The notes below the pieces were generated by a model that made no database searches, was not told the DNA's origin, and saw nothing but the letters and a program-made list of their open reading frames with translations. Of a DNA stretch of 51,175 bases, positions 1-51,175 are shown one piece after another. Numbering within the stretch: the first letter of the stretch is position 1; each line of letters opens with the position of its first letter. This DNA is from Oerskovia douganii (GTDB lineage: Bacteria; Actinomycetota; Actinomycetes; Actinomycetales; Cellulomonadaceae). The translations under genes and the position numbers were made by a program. The stretch lies in assembly GCF_015142735.1 (NCBI RefSeq), contig NZ_JACSPN010000002.1:251503-302677 (forward strand), in the 5' to 3' direction.

Positions 1-39
<39 letters not shown>

Positions 40-57
40 CCCCCGGACGGTGCGCGC

Positions 58-948
58 TCAGGCGCCGAGGAGGTCCGCGAGCGTGGTGAGGACGCGGGCC
101 GCCCCGGCGGGGTCGGCGACGCGGTGCGCGGCGAGGGTCTCGCCGTCACCGACCTTGATCCCGACGTCGTCCGGGCCGAGCACCGCGAAGGCCCGCTCGT
201 CGGTCACGTCGTCGCCCAGGTAGAGCACGGCCGGGGCGCCGAGCGCCTCGCGCAGCGCGTCGAGCGCGATGCCCTTGGACGTGCTCGTCACCGCGATCTC
301 GACGACGTTCTTGCCCGCCATGACGTGCGCCCCGAGGCGTTCCCCGAGCTCGACGGCCGCTGCCGAGGCCGCCTGGGCGGGACCCGCGGGGGAGAGGCGC
401 GTGTGCAGCACCGCGGCCGAGGGCTTGTGCTCGACCCAGGCCCCCTCGACGGGCGCGGCGACGTCCTCGAGCCCTGCCGTGACCTCCGCCAGGAGGTCGC
501 TCTGCCCGGCGTCGAGCGCGACGGGGATCAGCCGCACGCGGGCCGAGGTCCCGTCGGCACGGACCTGGCGCTCGTCCTCGGCCCCGTCGCGGAGCGGGGA
601 GAGCACCTCGCCCGTCTCGGCGCCGTGGCTCCCGACGAGCAGCGCCCCGGGGGGCGGGGACGCGAGGTGAGCGAGGTCCTCGATCCGACGTCCGGACACG
701 AGCGCGACGCGCACCCGTCCGGGGGCGGTCGCCGCGAGGCGGGCGAGGGCCGCGGCCGCGCCCGGCGTGGGCCGGGACGCGAGCGGGTCGTCCCCGAGGG
801 GCGCGAGGACGCCGTCGAAGTCGCTCGCGACCAGCAGCGGGCCGGCGGCGTCCTCACCCTGGCCGGCGGGCGCGCGAGCGGCGAACGCGGCGAGGGTCGC
901 GGTCAGCTCACCGTCGAGCGAGGTGCTCTGCGGGTCCGACGACGTCAC
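58..948 (-). CDS. otsB: trehalose-6-phosphate phosphatase
   Basis: Dephosphorylates trehalose-6-phosphate to trehalose, the second step of the OtsAB pathway, in the cytoplasm. The 296-residue product has HAD-family motifs in order: VASDFDGVLAP (nucleophile and acid/base Asp) near residue 40, ALVSGRR, GSHGAE, and YLGDDVTDE (metal-binding Asp) near the C-terminus. The length is normal for OtsB. The GTG start at 948 overlaps the TGA of otsA by four bases (GTGA), so translation is probably coupled and the two form an otsA-otsB operon. The stop lies only 21 bases from the poly-C run at the window edge, so anything downstream is unknown. Confidence 0.93.
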   Translation of the reverse strand: MTSSDPQSTSLDGELTATLAAFAARAPAGQGEDAAGPLLVASDFDGVLAPLGDDPLASRPTPGAAAALARLAATAPGRVRVALVSGRRIEDLAHLASPPPGALLVGSHGAETGEVLSPLRDGAEDERQVRADGTSARVRLIPVALDAGQSDLLAEVTAGLEDVAAPVEGAWVEHKPSAAVLHTRLSPAGPAQAASAAAVELGERLGAHVMAGKNVVEIAVTSTSKGIALDALREALGAPAVLYLGDDVTDERAFAVLGPDDVGIKVGDGETLAAHRVADPAGAARVLTTLADLLGA

Positions 949-2411
949 GCGCCTTCCCCCTCGGTCGGCGCCTGGGCGCGGGGGGTGTCGCGGGACGGCA
1001 GGGCCTGCAGCACGCCGAGGAAGGACTCGGACCACTTGGTCACGTCGTCGGCGAGGACGCGGCGGCGCAGGCGACGCATGCGCTTGCGCTGCTCGCGGAC
1101 GTCCATGTTGGCGGCCGCGACGATGATGTCCTTCATGCCGTCGATGTCGTGGGGGTTGACGAGCAGCGCCCCGCCCGCGAGCTCGTCGGCCGCCCCGGTG
1201 AACTCGGACAGGACCAGGACGCCGCGGTCGTCGGAGCGGGCCGCGATGTACTCCTTCGCGACGAGGTTCATGCCGTCGCGCAGCGACGTGACGAGCATGA
1301 CGTCGGCCGCGAGGTAGAGGGCTGCCATCTCCTCGGGCGGGTAGGAGTGGTGCAGGTAGTGGATCGCGGCGTGGCCGATCTCGGCGTACTCGCCGTTGAT
1401 GCGTCCCACGAGGCCCTCGACCTGCTCGCGCAGCTCCTGGTAGGCGCCCACGTTCTCGCGGCTGGGGCTCGCGACCTGGACGAGCGTGACGTGCTCGACG
1501 TCGATGCGCCCGTCCTGGAGGATCTCGCCGTAGGCCTTGATGCGGTGCCGGATGCCCTTGGTGTAGTCGAGGCGGTCGACGCCGAGCATCATGACCTCGG
1601 GGTCGCCCAGGTCCGCGCGGATCTCGCGCGAGCGGGCCTGGACCTCGGGGGTCCGGGCGAGCTCGTCGAACGTGCGCGAGTCGATCGAGATGGGGAAGGC
1701 GGCGGCGCGGACGTTGCGCGAGGGGCGGTCCTCGCCGCCCGGGACGGTCACGATGGGGCCGCGGGTCGTGTAGCCCGTCAGGCGGCGCACGGCACGGATG
1801 AAGTTGGACGCGTCGCCCGCGCGCTGGAACCCGATGAGGTCCGCGCCCAGGAGCCCCTCGATGACCTGGCGCCGCCACGGGAGCTGCTGGAAGAGCTCGA
1901 GGGGCGGGAACGGGATGTGGTTGAAGAACCCGATCTTGAGGTCGGGCCGCTGGTCGCGCAGCATGCGGGGCACGAGCTGGAGCTGGTAGTCGTGCACCCA
2001 CACGGTCGCGCCCTGCTCGGCCTGCGCGGCCGCGGCGTCGGCGAAGCGCTGGTTGACCCGGCGGTAGGCGTCCCACCACTGCCGGTGGAACGCAGGAGGC
2101 GCGATCACGTCGTGGTAGAGCGGCCAGAGCGTGTCGTTGGAGAAGCCCTCGTAGTAGCGCTCGATCTCGGTCGCGGACAGGGTCACGGGCACGAGGCGCA
2201 TGTCGTCGGCGTCGAAGGGCTCGACCTCCAGGTCAGGCGCACCCGACCAGCCCACCCAGGCGCCGTCCGACCTCTGCATGACCGGTTCGAGCGCCGTGAC
2301 GAGTCCCCCAGGGGAGCGCTTCCAGTCGACGTGCCCCTCGTCGTCGACCGTGAAGTCGACGGGGAGCCGGTTGGACACGACGACGAGGTCGTAGCCGTCT
2401 TTGCCAGTCAA
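945..2411 (-). CDS. otsA: trehalose-6-phosphate synthase
   Basis: GT20 glycosyltransferase that joins UDP- or GDP-glucose to glucose-6-phosphate, giving trehalose-6-phosphate for osmotic and desiccation protection. The 488-residue protein shows the family landmarks: the N-terminal VVVSNRLPV loop, SPGGLVTAL, WVHDYQLQLVP, GFFNHIPFPP, MLGVDRLDYTKGI and the donor-binding LRDGMNLVAKEY. The start is a TTG at 2411, chosen because AAGGAG stands seven bases upstream and the residues that follow begin just before the conserved N-terminal strand. A much longer reading frame runs upstream on this strand, but it is the antisense of the kinase gene. otsB follows with a 4-bp overlap. Confidence 0.95.
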   Translation of the reverse strand: MTGKDGYDLVVVSNRLPVDFTVDDEGHVDWKRSPGGLVTALEPVMQRSDGAWVGWSGAPDLEVEPFDADDMRLVPVTLSATEIERYYEGFSNDTLWPLYHDVIAPPAFHRQWWDAYRRVNQRFADAAAAQAEQGATVWVHDYQLQLVPRMLRDQRPDLKIGFFNHIPFPPLELFQQLPWRRQVIEGLLGADLIGFQRAGDASNFIRAVRRLTGYTTRGPIVTVPGGEDRPSRNVRAAAFPISIDSRTFDELARTPEVQARSREIRADLGDPEVMMLGVDRLDYTKGIRHRIKAYGEILQDGRIDVEHVTLVQVASPSRENVGAYQELREQVEGLVGRINGEYAEIGHAAIHYLHHSYPPEEMAALYLAADVMLVTSLRDGMNLVAKEYIAARSDDRGVLVLSEFTGAADELAGGALLVNPHDIDGMKDIIVAAANMDVREQRKRMRRLRRRVLADDVTKWSESFLGVLQALPSRDTPRAQAPTEGEGA

Positions 2412-2531
2412 TGGAGATCTCCTTGGTATTCGGTTGAACTTCGGTGAATCTCCCCCCAGGTTATCCGTGTCGCGTCCCGCTTGCTCCCGGGAGAGAGGGG
2501 CACCGGGCCGAATTGTCGATACCTTGACACC
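2412..2531. promoter_or_regulatory. divergent promoter region otsA / kinase
   Basis: This 120-bp gap separates divergent genes. On the minus side it holds the AAGGAG ribosome site of otsA. On the plus side TACCTT (2520-2525) lies exactly six bases before the kinase ATG. This matches an actinobacterial -10 box placed for a leaderless transcript, and no Shine-Dalgarno sequence is visible there. Confidence 0.5.
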
Positions 2532-4769
2532 ATGGAGGAGGCCAGCAGCAGACCTGTCGACCCCGTGCGGGGCAGCGGCACCGCACCCCGGGGCGGGCTG
2601 CCCTCGGGCAGCGAGGTCGGCGGCTACCGCATCCTCGCCCGGCTCGGAGCGGGCGCCATGGGCGCGGTCTACGAGGCCGAGGACGGCGGGGGCAACCGCG
2701 TCGCGATCAAGTTCCTGCACGCCCACCTCGACGTCGACGCGCAGGGTCGCGACCGCCTGCGCCGCGAGGCCGTCGCCCTCCAACGGCTGCGGCACCCCGC
2801 GGTCGCGCAGATCCTCGACGTCGAGCTCGACGGCTCCGAGGCCTTCATCGTGACCGAGCTCGTCGACGGACCCAACCTCGAGGAGGAGATCGCGACCGGC
2901 GGCCCCCTCGACGCCCACGACCTGTTCGAGCTCGCCGACCAGCTCGCCGAGGCCCTCGAGGCCGTCCACGCCGCCGGGGTCGTGCACCGCGACCTCAAGC
3001 CCAGCAACGTCCTGGTCACCCAGAACGGACCCGTCCTCATCGACTTCGGGATCGCGCACGGGCTCGACGAGGCGCGCGCCACGTCGACCGGCCTGGTCAT
3101 GGGCACGCCCGGATACCTCGCGCCCGAGCTGCTCGAGGGAGCCGCACCGAGCGCCAACAGCGACTGGTGGGGGTGGGCGGCCCTCCTCGCGTTCGCCGCG
3201 ACCGGCCGACCGCCGTTCGGCATGCGCCCGGTCGAGGCCGTGCTCGCCCGTGCACGGACGGGGGAGGCGGACCTCGACGGTCTCGAGCCACGGACGGCGG
3301 CGGCCCTCGCGGCCGCGCTGCGGGCGGACCCCGCGAGCCGGCTGGGCCCGTCGGAGGTCGCGGGGGTCCTGCACCGTGCGGCCCAGGAGGCGGCCGGCCT
3401 GACGGCGCCGCCCGCCACGGGTGCGACGGCGGTCGTCCCGCAGCACTTCGCCGGGGGCGCGGGGGGAGCCGTCGCCGGGGGTGCTGCCCTCGGTGCCGCG
3501 GCGTCGACCCTCGCGGCCGCCGAGCGCGCGGCCGCGGTCGGTGGTGCGGGTGCCGCCGGGGCCGCCGCGGCCACGGTGGCCCTGCCCTCCTCGGCGGGAG
3601 ACGTCCAGCCGACCAGCGTCGTGCCGACCGTGCGCTCGGCCGTCCCCCTGCCCCGGCCGACCCCGCCGGCCCCCTCGATCCCGCCGCTCGCGGCGACGCA
3701 GGTGATCGCCAACGACGGCCGGACCGTCGCCGTGCCCACGGCCCCTCCCGCGGCGGCAGCGTCGGCGTCGTCGGCCACCACGGTCGCGCCGCCCTCTGTC
3801 CCCCCGGCGCCGCCTGCCCGCCCGGGGGGACAGCAGCCGACCCTCGTGCAGCCCGCGGTGCCCCCGGCCGAGCAGCCGACCCTGGTCCAGCCCGCGGTGG
3901 CCCCCGCCCAGCAGCCGACCCTCGTGCAGCCCGCGGTGCGGCGGAGCTCGTACCCGCCCGGCCAGGCGACGTACCCGCCGCCCACCACGGCCACGTACCC
4001 GCCGCAGCCCGCGCCCCCGGCCCAGGCTCCGGCGTCGGGCAGGAGGAAGGGGCGCGGCGCGCCGGAGGCCGGACCCCCGGGGGACCCCCTCGACGCGTTC
4101 GGACGGCCGCTCGGCGTGATCCCCGCCCCCGACTACGTGCGCCCGGCGCACCGTCGCCGGACCGGGACCGTGCTCGCGCTGGGGCTGCCGCTCGTGCTGC
4201 TCGCCGGGACGTACCCCGGTCTCGCGTTCGTGCTGCTCGCCGTGGTCGTGGTCGCGCTCCGCGTCGTCGGGGTCGGCGCGGACTCCCTGCACCGTCGCCG
4301 CGAGCGCAAGGGGGCACAGCGCAGCGACGGCGTCAGGACGGCGGTCGCGACGCCGTGGTACGCGCTGCGCGCCCTCGTCGGCGCGGTGCCGTCCCTGATC
4401 GTCGCGCTGTGCGGGGGAGTGCTGCTCGTGGTGGGTTCGTGGTGGCTGCTCGCGCCCGGGGTCCTCGTGCTCGCCCCCCAGCAGTCCGTCGAGGCACGGT
4501 CGGTCGGCGGGGTCAACGAGCCCTGGGTCTTCACCGTCGTGCTGTGCGCCGCGATGGCGGTCACGGTCCTGCTCGCGTGGTTCGGACCGATGTCCGGGCT
4601 CACCCGCTACGGTGCGCGCACGACCCTCGCGCACGTCGCCCCGGGGCGCGTCGGCGCGATCTTCCTGGTGCTCACCGGGCTCGTGCTCGCCGCGATCGTC
4701 CTGTTCTCCTGGGGGGCCGGGGCGCCCGTCGTGTGGGCTCCCTTCCCGGGCCCGCCCCCGAGCGTGTGA
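2532..4769 (+). CDS. membrane serine/threonine protein kinase (PknB type)
   Basis: Hanks-type eukaryotic-like kinase of 745 residues. The kinase domain (about residues 30-270) is complete: glycine loop LGAGAMGAVYEAE, VAIKFL lysine, VVHRDLKPSNVLV catalytic loop, LIDFGIAHG metal loop and GTPGYLAPE. An Ala/Pro-rich linker follows, including three tandem copies of QPTLVQPAV (about residues 435-475). The last 220 residues hold about five hydrophobic segments, so the protein is polytopic at its C-terminus. It lacks the extracellular PASTA domains of true PknB, so the signal it senses is unknown. The ATG at 2532 is preferred over an upstream TTG (2481) because TACCTT sits six bases before it, fitting leaderless expression. 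Confidence 0.88.
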   Translation: MEEASSRPVDPVRGSGTAPRGGLPSGSEVGGYRILARLGAGAMGAVYEAEDGGGNRVAIKFLHAHLDVDAQGRDRLRREAVALQRLRHPAVAQILDVELDGSEAFIVTELVDGPNLEEEIATGGPLDAHDLFELADQLAEALEAVHAAGVVHRDLKPSNVLVTQNGPVLIDFGIAHGLDEARATSTGLVMGTPGYLAPELLEGAAPSANSDWWGWAALLAFAATGRPPFGMRPVEAVLARARTGEADLDGLEPRTAAALAAALRADPASRLGPSEVAGVLHRAAQEAAGLTAPPATGATAVVPQHFAGGAGGAVAGGAALGAAASTLAAAERAAAVGGAGAAGAAAATVALPSSAGDVQPTSVVPTVRSAVPLPRPTPPAPSIPPLAATQVIANDGRTVAVPTAPPAAAASASSATTVAPPSVPPAPPARPGGQQPTLVQPAVPPAEQPTLVQPAVAPAQQPTLVQPAVRRSSYPPGQATYPPPTTATYPPQPAPPAQAPASGRRKGRGAPEAGPPGDPLDAFGRPLGVIPAPDYVRPAHRRRTGTVLALGLPLVLLAGTYPGLAFVLLAVVVVALRVVGVGADSLHRRRERKGAQRSDGVRTAVATPWYALRALVGAVPSLIVALCGGVLLVVGSWWLLAPGVLVLAPQQSVEARSVGGVNEPWVFTVVLCAAMAVTVLLAWFGPMSGLTRYGARTTLAHVAPGRVGAIFLVLTGLVLAAIVLFSWGAGAPVVWAPFPGPPPSV

Positions 4770-4819
4770 TCCCCGGCGGTTCACCGGAAACTCTCAGAAT
4801 GCGCGGGTACGCTGACGTC

Positions 4820-5431
4820 GTGATCAGGACGTCCGACCCGGGAGCGCCCTTCGGCGCCTCGCCCGGCACACCCCCGAACGAGGCCGCGCCCGCGGCCCGC
4901 TCGAGCGTGCGCGCGGACGCCCCCCTGCGGCTCGCCCGGACGCTCCCCGCGGTGACCTCGCTCGTCGTCGCCGGCTTCCTCCTGGTCGTCGGGACCCTGA
5001 CGCTCCTCGCGGACCGCGGCTTCAGCCTCGTCCACCAGTGCCTGCCCGCACCGGGCGGCTGGGGCGTGGCGGGCGTCCACCTGGCGCTCCTGCGCGAGAC
5101 GGCGGACTGCCCCGCCGGGACCGCCGCGCTCGGGGGAGACCCCGCGCACGTGGTCACGGTCGTCGGGGTCCTGGCCCTGCCCGTGCTGCTCGCGCACCTC
5201 GCACTGCTGCTCGCCGGCTGCGGGCTGGCCGCCGTGGCGATGCGGGTCCGGGACCGGCTGGCCGTCGTCCTGAGCCCGCGCCGCGTCGTCGCGCTCCTGC
5301 GGACGCCGCTCGCCCCCGTCGGGCGCTCGTGCCGCCAGGTCGTCCGGACCGTGACCACGGTCCTGCGCCACCTCGCGCTCGCCGCGGTGCGTTCCCTGCG
5401 CGGGCCTCCCGCGGCGCTCGCGGCCGCCTGA
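4820..5431 (+). CDS. hypothetical membrane protein
   Basis: I do not recognise a family. The 203-residue protein has a disordered N-terminus, a membrane segment around residues 40-62 (TSLVVAGFLLVVGTLTLLA), a likely extracytoplasmic loop with two cysteines (HQCLP and ADCPAG), a second hydrophobic segment (HVVTVVGVLALPVLLAHLALLLAGCGLAAVAM) and a basic cytoplasmic tail. The GTG at 4820 is chosen because TACGCT (4808-4813) stands exactly six bases upstream. An in-frame ATG at 4799 would sit upstream of that box. It follows the kinase by 50 bases, so co-expression is possible but it appears to have its own promoter. Confidence 0.65.
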   Translation: MIRTSDPGAPFGASPGTPPNEAAPAARSSVRADAPLRLARTLPAVTSLVVAGFLLVVGTLTLLADRGFSLVHQCLPAPGGWGVAGVHLALLRETADCPAGTAALGGDPAHVVTVVGVLALPVLLAHLALLLAGCGLAAVAMRVRDRLAVVLSPRRVVALLRTPLAPVGRSCRQVVRTVTTVLRHLALAAVRSLRGPPAALAAA

Positions 5432-5566
5432 CGACTCCGAGGACTCGTCACCGCCGCGCGCCCCGGTGCCACCCGCATCCTGGGCACGCGCGGCCCGGAC
5501 CGCTAACCTCGCGACCAGTGCGCCCCTGCGTGGGGCCGCGCCACCCCCCGACCACCAAGGACTCTC

Positions 5567-6406
5567 ATGTCGACGAACGAACCCCGCCAGACCAAGGCCG
5601 ACCGCCGCGACGCGGCCCGTGCCGAGGCCCTCGCCCTGCGTGAGGCGCAGGCCAAGCGCGACAAGCGCAACCGAGCGATCACCATCGGCGCCCTCGTGGG
5701 CGGCCTCGCCGTGCTCATCGGTGCCTTCCTCTGGGTCTTCATCCCCGCGATGCAGCAGAAGGAGGCGCGCACGACCGAGCCCCTGACCGGCGTCACCGCG
5801 CCCGCCACGGCCAACGACACGGGCGGCATCCCCGTCGGCGCCGACGGCGTCGCGGGCACCACCAACGAGGACGCGGTCGAGGTCGGCGTCTACTTCGACT
5901 ACCTGTGCCCCGTCTGCGGTCAGTTCGAGGACGTCAACGCGGCCTCGATCGACGAGATGCGCGAGGCCGGTGACATCACCCTGGTGCAGCACCCGGTGTC
6001 GATCCTCGACCGCCTCGCGTCCGGCAGCCAGTTCTCGACGCGCTCGGCCGCCACCGCCGCGTACGTCGCCGAGCACGCCCCCGAGCAGTTCAACGCGTTC
6101 AACGAGGCGATGTTCGCCAACCAGCCCGAGGAGAACACGGCCGGCCTGACCGACGCGCAGCTCGCCGAGATCGCCCGGACCGCCGGCGTCCCCGCCGACG
6201 TCGCCGAGGCGATCGCCGCGGGCACGCCCGTCAAGGAGTTCGGCGACTGGGTCGAGGGCGCGACGAACCTCGCCACGCAGAACCCCGACCTCCAGGGGAC
6301 CCGCGGGTTCGGTACCCCGACGATCACGATCGACGGTGAGCGCTGGGAGGGCAACTGGGCCGACCCGGCCGAGCTCAAGAAGGCCGTCGAGGAAGCCAAG
6401 GCCTGA
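5567..6406 (+). CDS. membrane-anchored DsbA-family thioredoxin protein
   Basis: Thiol-disulfide oxidoreductase of 279 residues, expected to act outside the membrane on exported proteins. The N-terminus is a charged cytoplasmic tail, then one membrane anchor (residues about 38-60), then a thioredoxin-like domain with the active site YLCPVCGQF near residue 118 and the cis-proline loop FGTPTITIDG near residue 245. Thioredoxin_4 domains of this build are common in Actinobacteria. AAGGA lies five bases before the ATG, and a TAACCT -10-like box (5504-5509) suggests its own promoter with a leader of about 50 nt. It is followed by tRNA-Thr. Confidence 0.88.
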   Translation: MSTNEPRQTKADRRDAARAEALALREAQAKRDKRNRAITIGALVGGLAVLIGAFLWVFIPAMQQKEARTTEPLTGVTAPATANDTGGIPVGADGVAGTTNEDAVEVGVYFDYLCPVCGQFEDVNAASIDEMREAGDITLVQHPVSILDRLASGSQFSTRSAATAAYVAEHAPEQFNAFNEAMFANQPEENTAGLTDAQLAEIARTAGVPADVAEAIAAGTPVKEFGDWVEGATNLATQNPDLQGTRGFGTPTITIDGERWEGNWADPAELKKAVEEAKA

Positions 6407-6451
6407 CGCTCCGCCTGCTCGGCGGACGTCAACCGCCTGCTCGGCACCGGG

Positions 6452-6457
6452 TAGGCT
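6452..6457 (+). promoter_or_regulatory. candidate -10 box of tRNA-Thr
   Basis: TAGGCT lies about 40 bases upstream of the tRNA and matches the TAnnnT pattern seen before many genes in this window. The assignment rests on position and motif only. Confidence 0.35.
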
Positions 6458-6497
6458 GTTCGCGCACCTCACGGTGCCGCCGCCCTCCGGGTGGCAC

Positions 6498-6570
6498 GCC
6501 GCCTTAGCTCAGCTGGTAGAGCACTCGCCTTGTAAGCGAAAGGTCGTCGGTTCGAACCCGACAGGCGGCT
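6498..6570 (+). tRNA. tRNA-Thr (TGT)
   Basis: A full cloverleaf can be drawn: acceptor GCCGCCT pairs with AGGCGGC, D-stem GCTC/GAGC, anticodon loop CTTGTAA with anticodon TGT (threonine, ACA), and T-arm GTCGG-TTCGAAC-CCGAC with the invariant TTCGA. The discriminator is T and no CCA is encoded. The first anticodon-stem pair (C-A) is a mismatch. The 3' half, from inside the anticodon loop to the end, is duplicated at 15539-15578, so this gene is the integration site of the 9-kb element and keeps its function after integration. Confidence 0.96.
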
Positions 6571-6571
6571 C
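6532..6571. repeat. attL, 40-bp direct repeat with attR
   Basis: The 40 bases from the middle of the anticodon loop to one base past the tRNA are identical to 15539-15578. Upstream and downstream bases then diverge. This is the standard footprint of a tyrosine recombinase using the 3' end of a tRNA as attB. The integrase gene lies next to it. Confidence 0.95.
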
Positions 6572-6577
6572 TATAGC

Positions 6578-6611
6578 AGCAGGTCAGGCCCCATGTTGGG
6601 CCTGGCCTGCT
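6578..6611 (+). terminator. hairpin after attL
   Basis: A 14-bp stem (6578-6591 with 6598-6611, one G-T wobble) and a six-base loop follow the tRNA. It resembles the hairpin after attR in sequence (stem CAGGYCAGGYCC), so the element seems to supply a substitute terminator for the tRNA it occupies. Confidence 0.6.
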
Positions 6612-6706
6612 GTCGTTACGAGACAGGCACCCACCGGAAACCCACCGCTTTGGATTCCGGACGATACCTCTTGCGACCCCTGGCGGACCGCGAGACGATC
6701 GCCAAC

Positions 6707-6913
6707 ATGAGCGGCGAGGGCACGGTAGAGATCGAAATTAGCGTCGGAGACCAGGTCCTGGAGAGCGAGGTCCGGGCGCGCGCCGTGAGCGAGTGGCGAC
6801 GTGCGGTACATGCTCAGGGCAAGGTGCCTGACGGCGAGCCGGCCCTGGAGGTCCGCGGTCGCGACGAGCCTTGGACGCTGCATGTGGTTGGCCGGGTCGT
6901 CGACGCGGACTAG
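6707..6913 (+). CDS. small hypothetical protein of the element
   Basis: A 68-residue reading frame beginning MSGEGTVEIEISVGD, rich in charged residues and without membrane segments or cysteines. I do not recognise it. The ATG at 6707 is chosen over the longer frame (start 6593) because the upstream part would run through the post-tRNA hairpin. It converges on the integrase gene and their stop codons overlap (6910-6913). No strong ribosome site is visible, so it may not be real. Confidence 0.4.
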   Translation: MSGEGTVEIEISVGDQVLESEVRARAVSEWRRAVHAQGKVPDGEPALEVRGRDEPWTLHVVGRVVDAD

Positions 6914-8049
6914 TCCGCGAAGCGCCCCAGTACCTCTCGGAAGTCCGGCGCCAGATCCGGCACCTCGACGTAGTGGCGCTGGGTGATCTTCTCGGAGGTG
7001 TGGCCGAGCTGCGTCGCGGCATCAGCCAGCCCGCGGTCGCGCTCGATCATCGTGCCCACCGTCTTGCGGAACGTGTGGGGCGAGACCCACCCCCACCCGG
7101 AGTGCTTCTCGCGGAATGTCCGCCACTGCCGCTCGACCGTCGTCACCTCTCGCAGGCCTCCCGTCGCGGACGGGAAGAGGACGTTCCACGGACCCCCAGG
7201 CACGCCGTTCACCGAGCGGTCCAGGAGCAGCGAGACCGCGAACTTGGGCAGCTGGAGCCTGCGGACCTTCCGACCCTTCGTCGTGTCCTGACGGGTCAGC
7301 CCCTCGCCCTTCACGCGCACCACCGTGCCCGTGATCGCGACAGTCCCGGCCTCGAGGTCGACGTCGTCCCACCTCAACGCGAGCACCTCGCCGATGCGTG
7401 CGCCCGTCGCCAGCATCACGTCGACGAGCGCGGGCAGGTCGACCGCCGCCGCCTTCTGGTCGACCCGGAGCATCTCTCGCAGCGCCCGCACCTCGTCGAA
7501 GCTCAGAGCCCGAACCTCGTTGTCCGCAGACTCGATCCTCGACACGTCACGCAGCGGGTTCGCCGGCGCGGCGTTGTGACGCACGGCGAGCGCCATCATC
7601 CCCGACAAGACCGACTTGCAGAGCTTGGCCGTGGCCGCCCCCGTCTCGTCGGTCACTCGCTTCAGGTAGCGGTCCATCGCGGCCACCGTCGCCTCCCGGA
7701 CCGTGAGTCCACCGACACCCGGCACGATGAACGTCTCGACGACGTACCGGTACCGCTGGCGCGTGTTCGTCGACCGCTTGGACGCATCCACCTCGGTGCG
7801 CAGCCAGTAGTCCCCAAGGGCCGCCAGCCGCGTCGAACTCGACAGGTCCGTGCCTGACATCGTCGCGCGGTCCGTCATCGCCAGGACCAGTGCGCGCTCC
7901 GCAGCCGCGCCCGACTTCCCCCATGCCTCGACCTTGCGCGTCACCCCGTCCGGGTCACGGAACCGCGCCCGCGCCACCCATCGGCCACGCTCCACCTCCG
8001 TGCGAGCAATCCGCCCCCACGTCCCGATCGGCAGTGGATTCCTAGGCAT
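6910..8049 (-). CDS. int: tyrosine-type site-specific integrase
   Basis: Phage-integrase family recombinase of 379 residues that would insert and excise the element at tRNA-Thr. The N-terminal part holds an arm-binding domain and a SAM-like core-binding domain (about residues 70-165). The catalytic domain shows TGARIGEVLALRW (Arg I), HTFRKT (H-x-x-R) and LGHTSEKITQRHYVE (His and the nucleophilic Tyr). The ATG at 8049 overlaps the end of the repressor gene by eight bases (ATGCCTAG), with GAAAGG upstream inside that gene; an alternative ATG lies at 8061. The overlap means integrase is co-transcribed with, and translationally tied to, the repressor. The gene points toward attL, the usual arrangement. 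Confidence 0.95.
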   Translation of the reverse strand: MPRNPLPIGTWGRIARTEVERGRWVARARFRDPDGVTRKVEAWGKSGAAAERALVLAMTDRATMSGTDLSSSTRLAALGDYWLRTEVDASKRSTNTRQRYRYVVETFIVPGVGGLTVREATVAAMDRYLKRVTDETGAATAKLCKSVLSGMMALAVRHNAAPANPLRDVSRIESADNEVRALSFDEVRALREMLRVDQKAAAVDLPALVDVMLATGARIGEVLALRWDDVDLEAGTVAITGTVVRVKGEGLTRQDTTKGRKVRRLQLPKFAVSLLLDRSVNGVPGGPWNVLFPSATGGLREVTTVERQWRTFREKHSGWGWVSPHTFRKTVGTMIERDRGLADAATQLGHTSEKITQRHYVEVPDLAPDFREVLGRFAD

Positions 8050-8791
8050 CTGCGTGCCCATACCTTTCGTAGTCGGGACGGATTGATTCAGGCACCGCCT
8101 CGACGGTGATACCGCGCTCGCGCGCCCACTCGCGTGCCGCGTTGAGGACTCGGGCCGCCGACGCCACGTGGGCCTCGCGGATGTCCAACTCCGCCTCCCA
8201 CGCCTGGCGATCAGCGCCTGATCTCGAGGGGTGCCGATACATGGACGAGCCGCCGTCAGGGTCGAGACTCGCATCGCGGTCGTGAAGAGCCTGGCGCGCG
8301 AGGTCCCGCATCGCCACGCGATGTCCGAGCTGGCGTTCGGCAGCGGCGACACCTCGACGCGCCTCGATCCCGCCATCTTGCGAGTTGCTGGGTGCGATTA
8401 ACGAGGGATCCAGTCGAATCCAAGCGTCGTAGTCCGGTGCGACCTCATCTTCTCGCAGTAGCCACTCGCCGCTGAACCAGAGAAGCGCCTCGCCAAGGGT
8501 GCGCTCCTTGTTCGGAAGCACTGGCTGCATGTGCTCGGAATCGTAGAGCAGGGCCAGCGGTGCGAGGTTGAGCGCGGCCGCAAGGACGGCGAGCTCCTGG
8601 ACTGGGAGTTCGCGTTTCCGGCCCGATTCGATGTTCGCGATGGTGCTTCGCGGGATGGGGTAGCCAAGCCCTTCGCATCGTTCGCTCAACTCGCGCGCGG
8701 AAACTCCACGCTCCTTCCGGAGTGCCGCGAGATTCTCGCCGATCCTCTTCGCCCAACGAGCGGCCCAGTCACGTCCTGCTTCTTGTCCCAT
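8042..8791 (-). CDS. XRE-family repressor of the element
   Basis: DNA-binding regulator of 249 residues, probably the master repressor. A helix-turn-helix occupies about residues 15-80 (GENLAALRKERGVSARELSERC, then IPRSTIANIESGRKRELPVQE). The rest is mostly helical and charged, without a recognisable LexA-type protease or ImmA-like HExxH motif, so an induction mechanism is not apparent. It is divergent from the excisionase gene across a 112-bp control region and overlaps the integrase gene downstream. TAGCCT stands eight bases before the ATG, hinting at a short-leader or leaderless transcript. Confidence 0.85.
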   Translation of the reverse strand: MGQEAGRDWAARWAKRIGENLAALRKERGVSARELSERCEGLGYPIPRSTIANIESGRKRELPVQELAVLAAALNLAPLALLYDSEHMQPVLPNKERTLGEALLWFSGEWLLREDEVAPDYDAWIRLDPSLIAPSNSQDGGIEARRGVAAAERQLGHRVAMRDLARQALHDRDASLDPDGGSSMYRHPSRSGADRQAWEAELDIREAHVASAARVLNAAREWARERGITVEAVPESIRPDYERYGHADA

Positions 8792-8903
8792 GGGGACACA
8801 GGCTACATCCGATGTTGTGCTTTCGCGATAGCTATGGTTACTGTGTGATCACGAAGCAGCGGGTCGTCAGAAGTGTCCCGTGGCGAGACAAAGGAGGACT
8901 GAG
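8792..8903. promoter_or_regulatory. divergent control region, repressor / excisionase
   Basis: This 112-bp gap should hold both early promoters and the repressor operators. The dyad ATAGCTAT, within CGATAGCTATGG near 8827-8838, lies in the middle and is a candidate operator. Leftward there is TAGCCT close to the repressor start. Rightward the excisionase has a strong AAAGGAGG ribosome site. Confidence 0.5.
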
Positions 8904-9092
8904 ATGGCTCAAGCGGCTACACCGCCCCTGTTGACTCCGATTGATCTGGCGGCACAGCTCGGGGTCCCGATCCCCACCCTCTACGCCTGGCGAACGAGGG
9001 GAATCGGCCCCCGTGCGCTGAAGGTCGGCAAGCACCTGCGGTGGCGCCAGGCCGACGTAGACCAGTGGCTGGAACAGCAGGTGCCGGCCTGA
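8904..9092 (+). CDS. xis: excisionase-like HTH protein
   Basis: A 62-residue protein with the MerR/excisionase-type helix-turn-helix: LTPIDLAAQLGVPIPTLYAW followed by GPRALKVGKHLRWRQADVDQWL, ending two residues after the wing. This is the typical whole length of actinobacterial excisionase/AlpA-like proteins. As the first rightward gene, opposite the repressor, it most likely directs the integrase toward excision. It could also act as a transcription factor. Start chosen by AAAGGAGG six bases upstream of the ATG. Confidence 0.85.
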   Translation: MAQAATPPLLTPIDLAAQLGVPIPTLYAWRTRGIGPRALKVGKHLRWRQADVDQWLEQQVPA

Positions 9093-9196
9093 TGGGGCCA
9101 GTCTCGGCGACGCCCAGCCGCAGCGTGAAAGCCCCCGGCGACCGTTGCACCGGTCCCGAGGGCGTGGTTCCAACCCCTACCAAGGAGATCAAGAAC

Positions 9197-9691
9197 ATGA
9201 CCATCTTGCGTGACACCGAGGGAGCGGTCAACAAGACGCGGCTTCCGGCCGGCCTTCGACCCGTTCTGGTCACCACGAAGCCGGAGGACTTCACGCTCCC
9301 CGCCGCCTTCGCCTTGTGCGAGGTCGCGGGCGTGCGGATGGTCGAGTCGCCGAACCGGTGCAAGACGTTCACGAACAAGCTGCCGGACGGGGGCGAGTTC
9401 CGAATCGTCGGCTCGCTCACGTGGAACTTCGAGCTCAAGCGCCTATCGGCGTGGATCCGTTCAGACGCCACGCGTGATGAGACCACGACGCTGCTCGTTC
9501 AAGCAGTTCGCGAGGCCCGCAAGACCGCGCCCATCGCCGGAGAGTTCTGGTTCGAGTTCACGGCCAAGGGCGGGTTCCTCGCCCTGCAGCTCGACGTCGC
9601 GCGTCCGCTGAGCGACTACGGCGACGACCTGGCCCTCGTCGCACGTGTGCCGGAGTTCGCGCCGGAGTCCATGTCGGGGGCACTGAACTGA
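9197..9691 (+). CDS. hypothetical protein of the element
   Basis: A 164-residue soluble protein I cannot assign. It begins MTILRDTEGAVNKTRLPAG, is moderately acidic, and has a middle part (CEVAGVRMVESPNRCKTFTNKLPDGGEF) followed by helices. The ATG has AAGGAG nine bases upstream. It sits between excisionase and the replication initiator in the rightward operon, so an early role such as replication or helper interference is possible; that is position-based inference only. Confidence 0.75.
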   Translation: MTILRDTEGAVNKTRLPAGLRPVLVTTKPEDFTLPAAFALCEVAGVRMVESPNRCKTFTNKLPDGGEFRIVGSLTWNFELKRLSAWIRSDATRDETTTLLVQAVREARKTAPIAGEFWFEFTAKGGFLALQLDVARPLSDYGDDLALVARVPEFAPESMSGALN

Positions 9692-9719
9692 CGATGCGAC
9701 GACGGGAGGGAGGTGCGGA

Positions 9720-10502
9720 GTGGGATCCAAGAACGTAGCGGAGGTCTACGCGCTGTGGCACAGCCTCCCGCACCGTCCCTTCCGTCTGCTCGTGTTCATG
9801 GCGTTCATGGCCCTCGACGAGTCCCGTGAGGGGCAAGCGGCCTGTCTCTACTGGGGCGGGCAGGAGCGGCTCGGGCTTGCGATCGGTCGACCAGCGCCAG
9901 CGAAGCCAGACGAGGACGATCTGAGTCCGGCCGCCGAGGACGCCCGTCGTGAACGCAGGCTCGTGTTCGAAGCCGTGCGCACTGACGTCAAGAAGCTCAT
10001 CGACGCCGGAGCGATCGAACGGGTACGCCAGGGCGGCTACGGCGGGCGCAGCGAGTACCGACTCACTCTCACACAGACCCCACTTCAGGTGGGGTCTACG
10101 GGAACGGGGAATGGCCAACCCGGCGTGCCCCAGACCCCATCTCAGCCAGGGTCTACAGACCCCACTTCAGGTGGGGTCACAGGCCCCATCTCAGGTGGGG
10201 TCACAGACCCCACTTCAGGTGGGGCCCTACTACAAGAGACTTCAACACCACTTCAACAGGCCGAATCCAACATGGTGCCCCGTAGTTCGTCTCACCAGCG
10301 CGCGAGGGCCGTCGAGGAGCACCAAGGACCAGACGAGGAGTACGAGTCCGCGAGGAACGAGCTCGTGGCCTACGGCCCCAGAGCACACAGCCTCATCGCC
10401 CAGATTCAAGGCGCCTATCCCGAGACCACGCTGCGCGACGCCGTCATCGAGGCAGCAGCAGCCCTTGCGATCGTCGCCGCCGACGACAGGAGGACCGCAT
10501 GA
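9720..10502 (+). CDS. putative replication initiator with internal iterons
   Basis: A 260-residue protein whose N-terminal half (GSKNVAEVYALWHSLPHRPFRLLVFMAFMAL, then WGGQERLGLAIG and VFEAVRTDVKKLIDAGAIERV) looks like a winged-helix DNA-binding domain of the kind found in small actinobacterial element initiators. The middle (about residues 120-170) is an eight-residue repeat (DPTSGGVT, GPISGGVT, DPTSGGAL) encoded by five palindromes. The C-terminal helical part may bind a partner such as DnaB. Initiator genes that contain their own origin are well known (lambda O). The function is inferred from fold and repeats. The GTG start has GGGAGG upstream; its stop overlaps the next ATG (ATGA). Confidence 0.65.
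   Translation: MGSKNVAEVYALWHSLPHRPFRLLVFMAFMALDESREGQAACLYWGGQERLGLAIGRPAPAKPDEDDLSPAAEDARRERRLVFEAVRTDVKKLIDAGAIERVRQGGYGGRSEYRLTLTQTPLQVGSTGTGNGQPGVPQTPSQPGSTDPTSGGVTGPISGGVTDPTSGGALLQETSTPLQQAESNMVPRSSSHQRARAVEEHQGPDEEYESARNELVAYGPRAHSLIAQIQGAYPETTLRDAVIEAAAALAIVAADDRRTA
10075..10227. repeat. five palindromic iterons, candidate origin
   Basis: Five 23-bp units begin at 10075, 10132, 10157, 10181 and 10205. Each has a left arm close to AGACCCCAC, a five-base centre TTCAG or CTCAG, and a right arm close to GTGGGGTCT. The first is a perfect 9-bp dyad. The last four are spaced 25, 24 and 24 bases, keeping both the reading frame and roughly the same helical face. Iterated dyads inside an initiator gene are the expected form of a replication origin. 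Confidence 0.7.
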
Positions 10503-10675
10503 AGACCACCCCGAGCAGGCCCGAGACCACCGACGAGCACGGAACCACCCACCGCTACGGGTGCTACATGCCCGGCTGGACATCCAAGCCCGCCAGCCTG
10601 CGCGGCTGGCACCTCCTGACCTGCCCCACCTGCGGAGCCGTCCGTCTGGTTAGGGCCGGACGGGGGACCGCGTGA
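10499..10675 (+). CDS. small hypothetical protein with CxxC
   Basis: A 58-residue protein beginning MKTTPSRPETTDE, with RYGCYMPGW and LLTCPTCGAVRL. Three cysteines suggest an incomplete zinc ribbon. Its ATG overlaps the stop of the initiator gene (ATGA) and its TGA overlaps the GTG of the next gene (GTGA), strong signs of a real, translationally coupled gene. Function unknown. Confidence 0.6.
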   Translation: MKTTPSRPETTDEHGTTHRYGCYMPGWTSKPASLRGWHLLTCPTCGAVRLVRAGRGTA

Positions 10676-10881
10676 ACGTCCGGCTCAAGACCTCGGCCCG
10701 CCCAGGGCAGTTCGTCGCATTCGTGGCCCTCGACGGGCGCGGAGAGACCCGCGCTCGGTTCCGTCGCAGCGACCGCGTCAACCAGTGGCACTGCGACGAC
10801 TGCGGGACCCACCGCTTCAGCACATGCCCCCACGAACGAGCCGCGCTCACCGCGTGGCGCAACCGGAAGGAACGACCATGA
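10672..10881 (+). CDS. small zinc-finger-like protein
   Basis: A 69-residue protein with a likely zinc site: WHCDDCGTH followed by FSTCPHERAA. It is basic and could bind nucleic acid. It starts with a GTG overlapping the preceding stop and ends overlapping the ATG of the scaffold gene (ATGA). Position just before capsid genes is where small regulators or HNH-like remnants often lie, but no nuclease motif is present. Function unknown. Confidence 0.6.
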   Translation: MNVRLKTSARPGQFVAFVALDGRGETRARFRRSDRVNQWHCDDCGTHRFSTCPHERAALTAWRNRKERP

Positions 10882-11345
10882 CCGACAGCACCATCCAGGC
10901 CGACACCGACGAGACCGGCGACGCCGCGGAAGTCGCCACCGCCGCAGGGGGCGAAGGAGACGCCCTCGAGGCGGCCGAGACGGACGCCAAGGGGCCTGGC
11001 GCCGAGGCTGCGAAGTACCGCCGACAGCTGCGCGAGGCCGAGGGTGAGCGGGACCAGCTGCGAGAGACGGTCCAGGCGCTGCGGACTGCGGCCGCTGAAC
11101 AACACATCGCCGGCATCCTCGCCAAGCCTGCGACGCTGTGGTTGACGGGCGTCACCGTTGACGACTTCACCGCAGAGGACGGGACGCTCGACGTCGACGC
11201 ACTCTCGGGCGCTGCGCGCGGCGCGGCCGAAGCGCACGGACTCGAACGTCACTCGGTCATGTTCGAGTCCCCAGGCGCTCACCGTACCGAGGGCACAGGC
11301 AACCCCCCGGCGACCTGGCAGGGGCTCTTGTCGCGCCAAGCATGA
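10878..11345 (+). CDS. capsid scaffold-like protein
   Basis: A 155-residue acidic protein with a low-complexity N-terminus (residues 1-45), a coiled coil (about 45-77, KYRRQLREAEGERDQLRETV) and a short C-terminal domain (IAGILAKPATLWLTGVTVDDFTAEDGTLD). This layout and its place just upstream of the capsid gene match phage scaffolding proteins. HK97 itself uses an N-terminal delta domain on the capsid protein, which is missing here, so a separate scaffold is needed. ATG overlaps the previous stop and GGAAGGA lies upstream. Confidence 0.7.
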   Translation: MTDSTIQADTDETGDAAEVATAAGGEGDALEAAETDAKGPGAEAAKYRRQLREAEGERDQLRETVQALRTAAAEQHIAGILAKPATLWLTGVTVDDFTAEDGTLDVDALSGAARGAAEAHGLERHSVMFESPGAHRTEGTGNPPATWQGLLSRQA

Positions 11346-11488
11346 CGCGCCCTGGCCCGGTAGACTCGGACATGACCGAGGGTGCCGGGCCAGGCGCTCG
11401 CCCCCAGGTCACGCAGCCCCAGCGGGGCAGCGCGGAGAAGGCCGGTGGCCGCCGCGTCGAAGACCAATCGACCGTGCGCGCCACCTAG
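11342..11488 (+). CDS. 48-residue ORF between scaffold and capsid
   Basis: A short reading frame (starts MTRPGPVDSDMTEG) opening with ATGA across the scaffold stop. It is hydrophilic, with Arg, Gly and Gln, and has no recognisable domain. A hairpin-prone GC-rich stretch lies within it. The coupled start argues for translation; it may simply carry ribosomes to the capsid gene. Confidence 0.35.
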   Translation: MTRPGPVDSDMTEGAGPGARPQVTQPQRGSAEKAGGRRVEDQSTVRAT

Positions 11489-11511
11489 CGCCCTCCCCCT
11501 TGGAGTCACCC

Positions 11512-12351
11512 GTGACCATGCTCACCACCACCGCGAACGTTGCCGGCATCCTGCCCGACAGCTTCGGGCCGCTCATCATCCAGCCCGTTCAGGACCGATC
11601 CATCGCCTTCCAGGTCTCCAACGTCATCTCGACCGGCACGACCAAGATGCGCGTGCCGGTCATCACCGACGACCCGAACGCAGCATGGGTCGCCGAGGGT
11701 GCCGAGATCAACGCTGACGAGGGCACCCTGGACCAGCTCACCATCACTCCCACCAAGGTTGCCGGGCTTACCCCGATCTCCTCCGAGCTCGCCAGCGACT
11801 CGAGCCCCGCGGCCGGCCAGCTCATCGGCGAGGGTCTGGCCCGATCCATCGCGAAGGTTGTTGACGCCGCCTTCTTCGGCAACGCCGCGGCCCCGGCGCA
11901 GAAGGGTCTCGGAGGACTCGTCGGGGTGAACGTCGTTGACGCAGGGGCGGCATGGATCAACCTCGACCCGTTCGCCGAGGCCATCGCTGAGGCAGAGCAG
12001 GTCGGAGCCACCATCACCTCGTTCGTCGCGAACCCGACTGACGCGCTGATCCTCGCGCAGCTCAAGGACGAGGACGGTTCGAACCGGCCGCTGCTTGGCG
12101 TCGACCCGACGCAGCCCACGCGTCGACTCGTGCAGGGCGTGCGGCTGTTCGTCTCGCCAGCGGTCGCGCCCGGCACCGTCTTCGGCATCCCGGCCGATCG
12201 CTCGCTCGTAGTCCTTCGCGATGACGTGACTGTCGACGTCGACCACTCGGTGTTCTTCACGAGCCACCGAGTCGCCGTCCGCGCGATCATGCGCGTGGGC
12301 TTCGGCTTCCCTCACGCCGCGGCTATCCAGAAGGTCACGCTCACGCCGTGA
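11512..12351 (+). CDS. HK97-fold major capsid protein
   Basis: Shell subunit of 279 residues. The sequence follows the phage_capsid family: an N-arm (ILPDSFGPLIIQPVQDRS), the E-loop and spine helix region (MRVPVITDDPNAAWVAEGAEI, then KVAGLTPISSELASDS), A-domain strands and a C-terminal DHSVFFTSHRVAVRAIMRVGF motif. Its length equals a mature HK97 subunit (about 280 residues) rather than a precursor. No prohead protease gene is nearby, so it likely assembles uncleaved on the separate scaffold. The GTG start at 11512 has GGAG six bases upstream; an ATG two codons later is possible. It is the only structural shell gene in the element. Confidence 0.88.
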   Translation: MTMLTTTANVAGILPDSFGPLIIQPVQDRSIAFQVSNVISTGTTKMRVPVITDDPNAAWVAEGAEINADEGTLDQLTITPTKVAGLTPISSELASDSSPAAGQLIGEGLARSIAKVVDAAFFGNAAAPAQKGLGGLVGVNVVDAGAAWINLDPFAEAIAEAEQVGATITSFVANPTDALILAQLKDEDGSNRPLLGVDPTQPTRRLVQGVRLFVSPAVAPGTVFGIPADRSLVVLRDDVTVDVDHSVFFTSHRVAVRAIMRVGFGFPHAAAIQKVTLTP

Positions 12352-12361
12352 CCCACACGCT

Positions 12362-12404
12362 CGGCAGCGGCCTGAGTCTTCCCTCCTCAACCAGGCCGCT
12401 GCCG
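12362..12404 (+). terminator. terminator after capsid gene
   Basis: A perfect 13-bp GC-rich stem (12362-12374 with 12392-12404) and a 17-base loop begin ten bases after the capsid stop. There is no T-tract, as is common in high-GC genomes. It should end the main rightward operon. Confidence 0.6.
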
Positions 12405-12574
12405 GACCCTCCCGCACCTCCGGGGGGTCCCCCCTTAGCCCCCAGCCGCCGGAACCGCCGGAGAGGGGGATTTGGACCTGTACGGGACTGGGGATCTCCA
12501 GTGGTGGTCATACTTTCGCCGCACAGCAGCGCCCTGGCCCCCTTCCCGTCGCCCCGGCCCCCTACGATCCGAGG

Positions 12575-12949
12575 ATGACCACGAACTACGACGCCGCTTG
12601 GTCCAAGCTCCCCGCATCCGTGCGCGATCGGCTCATCGAGGACCCGGAGTGCCTACTGACGGCGGACGACGTGACTGCACTCGCACATGCCGGAGCGCCA
12701 CCCCTGCTCGTCTACTGGACGGACGGACAGCCGGCCACCGGAGAGCGGTGGCTGCTCACAGGATCGTTCGAGCGCTACGTGAGGACGAAGGCCCTCGAGG
12801 CGGAACGAGCGACGCTGGTCGATGAGGGGTTCGTCGTCGGGACATACGCCCCGGGACAGGCCGTGCGCTTCCCGGTGCGATCGGTCGAAGACGTAACCGA
12901 CCGCGTCCGGGCGATCGACGTCGAGCTCCGGGACCTCGCGAAGGAGTAG
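12575..12949 (+). CDS. hypothetical protein of the element
   Basis: A 124-residue acidic, soluble protein of unknown family. It begins MTTNYDAAWSKLPASVRDRLIEDPE, has a strand-rich middle (PPLLVYWTDGQPATGERWLL) and a C-terminal helix. TACGAT (12563-12568) stands exactly six bases before the ATG, so it probably has its own promoter and a leaderless transcript, separate from the capsid operon. This would allow expression in the integrated state, as for cargo or immunity genes. Confidence 0.65.
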   Translation: MTTNYDAAWSKLPASVRDRLIEDPECLLTADDVTALAHAGAPPLLVYWTDGQPATGERWLLTGSFERYVRTKALEAERATLVDEGFVVGTYAPGQAVRFPVRSVEDVTDRVRAIDVELRDLAKE

Positions 12950-13763
12950 CCGACCCCTCGCCGGAACGTCTTCTCGGTTCATCGACCCGACCTAGTCGCC
13001 CCTGGGCCGCCGGGATGGCCTCGACGCAATCGACCCCATCGCCCGTGCTGTCCGCCCCGCGGAGACTGGCAACTCTCGCCCTCAGCGAGGGTTCACTTGA
13101 AGTCGCCTGCGAGCGGACCCTCGTCAACGAGCCTGGATGACGTCAGCAGTACTGACCCCATCGTCGAGCCTCGGGAAGGGGGTCCATCGGGCGGACGGCC
13201 TCGACAGCGCGGAGAGCACCCCTCCACGGGGTGACGTCGGATCAGCCCGGTTCTCGGCACCGTACGGTTCGACACCGAGCGCCTCGACGAGGGGTGCATT
13301 CCGAGTGCACCCCCTTCAGACGCCCGGCGCGCCCCGCGAGGATTTCGGGGTTGACCCTGGAAAGGGGTCTGTCTGCTGGACGCCCCTACCCAGGGAAGGC
13401 GACCTTCGGTGACGCCGCCGAAGTTGTTTCGGTCGCCCGCGCTCGGGAGGTTCCATCCGCCAGGCGGACGCTCACGACGTCACTCCGAGATTGTGCGGGA
13501 TCCCGCAAATTGCCGCGAGGCTCAGAGGGTGCGGGGGAGGTTCCATCTCCGTGAGGGGGCACTCCTCATGCATCCCTCGCCGGACAGGAAGCTGACAGCC
13601 TCCAGAGTGCGGAGGTTGTCGCGGAGTGGGGTAACACGGTGTGACCCTATGCGTGGGGCCGGGTCTACCGATCGGAGCGGGCGCGCTACGCGCGGGCTGA
13701 TGTCGAGCTCGATTCCCTCACGACCTAGGGGAATGCCCGCACGTCCAGGGCGGGTGAAGTTCG
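12950..13763. repeat. non-coding tract A with inverted repeats
   Basis: This 814-bp stretch has no convincing gene. It holds many dyads: 13217-13233 (6 bp, 5-base loop), 13259-13268 (perfect), 13291-13313 (8 bp), 13418-13432 (5 bp, 5-base loop), 13494-13507 (perfect 14-bp palindrome), 13629-13647 and 13681-13693. The 48 bases at 13189-13236 match 15093-15140 at 40 positions, and 14 bases at 13013-13026 match the same module. GGGAGGTTCCATC occurs at both 13445 and 13536. The tract is thus related to tract B on the other side of the GAF gene. Role unknown. Confidence 0.6.
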
Positions 13764-14600
13764 ATGGGGAGACTGGGCGAGCAAGTGCTGAACAGCCAGC
13801 CTGGGATAGTGTCACGGCTCGTGAAAGACCTGTGGAGGGCCGTACTGAGCGCAGCGTCGCGCTCGACCCTGCTAGGACCCGTCTCCGCACTCCTTCTGGC
13901 CGCTGCTGGACTGTTGGTTGGGCCCTGGGGGCTCTGGACGCTTGCCGTGGCGGGCCCGGGGGCTATCGGCGTCGTCGTTGAGGCGCTGTCGAAGCGGGTC
14001 CTGGCTCGAGAGGCGGGCGAGTTCAAGCTCTTGGTCTACGGCTGCCTGGGGCCGCTCGTGCGGTGCCTCGCCGTCCTCGCGAGCAAGACCACACCCACGA
14101 AGAGGAAGGACGCCCTTCCTGATGTCCTTTGGGCAGCATTGACGGCAGCCCTCAGCCTCACGAACCCCGATGGCTCGCGAGCATCGTTCTTCGTACGTGA
14201 GCGGATCGATGGCGACGACTGCCTGCTGCCTCACCCCACCCTGACCTGGGGGCGCGGCGATGATCCGGTCTCACGCTTCTTCCGCAGCTCGGGGGAGGGC
14301 ATAGAGGTATGGAGGCAGGCAGAAACCGGAGTACCCTCCTTCTGCGAGGATCTAGAAACCAAGCCACCAGAGGGCATCGACCTCGCGCGAGAGCGGTCGT
14401 ACCGGACGTACATCACGGCCCCGCTCATGGTCTCGGGCCGAGTCGCCGGCCTACTGACCATCAACGCGGCCAAGCCCGGCGACCTCACCAAGGTCGACGT
14501 CGGGGTAGTTCAGGTGTTGGCGCGACTCGCGAGCGCAGCCATCTCACTTTGCGGGGGTGCCTGGGCGGATACTGGTACACAATCGGGAGAGGGAGGTTGA
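13764..14600 (+). CDS. membrane-anchored GAF-domain protein
   Basis: A 278-residue protein with two adjacent hydrophobic segments (about residues 37-75, LLGPVSALLLAAAGLLVGPW and TLAVAGPGAIGVVVEAL), a helical linker, and a C-terminal GAF-like sensor domain (about 118-265, ending TAPLMVSGRVAGLLTINAA and VVQVLARLASAAISL). No kinase, cyclase or nuclease domain follows, so it is a sensor without an obvious output. Embedded as the only sizeable cargo of a satellite, a defence or superinfection role is plausible but unproven. The ATG at 13764 lacks a good ribosome site; a GTG at 13821, eight bases after TAGTGT, is a serious alternative start. Confidence 0.65.
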   Translation: MGRLGEQVLNSQPGIVSRLVKDLWRAVLSAASRSTLLGPVSALLLAAAGLLVGPWGLWTLAVAGPGAIGVVVEALSKRVLAREAGEFKLLVYGCLGPLVRCLAVLASKTTPTKRKDALPDVLWAALTAALSLTNPDGSRASFFVRERIDGDDCLLPHPTLTWGRGDDPVSRFFRSSGEGIEVWRQAETGVPSFCEDLETKPPEGIDLARERSYRTYITAPLMVSGRVAGLLTINAAKPGDLTKVDVGVVQVLARLASAAISLCGGAWADTGTQSGEGG

Positions 14601-14601
14601 G

Positions 14602-14775
14602 ATGAGCACTGACAAGTGGTCAACCGACATGGACCGTCGCGTCGCAGAAATGCGGCGTGACCCGATCCGATATCTCGAGTCTGTGCGACGCGAGGTGAAT
14701 CGGGGAACGCTCTCGTCCGCCCCGCGCGACCACAAAGACGCTCCGCAGACCGCAAGCGCTGAGCGTCGGCGCTGA
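14602..14775 (+). CDS. 57-residue partner of the GAF protein
   Basis: A small charged protein (MSTDKWSTDMDRRVAEMRRDPIRYLESVRREV...) predicted to be helical, unknown family. The ATG lies one base after the GAF gene stop with GGGAGG seven bases upstream, so the two form a bicistronic unit. Such tight pairing suggests it modulates or is sensed by the GAF protein; this is inference from arrangement. Confidence 0.6.
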   Translation: MSTDKWSTDMDRRVAEMRRDPIRYLESVRREVNRGTLSSAPRDHKDAPQTASAERRR

Positions 14776-15538
14776 ACCCACCCGAGTTGCGCCACTATGG
14801 CGGTGCAGCCGCAGGGGTCCTGTGCCGCGCCTGATCCCTTCACTTTGCTGACGCCAGCAATTTGGTGCAAACCGGACATCACATCCCTGACGTCACGAAA
14901 GTGATGCGACACGCCGGGGTACTCGCTGGCCGAGTACCCCGGCAGAGTCCCCGCCCCAGGTCGCCCAGGGTGTCGGTCAGATCGACACCCTGGGGTCGCT
15001 CGGACCTACCCCATTCCCGGTGACCTCAGTACTGCTGAGGGCATCGGAGCTGGCCAAAGGGGGTACGTCTGGCGTACCCCCTTGTTGAGCCCGGGCGGAT
15101 GGCCTCGACGGTGTCGAGGGCACCCTTCCATGGGGTGACGCCGAATTACCCCATTCCAAGGGGTGTACACACTGTGTACCCCTCCGGAGCATCGGCCAAG
15201 GGGTCGCACAATCTGCGGACCCTTTTCAAGGTCCACCCTGAAAACTCCGGTGGCGTCACCAAGGTTGGCCGCCTGGGCCTTCTTCGCGGCGCCGCGAAGA
15301 AGACCCAGGTAAGCCGGGCTTACCCCAGGCCAGGGGTGCGCCTGACGCACCCCATCGCTGAGCCTCCGTGAAGGAGGCTCAGCATCCGCCTGACGGATGG
15401 TCACCCACCGCTTACCCGGCGGAATCGACGCGATCCACCGCCGAACGACGAGCGTCAGTGAAGGTCGGCGGTCGAGCGTCATCCCAGGTGACAGGCAATA
15501 TTGCTGATCCACCGCATAACGATGAAAACTACGGGCAC
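14776..15538. repeat. non-coding tract B: dense hairpin array
   Basis: No gene is evident. Fourteen hairpins lie almost end to end: 14845-14860, 14891-14906 (GAAA tetraloop), 14913-14943 (13 bp), 14964-14994 (12 bp), 15024-15040, 15057-15083 (11 bp), 15103-15119, 15160-15182, 15198-15224, 15272-15309 (19 bp, one mismatch), 15308-15324, 15333-15353 (8 bp), 15357-15383 (11 bp) and 15383-15399. Loops are mostly five bases, and CCTGA recurs as a loop. Four of five non-Watson-Crick changes are G-U only if the plus strand is RNA. Before attR there is a more AT-rich stretch with GCAATATTGC (15495-15504), a likely integrase arm region. Confidence 0.75.
15272..15309. repeat. 38-bp near-perfect palindrome
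   Basis: The left arm 15272-15290 and right arm 15291-15309 pair at 18 of 19 positions, with the central 24 bp perfect and no spacer. It is the strongest dyad of the tract. As DNA it could form a cruciform or bind a dimeric protein; as RNA it would be a long hairpin. Confidence 0.85.
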
Positions 15539-15578
15539 GTAAGCGAAAGGTCGTCGGTTCGAACCCGACAGGCGGCTC
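15539..15578. repeat. attR, 40-bp direct repeat with attL
   Basis: Identical to 6532-6571 (3' part of tRNA-Thr). It marks the right end of the element. The 5' half of the tRNA is absent here, so this copy is not a tRNA gene. Confidence 0.95.
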
Positions 15579-15586
15579 CGTCCCAG

Positions 15587-15616
15587 CAGGCCAGGTCCTT
15601 CCGTGGACCTGGCCTG
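15587..15616 (+). terminator. original tRNA-Thr terminator displaced to attR
   Basis: A perfect 12-bp stem (15587-15598 with 15605-15616) and six-base loop lie just outside attR. Before integration it would have stood directly behind tRNA-Thr. The hairpin behind attL is a close variant. Confidence 0.55.
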
Positions 15617-15654
15617 TCGGCGTTCGTGGACCCTGCTGCTCGCGGCGCGCCCTC

Positions 15655-16848
15655 CTAGAGGGCGAGCGCGCCGGGCGTCGGGGTCGAGGGCGGGAACGCG
15701 GGCTGCGACTCCACGGCCTGCCACAGGCCGCGACGCAGGGACGCGATCCCTCGGCTGATCGTCCCGGCCAGGACGGCGTCGGGGCCGAGCGTGGAGACCT
15801 CGACCGTCGGTGGCAGCGGGCACAGGTCCGTCAGGACCTGGGTGAACTGGTCGAGGAACAGGTGCGCGTGCTGGGCGTTGGGGCCGCCGAGCACCAGGAC
15901 CGCAGGGTCGACCGCGAGGACCATGACGGCCGACCCGACCGCGAGCGTGCGGCCGAAGTCGGCGACCGCGGCCATGGCCTGTGGATCTCCTGCGTCGGCT
16001 CGCGCGAAGATCTCCTGGCGGGTCGGCCGAGGGGCCGGGAGGTCCGGAGCGCCGTAGAGCTCGTGCTCCAGCTCGCGCCACCGCACCGCGGGAAGCTCGC
16101 CGACGAGACCCGCCCCGCCGCGATGTCCGCGATGGAGCTCCCCGTGCGCGACGATCGCCGCGCCGGTGCGCACGCCGCTGAGGATGTAGACGAAGTCCTC
16201 GACGTCCTTGGCGGCGCCGTGCGCCATCTCGGCGAGCGCGCCGAGGGCGCTGTCGCCCTCGACGAAGACGGGGGCAGCGGTGACGTCGTCGAACGCTCTG
16301 GCGACGTCCGTGCCCACCCAGCCCGGCATGCCCTGACCACCGAAGTGGATCACCTTGCCGTCGTCGATGACGCCAGGGGTCCCGACGGTGACGGCCCACA
16401 GGGCGTCGGAGCTGACGCCGGCCTCGGCGAGGGCGGCCGTCAGCGCCTCCGCTGCGGCCTGCAGACGATCATCGGCGGGGGTGTCCTCGTCGGCGGGCAG
16501 GTGGACGGTCGCGAGGCGTTCGCCGTCGATGCGGGCGATCGCCCCCGAGACGTGGTGGGCGCCGATGTCCACACCGGCGAGGTATCCGCCCTCGGGGGCC
16601 AGGGAGTAGAAGGCCGCAGGTCGGCCGACGGTCCCGGCCCGGTCGCTGCGGGGGCCGCCGGCGCGCACCCATCCGGCGGCGAGGAGGTCGGCCAGGACGG
16701 CCTCGGCTGCGGTGCGCGACAGGCTCGTCGCGCGCGCCAGCTCGGCGACGGTCGCGGGCGTGTCCCAGATCTGCTCGAGGACGGCCATCGAGTTGCGTCG
16801 TCGCAGGTAGGAACGGTCGCCGGTGCGGGCTGAGGATGCGGTGTCCAT
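15655..16848 (-). CDS. ROK-family transcriptional regulator
   Basis: A 397-residue sugar-responsive repressor. The N-terminal winged helix (VAELARATSLSRTAAEAVLADLLAAGWV) is followed by a ROK domain with the ATPase-fold start LAGVDIGAHHVSGAI (about residue 90) and VTVGTPGVIDDG. The usual zinc motif of ROK proteins (CxCGxxGC) is missing: the region reads HRGHRGGAGLVGELP with no cysteines, so zinc binding is probably lost, as in some other ROK repressors. It is divergent from the sugar ABC operon and probably represses it until a galactoside or its product binds. Confidence 0.88.
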   Translation of the reverse strand: MDTASSARTGDRSYLRRRNSMAVLEQIWDTPATVAELARATSLSRTAAEAVLADLLAAGWVRAGGPRSDRAGTVGRPAAFYSLAPEGGYLAGVDIGAHHVSGAIARIDGERLATVHLPADEDTPADDRLQAAAEALTAALAEAGVSSDALWAVTVGTPGVIDDGKVIHFGGQGMPGWVGTDVARAFDDVTAAPVFVEGDSALGALAEMAHGAAKDVEDFVYILSGVRTGAAIVAHGELHRGHRGGAGLVGELPAVRWRELEHELYGAPDLPAPRPTRQEIFARADAGDPQAMAAVADFGRTLAVGSAVMVLAVDPAVLVLGGPNAQHAHLFLDQFTQVLTDLCPLPPTVEVSTLGPDAVLAGTISRGIASLRRGLWQAVESQPAFPPSTPTPGALAL

Positions 16849-16885
16849 GGCAGTTGACAGGCTACTGCATCGGCATTACATTTCC

Positions 16886-16903
16886 AACTTGCATAAATAA
16901 GTT
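16886..16903. promoter_or_regulatory. candidate ROK operator
   Basis: An inverted repeat with arms AACTT and AAGTT separated by eight bases lies in an unusually AT-rich stretch (16875-16910) of the 79-bp divergent gap. Position and composition suit an operator overlapping the promoter of the transport operon. Confidence 0.45.
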
Positions 16904-16927
16904 CCTTCTCCTGATGGGCTGGCTTCG

Positions 16928-17881
16928 ATGACGAACACCACCGTGACGGTGCGCCCGCCGGACGCCCGGCGCGCCCCCGAGCGCCGCGACCGACCCCCGG
17001 GTCGTCGGCGCCGGCGCAGCTCCGACGGCCCGACAGCCGCGCTGTACCTGCTACCGGCCGTGGTCGGCTTCGTGGTCTTCTATGCCTGGCCGATGATCCG
17101 AGGGGTCGGCATCAGCCTCACCGACTGGAACCTGCTCACCGAGGCCAGGTGGGTCGGCCTGGACAACTACGCCGACCTCTTCCAGGACCCGCTCTTCTGG
17201 AACGCGCTGCGCGTCACCGCCGTCTACGTGGTCGTGAACATCACGACCCAGATGGCCCTGGGGCTCACGATCGCGCTCCTGATGCAGCGGCTGAGCATCG
17301 GGCTCGCGGCACGCAGCGCGATCCTGCTCCCCTGGCTGATCCCGAACGTCACGATCGCGATCGTGACGCTGTTCATGCTCGACCCCAACGTCGGGTTCGT
17401 GAACCACGTCCTGGAGTTCGTCGGTGCCCGCACGCAGAGCTTCTACGGCAGCTCGGACCTGGCGATCGTCACCGTCGCGCTGGTCAACACCTGGCGCAAC
17501 ATGGGCTACACGGCCCTGCTGTTCTACGCGGGGATCCAGACGATCTCGCCGTCCGTCTACGAGGCCGCCGCCCTCGACGGGGCCTCGTACCTGCGGACCT
17601 TCCGGTCCGTCACGCTGCCGCTGCTGCGGCCCATCACCGCGCTGGTCCTCGTGGTGTCGATGATCGGCTCGTTCCAGATCTTCGACACCGTCGCGGTCGC
17701 GACCTCCGGCGGCCCGGGCAACTCCACCCGCGTCATCTACTACTACATCTACCAGAAGGCGTTCGAGCAGTTCGACATGGGCTACGGGGCCGCGATGGCC
17801 GTGGTGCTCTTCGCGATCATCTTCACCTTCAGCCTCGTGCAGCTCCGAGCTCTGCGCGCGACGGAATCGGACGGTAACTGA
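16928..17881 (+). CDS. sugar ABC transporter permease (MalF type)
   Basis: Inner-membrane subunit of a CUT1-family carbohydrate importer, 317 residues. A basic, disordered N-terminus precedes about six membrane helices (first ALYLLPAVVGFVVFYAWPMI). The coupling motif that docks the ATPase is seen as YEAAALDGASYLRTFRSVTLPLL (about residue 210). It overlaps the second permease by one base (TGATG), so the two are co-translated. No ATPase gene is nearby; actinobacterial CUT1 systems commonly share an MsiK-type ATPase encoded elsewhere. Confidence 0.92.
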   Translation: MTNTTVTVRPPDARRAPERRDRPPGRRRRRSSDGPTAALYLLPAVVGFVVFYAWPMIRGVGISLTDWNLLTEARWVGLDNYADLFQDPLFWNALRVTAVYVVVNITTQMALGLTIALLMQRLSIGLAARSAILLPWLIPNVTIAIVTLFMLDPNVGFVNHVLEFVGARTQSFYGSSDLAIVTVALVNTWRNMGYTALLFYAGIQTISPSVYEAAALDGASYLRTFRSVTLPLLRPITALVLVVSMIGSFQIFDTVAVATSGGPGNSTRVIYYYIYQKAFEQFDMGYGAAMAVVLFAIIFTFSLVQLRALRATESDGN

Positions 17882-18813
17882 TGTCCTCCTCGACCCCACC
17901 TGCCGCCCACGGAACCCTCGTGAGGCGTCGACCGCGCAGACGGCCCACCCCGAGCACGGCGCTGTCGTGGACGGCGCTGATCGTCCTCCTGGTCATCACC
18001 GTCTTCCCGTTCCTGTGGATGCTGCGGACGGCCTTCACGGCGAACAGCGACATCTTCTCCGGCAGCATGTCCCTGGTCCCACCCGATCCCACCGCGATCA
18101 ACTTCAGCCGGGTGCTGGGGCTCGCCACGCCCGAGGAGGCCGCGGCCGCGGGCGGCAGCGGGCAGAACGTCGACTTCTTCCTCTACCTGCGCAACTCGCT
18201 GGTCTTCACCGGGGTCGTCGTGACCTGCCAGGTGGGCTTCAGCGCGCTGGCGGCGTACGCGTTCTCCCGGCTGCGGTTCACGGGGCGGGACGTGATCTTC
18301 ACGGTCTTCCTCGCCGGGATGATGGTCCCGCCCATCTTCGCCGTGCTGCCGAACTTCGTCCTCATGCGGAACCTCGGGTGGATCGACACGTTCGCGGGCC
18401 TGGTTGCGCCGTACCTGCTGATGACACCGTTCGCCATCTTCTTCCTGCGCCAGTTCTTCCTCGGCATCCCCCGGGAGATCGAGGAGGCGGCGCTGCTGGA
18501 CGGCGCCGGAAGGTTCCGGGTGCTGACGCGGATCATCCTGCCGATGGCGTCCGGACCGATGGCGACGCTGGCGATCATCCAGGCCGTCACGGCCTGGAAC
18601 GAGTACCTGTGGCCGCAGCTCGTGGGGCGGGACCCGAGCGTGCGGCTCCTCAACGTCGCGGTCGCGACGTTCGCCCAGTCCTCGCCCTCGACGTCGCCGG
18701 ACTGGTCCGGTCTGATGGCTGCCGCCTCCCTGCAGGTCGTCCCGATGCTCCTGCTCCTGATCGTCTTCGGTCGCAAGATCGTCGACTCGCTGGGCTTCTC
18801 CGGCGTCAAGTAG
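17881..18813 (+). CDS. sugar ABC transporter permease (MalG type)
   Basis: Second membrane subunit of the CUT1 importer, 310 residues, with about six helices (first TALIVLLVITVFPFLWMLRTAF) and the docking motif IEEAALLDGAGRFRVLTRIILP (about residue 200). The ATG overlaps the stop of the first permease. The binding-protein gene follows after 55 bases. Confidence 0.92.
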   Translation: MSSSTPPAAHGTLVRRRPRRRPTPSTALSWTALIVLLVITVFPFLWMLRTAFTANSDIFSGSMSLVPPDPTAINFSRVLGLATPEEAAAAGGSGQNVDFFLYLRNSLVFTGVVVTCQVGFSALAAYAFSRLRFTGRDVIFTVFLAGMMVPPIFAVLPNFVLMRNLGWIDTFAGLVAPYLLMTPFAIFFLRQFFLGIPREIEEAALLDGAGRFRVLTRIILPMASGPMATLAIIQAVTAWNEYLWPQLVGRDPSVRLLNVAVATFAQSSPSTSPDWSGLMAAASLQVVPMLLLLIVFGRKIVDSLGFSGVK

Positions 18814-18868
18814 TCGCCACCCCCACCGGTCCCGCGCCTGAGCAGGCCGTCACCTGAAAGGCACTCCC

Positions 18869-20209
18869 ATGAACACTCGGCATCTGCGCACAGTGGCGCT
18901 GATCGCTGCGTCGACCATCGCCCTCGGGGCCTGCTCCGCGGGATCCGGCAGCGGCGGCGGGGACGGCGGCGACGTCACCCTGACGTACTCGCTGTGGGAC
19001 CCGAACCAGCTCCCCGCCTACCAGCAGTGCACCGACGCCTTCACCGCGGCGTCGGGCATCGAGGTCGAGATCAACCAGCAGGGCTGGGACGACTACTGGA
19101 AGACGATCACCACCGGCATCGTCTCGGGGACCGCGCCCGACGTGATCACCGACCACGTCCAGTACTACCCGGAGCTCGCGGCGAACGGGCAGCTCCTCGA
19201 CCTGCAGCCCTACGTCGAGAAGGACGGGATCGACCTCGACCGGTACACCGCGGGGCTCGCGGACCTGTGGGTCAAGGACGGCGCCCGGTACGGGCTGCCG
19301 CAGGACTGGGACACGATCGGCCTCGTCTACAACACCGCCGACCTCCAGGAGGCGGGGGTCGACCCCGCGGCGCTGGACGAGCTGACGTGGAACCCGACCG
19401 ACGGCGGGACCTTCGCCAGCCTCATCGCGCGGCTCACGATCGACAAGAACGGCGTGCGCGGCGACGAGCCCGGCTTCGACAAGGACGCCGTCCAGACCTA
19501 CGGGTGGGGTCTGGAGACCGGCGGAGGCGTCGTCGGGCAGACGCAGTGGTCGTGGAGCGCGCTCTCCACGGGCTTCGAGTACCTCGACGAGAACCCGTTC
19601 GGCACCGAGTACCAGCTCGACGACCCGCGGCTCGCCGAGACGTTGACCTGGTGGCAGCAGCAGATCGAGGCGGGCTACATGGTCCCGTTCGAGAACGCCG
19701 GCCAGCTCGGGCTGGAGCCGCAGCTCCTGCAGAACAAGGCGGCGATGATCTCCGACGGGTCCTGGCGCATCGGCACGTGGGCAGGTGCGAGCGAGCAGGA
19801 CTTCGCGTTCGCGCCGCTGCCCGTCGGGCCTGAGGGGCGCAAGACCAACGGCCTCGCGCCGTCGATCATCGCGGGGACCGAGCACCCCGACGAGGCCTGG
19901 GAGCTCGTCAAGTTCATCGGCTCGTCCGAGTGCCAGGACCTCGTGGCCGAGACCGGGGTCGTCTTCCCCGCCATCACCGAGGCGGCCCAGCGGTCCGCAG
20001 AGGTCCGGGCGGAGCAGGGCGTCGACGTCTCGGCGTTCCTGGACCAGGCCCAGGACCCCGACGGCGTCGCGTACTACCCCATCACGCTGCACGCCAACGA
20101 GATCCAGTCCGAGGCGCAGGCCGTCATCGACGACATCCAGCAGCGCAAGGTCGACCCCGCCACCGCGCTGGCGACCCTGAACGGCCGCATCAACAACCTG
20201 TTCGACTAG
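18869..20209 (+). CDS. sugar-binding lipoprotein of ABC importer
   Basis: Extracellular solute-binding protein family 1, 446 residues. A type II signal peptide ends in the lipobox LGACSAGS (Cys at about residue 22), so it is lipid-anchored. The family pattern follows: LTYSLWDPNQLPAYQQCTDAF, INQQGWDDYW, the TAPDVITDH hinge and YGLPQDWDTIGLVYN. AAAGG precedes the ATG. With a GH36 enzyme next in the operon, the ligand is probably an alpha-galactoside such as melibiose or raffinose; this is inferred from context. Confidence 0.92.
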   Translation: MNTRHLRTVALIAASTIALGACSAGSGSGGGDGGDVTLTYSLWDPNQLPAYQQCTDAFTAASGIEVEINQQGWDDYWKTITTGIVSGTAPDVITDHVQYYPELAANGQLLDLQPYVEKDGIDLDRYTAGLADLWVKDGARYGLPQDWDTIGLVYNTADLQEAGVDPAALDELTWNPTDGGTFASLIARLTIDKNGVRGDEPGFDKDAVQTYGWGLETGGGVVGQTQWSWSALSTGFEYLDENPFGTEYQLDDPRLAETLTWWQQQIEAGYMVPFENAGQLGLEPQLLQNKAAMISDGSWRIGTWAGASEQDFAFAPLPVGPEGRKTNGLAPSIIAGTEHPDEAWELVKFIGSSECQDLVAETGVVFPAITEAAQRSAEVRAEQGVDVSAFLDQAQDPDGVAYYPITLHANEIQSEAQAVIDDIQQRKVDPATALATLNGRINNLFD

Positions 20210-20280
20210 CCGCACCACGCGGGTGGTGCCGTGGTCGACACCGCGGCACCACCCGCATCCCAGACCGGAGACCGACGACC

Positions 20281-21789
20281 GTGACGCACACCCACACGAT
20301 CCACACCGCTGACGGCCCCCTCACCGTCCGCTCGAGCAGCCGACCGGAGGAGAGCGCCGGCGGGTTCCTGCTGCGCGGGGCGAACCTCAGCATCGAGCAC
20401 CCCTTCGGGGCCACGAGCTTCTACCGCAACGGCTGGAACTCCTGGTCGCCCACCGGGTGGCGATCCTTGTCCGACGAGCCTCTGCGCATCTACGACAACC
20501 CCGAGCGGCTCCTGACCGCGGACGACGCCGCGGTCGACGACCCCACCCGCCACCAGGGGAGCGTCCTCGGGGCCCTCGACGCGGGCGCGGGGCAGGTCCT
20601 GCTCCTGGGCGCGCTCGACCTGGGGACGTCGCTCGTCGGCGCCGACGACGGACGCATGTGGGGGACGGGCGAGTCCACGGGGACCGAGTGGTACCTCGCG
20701 ATCGGCGACGAGGCCGTCGTGTTCGCGCAGTACGCGGGGCTGGTCGCGTCCCGGCTGGGGCGCGCGACGGGCTCCGTCGGTCCGGTGTGGTCGTCCTGGT
20801 ACTCGTTCTTCGAGAACATCGACGAGGTCTCCCTGGGGGAGGCGATCGACGACCTCGCGGGGTACCCGTTCGACGTCGTCCAGGTCGACGACGGGTGGGA
20901 GAAGGTCGTCGGCGACTGGACGGAGGGGCCGGGGTTCCCGTCCGGGCTGGAGCGGCTCGTCGCGCGCATCACCGGCGTCGGTGCCCGTCCGGGCCTGTGG
21001 CTGGCCCCGTTCATCTGCCTGCCGCAGTCCGACACGGCCCGCGACCACCCCGAGTGGCTCGTGCAGGACGCCGACGGTGGGCCGCTGGTCGCCGGGTACA
21101 ACTGGGGCACGCACTACTACGCCCTGGACACGACCCGGCCCGACGTCCAGGACCACCTGCGGGCGCTCTTCACCCGTCTGACCGGGATGGGCTTCGCCTA
21201 CTTCAAGCTCGACTTCATGTACGCCGGCGCGCTCCCCGGTGTCCGCTCGGGCGGCGGCCACCGCGAGGAGGTCTACCGCGCCGCGGTCGAGCTCGTCCGG
21301 GACGCGGTCGGGCCCGACACCTACCTCCTGGGGTGCGGTGTCCCGATGCTGGCCTCCGTGGGGCTCTTCGACGGGGTGCGGGTGGGGCCCGACGTCGCCC
21401 CGTACTGGGACAACACCGAGCGCCGGCGCGACCCCAGCGGCCCCGGCGCGCTCAACAGCCTCGCCAGCTCCGTCGCGCGGACGTGGATGAAGGACTGGTA
21501 CGACGTCGACCCGGACGTCGTGTACTTCCGCTCGCGCCGCACGCTCCTCGACGAGAACGCCGGCCGGGCGCTCGTCGACCTGGCCCTGATCACCGGGTTC
21601 AGGTCCACCTCCGACCCCATCGCCTGGCTCGACGCCGACGAGCGCGAGCGGCTGCGGGACTTCCTCGTGGCGCGGCCACGCATCGAGAGGACCGGGCGGT
21701 TCGCCTACCGGATCGGGGACCGCGAGGTCGACTTCGCCGGGTACCTGAGCGGGGACCGCCGCGAGACGGAGTCCATGGTCGTGAAGTGA
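20281..21789 (+). CDS. alpha-galactosidase-like glycoside hydrolase (GH36 / clan GH-D)
   Basis: Cytoplasmic retaining glycosidase of 502 residues expected to release galactose from imported alpha-galactosides. After a beta-sandwich N-terminal domain, the TIM barrel contains FDVVQVDDGWEK, RPGLWLAPFI, the nucleophile motif YFKLDFMYAGA (about residue 312) and the acid/base region DGVRVGPDVAPYWDN (about 368). It is shorter than the 700-residue GH36 group, closer to compact melibiase forms, so the exact substrate may differ. No signal peptide. The GTG at 20281 starts just before the conserved N-terminus; it lies 71 bases after the binding-protein stop and completes the ROK-controlled operon. Confidence 0.85.
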   Translation: MTHTHTIHTADGPLTVRSSSRPEESAGGFLLRGANLSIEHPFGATSFYRNGWNSWSPTGWRSLSDEPLRIYDNPERLLTADDAAVDDPTRHQGSVLGALDAGAGQVLLLGALDLGTSLVGADDGRMWGTGESTGTEWYLAIGDEAVVFAQYAGLVASRLGRATGSVGPVWSSWYSFFENIDEVSLGEAIDDLAGYPFDVVQVDDGWEKVVGDWTEGPGFPSGLERLVARITGVGARPGLWLAPFICLPQSDTARDHPEWLVQDADGGPLVAGYNWGTHYYALDTTRPDVQDHLRALFTRLTGMGFAYFKLDFMYAGALPGVRSGGGHREEVYRAAVELVRDAVGPDTYLLGCGVPMLASVGLFDGVRVGPDVAPYWDNTERRRDPSGPGALNSLASSVARTWMKDWYDVDPDVVYFRSRRTLLDENAGRALVDLALITGFRSTSDPIAWLDADERERLRDFLVARPRIERTGRFAYRIGDREVDFAGYLSGDRRETESMVVK

Positions 21790-21811
21790 GCGAGCCGGAG
21801 CACCTCCCGTG

Positions 21812-22684
21812 TCAGTCGGTCCCGAGGTCCGACTGCACGGGGGTGAGGGCCGGCGCCTTGGGGACGCGCAGGTCGCCCGAGGACCGGCCACGGAGCCGCC
21901 GCGTCGCCCACGGGTAGACGTGCACGCGCACCCACTCGGCGTTCTGCCGGGCCCGGTCGAGGGCCGGGACGGGCGGGAGGGGAGCCAGCGGGTCGTCCCA
22001 CGTGGCGTCGTCGGGCACCTGCCCCAGGCCCACGAGCGCCGCCTGGGCGACCCGCCGGTGCCCGTCGGGCGTGAGGTGGATGCGGTCCGACGACCACATG
22101 CGCCAGTCGTGCAGGGACGCCATGCCCCACAGGTCCAGGACGTGCGCGCCGTGGCGGCGCGCGATCGACCAGATGTGCGCGTTGTAGACCCCGACGCGCC
22201 CGCGCGTGAGCCCCACGAGCGGCGAGCCGGACGTGTCGAAGCCCGTGCCGAGCAGCACGTCGATGCCCTCGGCGCGCAGCCTCCCGACCGCGTGGTCCAG
22301 GTTGCGGGCGAGGCGGTCGATGTCGGCCGCGGGGCGCAGGATGTCGTTGCCGCCCCCGATGAGGCTCACCAGGTCGGGCTCGAGCGCGAGCGCCGCGGAG
22401 ACCTGCTCGGCGAGGATCGAGCGCAGGAGCCGCCCGCGGATCGCGAGGTTGGCGTACTCGAGCGGGGCCTCGCCCGCGGCCGTGCGGCGGGTCGACAGGT
22501 GCCCGGCCAGGAGGTCGGCCCAGCCGCGCTGGCGGTCGGGGTCGTTCGGGTAGGGGTCCCAGAGCCCTTCCGTGAAGGAGTCGCCGATCGCGACGTAGCT
22601 GCCCCAGCGGGGCGCGTTCTCTTCCGGTGGCGTGTCCGGCTGCGTGTCCGGCTGCGAGGTGGTCACGGGTCCATTGTCCGCCAC
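21812..22684 (-). CDS. SGNH/GDSL-family hydrolase
   Basis: Serine esterase or lipase of 290 residues. The four SGNH blocks are visible: YVAIGDSFTEG (Ser), ANLAIRGR (Gly), LIGGGNDIL (Asn) and SSDRIHLTPDG (Asp-His). There is no signal peptide, and the N-terminal 25 residues are Pro/Gln-rich and disordered, so it is probably cytoplasmic. The substrate cannot be told. A GTG seven codons downstream of the ATG is an alternative start. It converges on the galactosidase gene with a 22-bp gap. Confidence 0.88.
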   Translation of the reverse strand: MADNGPVTTSQPDTQPDTPPEENAPRWGSYVAIGDSFTEGLWDPYPNDPDRQRGWADLLAGHLSTRRTAAGEAPLEYANLAIRGRLLRSILAEQVSAALALEPDLVSLIGGGNDILRPAADIDRLARNLDHAVGRLRAEGIDVLLGTGFDTSGSPLVGLTRGRVGVYNAHIWSIARRHGAHVLDLWGMASLHDWRMWSSDRIHLTPDGHRRVAQAALVGLGQVPDDATWDDPLAPLPPVPALDRARQNAEWVRVHVYPWATRRLRGRSSGDLRVPKAPALTPVQSDLGTD

Positions 22685-22759
22685 CGGGCGCCGTCCGTCC
22701 CGGGAGATTCCTGCCCGACGGCGTCGCGGGGCCCGGGCGGCCGGGTGGCCGCGCGGGGG

Positions 22760-23500
22760 TCAGGCCGTGGGCAGCGTCCAGTCGACGGGCGTCGCTCCCT
22801 GGGCCACGAGGAGCTCGTTGACGCGCGAGAACGGGCGCGACCCGAAGAACCCGCGGCGCGCGGACAGGGGGCTGGGGTGCGCGCTCTCGACGACCGGGGT
22901 CTCGCCCAGCAGGGGCTTGAGCGTCGCGGCGTCGCGGCCCCAGAGGATCGCGACGAGGGGCGCTCCGCGGTCGACGAGCGCGCGGATCGCGGCCTCGGTG
23001 ACGGCCTCCCAGCCCTTGCGGCGGTGCGAGCCCGCGTCGCCCGCGCCGACGGTCAGGACCCTGTTGAGCAGCATGACCCCCTGGTCGCTCCACGCGGACA
23101 GGTCGCCGTGCACGGGGGTGGGCGTGCCGAGGTCGGTCGCCATCTCGGCGTAGATGTTCTGCAGCGAGCGGGGGACGGGACGCACGTGCGGCTGGACGGA
23201 GAAGGACAGTCCCATGGCGTGCCCGGGCGTGGGGTACGGGTCCTGACCGACGATCAGGACGCGCACGTCGGCGAGCGGTCGCTGGAAGGCACGCAGGATG
23301 TCCGACGGCGCCGGCTGGTAGGCGCGTCCGGCCGCGGACTCTGCGCGGAGGAAGTCGCCCACGGCACGGAGCCGGGGCTCGACGGGGGCGAGCGCCTCGG
23401 CCCAGTCGGGGGCCATGATCTCGGCGAGCGGGCGAGGGGTGCTGCCGTCGGGGACCTGCTCGAGGGCACCCGCGGACGGTGGCGTCGCGAAGCTGTTCAC
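22760..23500 (-). CDS. ung: uracil-DNA glycosylase
   Basis: Family 1 UDG that removes uracil from DNA for base-excision repair, 246 residues. Motifs: catalytic water-activating loop [19 protein letters not shown] (about residue 83), LLNRVLTV, and the DNA-intercalation loop [20 protein letters not shown] near residue 215. The GTG start at 23500 is chosen because TACCCT stands exactly six bases upstream (leaderless pattern) and family proteins start near here; longer upstream frame would overlap the divergent DUF3263 promoter. Confidence 0.94.
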
Positions 23501-23618
23501 GCCGTGAGGGTACGCGACCGGGTGAATGACACGGGTGTGGTTCGCGCGTAGGCTGGAGCGGTCCAGGTCCTGGCCCCGTCGAGGGGCCGGACGCGTCCGA
23601 CGAGTGAGGAACCTGCCC

Positions 23619-23939
23619 ATGAGCGAAGCGTTCGCCGCGACCGAGCCCCTCGTCGCGCCCGCCGGGACGGACGAGGCGTCGGCCACGGGACCGGGTCTCT
23701 CGACCCGGGACCAGGAGATCCTGGCCTTCGAGCGGCAGTGGTGGAAGTACGCCGGGGCCAAGGAGCAGGCGGTCCGTGAGCTCTTCGACATGACGGCGAC
23801 CCGCTACTACCAGGCGCTCAACACCCTCATCGACTCCCCGGCCGCGCTCGCGCACGACCCGATGCTCGTCAAGCGCCTGCGCCGCATGCGGTCCACCCGG
23901 CAGCGTGCGCGGTCCGCCCGCCGCCTCGGCGACATTTAG
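23619..23939 (+). CDS. DUF3263 protein
   Basis: A 106-residue actinobacterial protein of unknown function. The conserved core is [51 protein letters not shown], a helix-turn-helix-like fold reminiscent of sigma-region 4, followed by an Arg-rich tail. It may bind DNA. GAGGA lies seven bases before the ATG and TAGGCT at about 23549 may be the -10. It is followed 31 bases later by the LytR_C gene, an arrangement often seen in Actinobacteria. Confidence 0.85.
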
Positions 23940-23970
23940 TCGCTGAGCCAAGTCGGGCTAACCTGTCGCC

Positions 23971-24645
23971 GTGAGCAAGAGCGATTACCCCTACGCGCCT
24001 GACGAGTTCGACGTCCCCGCGCCCGAGGGCGCGCCCGTGGGGGTCTATCGCGCTCCGCGCAGCGGCTGGAGCAAGACCTGGCCCTTCCTCCTCGTCGCGG
24101 TGATCTTCGCGGGTCTCGCGATCGGTGGGGTCGCGGCGATCTCGGGCGGGTTCGCCGGGACGCCGTCGGCAGGACCCAAGGAGCCTGCGGTCGAGACGCC
24201 GGCCGGGACGGACGCCGAGGAACCGCCTGCCGACGAGGGCGCGGCCGAGGAGCCGCCCGCGGACGGCGGGACGGCCGAGGAGCCCCCGGCGGACGACGGG
24301 ACGGCGGAGGAGCCGGTCGCGCCAGCCGTCGACGTCGCGACCCTCCTGGCCGCCGCGGACAAGGCAGCGTTCGTCCGTGTCATGAACGACGACGGCCCCG
24401 AGGGCGAGTCCCGTGTCGGCAAGGCCGCGCTGGACGCCCAGGGGTTCACGGGCGTCGAGTTCGAGGCGTACCCCGGCGACTCGGGTGTCACGGCGAACTC
24501 CATCTGGTACGTCGAGAACCGCCGGGAGACGGCGCTCGCGGTCGCCGCCGTGCTCGGCATCCCCGCCGAGCAGGTCACGCAGCAGACTCTTCGCGAGGGC
24601 GACGTCATGGTCATCGTCAAGGAGAAGCTGACTCCGGCGTCCTGA
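23971..24645 (+). CDS. LytR_C-domain membrane protein
   Basis: A 224-residue single-pass protein: short cytoplasmic tail, membrane helix (about residues 35-58, WPFLLVAVIFAGLAIGGVAAI), an acidic linker with three EEPPAD-type repeats (about 75-115) and a C-terminal LytR_C domain (VRVMNDDGPEGESRVGKAALDAQGF to DVMVIVKEKL). The LytR-CpsA-Psr catalytic domain is absent. The domain lies outside the membrane and may act at the cell wall. The GTG start is fixed by TAACCT exactly six bases upstream. Confidence 0.85.
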   Translation: MSKSDYPYAPDEFDVPAPEGAPVGVYRAPRSGWSKTWPFLLVAVIFAGLAIGGVAAISGGFAGTPSAGPKEPAVETPAGTDAEEPPADEGAAEEPPADGGTAEEPPADDGTAEEPVAPAVDVATLLAAADKAAFVRVMNDDGPEGESRVGKAALDAQGFTGVEFEAYPGDSGVTANSIWYVENRRETALAVAAVLGIPAEQVTQQTLREGDVMVIVKEKLTPAS

Positions 24646-24703
24646 CGGGCTGCGCCCGACCGGCCGGTTCGTCGGGCGCGCTTTCGGCGCGTGAGCCCTG
24701 CCA

Positions 24704-24778
24704 CTAGGCTCGGACGCACCCCGGGACGCTGGTGTCCCGAGGTCCGTACGCAGGTCCGCACCCCGCGAGGAGACGCAG
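24704..24778 (+). promoter_or_regulatory. promoter and 5' leader of cold-shock gene
   Basis: TAGGCT at about 24704-24709 is a good -10 candidate, giving a leader of about 65 nt. The leader contains a 6-bp hairpin CGGGAC/GTCCCG near 24723-24740 and ends with GAGGAGA before the ATG. Structured leaders are typical of cold-shock genes. Confidence 0.4.
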
Positions 24779-24982
24779 ATGGCTCAGGGCACCGTGAAGT
24801 GGTTCAACGCCGAGAAGGGCTTCGGGTTCATCACCCCCGCCGCCGGCGGTCCGGACCTGTTCGTCCACTACAGCTCGATCCAGAGCGACGGCTACCGGTC
24901 CCTCGACGAGGGCCAGCAGGTCGAGTACGAGCAGGGGCAGGGCCAGAAGGGCCCGCAGGCCGAGCAGGTGCGCGCGCTCTGA
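24779..24982 (+). CDS. cspA: cold-shock protein (CspA family)
   Basis: A 67-residue single OB-fold RNA chaperone. Both RNP motifs are present: [13 protein letters not shown] and DLFVHYSSI. The length is typical. The family keeps mRNA unstructured at low temperature or during growth transitions. GAGGAG lies upstream of the ATG. An FAD oxidoreductase gene starts six bases after its stop, so the two may be co-transcribed. Confidence 0.96.
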
Positions 24983-24987
24983 GTGCC

Positions 24988-26478
24988 GTGACCCCAGCTC
25001 GTCACCTGGCCGAGGTGGACGTCGTCGTCGTCGGTTCCGGGCCCAACGGGCTCGCCGCGGCGGTCACGTGCGCTCGGGCGGGGCTGTCCGTGCGCGTCCT
25101 GGAGGCGCAGCCCACGGTCGGTGGCGGGTCCCGCACGCTCGAGCTGGGGCTGGCCGAGGGCATGGTCCACGACATCTGCTCGGCCGTGCACCCCATGGCG
25201 TGGGCCTCGCCGTTCTTCCAGGCGTTCGACCTGCCCTCGCGCGGGGTCGAGCTGCTCGTCCCGGAGGTCTCGTACGCCCAGCCGCTGCCGGGGGGCCGGG
25301 CGGGGATCGCGTACCGGGACCTCGACCGGACGGTCGACGGGCTGGGGCCCGACGGCGCCGCGTGGCGCTCGCTCGTCGGCTCGCTGTCCCGGAACCCCGG
25401 GCACGCGGTCGCGACGGCCCTCTTCGACAAGCGCAGCATCCCCACGGGCCTCCTCCCGCGCGGCGTCCCGACCGCGGCGCGGTTCGCCCTCGGGGTCCTC
25501 GAGCAGGGCACGGGCCTGTGGGACCGGCGGTTCGTGGGGGACGTCGCGCCGGCGCTCCTGACGGGCGTCGCGGCGCACGGCATCGCCCCCATGCCGTCGC
25601 TCGCCTCGGCCGGGGTCGCGATGCTCCTCGCGTCCCTCGCGCACAGCGAGGGCGGCTGGCCCGTCCCGCGCGGCGGCTCGGGGGCGATCGTGACCGCGCT
25701 GGTCGCAGACCTCGAGGCGCACGGGGGCCAGGTCGTGACCGACCACCCGGTCCGTTCGGAGTCGGACCTCCCGCCGGCGCGCGCGATCATCTTCGACACG
25801 ACCCCGCGCACGGTCGTCGAGGTCTTCGGGTCCCGCCTGACGGGACGCGCCGCACGTGCGCTCACGGCGTTCCCGTACGGCAACGCGGCGGCCAAGGTCG
25901 ACTTCGTCCTGCGCGGGCCCGTCCCGTGGCAGCACGCCGACGTCGGGCGGGCGGGAACCGTCCACGTCGGTGGCACGCGGGCCCAGATGGCCGCCGCCGA
26001 GGCCGCGGTCGCCGAGGGGCGGCACGCCGAGCGTCCCATGGTGCTCGTGAGCGACCCGACCGTCGTCGACCCGTCGCGCCGGGTGGGGGACCTGCGCCCC
26101 CTGTGGACGTACGCGCACGTCCCTGCCGGTTCCACGGTCGACGTCACCGAGGCCGTCACGGCCCAGGTCGAACGGTTCGCGCCCGGTTTCCGCGACGTCG
26201 TCGTGTCCTCGCGCTGCGTGCCCGCCGCGCGCATGAGCGAGCACAACGCGAACTACGTGGGCGGCGACATCTCGGCCGGGGCCGTCAACCTGTGGCGCAT
26301 GGTCGCCCGCCCGACCGCGCGCCTCGACCCGTACGCGACGGGGCTCGACGGGGTCTACCTGTGCTCGGCCTCGACGCCTCCGGGCCCCGGGGTCCACGGG
26401 CTCGGCGGCTGGTACGCGGCGCAGCGCGTGCTGCGCCGGGAGTTCGACGTGCCTCACCTGCCACGGTTGGCGCCCTGA
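24988..26478 (+). CDS. FAD-dependent oxidoreductase, phytoene desaturase-like
   Basis: A 496-residue NAD(P)/FAD flavoprotein. The N-terminal dinucleotide fold reads VDVVVVGSGPNGLAAAVTCARAGLSVRVLEAQ with the glycine motif near residue 15, followed by GGGSRTLEL and VHDICSAVHPMAW, typical of the CrtI/amine-oxidase-like group. The C-terminal FAD motif is seen as YLCSASTPPGPGVHGLGGWYAA. No carotenoid genes are nearby, so the substrate is unknown. Start GTG 24988 is the first in frame that leaves a complete glycine-motif domain. Confidence 0.88.
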   Translation: MTPARHLAEVDVVVVGSGPNGLAAAVTCARAGLSVRVLEAQPTVGGGSRTLELGLAEGMVHDICSAVHPMAWASPFFQAFDLPSRGVELLVPEVSYAQPLPGGRAGIAYRDLDRTVDGLGPDGAAWRSLVGSLSRNPGHAVATALFDKRSIPTGLLPRGVPTAARFALGVLEQGTGLWDRRFVGDVAPALLTGVAAHGIAPMPSLASAGVAMLLASLAHSEGGWPVPRGGSGAIVTALVADLEAHGGQVVTDHPVRSESDLPPARAIIFDTTPRTVVEVFGSRLTGRAARALTAFPYGNAAAKVDFVLRGPVPWQHADVGRAGTVHVGGTRAQMAAAEAAVAEGRHAERPMVLVSDPTVVDPSRRVGDLRPLWTYAHVPAGSTVDVTEAVTAQVERFAPGFRDVVVSSRCVPAARMSEHNANYVGGDISAGAVNLWRMVARPTARLDPYATGLDGVYLCSASTPPGPGVHGLGGWYAAQRVLRREFDVPHLPRLAP

Positions 26479-26502
26479 CCTCTGGGTCCGGGCCCTGGCG
26501 GC

Positions 26503-27957
26503 TCAGGGGAGCGTCGCGCCCGCCGCGCGCTGGTCCTCGAGCTCGGCCAGCGTCAGCACGACGAGCGACGCGCTCCACGTGAGGGGGGCGACCGCGGCGG
26601 GGGACCCGTCCGCGAGGACCTTCTCCGGGATGGCCCCGGAGGCCGTCCGGTGCTGGTCGAGCCAGTCGAGCCAGCTCTCCGCGACCTCGATCTCTCCCGT
26701 CGAGGCGCCCGCCAGGGCGAACAGCGCGGTCTGCGGCGTCCAGGAGATCCCGTCGGTGCGCCACCCGGCTCCGGGGGCGACGCCGCCCGCAGGGCGCAGC
26801 ATGGACATGACCGACGATCGCCACGCCTCGTCGGCGCCGCTCAGCGCCGTGGGCTGGAACGGTGGCAGGGCGAACGTGGTCGCGGCGTCCTGCGGCCCGC
26901 CGGACGCGTGCCGCGGGTACCCCTGGGGGCCGAACCGTTCCTCGACGGCGGCCCGCAGCCGGAGCGCTGCGCGGGCCGCGTCGGCCGCCCGGTCCCAGCG
27001 CTCGGCGTCGGCGTAGATCGACAGGGCCCCCTCGAGGCCTGCGAGCAGCGGGGCCGCGGTGCCGAGCGTGAGCTCGGTCGGGTGGACCTCCCAGTAGTCG
27101 CTCGACGGCGGCGGCAGGGCGGTCTCCGGGTCGAGGAGCCCCAGCACGTAGTCGGTCGAGGCGTCGACGAGCGGGGCGAGGCGCTCGTGCGCCGCGGCGC
27201 GTTCGCCGGGGTCCTCGATCTCGTCGATCACGGTCCACGCGGACCACAGGGCCCACCCGTTGCCGTCGGACTGGAGCCCGCGCTCGTCCGGGACCCCGGA
27301 CGCGTCGGGGAGGTAGCGTGCGTGGAACGAGCCGTCGGGCTCCTGGACCGAGCGCAGGAAGTCGAGCACGCGCAAGGCGTCGTCGACGTGCCCCGTCCGG
27401 GCGTACGCGGCCGCGGTGAACGAGGAGTCGCGCGGCCACACGTAGCGCCAGCGCGGGGAGGCGGCCGCGAGGGAGGCCCCGTTCGTGAGCGTCATCGCGT
27501 GCATGTCGAGCAGGGCGCTCTCCCCGAGGTCCGCGAACCGGGTCCCGGCGCCGGGGACGTCTCCTGCTGCGAGCCAGGCACGCGACGCGTCCGCGGCGCG
27601 CCGGGCGGCGCGGGGGTCCAAGAGCTGGTCGGTCGCGAGCGTCGAGCCGGCGATCACGGTCAGCCGGTCGACCTCGCCGTCCGCCGGGTCGAGGCCGGTC
27701 GCGAGCCAGGCCGGGTCGAGCGCCGCGGGGTCGAGGACCCGGCTCCCGTCGAGGTAGGTGGCCGCCATGTCCCGGGGGAGGCGGAGCAGGGAGTCGGCGC
27801 CGGCCGTGGCGACGCCGTCCTGGTAGAGGTCGACCTGCGCGTCGGTCGGGAGCGGGGCGGGGGTCGCGCCCGCGGTGGCCAGCACGACGACGGGGGCGAT
27901 CGCCGCCCCCAGCACCGCCAGCCGCCACCTCGTCGTCGCGAACCTCACGCTAGGCAT
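26503..27957 (-). CDS. secreted six-hairpin glycosidase-like (GH15-like) protein
   Basis: A 484-residue exported protein with a signal peptide (WRLAVLGAAIAPVVVLATAGATPA). The remainder resembles the alpha/alpha-six-barrel of glucoamylase-type enzymes: SPRWRYVWPRDSSFTAAAYARTGH, VQEPDGSFHARYLPD and SASLVVLTLAEL near the end. WPRDSSF matches the substrate-binding segment of GH15 relatives. The linkage cleaved is uncertain. A GTG at 27948, seven bases after TAGGAT, may be the real, leaderless start, since the ATG at 27957 overlaps that box and has no ribosome site. Confidence 0.75.
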   Translation of the reverse strand: MPSVRFATTRWRLAVLGAAIAPVVVLATAGATPAPLPTDAQVDLYQDGVATAGADSLLRLPRDMAATYLDGSRVLDPAALDPAWLATGLDPADGEVDRLTVIAGSTLATDQLLDPRAARRAADASRAWLAAGDVPGAGTRFADLGESALLDMHAMTLTNGASLAAASPRWRYVWPRDSSFTAAAYARTGHVDDALRVLDFLRSVQEPDGSFHARYLPDASGVPDERGLQSDGNGWALWSAWTVIDEIEDPGERAAAHERLAPLVDASTDYVLGLLDPETALPPPSSDYWEVHPTELTLGTAAPLLAGLEGALSIYADAERWDRAADAARAALRLRAAVEERFGPQGYPRHASGGPQDAATTFALPPFQPTALSGADEAWRSSVMSMLRPAGGVAPGAGWRTDGISWTPQTALFALAGASTGEIEVAESWLDWLDQHRTASGAIPEKVLADGSPAAVAPLTWSASLVVLTLAELEDQRAAGATLP

Positions 27958-27962
27958 CCTAG

Positions 27963-29828
<1,866 letters not shown>

Positions 29829-29877
29829 TCCGTCCGCTCGCGCGGCCGGGCTCGTAGGAGCCCGCGCAGCCGACTCG

Positions 29878-29917
29878 AAGGGCCGTCCGGCCAGGGAGAC
29901 CTGGCCGGGCGGCCCTT
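29878..29917 (+). terminator. groEL terminator
   Basis: An 18-bp stem (29878-29895 with 29900-29917, one G-T wobble) capped by the tetraloop GAGA and followed by TCGTCGT. It stands 50 bases after the groEL stop. Confidence 0.85.
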
Positions 29918-30015
29918 CGTCGTCCCCGGGGCCTCGACCGCAGGGATCGAGATGGCAGATTGTCGCCATCTGTCCGTTCCGTGGACGGGGTCTTCCGGGC
30001 GGGTGAAGTCTGTGC

Positions 30016-30049
30016 TTAGGTCTACCTCAGTGAGGAAAGGTTTACCTAA
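30016..30049 (+). promoter_or_regulatory. iron boxes (IdeR/DtxR operator)
   Basis: The 19 bases at 30031-30049 match the IdeR box TTAGGTTAGGCTAACCTAA at 14 positions, ending in ACCTAA. A second half-conserved site starts with TTAGGT at 30016 and overlaps it. They lie 43-76 bases before entB, in an AT-rich patch, so the siderophore genes should be repressed by iron-loaded IdeR. Confidence 0.75.
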
Positions 30050-30091
30050 CTCACTGGACACCTACTCGATACACCTGGCTCTGGGGGGACC

Positions 30092-30751
30092 ATGGGACTG
30101 CCGACGATCGCCGCCTACGACGGCCCGGCACCGCACGAGTACCCGAGCAACCGCGTGACGTGGCAGGCCGACCCTGCCCGCGCCGTGCTCCTCGTGCACG
30201 ACATGCAGCAGTACTTCGTGAACGCGTTCGACCCGGCGTCGCCCGCCCTGCGGGACGCCGTCCGCAACATCTCCCGGCTCGCCGCGACGGCACGCGAGCT
30301 CGGCGTCCCGGTCGTCCTGACCGCCCAGCCGCCCGCGCAGCGGCCCGCCGACCGCGGACTCCTCACGGACTTCTGGGGCCCGGGCATCCCCGACGACGGC
30401 ACGGACGTCGTGATCGACGAGCTCGCGCCGCAGCCGGGGGACACCGTGCTGACCAAGTGGCGCTACGACGCGTTCGTCCGCACGGGCCTGCGCGACCTGC
30501 TGCGCGCGCAGGGCCGCGACCAGCTCGTCGTGACCGGCGTCTACGCGCACATCGGCTGCCTCGTCACGGCGTGCGACGCGTTCATGCACGACGTCCAGCC
30601 GTTCCTCGTCGGCGACGCCGTCGCGGACTTCTCGCTCGCCCACCACCGCCAGGCCCTCGCCTGGGCCGCGGACCGGTGCGCCGTCGTCGGGACGACGGAC
30701 GACGTGCTGACCCACCTCGGGGCGCGCGTCCCCGCGGTGGTGGGGGCATGA
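30092..30751 (+). CDS. entB: isochorismatase (2,3-dihydroxybenzoate synthesis)
   Basis: Converts isochorismate to 2,3-dihydro-2,3-dihydroxybenzoate and pyruvate. The 219-residue protein carries VLLVHDMQQYFVNAF (near residue 35), DTVLTKWRYDAF and TGVYAHIGCLVTACD, all typical of the EntB/DhbB isochorismatase domain. The aryl-carrier domain that EntB and DhbB have at the C-terminus is missing, so a separate carrier would be required. GGGGGG precedes the ATG; its stop overlaps the entA ATG by four bases. An iron box lies upstream. Confidence 0.9.
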   Translation: MGLPTIAAYDGPAPHEYPSNRVTWQADPARAVLLVHDMQQYFVNAFDPASPALRDAVRNISRLAATARELGVPVVLTAQPPAQRPADRGLLTDFWGPGIPDDGTDVVIDELAPQPGDTVLTKWRYDAFVRTGLRDLLRAQGRDQLVVTGVYAHIGCLVTACDAFMHDVQPFLVGDAVADFSLAHHRQALAWAADRCAVVGTTDDVLTHLGARVPAVVGA

Positions 30752-31527
30752 GCGCGCGCGTCGCGCTCGTGACCGGTGCCGCGGGCGGCATCGGGGCAGC
30801 GGTCGCGGACGCGCTCGCCGCGCGGGGGTACGTGGTCGTGGCGGGAGACCTCGACGGTCCGGCCACCCCCGTGCGTCCGGCGGGCGCCGTCGTCCCGGTG
30901 CGGCTCGACGTGACCGACGAGGCGGACGTGGTCCGGCTCGTGCGGTGGGTCGAGGACGAGGTCGGCCCGATCGAGGTCCTCGTCAACGCCGCGGGCGTCC
31001 TGCGCCCGGGCGTCGTGACCGAGTCCTCGCTCGCGGACTGGCAGGCCGTGCTCGCGGTCAACGCGACGGGCGTCTACCTGGTCTCGCGCGAGGTCGCGCG
31101 ATGTCTGTCCTCGCGTCGGCGGGGCGCGATCGTCACGGTCGCCTCGAACGCTGCGGGGGTCCCGCGCGTCGGCATGGCCGCGTACGCGGCCTCGAAGGCC
31201 GCCGCGTCGAGCCTGACCCGTTCGCTCGGTCTCGAGCTCGCACCGTACGGCGTGCGCTGCAACGTGGTCTCGCCGGGCTCGACCCGCACGCCCATGCTCG
31301 CGGCGCTCGCCGGGTCCGTCGGGCCCGACGACGTCGCCGTCCTCGACGAGGCGGCCGAGTCCCGCGTCGTGGCCGGGACGCCGCAGGACTTCCGGCTCGG
31401 CATCCCGCTCGGGCGCCTCGCCGAGGTGCAGGACGTGGCCGACGCGGTCGTCTTCCTCGCCTCCGACGCGGCCCGGCACATCACCGTGCACGAGCTCGTC
31501 GTCGACGGCGGCGCCACGCTCCGCTGA
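30748..31527 (+). CDS. entA: 2,3-dihydro-2,3-dihydroxybenzoate dehydrogenase
   Basis: NAD-dependent short-chain dehydrogenase that aromatises the EntB product to 2,3-dihydroxybenzoate, the catechol unit of the siderophore. The 259 residues show VALVTGAAGGIGAAV (cofactor), LVNAAGVLRPG, the catalytic SNAAGVPRVGMAAYAASKAA (Ser...Tyr...Lys) and RCNVVSPGSTRTPM, the last being characteristic of EntA/DhbA. The ATG overlaps the entB stop. Confidence 0.92.
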   Translation: MSARVALVTGAAGGIGAAVADALAARGYVVVAGDLDGPATPVRPAGAVVPVRLDVTDEADVVRLVRWVEDEVGPIEVLVNAAGVLRPGVVTESSLADWQAVLAVNATGVYLVSREVARCLSSRRRGAIVTVASNAAGVPRVGMAAYAASKAAASSLTRSLGLELAPYGVRCNVVSPGSTRTPMLAALAGSVGPDDVAVLDEAAESRVVAGTPQDFRLGIPLGRLAEVQDVADAVVFLASDAARHITVHELVVDGGATLR

Positions 31528-31632
31528 ACCGGCCCCACCCCCCCTCGCGTCACCGCACGACCCCCTCGCACGTCCCCTGCGGACGACCCCGCGCAGGCTC
31601 ACGCACCCCATCGACACCGACGAGGACGCCTC

Positions 31633-32671
31633 ATGAACGGCTTCACCGTGCTCGACGACCCGGCACCTCACCCGACGACGCCCGCGGTCGCGCCCGACCC
31701 GGCGCACGCCCGCCGTCGGCTCGCGACCACCCGGGAGGACGGCGCGCTGCCGGACGACGGCGCGGCGCCCGGGTACGCCGAGTTCCGTCTCGCCTCGCCC
31801 CACGTCGCCCTCGTGGCGCACGGCGTGCGCGAACGCCTCGACGTGCCCTCGTGGGACGGCCCGACCGTGGCCGCCGCCGCCCGGGACCTGCTCGCACGGG
31901 CCGCCTCGGCGCGCTGGGCCGGTGAGCCCGCGCCCGTCCTCGTGGGCACGATCCCGTTCGACCCGGCCCGACCCGCGCACCTGGTGGTCCCGGCGCACCA
32001 GTCGTGGCGGACCGTCGTCGACCCGGCGCACGACGGCGGTCGTCACGGGCACGGCGACCGCGCAGGAGCGGCGGGCGCGTCGACCACGAGCCCGTCGGCC
32101 CGACCAGCGCCCGGCCTGCCCGGCCGCGACGACGCGGTCTTCCGGGCCGCCGTCGGGCGTGCGGTGTCCCGGCTCGAGGACGGGGTGGCCGAGAAGGTCG
32201 TCCTGGCGCGCACGCTCGACGTGTCCGCGCCGGGCCCGCTCGACCGGGGTGCGGTGCGCGCAGCGATGCGGCGCGCGGACCCGGACGCGTACGTGTTCGA
32301 CGTCGAGCTGCCGGGCGGCCAGGGGCACCTGCTCGGGGCGAGCCCCGAGCTCCTCGTCTCGGTGCGCGACGGCGTGCTCCACAGCCACCCCCTCGCGGGC
32401 TCGGCCCCGCGCTCGTCCGACCCGGACGAGGACCGCGCGACCGCGCAGCGCCTGCTGACCTCGGACAAGGACCTGCGCGAGCACGCGTTCGTGACCGACG
32501 CGATCCGCGACGTCCTGCGCGGCTTCGTCGCCCGCGAGGAGGACCTCGACGTGCCCGCGAGGCCGGAGCTCGTCGCGACCTCGCACCTGTGGCACCTGGG
32601 CACTCCCGTCACGGCCCGTCTGAGGCCCGGGGTCTCCGTGCTCGACGTCGTCTACGCGCTGCACCCCACGC
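31633..32671 (+). pseudogene. entC: isochorismate synthase, 3'-truncated
   Basis: The first 346 or so residues are a normal EntC/DhbC: RRRLATTREDGA..., EKVVLARTLDV, AYVFDVELPGGQGHLLGASPELLVSV, HSHPLAGSAPRS, LLTSDKDLREHAFV and finally VYALHPTP. The protein should continue with the CGTPR and GxYAGPVGW region and the catalytic Glu of about the last 100 residues. Instead the sequence switches at about 32,671 to the 3' part of fepD in another frame, so the chorismate-binding active site is incomplete and the enzyme should be dead. The original reading frame has no stop and continues in frame into fepG (to 34197). GAGGA precedes the ATG. Confidence 0.8.
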
Positions 32672-33046
32672 CTCAACGCGCCGACCCTCGGTGCGCTCGA
32701 GATGGGCGACCAGCTCGGCGTCGCGCTCGGCCGGCACGTCGTGCGCGACCGGATGATCGGGCTGCTCGCGGTCACGCTGCTCGCGGGGGCCGCGACGGCC
32801 GCGTGCGGGTCGATCGCGTTCGTGGGACTCGCCGCGACGCACGCCGCGACGCGGCTCGGCCTCGGCGGCCCGGCCTGGCGCGTCCCGGTCGCGGGGCTGT
32901 GCGGGGCGGTCCTGGTCCTGGGGGCCGACGTCGTGGGTCGCCTCGCCCCCGCCACGTCGGAGATCCAGGTCGGGATCGTCATCGCCCTCGTCGGGGCGCC
33001 CCTGTTCGTCGTCCTCGCCCGTGGCCACCTGGGAGACCGCTCATGA
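32672..33046 (+). pseudogene. fepD: siderophore ABC permease, 5'-truncated
   Basis: This is the last 124 codons of a FecCD-family iron-siderophore permease: ALEMGDQLGVALGRHVVRDRM, AACGSIAFVGLAATHAATRLGL and VGIVIALVGAPLFVVLARG, the usual C-terminal third. The first two thirds (about 210 residues) are absent; the frame simply opens at the entC junction. There is an ATG at 32702 but a protein from it would have only the last helices. Its stop overlaps the ATG of fepG by four bases, the normal fepD-fepG arrangement. Confidence 0.8.
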
Positions 33047-34197
33047 CCACGCACCTCGCGAACGGCCCCCGGCCCCCGACCGAGGAGGTGCCGGAGGGGC
33101 GCTGCTCCGACGACCCGAAGAGGCGCCCCCGCGTCCTGGGGCCGTCCGGGCGGCTCGGGCGCGCCCTCGCACCCCTGCGGCGGCACCCGGGCAGCCGTCG
33201 TCAGGTCCTGGTCGGCGCGGGGCTCGTCGCGCTGGTGCTCGGGCTGCTCGTCGCCTCGATCATGGTCGGCGAGTACGTGCTGCCCGCGGGCGACGTGGTC
33301 CGGACGCTGCTCGGCGCGGGAGACCCGGGCGACCGGTTCGTGGTCCTGGGCCTGCGCGCCCCGCGCGCCCTGACCGCGCTCGTCGTGGGCTTCGCGCTCG
33401 GTGCCGCCGGGGCGATCACGCAGTCCGTGGCGCGCAACCCGCTCGCGAGCCCCGACATCCTGGGCGTCACCGCCGGGGCCACCGCCGCCGCGGTCGCGGC
33501 CATCGTGCTCGCCGGAACGGGCACGGGCGCGGTCGGAGGGTTCCTGATCGCGTCCGGGCTGCCGGTCGTCGCCGTCCTCGGCGGCCTGGTCGCGACCGCG
33601 CTCATCTGCGCGCTCGCGTGGCGCGGCGGGATCGAGGGGTACCGGCTCGTGCTCGTGGGGCTCGGGGTCAACGCCGGTGCGTCGGCGATCACGTCGTGGC
33701 TCCTGGTGCGGGCCGAGCTGCCGGACCTCAACGCGGCCCTCGTCTGGATGACCGGGAGCCTCAACCGGGCGAGCCTCGCGATCGTCGGCCCGGTCGCTGC
33801 CGTGGTCGTGGTCGCCGTCGTGCTCAGCGCGCTCTCGACCCGCTGGCTCGCGGTCCTGCGCTTCGACTCGCGCGTGATCGTGGGCCTGGGCGTCCGCCGG
33901 TCGGCCGCCCAGCTCGTGCAGATCGGGCTGGCCGTGGTCCTCGCTGCAGCCGCGACCGCTGCGGCCGGGCCCGTCCCGTTCGTCGCGTTCGTCGCGCCCC
34001 AGATCGCGTGGCGGGCGCTCGCGGCCCAGGGCCCGCCCCCGCTCGGCGCCGGGCTCGTGGGGGCGTGCGTGGTCCTCGCGGCGGATCTCGGGGCGCGTTC
34101 GCTGCCCGTGGACCTGCCGGTCGGGGTCGTGACCTCGGCGGTCGGCGCACCGTTCCTGCTGTGGCTGCTCCTGCGCGAGAGCCGCGAGGTGCGCTGA
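33043..34197 (+). CDS. fepG: iron-siderophore ABC permease (FecCD family)
   Basis: Membrane subunit for ferric-siderophore uptake, 384 residues. A long polar N-terminus (about 45 residues) precedes about nine helices. Family signatures: LRAPRALTALVVGFALGAAGAITQSVARNPLASPDILGVTAGA, LVGLGVNAGASAITSW, and the C-terminal PVPFVAFVAPQIAW and VDLPVGVVTSAVGAPFLLWLL. It is intact, but its partner FepD is truncated, and no ATPase (fepC) or binding protein is present next to it, so this locus alone cannot form a transporter. Confidence 0.92.
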   Translation: MTTHLANGPRPPTEEVPEGRCSDDPKRRPRVLGPSGRLGRALAPLRRHPGSRRQVLVGAGLVALVLGLLVASIMVGEYVLPAGDVVRTLLGAGDPGDRFVVLGLRAPRALTALVVGFALGAAGAITQSVARNPLASPDILGVTAGATAAAVAAIVLAGTGTGAVGGFLIASGLPVVAVLGGLVATALICALAWRGGIEGYRLVLVGLGVNAGASAITSWLLVRAELPDLNAALVWMTGSLNRASLAIVGPVAAVVVVAVVLSALSTRWLAVLRFDSRVIVGLGVRRSAAQLVQIGLAVVLAAAATAAAGPVPFVAFVAPQIAWRALAAQGPPPLGAGLVGACVVLAADLGARSLPVDLPVGVVTSAVGAPFLLWLLLRESREVR

Positions 34198-34225
34198 GGG
34201 GGCGGTGCGCCGAGCGCACCGGGCC

Positions 34226-35089
34226 TCAGGGGAGGCCGAGCCGGGCGGTCGCCCCGGCACCGTGCCGTGCGAGGAGCGTCGACCCGGCGCAGAGCGTGAC
34301 CGTCCCGAGCGCGGGGGGATGGTGCGGCGCGCAGAGCGCGACGGCGGCGAGGGACGAGGTGCCGTCGTCGGGTCCGCCCCGGACGACGGAGCCCGTCGCG
34401 CGGGGCGTCCCCTCCGGCAGGCCCACGTCCGAGACCGCGAGCCGATCCGCAGCGGGGAGCGCGCCCCCGCTGCGGACGACCGCCGCCGGGCGGTCCGCCC
34501 GGGACAGGAGCAGGTCGTCGCGCGGCGCGAGCAGCCCCGTGCCGACCGCCTTGAGCACGGCCTCGCGGCGCACCCACGACCGCGTGAACGTCACGGCGTC
34601 CCAGCCACCGACCGGGACCTCTTCCGGGGGGACGGCGTCGAGCAGGTCCCGGAGATGGTCCCGGGCCGGTGCCGTGGACTCGACGTCCACGCCGACGTCC
34701 ACGCCCGCTGCGAGGTCCGGGTCGCCGTCGCTCGTGGCGTCGCCCGCGACGCCTCGGGAGCTGGTCACGGTCCCGACGACCGCGACCAGCACCCAGCCGC
34801 CCGCGTGGGCGATCGAGAACGACGGCGCCCCCTCGACGAACGGCCGGCCAGGGGAGGCGCCGTCCCGCCGCCCCCGCCGGATGGTGACGTCGGCCGGGTC
34901 GACGCCCAGACGTTCGCCCAGCGCTGCGCGGACCAGGGCCCGGCCGGTGACGAAGCGCCGGCGGTCCTCCTCGTGCCGGAACGTGGCTGCCCTCAGCCCC
35001 TCGTCGCGGGAGAGCCATCCTGCGGCTCCCGTCGCACCGGGTGCGGCGCACCAGACGGTGACGCTCGCGGTCAGGAGGGGAGTCGGCAC
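34226..35089 (-). CDS. Sfp/EntD-type 4'-phosphopantetheinyl transferase
   Basis: Loads phosphopantetheine onto carrier proteins of peptide or polyketide synthases. In 287 residues the diagnostic metal motif appears as GVDVGVDVES (about residue 140) and the second as WVRREAVLKAVGTGL (about 185); RHEEDRRRFVTGRAL matches the N-terminal substrate region. A loop between motifs is longer than usual. Its presence beside catechol genes implies an NRPS for siderophore assembly, which is not in this window. The GTG start lies six bases after TAGAGT, a leaderless pattern. Convergent with fepG over a 28-bp gap that holds a 7-bp hairpin (34203-34221). Confidence 0.88.
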   Translation of the reverse strand: MPTPLLTASVTVWCAAPGATGAAGWLSRDEGLRAATFRHEEDRRRFVTGRALVRAALGERLGVDPADVTIRRGRRDGASPGRPFVEGAPSFSIAHAGGWVLVAVVGTVTSSRGVAGDATSDGDPDLAAGVDVGVDVESTAPARDHLRDLLDAVPPEEVPVGGWDAVTFTRSWVRREAVLKAVGTGLLAPRDDLLLSRADRPAAVVRSGGALPAADRLAVSDVGLPEGTPRATGSVVRGGPDDGTSSLAAVALCAPHHPPALGTVTLCAGSTLLARHGAGATARLGLP

Positions 35090-35152
35090 GTCGACACTCT
35101 AGGGGCCGGGACGATCCCTGGGGCTGCGAGAGCGGCGTGTGATCCGTGCGTC

Positions 35153-35563
35153 TCAGTCGAGCACGGCTGTCGCCTCGACCTCGACGAGGACATGAGGTTC
35201 GAACAGGGCCTCGACACCGATGAGCGAGGAGGGCGGCATGGGCTGCGGGATCTGGAGACGGGCGGCGACGGTCTCGATGCCGGCCAGGAGCTCGCCCATC
35301 CTGTCGGGCGTCCAGCGAGCGACGTAGAACGTGAGACGGACCACGTCGCGGAACGTGGCCCCTGCCGCCTCGAGCCCGTTCGCGGTGCTCACGAGCGCTT
35401 GCGCGACCTGCCCGGCGAGGTCGTCCGGGTCGACCGGTCGACCGTCGTGGCCGGCGGCGACCTGCCCGGCGACGTGCACCTGGCGGGTTCCGGTGCTGAT
35501 CGCGACGTGGTGATAGGGAGTGCCCGCCACCAGGGTGGCAGGGGAGAGGAGACTGACGGTCAT
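35153..35563 (-). CDS. RidA/YjgF-family protein
   Basis: A 136-residue member of the RidA (enamine/imine deaminase) superfamily. Visible: GTPYHHVAISTGTRQVHVAGQVAAG, DLAGQVAQALVSTANGLEAAGATFRDVVRLTFYV and IGVEALFEPHVLVEVEATAVL. Where canonical RidA has an Arg that binds the carboxylate, this protein has no clear IRxx motif at the end, so it may belong to an Rid subgroup of unknown activity. GAAGGA lies six bases before the ATG. It is divergent from an HxlR regulator that probably controls it. Confidence 0.85.
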   Translation of the reverse strand: MTVSLLSPATLVAGTPYHHVAISTGTRQVHVAGQVAAGHDGRPVDPDDLAGQVAQALVSTANGLEAAGATFRDVVRLTFYVARWTPDRMGELLAGIETVAARLQIPQPMPPSSLIGVEALFEPHVLVEVEATAVLD

Positions 35564-35629
35564 GGGTGGTCCTTCGTCGATGGTCGGGGTGGTACCCCAG
35601 TGATACGTGGTTGCCGAAGGACACTTCAA

Positions 35630-35644
35630 CGAGACTAGGTCTCG
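35630..35644. promoter_or_regulatory. candidate HxlR operator
   Basis: A perfect dyad with arms CGAGAC and GTCTCG around TAG ends on the first base of the HxlR GTG start codon. Binding there would block HxlR expression, suggesting autoregulation; the ridA-like gene starts 66 bases away on the other strand. Confidence 0.45.
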
Positions 35645-36045
35645 TGACAGAAACCTCTCGCCATGCCGGCGACCGTCTGGAGATCACTGTTTCGCACCGG
35701 GACCTGCTCGGCCAGGTGCTGGACAAGTGGTCGGTCCACGTCCTCGACGAGCTCTGCGAACGCCCTTCCCGCTTCAACGAGCTACGCCGCGCGATCCCCG
35801 CCGTCACGCAGAAGTCCCTCACGGCCACCCTGCGCCGGCTGGAGCGCAACGGGATCGTCGAGCGGGTCGTGGTCCGCTCGCGCCCGGTCGCCGTCGAGTA
35901 CCGCATCTCAGCGCTGGGCAAGTCGCTCCGGACACCGATCGACGCGCTTCTCGGGTGGGTCGCGACGTATGGCGAGGACGTCGAACGCGCCCGCGACCGG
36001 TTCGACGACGAGGCCGCGCACGAGCCGGAGGCACGCGGCGCGTAG
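35644..36045 (+). CDS. HxlR-family transcriptional regulator
   Basis: A 133-residue winged-helix regulator: LLGQVLDKWSVHVLDELCERPSRFNELRRAIPAVTQKSLTATLRRLERNGIVERVV is the complete HxlR domain. There is no cysteine pair of the redox-sensing type; a single Cys (ELCERP) is present near residue 43, at the place where thiol-sensing HxlR members have one. The GTG at 35644 is chosen because the HxlR domain begins shortly after it; the upstream frame would run back through the intergenic gap. Divergent from the Rid-family gene. Confidence 0.9.
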   Translation: MTETSRHAGDRLEITVSHRDLLGQVLDKWSVHVLDELCERPSRFNELRRAIPAVTQKSLTATLRRLERNGIVERVVVRSRPVAVEYRISALGKSLRTPIDALLGWVATYGEDVERARDRFDDEAAHEPEARGA

Positions 36046-36047
36046 GG

Positions 36048-37643
36048 TCAGCCGACCCTGCTCACCCGCTTCTCGGAGAGCTGGAGCAGCGCACCCCGGT
36101 AGCCGACCATGCCCACGTCCTGGGTGTCCGTGCCGGTCCACAGCACCTCGCCGGTCGCGAGGTCGTACCCGACGGACCGGGCGGACCCGTCGGCGGTGCG
36201 GGAGAGGACGACCATCTGGGCGCCGTCGGTGGCGGCCCCGAACGGGTAGACCGAGTCCTCGCCGGGCACGGTCCACAGCGTGCGGCCCGTCGCTGGGTCG
36301 ATCGCGGTCAGGCCGTTCGCGCCGTCGTCGACGACCATGGCGACGCTCGTGTGCACGTGCAGCGTGCTGCCGGACGTCGAGACCTGCCAGAGCTGCCTAC
36401 CGTCGGGGTGGAACGCCGCCAGGCCGCTCAGGGTGCCGACGACGACGATGTCCTCGCTCGTCCCGTCGGAGGCGGACGGCCGGAGGATCTGCCCGGTGAC
36501 CTCCCACAGTGCAGAGCCCGTGCGGTCGAGCACGACCGAGCGCATGGTCGAGGGATCGAACCGGCTCACGGTTCCCGGGGTCAACGGAAGGACCTCGTCG
36601 TCCCGGATGACGGGGTCGTCCAGACGGGTCCCGTCCGCGTCGAACGCCGCGTCGATCCCGCACCCGTCGACCGTGACGACCTGGCCCGTCGTCCGGGAGG
36701 TCACCTGGTCGAGCATGAGGGCGGCCTCGATCCCGTCGTCGAGCACCTGGCACTCCCAGGCCTGGGTCGGTGCGACGAACGGCACCCGGTTCTCCCAGAG
36801 CACGTCCCCCGAGAGCGCGTCCTCCAGCGTCACGACGACCTCTCGCCCTCCGGGCGCCTCGACGAAGGTGGCGTCCCCGTTCTCGTCGTAGAGCTCGAGA
36901 GGGCCGACCGGTGGACCGACGGGGCCGTCGCGGCGGACGTGGACGACCGTGCTGCCCGGCCCCACCGCGTACCCCGATGCCTCGTCGACCGCGCCGACCT
37001 CTCGGCTCCCCGTGACCTGCCCGTCCGCGCCCAGCACCGAGACCACCATGGCGTCCGGGGTACCGGACAGGCACAGCAGGGGCCCCTCGTCCGGGGTGAA
37101 GGCCGACCAGTAGACGTCTCGGCCGCAGAACGCCTGCGGCCCGACGGCCGTCTGCCACACCTCCTGACCGGTCAGGACGTCGACGGCGGCGACCGTCTCG
37201 CTCGTGCCGGCGGCGTCGCGGCGCAGGAGCATGCCCCCGAACGGCATCCAGACGTGGTCACCGGTGTCCAGGGACCACAGCTCGCGCGGGGGCCCGGTGA
37301 ACGGCAGCACGCCGCCCTTGCTCGCGACGAGCCGCGCCGCGGTGCGTCGCTCCTCGATCTTCCCGCCGATCGCGAGCCCGCCGACCACGAGGGCGAGGAC
37401 GGCGGCGCCGGCCGCCCACGGCGTCCAGCGGACCGTCCTCCTGCCCGACGGCGGGTCCCCCGCCCCGGGAGGTCCCTCGTCCTGCCCGTCGCGACCACGC
37501 TCGTCGTCGCCCCTGCTGGTCGGGGGTTCCCCGTCCCCAGCAGGTCCCGCCGGTCCCCCCGGCGTGACGGGCTCGTGGTCCAGGTCCTCGACGACCTCGA
37601 ACGGCACCGCCCGGGGGGCGGCGGACTGGCGGCGGCGCGGCAT
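36048..37643 (-). CDS. PQQ-like beta-propeller membrane protein
   Basis: A 531-residue single-pass protein: polar Pro/Gly/Asp-rich cytoplasmic region (1-72), one membrane helix (about 74-95, TPWAAGAAVLALVVGGLAIGG), then an extracytoplasmic domain of PQQ-like repeats (LWSLDTGDHVWMPF, AAVDVLTGQEVWQTAV, LSGDVLWENRVPF, LAAFHPDGRQLWQVS, LTAIDPATGRTLWTVPG, YDLATGEVLWTGT). No enzyme active site is evident; such propellers are often scaffolds. TAGGCT stands seven bases before the ATG. It lies just downstream of a WXG100 gene on the same strand, so a link with type VII secretion is possible but not shown. Confidence 0.82.
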   Translation of the reverse strand: MPRRRQSAAPRAVPFEVVEDLDHEPVTPGGPAGPAGDGEPPTSRGDDERGRDGQDEGPPGAGDPPSGRRTVRWTPWAAGAAVLALVVGGLAIGGKIEERRTAARLVASKGGVLPFTGPPRELWSLDTGDHVWMPFGGMLLRRDAAGTSETVAAVDVLTGQEVWQTAVGPQAFCGRDVYWSAFTPDEGPLLCLSGTPDAMVVSVLGADGQVTGSREVGAVDEASGYAVGPGSTVVHVRRDGPVGPPVGPLELYDENGDATFVEAPGGREVVVTLEDALSGDVLWENRVPFVAPTQAWECQVLDDGIEAALMLDQVTSRTTGQVVTVDGCGIDAAFDADGTRLDDPVIRDDEVLPLTPGTVSRFDPSTMRSVVLDRTGSALWEVTGQILRPSASDGTSEDIVVVGTLSGLAAFHPDGRQLWQVSTSGSTLHVHTSVAMVVDDGANGLTAIDPATGRTLWTVPGEDSVYPFGAATDGAQMVVLSRTADGSARSVGYDLATGEVLWTGTDTQDVGMVGYRGALLQLSEKRVSRVG

Positions 37644-37709
37644 GCAGGGGAGCCTAGCGACCCGCAGGGATCCGCACCCCCGGGGACCGGCTCGCGACGC
37701 CCGTGACCC

Positions 37710-38000
37710 TCAGCGCAGGAACAGCCGCGCGGCCTGGGCCTCGGCGTCGGCGTACGTCTGCGCCGCGGAGCCGAGCGCGGTCGTGATCGAGTCGAGCGCG
37801 GTCTCGACGTGCACCTGCGCGCCCTGCCACTCGACCATGACCCCGGCGAACGCCGTGGCGGCCCCGCCCTGCCAGCTCGCCTGGAGGTCCTGGAGGTTGC
37901 GCAGCATGGCGCCCACCTCGGCGCGGATGGCCGTCACGGACCCTCCGACCGCCGCGCTCGCCTGCGCGACCCGTGCGCTGTCGACCTCGTACCTGCTCAT
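37710..38000 (-). CDS. WXG100-family (ESAT-6-like) protein
   Basis: A 96-residue helical hairpin protein. The turn motif WQG follows QDLQAS near residue 43 (ASWQGGAATAFAGVMVEW), and the length is exactly that of the family. WXG100 proteins are exported by type VII secretion as dimers. No EccC ATPase or second WXG100 gene is in the window, so it is an orphan here. GAGAGAGG lies upstream of the ATG. The C-terminal YxxxD/E export signal is seen as YADAE. Confidence 0.9.
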   Translation of the reverse strand: MSRYEVDSARVAQASAAVGGSVTAIRAEVGAMLRNLQDLQASWQGGAATAFAGVMVEWQGAQVHVETALDSITTALGSAAQTYADAEAQAARLFLR

Positions 38001-38206
38001 GTCGTCCTGCCTCTCTCCGGTTCCGAGGGGCTCCGTCCGGGCCCCGCCCGGCGTGACGGTCGCGACCGGGTGGGCAGGACGCTAGGGGTGAGCGGCGCCG
38101 TCGGGCAGGGGCAGACACAGCACCTGTGCGCGCGGCCTCAGGGCGCGGGCCTGTGCACGGCTCGTCCCCGTGGCGAACCGGGACGCGCCGGCACGCGCCG
38201 GGCTGC
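38001..38206. other. intergenic, no gene seen
   Basis: The 206 bases between the HD-like gene and the WXG100 gene hold no supported reading frame; they must contain the WXG100 promoter. Nothing else recognised. Confidence 0.4.
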
Positions 38207-38944
38207 TCAGTGCGGCGACGGCGCGACGAGCGCCGGCGGGGCCGACGCCTCGAGCTTCTTCTGCTCCTTGCGCAGGCGCTGCAGCTCGGCGTCCAGGTTC
38301 TGCCGCGCGGGCTCCTCCCACGCGGCACCGAGAGGGCTCGAGAACAGCGAACGGCGGTCGAGCAGCTTGGTGATGATCGCGGTGCGCGCGCGCAGGTAGT
38401 CGGCGAGCGGGATGTGCGCGTACTCGTCGCGCACGTCCTTGAGGTACTCCTTGTACCGCTGGGGCTCGGCCGCGAGCATCGCGAGGTCCGCGTCGCACAG
38501 CACCGCGCAGTCGAAGTCCGCAGGGTCCGGCGCGTGGCGCACGAGCGCGTTGACGAGGAACGCGACACGGCGGCACGCCTTCTCCGGGACCCCCAGCGCG
38601 GACAGCTGCTCGAACGCGAGCGCCGCGCTCGCACTCTCGTCCTCGCCGCCCTTGTTGGCGTACGCGGCCTTGCGTGCCGCGTCGAAGATCGCGCCGTGGT
38701 ACCAGGCCGCGAGGCGGACCACGTCGGCGTCGTGCGTCTCCTCCGCGAGCTCGTCGACGCGTCCGAGCACGTCGGCGAGGTGGCGCAGGTTGTGGAAGTG
38801 CCGGTCCGGCTGGTTCCACCGTTCGAGGAGTCCCTCGCCCACGGCGCGGATCTCCTCGAGCGGGGCCGTCGCCCCGGCGCCCTTGCAGCTACGGGTCCAG
38901 GAGGTGAGCAACCACTGCGGTGCGTCAGAGGTGGTGACGCCCAT
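38207..38944 (-). CDS. HD-domain-like metal-dependent phosphohydrolase
   Basis: A 245-residue protein of the predicted HD phosphohydrolase family seen in many Actinobacteria. Candidate metal ligands: RHFHNLRHLADVL (about residue 48), RLAAWYHGAIFD (His-x-x-x-x-Asp, about 80), and CDADLAMLAAEP (Asp, about 150). The C-terminus has a short coiled coil (AELQRLRKEQKKLE). The substrate is unknown; nucleotides are typical for the superfamily. GAAGAAGG precedes the ATG. It lies alone between the WXG100 gene and the histidine kinase. Confidence 0.8.
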   Translation of the reverse strand: MGVTTSDAPQWLLTSWTRSCKGAGATAPLEEIRAVGEGLLERWNQPDRHFHNLRHLADVLGRVDELAEETHDADVVRLAAWYHGAIFDAARKAAYANKGGEDESASAALAFEQLSALGVPEKACRRVAFLVNALVRHAPDPADFDCAVLCDADLAMLAAEPQRYKEYLKDVRDEYAHIPLADYLRARTAIITKLLDRRSLFSSPLGAAWEEPARQNLDAELQRLRKEQKKLEASAPPALVAPSPH

Positions 38945-39006
38945 GAGATCAGCCTTCTTCGATGCGGGTACAGGGTGCGTCGACGAGCACGGATGCTCCT
39001 TCGAGC

Positions 39007-40820
39007 CTACGTCCGATCCGCCGACGACCCGCCATCGTAGCCCTGTGTCGGGAGTTCCACGTGAACCGTGAGGCCACCGCCCTGCGTGGGGGCCACGGAG
39101 ATGTGCCCGTGGTGCGCGCCGACGATCGCCGCGACGATCGCCATGCCCAGGCCGGAGCCCCCCGAGGCGCGGTTGCGGGACGAGTCCGCGCGGTAGAACC
39201 GCTCGAACACGTGGGCCGCCTGCTCGGGCGTGATGCCGGGTCCGTGGTCACGGACCTCGAGGACCGCGACGGGCGCGGGACCGCCGCCCTCCGGCGCCTG
39301 CACACCGAGCGCGATCTCGACCGGCGTCCCGTCGGGGGTGTGCTGCGAGACGTTGCCGATGAGGTTGGCGAGCACCTGCCGCAGGCGGTCCTCGTCACCG
39401 ATCACGGTGAGGTCCCTGGGCGCGTCGTCGGCCGCCCCGCCCAACCCCACGATCCGCACCTCGCGCGTCGGGTCGAGCGCGTGGAGGTCGCCCGCGGAGT
39501 CGCGTGCGAGCGCCGCCAGGTTCACGGGGTCGCGCCGGATCGGACGGCCCTCGTCGAGCCGGGCGAGCGCGAGCAGGTCGTTGACGAGCGTGCCCATGCG
39601 CGTCGCGGAGTCCTCGATGCGCCGCATGGTGTCGTCCATCTGCTCGGACGTCGTGAGGGCTCCCATCCGGTACAGCTCGCCGTAGCCGCGCACCGTCGCG
39701 AGCGGGGTGCGCAGCTCGTGGCTGGCGTCCGACACGAAGCGCCGCATCCGCGCCTCCGAGGCCTCCGAGGCCGCGAACGCCCGCTCGATGTGGTTGAGCA
39801 TGGTGTTGAGCGACTCCGCGAGCGAGCCGACCTCGGTGCTCGGCGGGGCGGGCCGCACGCGGCGTGTCAGGTCGCCACCGGCGATGTCCGCGGCGGCCTC
39901 CTCGATCTCGCGCAGCGGGCGCAGCGCACGCTTGACCGCGAGGTACGCGACCGCGCCACCGATCAGCGCGATCCCCAGGGCACTGACCGCGAGCGTCCTG
40001 CCGAGCACCTTGACGGTCTCGTGGATGCCGCTGAGCGGGAGCGCGACGAAGGCGGTCGAACCGTCGCCCTTGATGAGCGGCATGACCCGCCACTGCGTCG
40101 GGTCCGTCGGGACGATGAACCCGATCGACTTCGGGCCGACGGTGAACGGCTCGCCGACGATGCGCTGGACCTCCTCGGTCGACATCGCCGGGATGTCGGG
40201 CGCCCCGAAACGCTCGACGGTGTCCGTGTCGTACAGCGGGCTGCTCACGCCGGACGAGAGGCGGTAGACGATGTAGTAGTCGCTGGGCAGGGCGCCCTCG
40301 CCCTGGCTGAACTGGCTCAGAGGGTTGTTCGCGACGTTCTCCGAGGTCCGCTGGAGCTGCTGGTCGACCTGCCCCACGAGGTACTGCGCGACCACGGTCG
40401 TCGTCGCGAGAGCCGTGATGCCCAGGCCCGCGGCGAGCAGCAGCGCGATGATCGCGACGAGCCGCGCGCGCAGAGGCACCCGGGCGAACCAGCCCCAGTT
40501 CTCGGTGGGGACGGGCCTGCCGTAGGGCCGGGGCTCGTCGGGCGAGGGGACGGTCGGCGCGTCGTGCGCGGCAGGGCGGGGCCCACCGGCACCGCTCGGG
40601 CCGGCACCGCTCGGGTCGGCACCGCTGGGGCCGGCACCGCTCGGGCCGTCGCCGCGGCCCGACGGCGCGGCCCTGGTCCCAGGACGCGCCGCACCCTGGG
40701 TGCGGGGCGTCGAGGAGGGGCGTGACGTCGTCGGGCCGGGGGGCGGGGGGACCGGCGGCAGCGCGCCCGAGGAGCCCGGCGACCCGGGCGCGCTGCCGGG
40801 CGACGAGGACGGAGACGTGC

Positions 40821-40824
<4 letters not shown>
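39007..40824 (-). CDS. sensor histidine kinase (OmpR-system partner)
   Basis: A 605-residue two-pass kinase. The N-terminal 110 residues are a Pro/Ser/Gly-rich cytoplasmic tail with four PSGAG/PSGAD repeats, unusually long for the family. Membrane helices at about 123-145 and 280-300 flank an extracellular sensor domain. Then come HAMP (KRALRPLREIEEAAADI), the H-box SDASHELRTPLATV (His autophosphorylation, about residue 368), N-box LANLIGNVSQHTP, DHGPGI, FERFYR and GSGLGMAIV. All catalytic boxes are intact. The ATG overlaps the response regulator stop by four bases. The signal is unknown; the arrangement resembles mycobacterial TrcRS-like pairs. Confidence 0.93.
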
Positions 40825-41570
<746 letters not shown>

Positions 41571-41707
41571 GGTTCCAGTGTGCGACCGAACCCTGGGAGT
41601 CGCCTGGGCGGCAGCGGTGGGCCCGGGCCGTGGGTGGCGTGCCGGAGCATGGTGCCGCGGGCCGACCCGGTCCTGACACGAGGCCGTCGAGGCGGGAGGA
41701 TGCAGGC

Positions 41708-42907
41708 ATGCGGATCAGCGACGACCGGAGGAGGGCGCGCCTCGTCGCGCACCAGCTCGACCTCGGGGCGGGCGGTCCCGCCCCGGAGAGCACGGTCGAG
41801 GGCGTCGTCGACCGGCTCGTCGCCCTCCACGCGACCGACGCGCCCAGCGTCTACCTGTCCGTCCTCGCGCGCGTCCCCGGGCTGCGCATCGAGGACGTGC
41901 AGGCCGCGATGTACGACCGGCGCTCCCTGGTGCGCGTCCTCGCGATGCGCCGCACCCTGTTCGTCGTGCCCCGCGACCAGGTGCCGGTCGTCCACGCCGG
42001 GGCGAGCGCCGCCGTCGGGCGCCGGCTGCGGGCACGCCTCCTCAAGGAGCTCGCGACCCTCCCCACGGACCCTCCCGTGACCGACGCCGCGGCCTTCCTG
42101 GAGCACGCCGAGGAGCAGGTCCACGACGCGCTCGCGCAGCACGGCCCCCTCACGGGTGCGCAGCTGTCCGCGCAGGCGCCCGTGCTGCGGACCGCGTTCC
42201 TGCCCACCACGACCAGGTCCTGGGACGTGCGGCGCTCGCTGACCTCGCCGTTGCTGTCGCTGCTGTCGGCCGAGGGGCGGATCGTGCGGGGGGAGCCGAC
42301 CGGCGGGTGGTCCTCCAACCGCTTCCTGTGGCGGCCCGTCGAGGACTGGCTGCCCGGCGGGGTTCCCGCGCTGGACGAGGCCGAGGCCCGGGTGCGGCTC
42401 GCGCACGACTGGCTCGAGGCGTTCGGCCCCGCGACCGTCGCGGACCTCCAGTGGTGGACCGGGTGGAACCTGGGCCAGACCCGTGCCGCGCTCGCGGCGC
42501 TCGACGTACGCGAGGTCGAGCTCGACGGGCTCGGGGCAGGCGTCGCGCTGCGGTCCTCCGACCTGACGCCCGCCCCCGGGTCCACTGCCGGGCACGTCGC
42601 CCTGCTGCCCTCCCTCGACCCCACGGCCATGGGGTGGAAGCACCGCGACTGGTACCTGGGCCCGCACCGGGAGCACCTGTTCGACACGGCCGGGAACATC
42701 GGCGCGACCGTCTGGTGGGAGGGGCGCATCGTCGGCGCGTGGGCCGTGCGCCCCGACGGGACGCCCGCGGTGCGTCTCCTCGAGGACGTCGGGACCGACG
42801 GCGTGGCCGCCGTCGACGCCGAGGCCCGGCGGATCACCGGGCTCCTCGACGGCGGAGGCGTGACCGCGTCGTTCCCCACGCCGCTGTACCGCGAGCTGCG
42901 GGGCTGA
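41708..42907 (+). CDS. winged-helix DNA-binding protein (HTH_42, AlkZ-like)
   Basis: A 399-residue member of the HTH_42 family, which includes AlkZ and AlkX DNA glycosylases that unhook crosslinks. Supporting segments: DRLVALHATDAPSVYLSVLARVPGLR, MRRTLFVVPRDQVPVV, FGPATVADLQWWTGW, LLPSLDPTAMGWKHRDWYLG and a C-terminal GRIVGAW strand. AlkZ uses a QxQ catalytic motif that I cannot identify with certainty; this protein has HAT at the corresponding early helix, so activity is open. GGGAGG lies upstream of the ATG. Confidence 0.82.
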   Translation: MRISDDRRRARLVAHQLDLGAGGPAPESTVEGVVDRLVALHATDAPSVYLSVLARVPGLRIEDVQAAMYDRRSLVRVLAMRRTLFVVPRDQVPVVHAGASAAVGRRLRARLLKELATLPTDPPVTDAAAFLEHAEEQVHDALAQHGPLTGAQLSAQAPVLRTAFLPTTTRSWDVRRSLTSPLLSLLSAEGRIVRGEPTGGWSSNRFLWRPVEDWLPGGVPALDEAEARVRLAHDWLEAFGPATVADLQWWTGWNLGQTRAALAALDVREVELDGLGAGVALRSSDLTPAPGSTAGHVALLPSLDPTAMGWKHRDWYLGPHREHLFDTAGNIGATVWWEGRIVGAWAVRPDGTPAVRLLEDVGTDGVAAVDAEARRITGLLDGGGVTASFPTPLYRELRG

Positions 42908-42964
42908 TCCTGCCGGGCCCCGCCCGGCCCGCTCGCCTCGCCGCCCGGCCGCTGGTGGGACGCA

Positions 42965-43003
42965 GGAGGGCGGGGCGGCGCGACGTGCGCAGCCCCGCCC
43001 TCC
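42965..43003. terminator. bidirectional terminator
   Basis: A perfect 12-bp stem (42965-42976 with 42992-43003) with a 15-base loop lies between the convergent HTH_42 and NYN genes. Confidence 0.7.
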
Positions 43004-43029
43004 GGTGGGTCCGACGACCCGGGACGGAC

Positions 43030-43638
43030 TCAGAGGTAGCGCAGCGGGTCGAACTCCTCGAGCGGGATGATCCGGACGCGCGGCAGGACCGTCTGGAACG
43101 CGCCCACGTTGTCCTCCAGGTCGTAGAAGCTCAGGCCTCGCGACGCGAGCTCGGTGAACCGCGAGTTCACGAACTCGCGGAAGCACAGCAGCCCCACGCG
43201 GCGGTCGGTGTCGTCGAGGAGGTCCTCGACCTGCGGGATGAAGTCGCCGTCGTGGCTCGCGAGGAGCACGTCGCCCGGGCGGTCCTGGAGCGCGTCGAGC
43301 ATGCGCTGGATACCGATGTCGACGACCTTCTCGGTGCTCGACCCGGCCAGCGGGATGGGGCGGTAGCCCATCGCGAGCAGCGCCTGGACGAACGCCATGG
43401 GCATCTGCCCCGACGACGCGTTGAGGAAGAACAGGGGCGTGACGTCCTGGTTCCACAGGTTCGCCGCGAAGTCGACGATGCGGTCCCAGCGGGGACGCTC
43501 CTCGGGGTTCGGCCGGTGGCCCAGGACGCTCATGCCGAGCGTCGCGTCGATGTTCTCCCCGTCGACGATCAGGTAGGTGCGGCGCCTGGCCTCACCCTGC
43601 GTGCTGACGAGGCCGTTCGACGTGCTGGAGTCCGACAT
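43030..43638 (-). CDS. NYN-domain (LabA-like) protein
   Basis: A 202-residue protein of the PIN-like NYN nuclease family. The acidic active-site residues appear in YLIVDGENIDATL (Asp and Glu near residue 25), KVVDIGIQRMLD and LLASHDGDFIPQVE (two Asp near 130). The family is thought to act on RNA. The C-terminal 40 residues (REFVNSRFTELASRGLSFYDLEDNVGAF) follow LabA-like proteins. TAGGCT lies seven bases before the ATG, suggesting a nearly leaderless transcript. Confidence 0.88.
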   Translation of the reverse strand: MSDSSTSNGLVSTQGEARRRTYLIVDGENIDATLGMSVLGHRPNPEERPRWDRIVDFAANLWNQDVTPLFFLNASSGQMPMAFVQALLAMGYRPIPLAGSSTEKVVDIGIQRMLDALQDRPGDVLLASHDGDFIPQVEDLLDDTDRRVGLLCFREFVNSRFTELASRGLSFYDLEDNVGAFQTVLPRVRIIPLEEFDPLRYL

Positions 43639-43763
43639 GGGGTCCAGCCTATCCGCCGTGGCGGGGCGGGCGGTCCGGCGCGTGGTCGCGTCCCCGACAC
43701 GGATCGGGTCGAGGCGTGGGCACCGTTTGCACGTGAACCCCGGGTAACGAGTACCTTTCAGCG

Positions 43764-44522
43764 GTGAACCTCCAGCTTCTCGACCCGGTCCGGATCACGG
43801 TCGTCCAGAACTCCCCGGACGTCACCCTGGACACCTTCGCGGACCGGCTCGGTCCTGACGTCCGACTCGTGCGCCCGTTCGACGGCGAGGCCCTGCCGGA
43901 CGTGACCGACCTGGGTGACGGGCTCGTGGTCCTGGGCGGGCAGATGTCCGCCTACGCCGACGACGTCGCGCCCTGGCTCCCCGCTCTCCGCGACCTGCTG
44001 AGCGCGGCCGTGATCTCCGCGGTGCCGACGCTCGGGATCTGCCTGGGTGCGCAGCTCCTCGCGGTCGCGGGCGGTGGGCACGTGCAGGTCGCCGCCCCTC
44101 CGGGCCGTGAGGTCGGTCTGACGCGCGTGTTCTGGAAGTCGGGGGCGGAGGCGGACCCGGTCCTGGGCCCGCTGGCTCGCGCCGCGGCGGGGACGGGCAA
44201 GCGGGCCCGCTCGCTCACGGTCAGCATGCACGCCGACGCCGTCATCGACCTGCCGGAGGACGCCACCTGGCTGGGCATGTCCGACATGTACCCGTACCAG
44301 GCCTTCCGCCACGGTTCGGCCCTGGGGGTCCAGTTCCACCCCGAGTCGACGCTCGACACGATCCGCCGCTGGGCCGAGGACCACCCCGACGTGGACGCCG
44401 ACGCGGTCGTGGCCGAGGCCGCCCCCTTCGAGGACGAGGTCCTCGGGACGGGCCGCCTCCTCGCGGAGTCGTTCCTCGCCGTGGTGCACGACGACGTCGC
44501 TCACCGGGGCGTGCGGGCGTAG
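43764..44522 (+). CDS. class I glutamine amidotransferase-like protein
   Basis: A 252-residue GATase1-domain protein. The nucleophile elbow GICLGAQLLA (Cys about residue 94), and GVQFHPES (His and Glu about 190) give a complete catalytic triad. No synthetase domain is fused, so it is a stand-alone amidotransferase like the GMP-synthase-related group or gamma-glutamyl amine hydrolases; the physiological substrate is unknown. The GTG start is fixed by TACCTT exactly six bases upstream. Confidence 0.88.
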   Translation: MNLQLLDPVRITVVQNSPDVTLDTFADRLGPDVRLVRPFDGEALPDVTDLGDGLVVLGGQMSAYADDVAPWLPALRDLLSAAVISAVPTLGICLGAQLLAVAGGGHVQVAAPPGREVGLTRVFWKSGAEADPVLGPLARAAAGTGKRARSLTVSMHADAVIDLPEDATWLGMSDMYPYQAFRHGSALGVQFHPESTLDTIRRWAEDHPDVDADAVVAEAAPFEDEVLGTGRLLAESFLAVVHDDVAHRGVRA

Positions 44523-44702
44523 GTCCGGCGTCGGCGAGGCGGGCGGGCCCGGGGCACCAGACGGGTGCGTGCGCACGAGACGGGTGCGCGGGGCCGTGAC
44601 GGCAGGACCGGTCCGGTGCGGGACCGCCCGTCTCGTGGCTGGTGGGCCGCGTGCCCTGCGTGTCCGCGGTCGCCACGGGGCGGTCGGTGGCAGGGTGTCC
44701 GG
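44523..44702. promoter_or_regulatory. intergenic with inverted and direct repeats
   Basis: This 180-bp gap contains the word GAGACGGGTGCG and related segments (ACCAGACGGGTGCGTGCGCACGAG) and a GTGCGCAC dyad near 44570. CAGGGT six bases before the ATG of the next gene is a weak -10 candidate. No gene seen. Confidence 0.3.
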
Positions 44703-45002
44703 ATGATCCGACACACGGTCGCCTTCCGCCTGCGCCACCCCGCGGGGTCCGCCGCCGAGGCCGACTTCCTGTCCGACGCGCGCGTCCTGGCGCAGATCCC
44801 GGGCGTCGAGAGGTTCGAGCAGCTGCGCCAGACGAGCACCAAGAACGCGTTCACGTTCGGCTTCTCGATGGAGTTCGCCGACGCCGAGGCGTACGCGGCC
44901 TACGACGGGCACCCGGACCACCGGGCGTTCGTCGCGCAGCGGTGGGTGCCCGAGGTCGAGGACTTCCTCGAGATCGACTACGAGCCGCTCACCACCGGCT
45001 GA
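44703..45002 (+). CDS. Dabb-domain (stress-responsive alpha/beta barrel) protein
   Basis: A 99-residue protein with the dimeric alpha/beta-barrel pattern: MIRHTVAFRLRH, then IPGVERFEQLRQ, FTFGFSMEFADAEAYAAYDGHPDHRAFVAQRWVPEVEDFLEIDYEP. YxxHPxH is typical of the family (here YDGHPDH). Biochemical role varies; some members are cyclases or heme-binding, others unknown. The terminator at 45004 starts right at its stop. Confidence 0.88.
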   Translation: MIRHTVAFRLRHPAGSAAEADFLSDARVLAQIPGVERFEQLRQTSTKNAFTFGFSMEFADAEAYAAYDGHPDHRAFVAQRWVPEVEDFLEIDYEPLTTG

Positions 45003-45003
45003 C

Positions 45004-45047
45004 GCGTGCGCCGCAGGACCGGGGCGTCCCGGTCCTGCGGCGCACGC
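45004..45047. terminator. bidirectional terminator
   Basis: A perfect 20-bp stem (45004-45023 with 45028-45047) with tetraloop GCGT separates the convergent Dabb and pspA genes. Confidence 0.85.
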
Positions 45048-45065
45048 CGTCCCTGCGGGACGAGG

Positions 45066-45863
45066 TCACCAGCCCCCGGCCGGCGCGTCCTGCGTGCTCG
45101 CGTCGATCGCTGTCACGGTCGTGGGCGTGATCTGCGGCGCGGGGGAGGACCCGCCGCCCTTGAGCGCTGCGAGCCGGGCCTCGACCTCGATGTTCTCGCC
45201 CGAGGTCTCGAGCTCCTCGAACTGCGCGTCGAGGGAGGAGGCGGCGACCTCGGCCTGGCCGAGCGCGAGGGCTTCCTCGCGGCGCACCTTCTCCTCGAAG
45301 CGGGAGATCTCGCTCGTGGGGTCGAGCACGTTGATCGAGCTGATCGCGCCCTGGACGGTCTGCTGGGCCTGCGCGGACTTCTGTCGGGCGATCAGCGAGT
45401 CGCGCTTGGACCTGAGCTCGCCCAGCTTGCCCTTCATCTGCGCCAGGCCCGTCTTGAGCTTCTCGACGGTCTCGCGCTGGGACGTGATGAGCGGCTCGGC
45501 CTGCCGGACCTCGCCCTCGGCGGAGATCTGCCGCTGGAGCGCGACCTTGGCGAGGTTGTCGAACTTGTCGGCGTTCGCGGTGTCGCCCGCGGCGCGGTAC
45601 TGGTCGGCCCGGGCGGAGGCGGCGGCCGCCTTGTCCCCCCACTCCCGCACGGCGGCGACGTCCTCGTTGTAGTCCTGCTCGGCGAGCCGGAGGTTGCCGA
45701 TGGTCTGCGCGACGGCCTGCTCGGCGTCGGCGATGCTGTTGGTGTAGTCGCGGACGAGCTGGTCCAGCATCTTCTGCGGGTCCTCGGCGCTGTCGAGGAG
45801 CGCGTTGATGTTCGCCTTCGCCAGCTGGGTGATGCGTCCGAAGATGCTCTGCTTCTCTGCCAT
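45066..45863 (-). CDS. pspA: PspA/IM30-family membrane-stress protein
   Basis: A 265-residue coiled-coil protein of the ESCRT-III-like PspA/Vipp1 family, which coats and protects stressed inner membranes. The amphipathic N-terminal helix (SIFGRITQLAKANINALLDSAEDPQKMLDQLVRDY) is conserved, followed by long heptad helices (residues 40-215) and a Gly/Pro/Thr-rich C-terminal tail (about 230-265) found in actinobacterial versions. No pspB/pspC is adjacent. It lies 78 bases downstream of the TPM-domain gene on the same strand, the common actinobacterial pair. Confidence 0.93.
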   Translation of the reverse strand: MAEKQSIFGRITQLAKANINALLDSAEDPQKMLDQLVRDYTNSIADAEQAVAQTIGNLRLAEQDYNEDVAAVREWGDKAAAASARADQYRAAGDTANADKFDNLAKVALQRQISAEGEVRQAEPLITSQRETVEKLKTGLAQMKGKLGELRSKRDSLIARQKSAQAQQTVQGAISSINVLDPTSEISRFEEKVRREEALALGQAEVAASSLDAQFEELETSGENIEVEARLAALKGGGSSPAPQITPTTVTAIDASTQDAPAGGW

Positions 45864-45941
45864 CGGTCGTGCCTTCCTGCTCGTGGGTACGGGTACGTGC
45901 GTGCCGTCCTGACGTGCGACGCTCTGCGACTGGCTGCGGGT

Positions 45942-48068
45942 CTAGAACCGCCCCCCTCGGCTGGAGCGGCCTCCCGAGGAACCGCCGGAGGACCGACCGC
46001 CCCCGCCGAAGCCGCCCCCGCCGAAGCCGCCCCCGAACCCGCCGCCGGAGCGCCGGCCCCCGCCGCCTCCGCCGCGCAGGATCTGGTCGAGGAGGATCCC
46101 GCCGAGGACCATGCCGCCGACGTTGCTCCCGCCGCCCGACCCGCCACCGAACATGCCGGGCCCGTTCTGCTGCGACTCCCACGCCGACGCGTCGCGCTGC
46201 GCGAGCTGTGCCGCGGCCTGCGCCAGGGAGTCGGCCTGCTGGGCCGTGGCGAGCGCGCGGACGGGGTCGGTGGGTTGCAGGGAGCGGGCTTCGCCGAGGT
46301 AGCGGATCGCCTCGGAGAGCCGTGTGCGCGCTTCAGGCCCGACGGCGCCGCGCCGGGTCTCGATGAAGTCGTTCGTCGCGCGGATCTGGGAGTCGACGCG
46401 CCCGATCGTGTCGCGCAGGAGCGCCGCGGCGCGCGCGGCCTGCTCGGCGCTCTCGCGGAACGGCGCGAGCGCCGCGTCGATCGCGGCCTCGGCGTCGGTG
46501 AGCCGGCGCAGCGCCGCGATGGGGTCGCCGCCCTCGCGGGCAGCCTGGGCGTCGGCCACGGCGGCCTGGGCCTCGGTGGCGCGCGCGGTCACGGCCGGGT
46601 CGTCCGGGGCCAGGCGGGCGGCGTCGGAGATGTCCGCGGTGATCGACGCGACCGCGACGTCGAGCCGCTGACCGGCCTGCGCGAGGACCTCGCCCGCGGA
46701 GTCGATCGCGTCGAGGAGCGTCACGGCCTGCCCGACCGCGTTCTCGGCGGCGCGGGCGTGCGCGACGGCCGACGCGCGGTCCTTGCCCTCGAGGGCGGCA
46801 CGTCCTGCGGCGACGGCCTCCCGGGCGCCTGCGACGAGCTGGAGCGCCTGGTCGGGGTTGGTCGAGACCGAGGCGAGCGCCGTCTGCGGGTAGGCCGCCG
46901 CCAGGGTGGCGAGGGTGCTGCGGGCCGGGCCGACGCGAGACTCGACCTCGTCCGCGCGGCGGTCGACCTCGTCGAGGACCTCGGGGGCGCGGGACTGGAG
47001 GTCCCGCAGCTCGTCGAAGTGGGCGGACTCGGCGTCGAGCGACCGGGCGACCTCGGTGCACAGGGCGATGATCTGCGCCATCATCGTGCGGGCCTGGGGC
47101 TCGGCCTCCGGGGTGTCGTCGTCGAGCTGCTGGCGCAGCGCGAAGGCCTGGGACACCTTCTGCTTGCCCGACTCGAGCGCGACCTGGAACTCCTGGGTCG
47201 CCTCGAGGCCGAACTGGGCCTGGGCGAAGCCGAGCTCCTGCTCGGAGGTCTTGAGGGCGTCGTCGATCGCGACGAGGGCCGAGCTGGCGCGCCGGTCCAG
47301 CTCGGCGGTGGGGAGCTGTGCGAGCTCGTCGGCCTCGTCGGGGCGGGTGGGGCCGCCGGCCGTGCCGCGTCGCCTGCTGAGGATCGCGCGGACCACGAAG
47401 AAGCCGGCGATGGCGACCAGGCCCACGACGAGCGCGATCAGCCAGCCCGACCCTCCGGACGACGAGCCGGTCGCCTCGGCGCGCAGCGTGTCCGCCGCGG
47501 CGATCGCTGCGCCGGCCCACTCGTCCTGGCTGAGCTCGTCCTCGACCGCCGTCTGGACCGTGTCGAGGGCGGCGTCGGACAGGCCGATGTTGTGGTCTGC
47601 CGAGAGGTCGTAGCGGCGGTCCTCGGTCGCGACCGCGAGCAGCACGTCGTCCCTGCCCATGCCGGACAGGTTCGCGGTCGCGGTGGCCCAGGTCTGCGCG
47701 TCCTGACCGTCGAACGTGTCGACGTACACGACGAAGAGCTGGTAGGGGGTGTCGGCCTCGAGGCGGTCCATCGCGGCCTCGACCTCGTCGGTCTGGTCGC
47801 CGAGCACCCCGGCGGGGTCGGTGACCCGGCCCGGGAGGTCGAGCGGCTGCTCGGCGGGGAGCGACGCTCCCGCGAGCAGGGTGGCTGCGAGCGGCGCGCT
47901 GCTCGTCCCCGTCGTCGCTCCGTCGGCGGCTGCGGGGGAGCCGAGGCCGAGGACGGCCAGCAGCCCCGCGACCACGAGCGACAGGCCGTGTCGCAGGGCG
48001 GGGCGGCGCCCGCGGTGAGGACGGGCGGTCACGGCGGTGCTGACGGGGGACGGGGACGACGAGGCCAC
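45942..48068 (-). CDS. TPM-domain membrane protein with coiled coil and Gly-rich tail
   Basis: A 708-residue protein. An N-terminal signal peptide (about residues 20-45, HGLSLVVAGLLAVLGLGSPAAA) precedes an extracellular TPM domain (about 65-200, LDLPGRVTDPAGVLGD... DDVLLAVATEDRRYDLSADHNIG), a membrane helix (about 222-242), and a long cytoplasmic helical region (about 260-620) with alanine-rich tetratrico-like repeats. The last 70 residues are Gly/Arg/Ser-rich (GGGFGGGFGGGGFGGGG...SRGGRF). The GTG start at 48068 has AAAGGA seven bases upstream; the open frame further upstream is spurious. Pairing with pspA suggests envelope-stress work. Confidence 0.85.
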   Translation of the reverse strand: MASSSPSPVSTAVTARPHRGRRPALRHGLSLVVAGLLAVLGLGSPAAADGATTGTSSAPLAATLLAGASLPAEQPLDLPGRVTDPAGVLGDQTDEVEAAMDRLEADTPYQLFVVYVDTFDGQDAQTWATATANLSGMGRDDVLLAVATEDRRYDLSADHNIGLSDAALDTVQTAVEDELSQDEWAGAAIAAADTLRAEATGSSSGGSGWLIALVVGLVAIAGFFVVRAILSRRRGTAGGPTRPDEADELAQLPTAELDRRASSALVAIDDALKTSEQELGFAQAQFGLEATQEFQVALESGKQKVSQAFALRQQLDDDTPEAEPQARTMMAQIIALCTEVARSLDAESAHFDELRDLQSRAPEVLDEVDRRADEVESRVGPARSTLATLAAAYPQTALASVSTNPDQALQLVAGAREAVAAGRAALEGKDRASAVAHARAAENAVGQAVTLLDAIDSAGEVLAQAGQRLDVAVASITADISDAARLAPDDPAVTARATEAQAAVADAQAAREGGDPIAALRRLTDAEAAIDAALAPFRESAEQAARAAALLRDTIGRVDSQIRATNDFIETRRGAVGPEARTRLSEAIRYLGEARSLQPTDPVRALATAQQADSLAQAAAQLAQRDASAWESQQNGPGMFGGGSGGGSNVGGMVLGGILLDQILRGGGGGGRRSGGGFGGGFGGGGFGGGGRSSGGSSGGRSSRGGRF

Positions 48069-48280
48069 GTCGTGATCCTTTCCCACGGGTACGAGGCCCG
48101 CAATCGCGACACAGGACACCGGGGGCATTTCGCCCCACGAGTTCCGCCGGGCCGGTCCGGGTGGCCCTGTCCGGGGGCCTGGCCCGGCCGTCGGTGCCGT
48201 GCGCGGCGGAGCGACGCAGACGAGCGGGAATGTTCGTACGGCGTACCATGTTGAAAGGGGGACGACGACGAGAGGAACCC
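48069..48280. promoter_or_regulatory. divergent promoter region TPM / DUF5701
   Basis: A 212-bp gap between divergent genes. It holds an inverted repeat GTACG/CGTAC around one G near 48236-48246, just upstream of the AT-richer CATGTTGAAAGG stretch, in a place suitable for an operator. No gene seen. Confidence 0.35.
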
Positions 48281-49000
48281 ATGACGACGAGCACGCCGAC
48301 CGCACGCGCCACGACCGCCGCCACGAGCCCGCCCGCCACGCCGAGCCTGCCGCGCACCGCACCGCCGCCGCTCGCCGACCAGGCCGAACGCCTGCTCGCG
48401 CTCGGCGTCCACGCCCTCGCCGGACTGTCCGCGGGCGAGGTGCGCGACGCCGTCGGGCCTCTCACGCGCAGCGCGCCCCACGGCGGCCTGCTCGCCGTGC
48501 ACCCGCGCCTCGCCCCGCCGTCCGCCCTCGCGCCCCTGCTGCGGCTCGGCGACAAGGAGGGGTTCGTCGTGGTCGACATGGAGGACGTCGACCGGTTCGA
48601 GCCCCTCGACGGGCTCGTGCTGCCGGACGGGCCGCTGTACGTCGTGACCGACGTCGACCGCGGCGACGACCTGGCGAACTGGTCCCCCGACGAGGCCCTC
48701 CCGGAGATCACCCGGCGGGGGCGCACACCCCTCGTCCTCAGCGAGGGCATCCACTGGGCCCTGCAGACACCCGACGTCGTGGCGCGCAACCACTGCTTCA
48801 TGACGATCGGGTCGAGGCTCCGCAAGGACAAGGGGCGCCTCGACCCCCGCACGCCCGCGCTGTGGATCTCCAACGGCACGGGACGCGACGGCAAGGAGCG
48901 CCACGGCGCGCCCAAGGTCGGCTGGTGCTGGGCCGGCAACCGGCACACGTGGCTCGGCTTCGCGTCGGGCGCGCGCCGCGTCACGGCGACCGAGGGGTAA
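48281..49000 (+). CDS. DUF5701 family protein
   Basis: A 239-residue actinobacterial protein of unknown function. After a disordered Thr/Pro-rich N-terminus (1-30) there is a conserved core: QAERLLALGVHALAGLS, GGLLAVHPRLAPPSALAPLL, VVDMEDVDRFEPLDGLVLPDGPLYVVTDVDRGDD, LVLSEGIHWALQ, LRKDKGRLDPRTPALWISNGTGRDGKERHGAPKVGWCWAGNRHTWLGFASG. Asp clusters could bind metal. GAGAGGA precedes the ATG. The GNAT gene follows 42 bases later but shows its own promoter. Confidence 0.82.
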   Translation: MTTSTPTARATTAATSPPATPSLPRTAPPPLADQAERLLALGVHALAGLSAGEVRDAVGPLTRSAPHGGLLAVHPRLAPPSALAPLLRLGDKEGFVVVDMEDVDRFEPLDGLVLPDGPLYVVTDVDRGDDLANWSPDEALPEITRRGRTPLVLSEGIHWALQTPDVVARNHCFMTIGSRLRKDKGRLDPRTPALWISNGTGRDGKERHGAPKVGWCWAGNRHTWLGFASGARRVTATEG

Positions 49001-49041
49001 ATGCCGGGCCTCGTCGTCGTCACCGGCGATAGCCTCCGCCG

Positions 49042-49530
49042 ATGACGACGATCAGGCCCCTGCACCCCACCGATCTCGACGCCCTCGTGGAGCTGTCGCT
49101 GCGCGCCTGGCAGCCCGTGTACGACTCGTGGCGCACCCTGCTCGGCGAACGGATCTACGCGCTCGCCTACCCGGACTGGCGTCGCAGCCAGGCCGACACC
49201 GTCCGCTCGGCGTGCACCGAGCACGCCACGACCACGCTCGTGTCCGAGCGGGACGGGCAGCCGGTCGGGTTCGCCACGGTCGTGCTCGGGGAGCCAGGCG
49301 CCGACGCACGGACCGGCGACCTGGAGCTCATCGCCGTCGACCCGTCGGCGCACCGCGACGGCGTGGGCCGCGCCCTCCTGGACGCGTCCCTCGACCTGAT
49401 GCGGGACGCAGGCTGCGCCTACGCGAGCGTCTGGACCGGAGGCGACGACGGGCACGGACCGGCGCGGGCCCTGTACGAGGCCGGCGGCTTCACCGCGCTG
49501 CCGGTCGTGCACTACTACCGGGAGCTCTGA
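49042..49530 (+). CDS. GNAT-family N-acetyltransferase
   Basis: A 162-residue acyl-CoA-dependent acetyltransferase. Conserved motif A is ELIAVDPSAHRDGVGRALLDASLDLM (the RxxGxGRA-type pyrophosphate loop near residue 105), preceded by VGFATVVLG and followed by YASVWTGGDDGHGPARALYEAGGFTALPVVHYYREL. Substrate unknown. TAGCCT stands exactly six bases before the ATG, a leaderless pattern. The gene ends directly before the IS-derived sequence and appears intact. Confidence 0.92.
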   Translation: MTTIRPLHPTDLDALVELSLRAWQPVYDSWRTLLGERIYALAYPDWRRSQADTVRSACTEHATTTLVSERDGQPVGFATVVLGEPGADARTGDLELIAVDPSAHRDGVGRALLDASLDLMRDAGCAYASVWTGGDDGHGPARALYEAGGFTALPVVHYYREL

Positions 49531-49680
49531 GCCTGGATCCGCCGAGCCGGTTTCTGGAGCGGATTGAGCGGTGCTCGTGGATGGCCTGACTGTCGGTGCT
49601 GACGGGGGGGCGCGCGGTACCTGCCGGTCTGCCCGGCTCTTCCACTTTCGGTCCCTTCTCGTCGGGACAGGGCTTGCTGG
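49531..49680. other. short non-coding stretch at IS left side
   Basis: The 150 bases between the GNAT stop and the transposase stop include a likely IS terminal region. No gene is supported. Confidence 0.4.
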
Positions 49681-51131
49681 TCAGGTGGCGGCTGTCAGTT
49701 GGCCGCTGGCGGTCTCGAAGAGCTCATCCCAGGCCTGCTGCCAGGGCCAGTTGCGCGGTAGGTGCAGCAGCCAGGTGCGGGCACGGTTGGCGATGCGGGC
49801 TGGGACGGCGATGAGCTGAGCGCGGATGGTGGCCATGCGGGCTTTGGCGTGGAAGCGCGAGGCCAGCACCCCGGCTGCGCGGGTGAGGTTGAAGGCGATC
49901 GCTGCCAGGACGGTCCAGGCGCTGTTGGCGGTGAACACTGCCGAGGGCATGTGGGCCAGCGGACCGTTCTTCAGGTCGGCGATGACCTGCTCGATGATGG
50001 CGTGGTCACGGTGAGCGGCCTCTGCCTGGAGCATCGACAGCGGGGAGTCGGTGAACACGGCGTGATGACGGTAGACGTTGAACATCTCGCCCTGGCCCTG
50101 GGGCACCGACCGCGGGTTGAGTCGCTTGACGCGGCGCACGATCAGCCGGGCGCTGGTGTGGTCGTCCTTCTTACGAGAGGTGAAGGCGGTGTAGTGGATC
50201 TCGGCCACGTCGGCGTCGGAGACCCAGCGCTGCTCGTCCTCGTCCCAGATGGCCTCGGGGTACTTGATTCCCACCCACGCCTCCTCGGGGATGCGGGAGA
50301 TGGCGGCGACCACGGCCGCGTCCATGCGCGCGGTGATGGAGAAGTGCGCGCCACCGCGGCGGACCGCGGCTACGACATCGTGTTGGTAGAAGGCGCTGTC
50401 GGCGCGCACCGTGACCATGCCCCCGGCCCCTGCCCTGCGAGCCGCGGCCAGGGCCTCGGCGATCATCTTGCCCGCCCCGCGCGGTGACTTCACCGAGCCC
50501 TTGCGCAGCCGGATGCCGGCGATCACCGGCGCCGCCGTGGGCGTCGACAACGTGGCCACCAGCGCGTTGAGGCCCTTGACGCCGCTGTAGCCGTATCCCG
50601 CGCCCTGCTTGGCGTAGCCGTGAGTCTCGCGGATCGTGTCGTCGAGATCGACGTAGGCCATCTCATCGACGCCGGACACCAGCGCAGGCACCCGAGCGGC
50701 CAGCGCGGCCAGCAGCCGAGAAGCGATCGCGTCCAGTTGGCGAACGTGCCCGAACTTATAGCCGCGCAGGTGCGTGCCCAGCGTCGTGGGAGCCCGCAAC
50801 TCGCTGAACGCCCGGCCCATCCCGCCGTGGCGGACCAGGTCCATGTCGCTGATGCTGTCGGCCCCGGCCACCATCCCGCCGACCAGCGCACCGACCTTCA
50901 CCTGCGCGTTCGCACCGGCGCTGCCGGCCAGGGTGATGTGCGCATCGACCAGGTCCGACAGCCCCGCCGACTCGGCCAGCAGCATCACCGGCACCAGCCC
51001 ACCGGCAGCGATCAGATTGTCATCATCGAACTCAGCGGAGAAGCTGTGGGAAACTCGCACTACCGATGCTCCTGTAACTCAGCGGTCTGGGACTCTCAGA
51101 GGTGTTCTCACCAGGCTGATTTGGCGGTTCC
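49535..51131 (-). mobile_element. IS1380-family insertion sequence (ends approximate)
   Basis: A transposase gene with short flanks. Candidate terminal inverted repeats begin GGATCCGCCGAG at 49535 and, on the other strand, GGAACCGCCAAA at 51131, matching at about 10 of 14 positions. No clear target duplication is found, so the ends are uncertain. The window stops 44 bases further on, as expected if the assembly broke at a repeated IS. Confidence 0.45.
49681..51060 (-). CDS. IS1380-family transposase
   Basis: A full-length DDE transposase of 459 residues. The start RVSHSFSAEFDDDNLIAAGGLVPVM and the segments SGVDEMAYVDLDDTIRETHGYAKQGAGYGYSGVKGLN (first Asp), VTVRADSAFY (second Asp) and HAIIEQVIADLKNGPLAHMPS (Glu) are characteristic of IS1380-family enzymes. 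It is uninterrupted, so it may be active. Its GTG/ATG start lies 115 bases from the window end. Codon use is a little less extreme in GC than its neighbours, in keeping with a mobile origin. Confidence 0.93.
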   Translation of the reverse strand: MRVSHSFSAEFDDDNLIAAGGLVPVMLLAESAGLSDLVDAHITLAGSAGANAQVKVGALVGGMVAGADSISDMDLVRHGGMGRAFSELRAPTTLGTHLRGYKFGHVRQLDAIASRLLAALAARVPALVSGVDEMAYVDLDDTIRETHGYAKQGAGYGYSGVKGLNALVATLSTPTAAPVIAGIRLRKGSVKSPRGAGKMIAEALAAARRAGAGGMVTVRADSAFYQHDVVAAVRRGGAHFSITARMDAAVVAAISRIPEEAWVGIKYPEAIWDEDEQRWVSDADVAEIHYTAFTSRKKDDHTSARLIVRRVKRLNPRSVPQGQGEMFNVYRHHAVFTDSPLSMLQAEAAHRDHAIIEQVIADLKNGPLAHMPSAVFTANSAWTVLAAIAFNLTRAAGVLASRFHAKARMATIRAQLIAVPARIANRARTWLLHLPRNWPWQQAWDELFETASGQLTAAT

Positions 51132-51175
51132 TCGTTGAAGGTGGAGCAGGACGAGGGCTGCTGCGGTGATCTCGG

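What the first reader, a model, noticed from the sequence alone, without database searches (positions are those of the whole stretch)
6532..15578. 9.0-kb capsid-encoding satellite-like element in tRNA-Thr
The sequence shows a complete integrative unit: 40-bp att repeats, integrase, repressor, excisionase, initiator, scaffold and HK97 capsid. It lacks terminase, portal, protease, tail and lysis. It cannot make a phage by itself, yet it keeps its own shell gene. Elements of this size and content (phiRv1, phiRv2) are known in mycobacteria, and capsid-forming satellites exist, but a shell-only satellite with such long structured non-coding tracts would be new.
Basis: partly seen in the sequence, partly recalled or inferred. 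Interest (0 to 1): 0.85.

Follow-up and report, generated by a model that had tools for sequence, protein, structure and literature searches.

The report
Satellite carrying only its own shell
A 9-kb mobile element in an actinobacterium carries the genes for a virus-like shell but, as far as can be detected, none for filling that shell or for a tail, so it probably borrows the rest from an invading phage; look-alikes occur across many actinobacteria.

Summary
A 9,047-bp element (6532-15578) sits in tRNA-Thr(TGT) between exact 40-bp repeats. It encodes tyrosine integrase, repressor, excisionase, an initiator-like protein, a putative scaffold and an HK97 major capsid protein (MCP). No terminase, portal, protease, tail or lysis gene was found.

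It is probably not a deletion remnant. Related capsids (about 27-61% identity) occur across Actinomycetota. Of 26 elements with mapped att repeats (7.8-10.9 kb, median 9.2), 23 lack detectable TerL and portal. Among 50,697 phage records, the only long capsid matches are eleven ~11-kb Mycolicibacterium aichiense "phages" (a twelfth matches over 77%), which look like satellites. One shares 24 identical bases spanning the end junction of a 51.5-kb phage of the same host.

Best explanation (0.6): the element excises, replicates, builds its own small head from scaffold plus MCP, and takes portal, terminase and tail from an infecting helper. Main rival: a Ccm-like protein co-assembling with the helper's capsid. 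Integrase-plus-MCP candidate PICIs are already described in mycobacteria, so this is a new, minimal variant of a known kind. The structured tract (14776-15538) is real (z -12.8) but is not a family feature; its role is unknown.

The parts
6498..6571 (+). tRNA-Thr (TGT), the integration target; its 3' part is attL
   Evidence: ARAGORN, Rfam RF00005 69.4 bits
6532..6571 (+). attL, 40-bp direct repeat
   Evidence: identical to 15539-15578
6910..8049 (-). tyrosine integrase (start codon chosen by eye)
   Evidence: PF00589 2.2e-19, PF22022; phrog_1 6.4e-50
8042..8791 (-). repressor-like HTH protein, 249 aa
   Evidence: HTH_3 3.7e-8; phrog_8 1.9e-8
8880..9092 (+). excisionase-like HTH_17 protein, 70 aa
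   Evidence: HTH_17 1.2e-11; phrog_66 2.6e-11; TIGR01764 over cut-off
9197..9691 (+). unknown protein (start chosen by eye; the mechanical ORF begins at 9041)
   Evidence: coding-like by codon score; no family hit; no phage relative
9720..10502 (+). putative replication initiator, 260 aa
   Evidence: phrog_270 2.8e-5; no relative in phages or plasmids collections
10672..10881 (+). small ORF, 69 aa, unknown; not kept by the codon-score caller
   Evidence: ORF only
10878..11345 (+). putative scaffold protein just upstream of the capsid gene
   Evidence: family found upstream of the capsid in 40 of 73 loci by BLAST clusters and 50 of 73 by an HMM built from those 40
11518..12351 (+). HK97-fold major capsid protein, 277 aa, without delta domain
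   Evidence: PF05065 1.3e-30; TIGR01554 3.3e-29; AlphaFold2 pLDDT 82.6, best PDB match mycobacteriophage Muddy capsid E 1.1e-15
12575..12949 (+). unknown protein, 124 aa
   Evidence: coding-like; no family hit
12950..13763 (.). non-coding tract, moderately structured
   Evidence: fold z -3.25; no matching DNA elsewhere in 79 genomes searched with 12950-15538
13764..14600 (+). GAF-domain protein, 278 aa, probable cargo (hydrophobic N-terminal part by eye)
   Evidence: GAF_2 2.0e-14
14602..14775 (+). small ORF, 57 aa
   Evidence: ORF only; no family hit
14776..15538 (.). dense array of hairpins; candidate for origin or packaging region, unproved
   Evidence: fold z -12.84; 11 hairpins in the kilobase from 15000, two of which lie beyond attR
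15539..15578 (+). attR, 40-bp direct repeat

Best explanation
A phage satellite that encodes its own head shell and borrows the rest. Steps: (1) Int integrates it at the 3' end of tRNA-Thr(TGT) and the repressor keeps it silent [shown: anatomy; inferred: function]. (2) An infecting helper phage relieves repression, Xis and Int excise it and the initiator replicates it [inferred]. (3) Scaffold and MCP assemble a small procapsid [inferred; both genes are conserved side by side across the family]. (4) The helper's portal, terminase and tail complete and fill it; the terminase is recruited by a cos- or pac-like site in the element, most likely in one of the two non-coding tracts [inferred; the model is the M. 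aichiense satellites, one of which carries the end junction of a phage of the same host]. (5) The particle delivers the 9-kb element to a new cell.
For: Capsid lineage specific to small elements: of 50,697 phage records the capsid finds 31, of which 11 match over at least 80% of it, and these are all ~11-kb M. aichiense records (a twelfth at 77%). Their annotated genes include no large terminase and no portal (2 of 12 records opened). Alyssa1 begins with 24 bases identical to the joined ends of HerbertWM, a 51.5-kb phage of the same host species with TerL, portal, protease, scaffold and MCP; 9 of 12 satellite records hold this stretch or much of it near an end: Alyssa1, six with 21-22 bp exact, two with 35 bp at 88.6%. 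Purifying selection on MCP: dN/dS 0.04-0.41 in 10 of 10 pairs (simple Nei-Gojobori). Mobility: the close capsid is in 1 of 7 species of the genus, while relatives lie across Actinomycetota; 5 of 6 other species have the same dsbA-tRNA-Thr site with other sequence after it. No resident helper: the own genome has no hit for phrog_2, PF03354, PF05133 or PF04860.
Against: No induction, particle or transfer data exist. No helper is known for this element, and no phage DNA matches its non-coding tracts convincingly (best E 0.2 and 3). Scaffold function has no profile support. Scaffold-MCP co-variation is weak (Mantel r 0.24, p 0.001, n 44) and vanishes when the mycobacterial group is left out (r 0.06, p 0.34, n 22). 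The M. aichiense satellites are the only ones with a packaging clue; they carry extra head and tail genes (terminase-like, adaptor, stopper, tape measure) that this element lacks, and one of the two opened (WillG) shares only 7 bases with the HerbertWM junction. phrog_2 misses the TerL of L093, so absence rests on several profiles together, not on one.
Confidence: 0.6

Rival explanations
1. Ccm-like redirection: the element's MCP is not a complete shell protein but is inserted into the helper's own capsid (as SaPIbov5 Ccm forms the pentamers) to shrink it to satellite size, which also harms the helper.
For: SaPIbov5 is a cos-type satellite whose HK97-fold Ccm occupies the pentamers of T=4 procapsids and is the only satellite protein found in them (PMC8569155, passages read). 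Our element also has a lone MCP with no packaging genes.
Against: Ccm has its own delta domain and works with a helper without a separate scaffold; here the MCP lacks a delta domain and travels with a conserved separate scaffold (50 of 73 loci). A co-assembling protein should resemble some helper's MCP; the best phage matches outside the small satellites are only 25-29% over about 36% of the protein in the rows shown.
Confidence: 0.17
2. Remnant of a prophage that lost terminase, portal, tail and lysis genes.
For: Most phage genes are absent; a truly decayed relative exists (L050, capsid interrupted by stops).
Against: Att sites, integrase, xis and MCP are intact here; 23 of 26 mapped relatives have the same gene set and a narrow size range; no complete phage in the collection has this capsid lineage over most of its length; MCP under purifying selection.
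Confidence: 0.07
3. Reduced capsid-forming PICI that packages into its own head with a helper terminase but also needs further helper head proteins, i.e. a point on a continuous scale from full cf-PICI to shell-only, not a distinct class.
For: The same capsid family occurs with TerL, portal and adaptor in a mycobacterial group, with TerL only in others, and with neither in most; the tree needs at least 5 changes for the three states.
Against: It is compatible with the best explanation and differs in emphasis; the direction of change (gain or loss of packaging genes) was not rooted: the outgroup row is too long-branched.
Confidence: 0.1
4. Domesticated element: the shell is kept for the host, for example as an anti-phage decoy or an encapsulin-like compartment, and is no longer mobilised.
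For: An encapsulin is among the 50 best fold matches (rank 33), as expected for the HK97 fold.
Against: Sequence belongs to PF05065 phage capsids, and an encapsulin family is not among the hits; integration module intact; patchy distribution.
Confidence: 0.05

Closest known systems
Candidate PICIs of Mycobacterium (integrase + MCP regions), including phiRv1/phiRv2 (PMC10654092, passages read)
   Same: Operationally defined by integration genes plus MCP; the tyrosine-integrase ones sit in tRNA genes; some carry terminase or capsid assembly scaffold genes; called satellites on sequence alone.
   Different: Those are mycobacterial. This one lies in another actinobacterial order, has no terminase detectable, and belongs to a capsid lineage not compared with theirs here. 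phiRv1 and phiRv2 sequences were not fetched.
Mycolicibacterium aichiense ~11-kb phage records OR387110-OR387121
   Same: MCP 34-35% identical; a protein of the scaffold family in the same place (Alyssa1); integrase; no annotated TerL or portal in the two records opened.
   Different: Serine integrase; also annotated with a terminase (134 aa in Alyssa1; Terminase_4, E 0.015, below cut-off), head-to-tail adaptor, stopper and tape measure protein.
Capsid-forming PICIs (cf-PICI), as described in PMC10690885 (passages read)
   Same: Satellite brings its own MCP.
   Different: cf-PICIs encode MCP, protease, portal, connectors, both terminase subunits and HNH; this element has MCP (and a putative scaffold) only.
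MulchRoom and MiniFlayer satellites of Streptomyces phages (PMC10690885)
   Same: Actinobacterial satellites with own MCP and scaffold.
   Different: They encode small and large terminase, portal and adaptor and lack obvious replicases; genomes have direct terminal repeats.
SaPIbov5 with Ccm (PMC8569155, passages read)
   Same: Cos-type satellite with a lone HK97-fold capsid homologue.
   Different: Ccm has a delta domain, no scaffold partner, and cannot form capsids alone.

Membership tests
Phage satellite (general) | Integrated mobile element with own integrase, regulator and defined att sites | tested here: met
Phage satellite (general) | Lacks a full set of virion and lysis genes | tested here: met
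Phage satellite (general) | Mobilised by a helper phage | not testable with these tools
   no helper known; none resident by four profiles
Candidate PICI sensu PMC10654092 | Phage-like region with integration machinery and an MCP gene | tested here: met
   definition
Candidate PICI sensu PMC10654092 | Lies in a Mycobacteriaceae genome | tested here: not met
   same order as genomes whose contigs match Demequina and Brevibacterium in length; mycobacterial loci come from a different order (inferred)
cf-PICI | Major capsid protein | tested here: met
cf-PICI | Portal, head maturation protease, connectors | tested here: not met
cf-PICI | Small and large terminase, HNH endonuclease | tested here: not met
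SaPIbov5/Ccm type | Capsid homologue with N-terminal delta domain | tested here: not met
   TIGR01554 match starts at profile position 108, protein residue 4
SaPIbov5/Ccm type | Capsid homologue sits in the pentamers of helper capsids | not testable with these tools
   needs particles and cryo-EM
SaPIbov5/Ccm type | Helper cos site in the element | tested here: inconclusive
   no phage match to the two main non-coding tracts better than E 0.2; helper unknown
phiRv1/phiRv2 | Homologous capsid and gene set | not tested
   sequences not fetched

The most novel reading that the evidence does not exclude
An Actinomycetota-wide family of phage satellites whose only structural genes are a scaffold and an MCP: they build a dedicated small shell of about 9-kb capacity from a capsid lineage not seen in complete phages, and mount on it the portal, terminase and tail of whichever helper recognises a borrowed cos-like site. 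This is the mirror image of capsid-stealing satellites and the minimal form of capsid-forming ones; it implies that a portal can be used across unrelated shells.
Probability: 0.45. Interest if true: 0.78.

Novelty: new variant of a known kind. Interest (0 to 1): 0.6.

Why it matters
If true, a satellite needs to own only the shell: portal, motor and tail are interchangeable between unrelated heads. That would test how specific portal-shell recognition is, give a source of natural small HK97 capsids whose size could be measured, and explain many ~9-kb 'int + capsid' islands in actinobacterial genomes that are easily taken for prophage debris. The M. aichiense satellites and HerbertWM offer a host pair in which the packaging idea can be tested directly.

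Tried and rejected
Deletion remnant: considered and mostly rejected. Hairpin array as a design feature of the family: rejected, 128 hairpins in 70.8 non-coding kb inside against 93 in 39.5 kb outside over 26 elements; the window (4.25 per kb) and L080 (4.98) stand out. Matching the tracts to phage cos regions: 47 weak records for the right tract and 1 for the left, none convincing. Scaffold-MCP co-evolution: weak, see the Against line. Initiator and the 9197-9691 protein: no relatives in phages, the initiator none in plasmids. PADLOC: only weak HTH matches (MAD1-like for Xis, 3.4e-7; HTH_VI for the repressor), not taken as defence. A clean empty site with both flanks joined was not found: the right flank gene occurs in 1 of 7 species of the genus.

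Rows dropped before counts: four duplicate loci (L066, L067, L073, L119) before clustering; 70 of the 80 viral loci kept were not used (only L112-L121); the six distant loci from other phyla (L106-L111) were left out; L070 was dropped from the att set because its repeat is 447 bp; seven loci with repeats but no integrase call inside were left out (L077, L085, L104, L112, L048, L058, L059). Seven of the 26 att repeats are only 18-22 bp. Scan A3 took 100 of 125 long proteins, and its output shows only the 25 commonest families of 63 (Pfam) and 134 (PHROGs), so single-protein hits there were not seen. First tree labels were wrong for L094, L102-side calls and L120 and are replaced.

Literature: search listings; passages read in PMC10654092, PMC10690885, PMC8569155, PMC12409344, PMC8814770. 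In this library (open licences only, no bioRxiv collection) I saw no paper on the M. aichiense satellites or on a shell-only family; subscription papers were not searchable, and the cf-PICI and SatelliteFinder papers were not read (the latter is not held).
Full report
WHAT IS THERE. The element runs from 6532 to 15578 in tRNA-Thr(TGT) (6498-6571), between two identical 40-bp repeats. Each repeat is followed by a terminator-like hairpin, so similarity extends to 86 nt at 83%: the incoming copy restores the tRNA 3' end and brings its own terminator-like hairpin (inference). In order: integrase (-), repressor (-), excisionase (+), unknown protein, initiator-like protein, a 69-aa ORF, putative scaffold, MCP, a 124-aa unknown, a GAF-domain protein and a 57-aa ORF. 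The MCP matches PF05065 (1.3e-30) and NCBIfam major_cap_HK97 from profile position 108 on, so it has no delta domain. Its predicted structure (24-row alignment, pLDDT 82.6) finds phage capsids first: Muddy, D3, HK97, Bxb1; a SaPI1 capsid and an encapsulin also appear in the best 50.

WHAT IS NOT THERE. Pfam, PHROGs and NCBIfam scans of 10 main ORFs and Pfam and PHROGs scans of 10 minor ORFs gave no terminase, portal, protease, tail or lysis family. Local HMMs for TerL (two families), portal, the terminase-like cluster c6 and adaptor-like clusters, run on six-frame ORFs of 50 residues or more of 26 elements, found nothing in the window. The whole genome of the window has no hit for phrog_2, PF03354, PF05133 or PF04860, so no prophage recognisable by these profiles could act as resident helper.

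RELATIVES. With the capsid as query: 12 of 149 related genomes at E<=1e-5, 23 of 396 genomes of the order at 1e-12, and with an alignment 24 of 394 genomes of the class at 1e-20, the own genome included each time. A named collection gave 50 loci, 44 of them in Actinomycetota (Streptomyces, Saccharomonospora, Actinomyces, Demequina, Nocardia, Mycobacterium, Gordonia, Microbacterium and others) and six distant ones elsewhere. Within the window's own genus the close capsid is in 1 of 7 species; one other has a 28% match.

ARCHITECTURE. I made gene calls by a codon score trained on the capsids and clustered them in 73 loci: MCP in 73 (by construction), scaffold family in 40 by BLAST clusters and 50 by an HMM built from those, tyrosine integrase in 34, serine integrase in 18. 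Among 100 long non-structural proteins scanned from these loci, the commonest families are primases, helicases and repressors; three match Terminase_6N (only the top 25 families are shown). So replication modules differ from element to element while scaffold and MCP stay.

MAPPED ELEMENTS. A direct repeat of at least 17 bp bracketing integrase and MCP was found in 26 loci (L070 dropped): span 7.8-10.9 kb, median 9.18, sd 0.81. TerL lies inside 3 (L044, L068, L093) and a portal inside 1 (L093); 23 of 26 have neither. Where a genome-wide hit had coordinates inside or near a locus range, contig lengths showed it to be another contig. Counting only repeats of at least 24 bp, 17 of 19 have neither. 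Three of the 23 carry the terminase-like cluster c6 (L043, L054, L056); the window does not. On the capsid tree (68 rows, quick method, many weak forks) the three states neither/TerL/portal need at least 5 changes, against a shuffled mean of 10.7; the 7 portal rows lie within one nine-row group, mostly mycobacterial and viral contigs, supported at 98%. The root is uncertain, so loss and gain cannot be told apart.

NOT DECAY. MCP pairs have dN/dS of 0.04-0.41 in 10 of 10 comparisons. A decayed relative, L050, looks different: its capsid has stops. Gordonia spumicola holds two elements with MCPs 99.3% identical on different contigs, which suggests recent movement. In the phage collection (50,697 records) the capsid finds 31 records; only the M. 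aichiense ~11-kb records match over most of it (11 at 80% or more, one at 77%); the other rows shown cover about 36% at 25-29% identity.

THE PACKAGING CLUE. Two of the twelve M. aichiense records were opened. They are annotated with terminase, adaptor, stopper, MCP, tape measure protein and serine integrase, but no large terminase or portal, and phrog_2 finds no TerL. Alyssa1 starts with 24 bases that are identical to HerbertWM's last 14 plus first 10 bases, i.e. across that phage's end junction. Nine of the twelve records, Alyssa1 included, hold this stretch or part of it near an end: six with 21-22 bp exact, two with 35 bp at 88.6%. WillG shares only 7 bases; JSGardenL2 and Maddie1 are not in the list. 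HerbertWM infects the same species, comes from the same town, and encodes TerL, portal, protease, scaffold and MCP; its tape measure protein is 39.7% identical to the satellites'. This is what borrowing a helper's cos site would look like. That HerbertWM itself is the helper is not shown.

MECHANISM FOR THE WINDOW. From this I infer: excision on infection, own replication, own small head from scaffold and MCP, helper portal, terminase and tail. A published scaling of T with genome length (exponent 0.71; lambda T=7 at 48.5 kb; PMC8814770, passages) gives about T=2 for 9 kb, outside its fitted range (16.7-498 kb); SaPIbov5 procapsids are T=4. A T=3 or T=4 shell, or more than one copy per head, would fit. 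The main rival is Ccm-like co-assembly. The element's conserved separate scaffold and its lack of a delta domain argue against it but do not exclude it. The scaffold-MCP Mantel correlation is weak (r 0.24, p 0.001, n 44), drops to r 0.06, p 0.34, n 22 without the mycobacterial group, while integrase and MCP show none (r -0.23, n 32).

THE TRACTS. 14776-15538 is strongly structured (z -12.84) and 12950-13762 mildly so (z -3.25). No similar DNA occurs in 78 other genomes and only weak matches in phages. The family as a whole has no excess of hairpins. A role as origin or packaging region is a guess.

EMPTY SITE. In 5 of 6 other species of the genus the dsbA-like gene and tRNA-Thr(TGT) are followed by other DNA without any element protein in the ~3-kb loci; in the sixth the contig ends there. 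The right-hand neighbour gene is found in no other species, so the joined empty site could not be shown.

NOVELTY. Integrase-plus-MCP candidate PICIs are known from mycobacteria (PMC10654092), full-head satellites from Streptomyces and cf-PICIs from elsewhere (PMC10690885), and a lone capsid homologue from SaPIbov5 (PMC8569155). New here, as far as the searches named in Tried and rejected show: scaffold-plus-MCP-only as the common state of a broad actinobacterial family with a narrow size, and a packaging clue in its relatives. I file it as a new variant of a known kind.

Noticed in passing
L044:7831-9264 (Brevibacterium antiquum), also L042, L068: A TerL-like gene of about 250 aa with only the ATPase half (Terminase_6N); in L044 a second ORF follows that weakly matches the nuclease half (Terminase_6C, E 0.0023, below cut-off). 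Split or interrupted terminase in a satellite without portal.
   Followed up: partly
L087 and L089 (Gordonia spumicola): Two elements in one genome with MCPs 99.3% identical on different contigs. Other genomes also hold two or three related capsids (G217, G254, Mycobacterium sp. 852002-51961).
   Followed up: no
L002 1-24 against MN224566 ends: 24 identical bases across the end junction of phage HerbertWM in the M. aichiense satellite Alyssa1; these records are filed as complete phage genomes though they look like satellites.
   Followed up: partly
window 13764-14600: GAF-domain protein with a hydrophobic N-terminal part as apparent cargo, between the two non-coding tracts.
   Followed up: no
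window 13013-13033 and 15097-15117; 13114-13155 and 15026-15067: The two non-coding tracts share a 21-nt direct repeat (86%) and a 42-nt inverted pair (71%), so they may be related modules flanking the cargo.
   Followed up: no
L080, about 1-2 kb after the capsid (Nocardia amamiensis): The only other mapped element with a hairpin density like the window's (7 hairpins in one kilobase).
   Followed up: no
L050 (G044, same family as the window): Decayed relative: capsid interrupted by stops beside tRNA genes.
   Followed up: no
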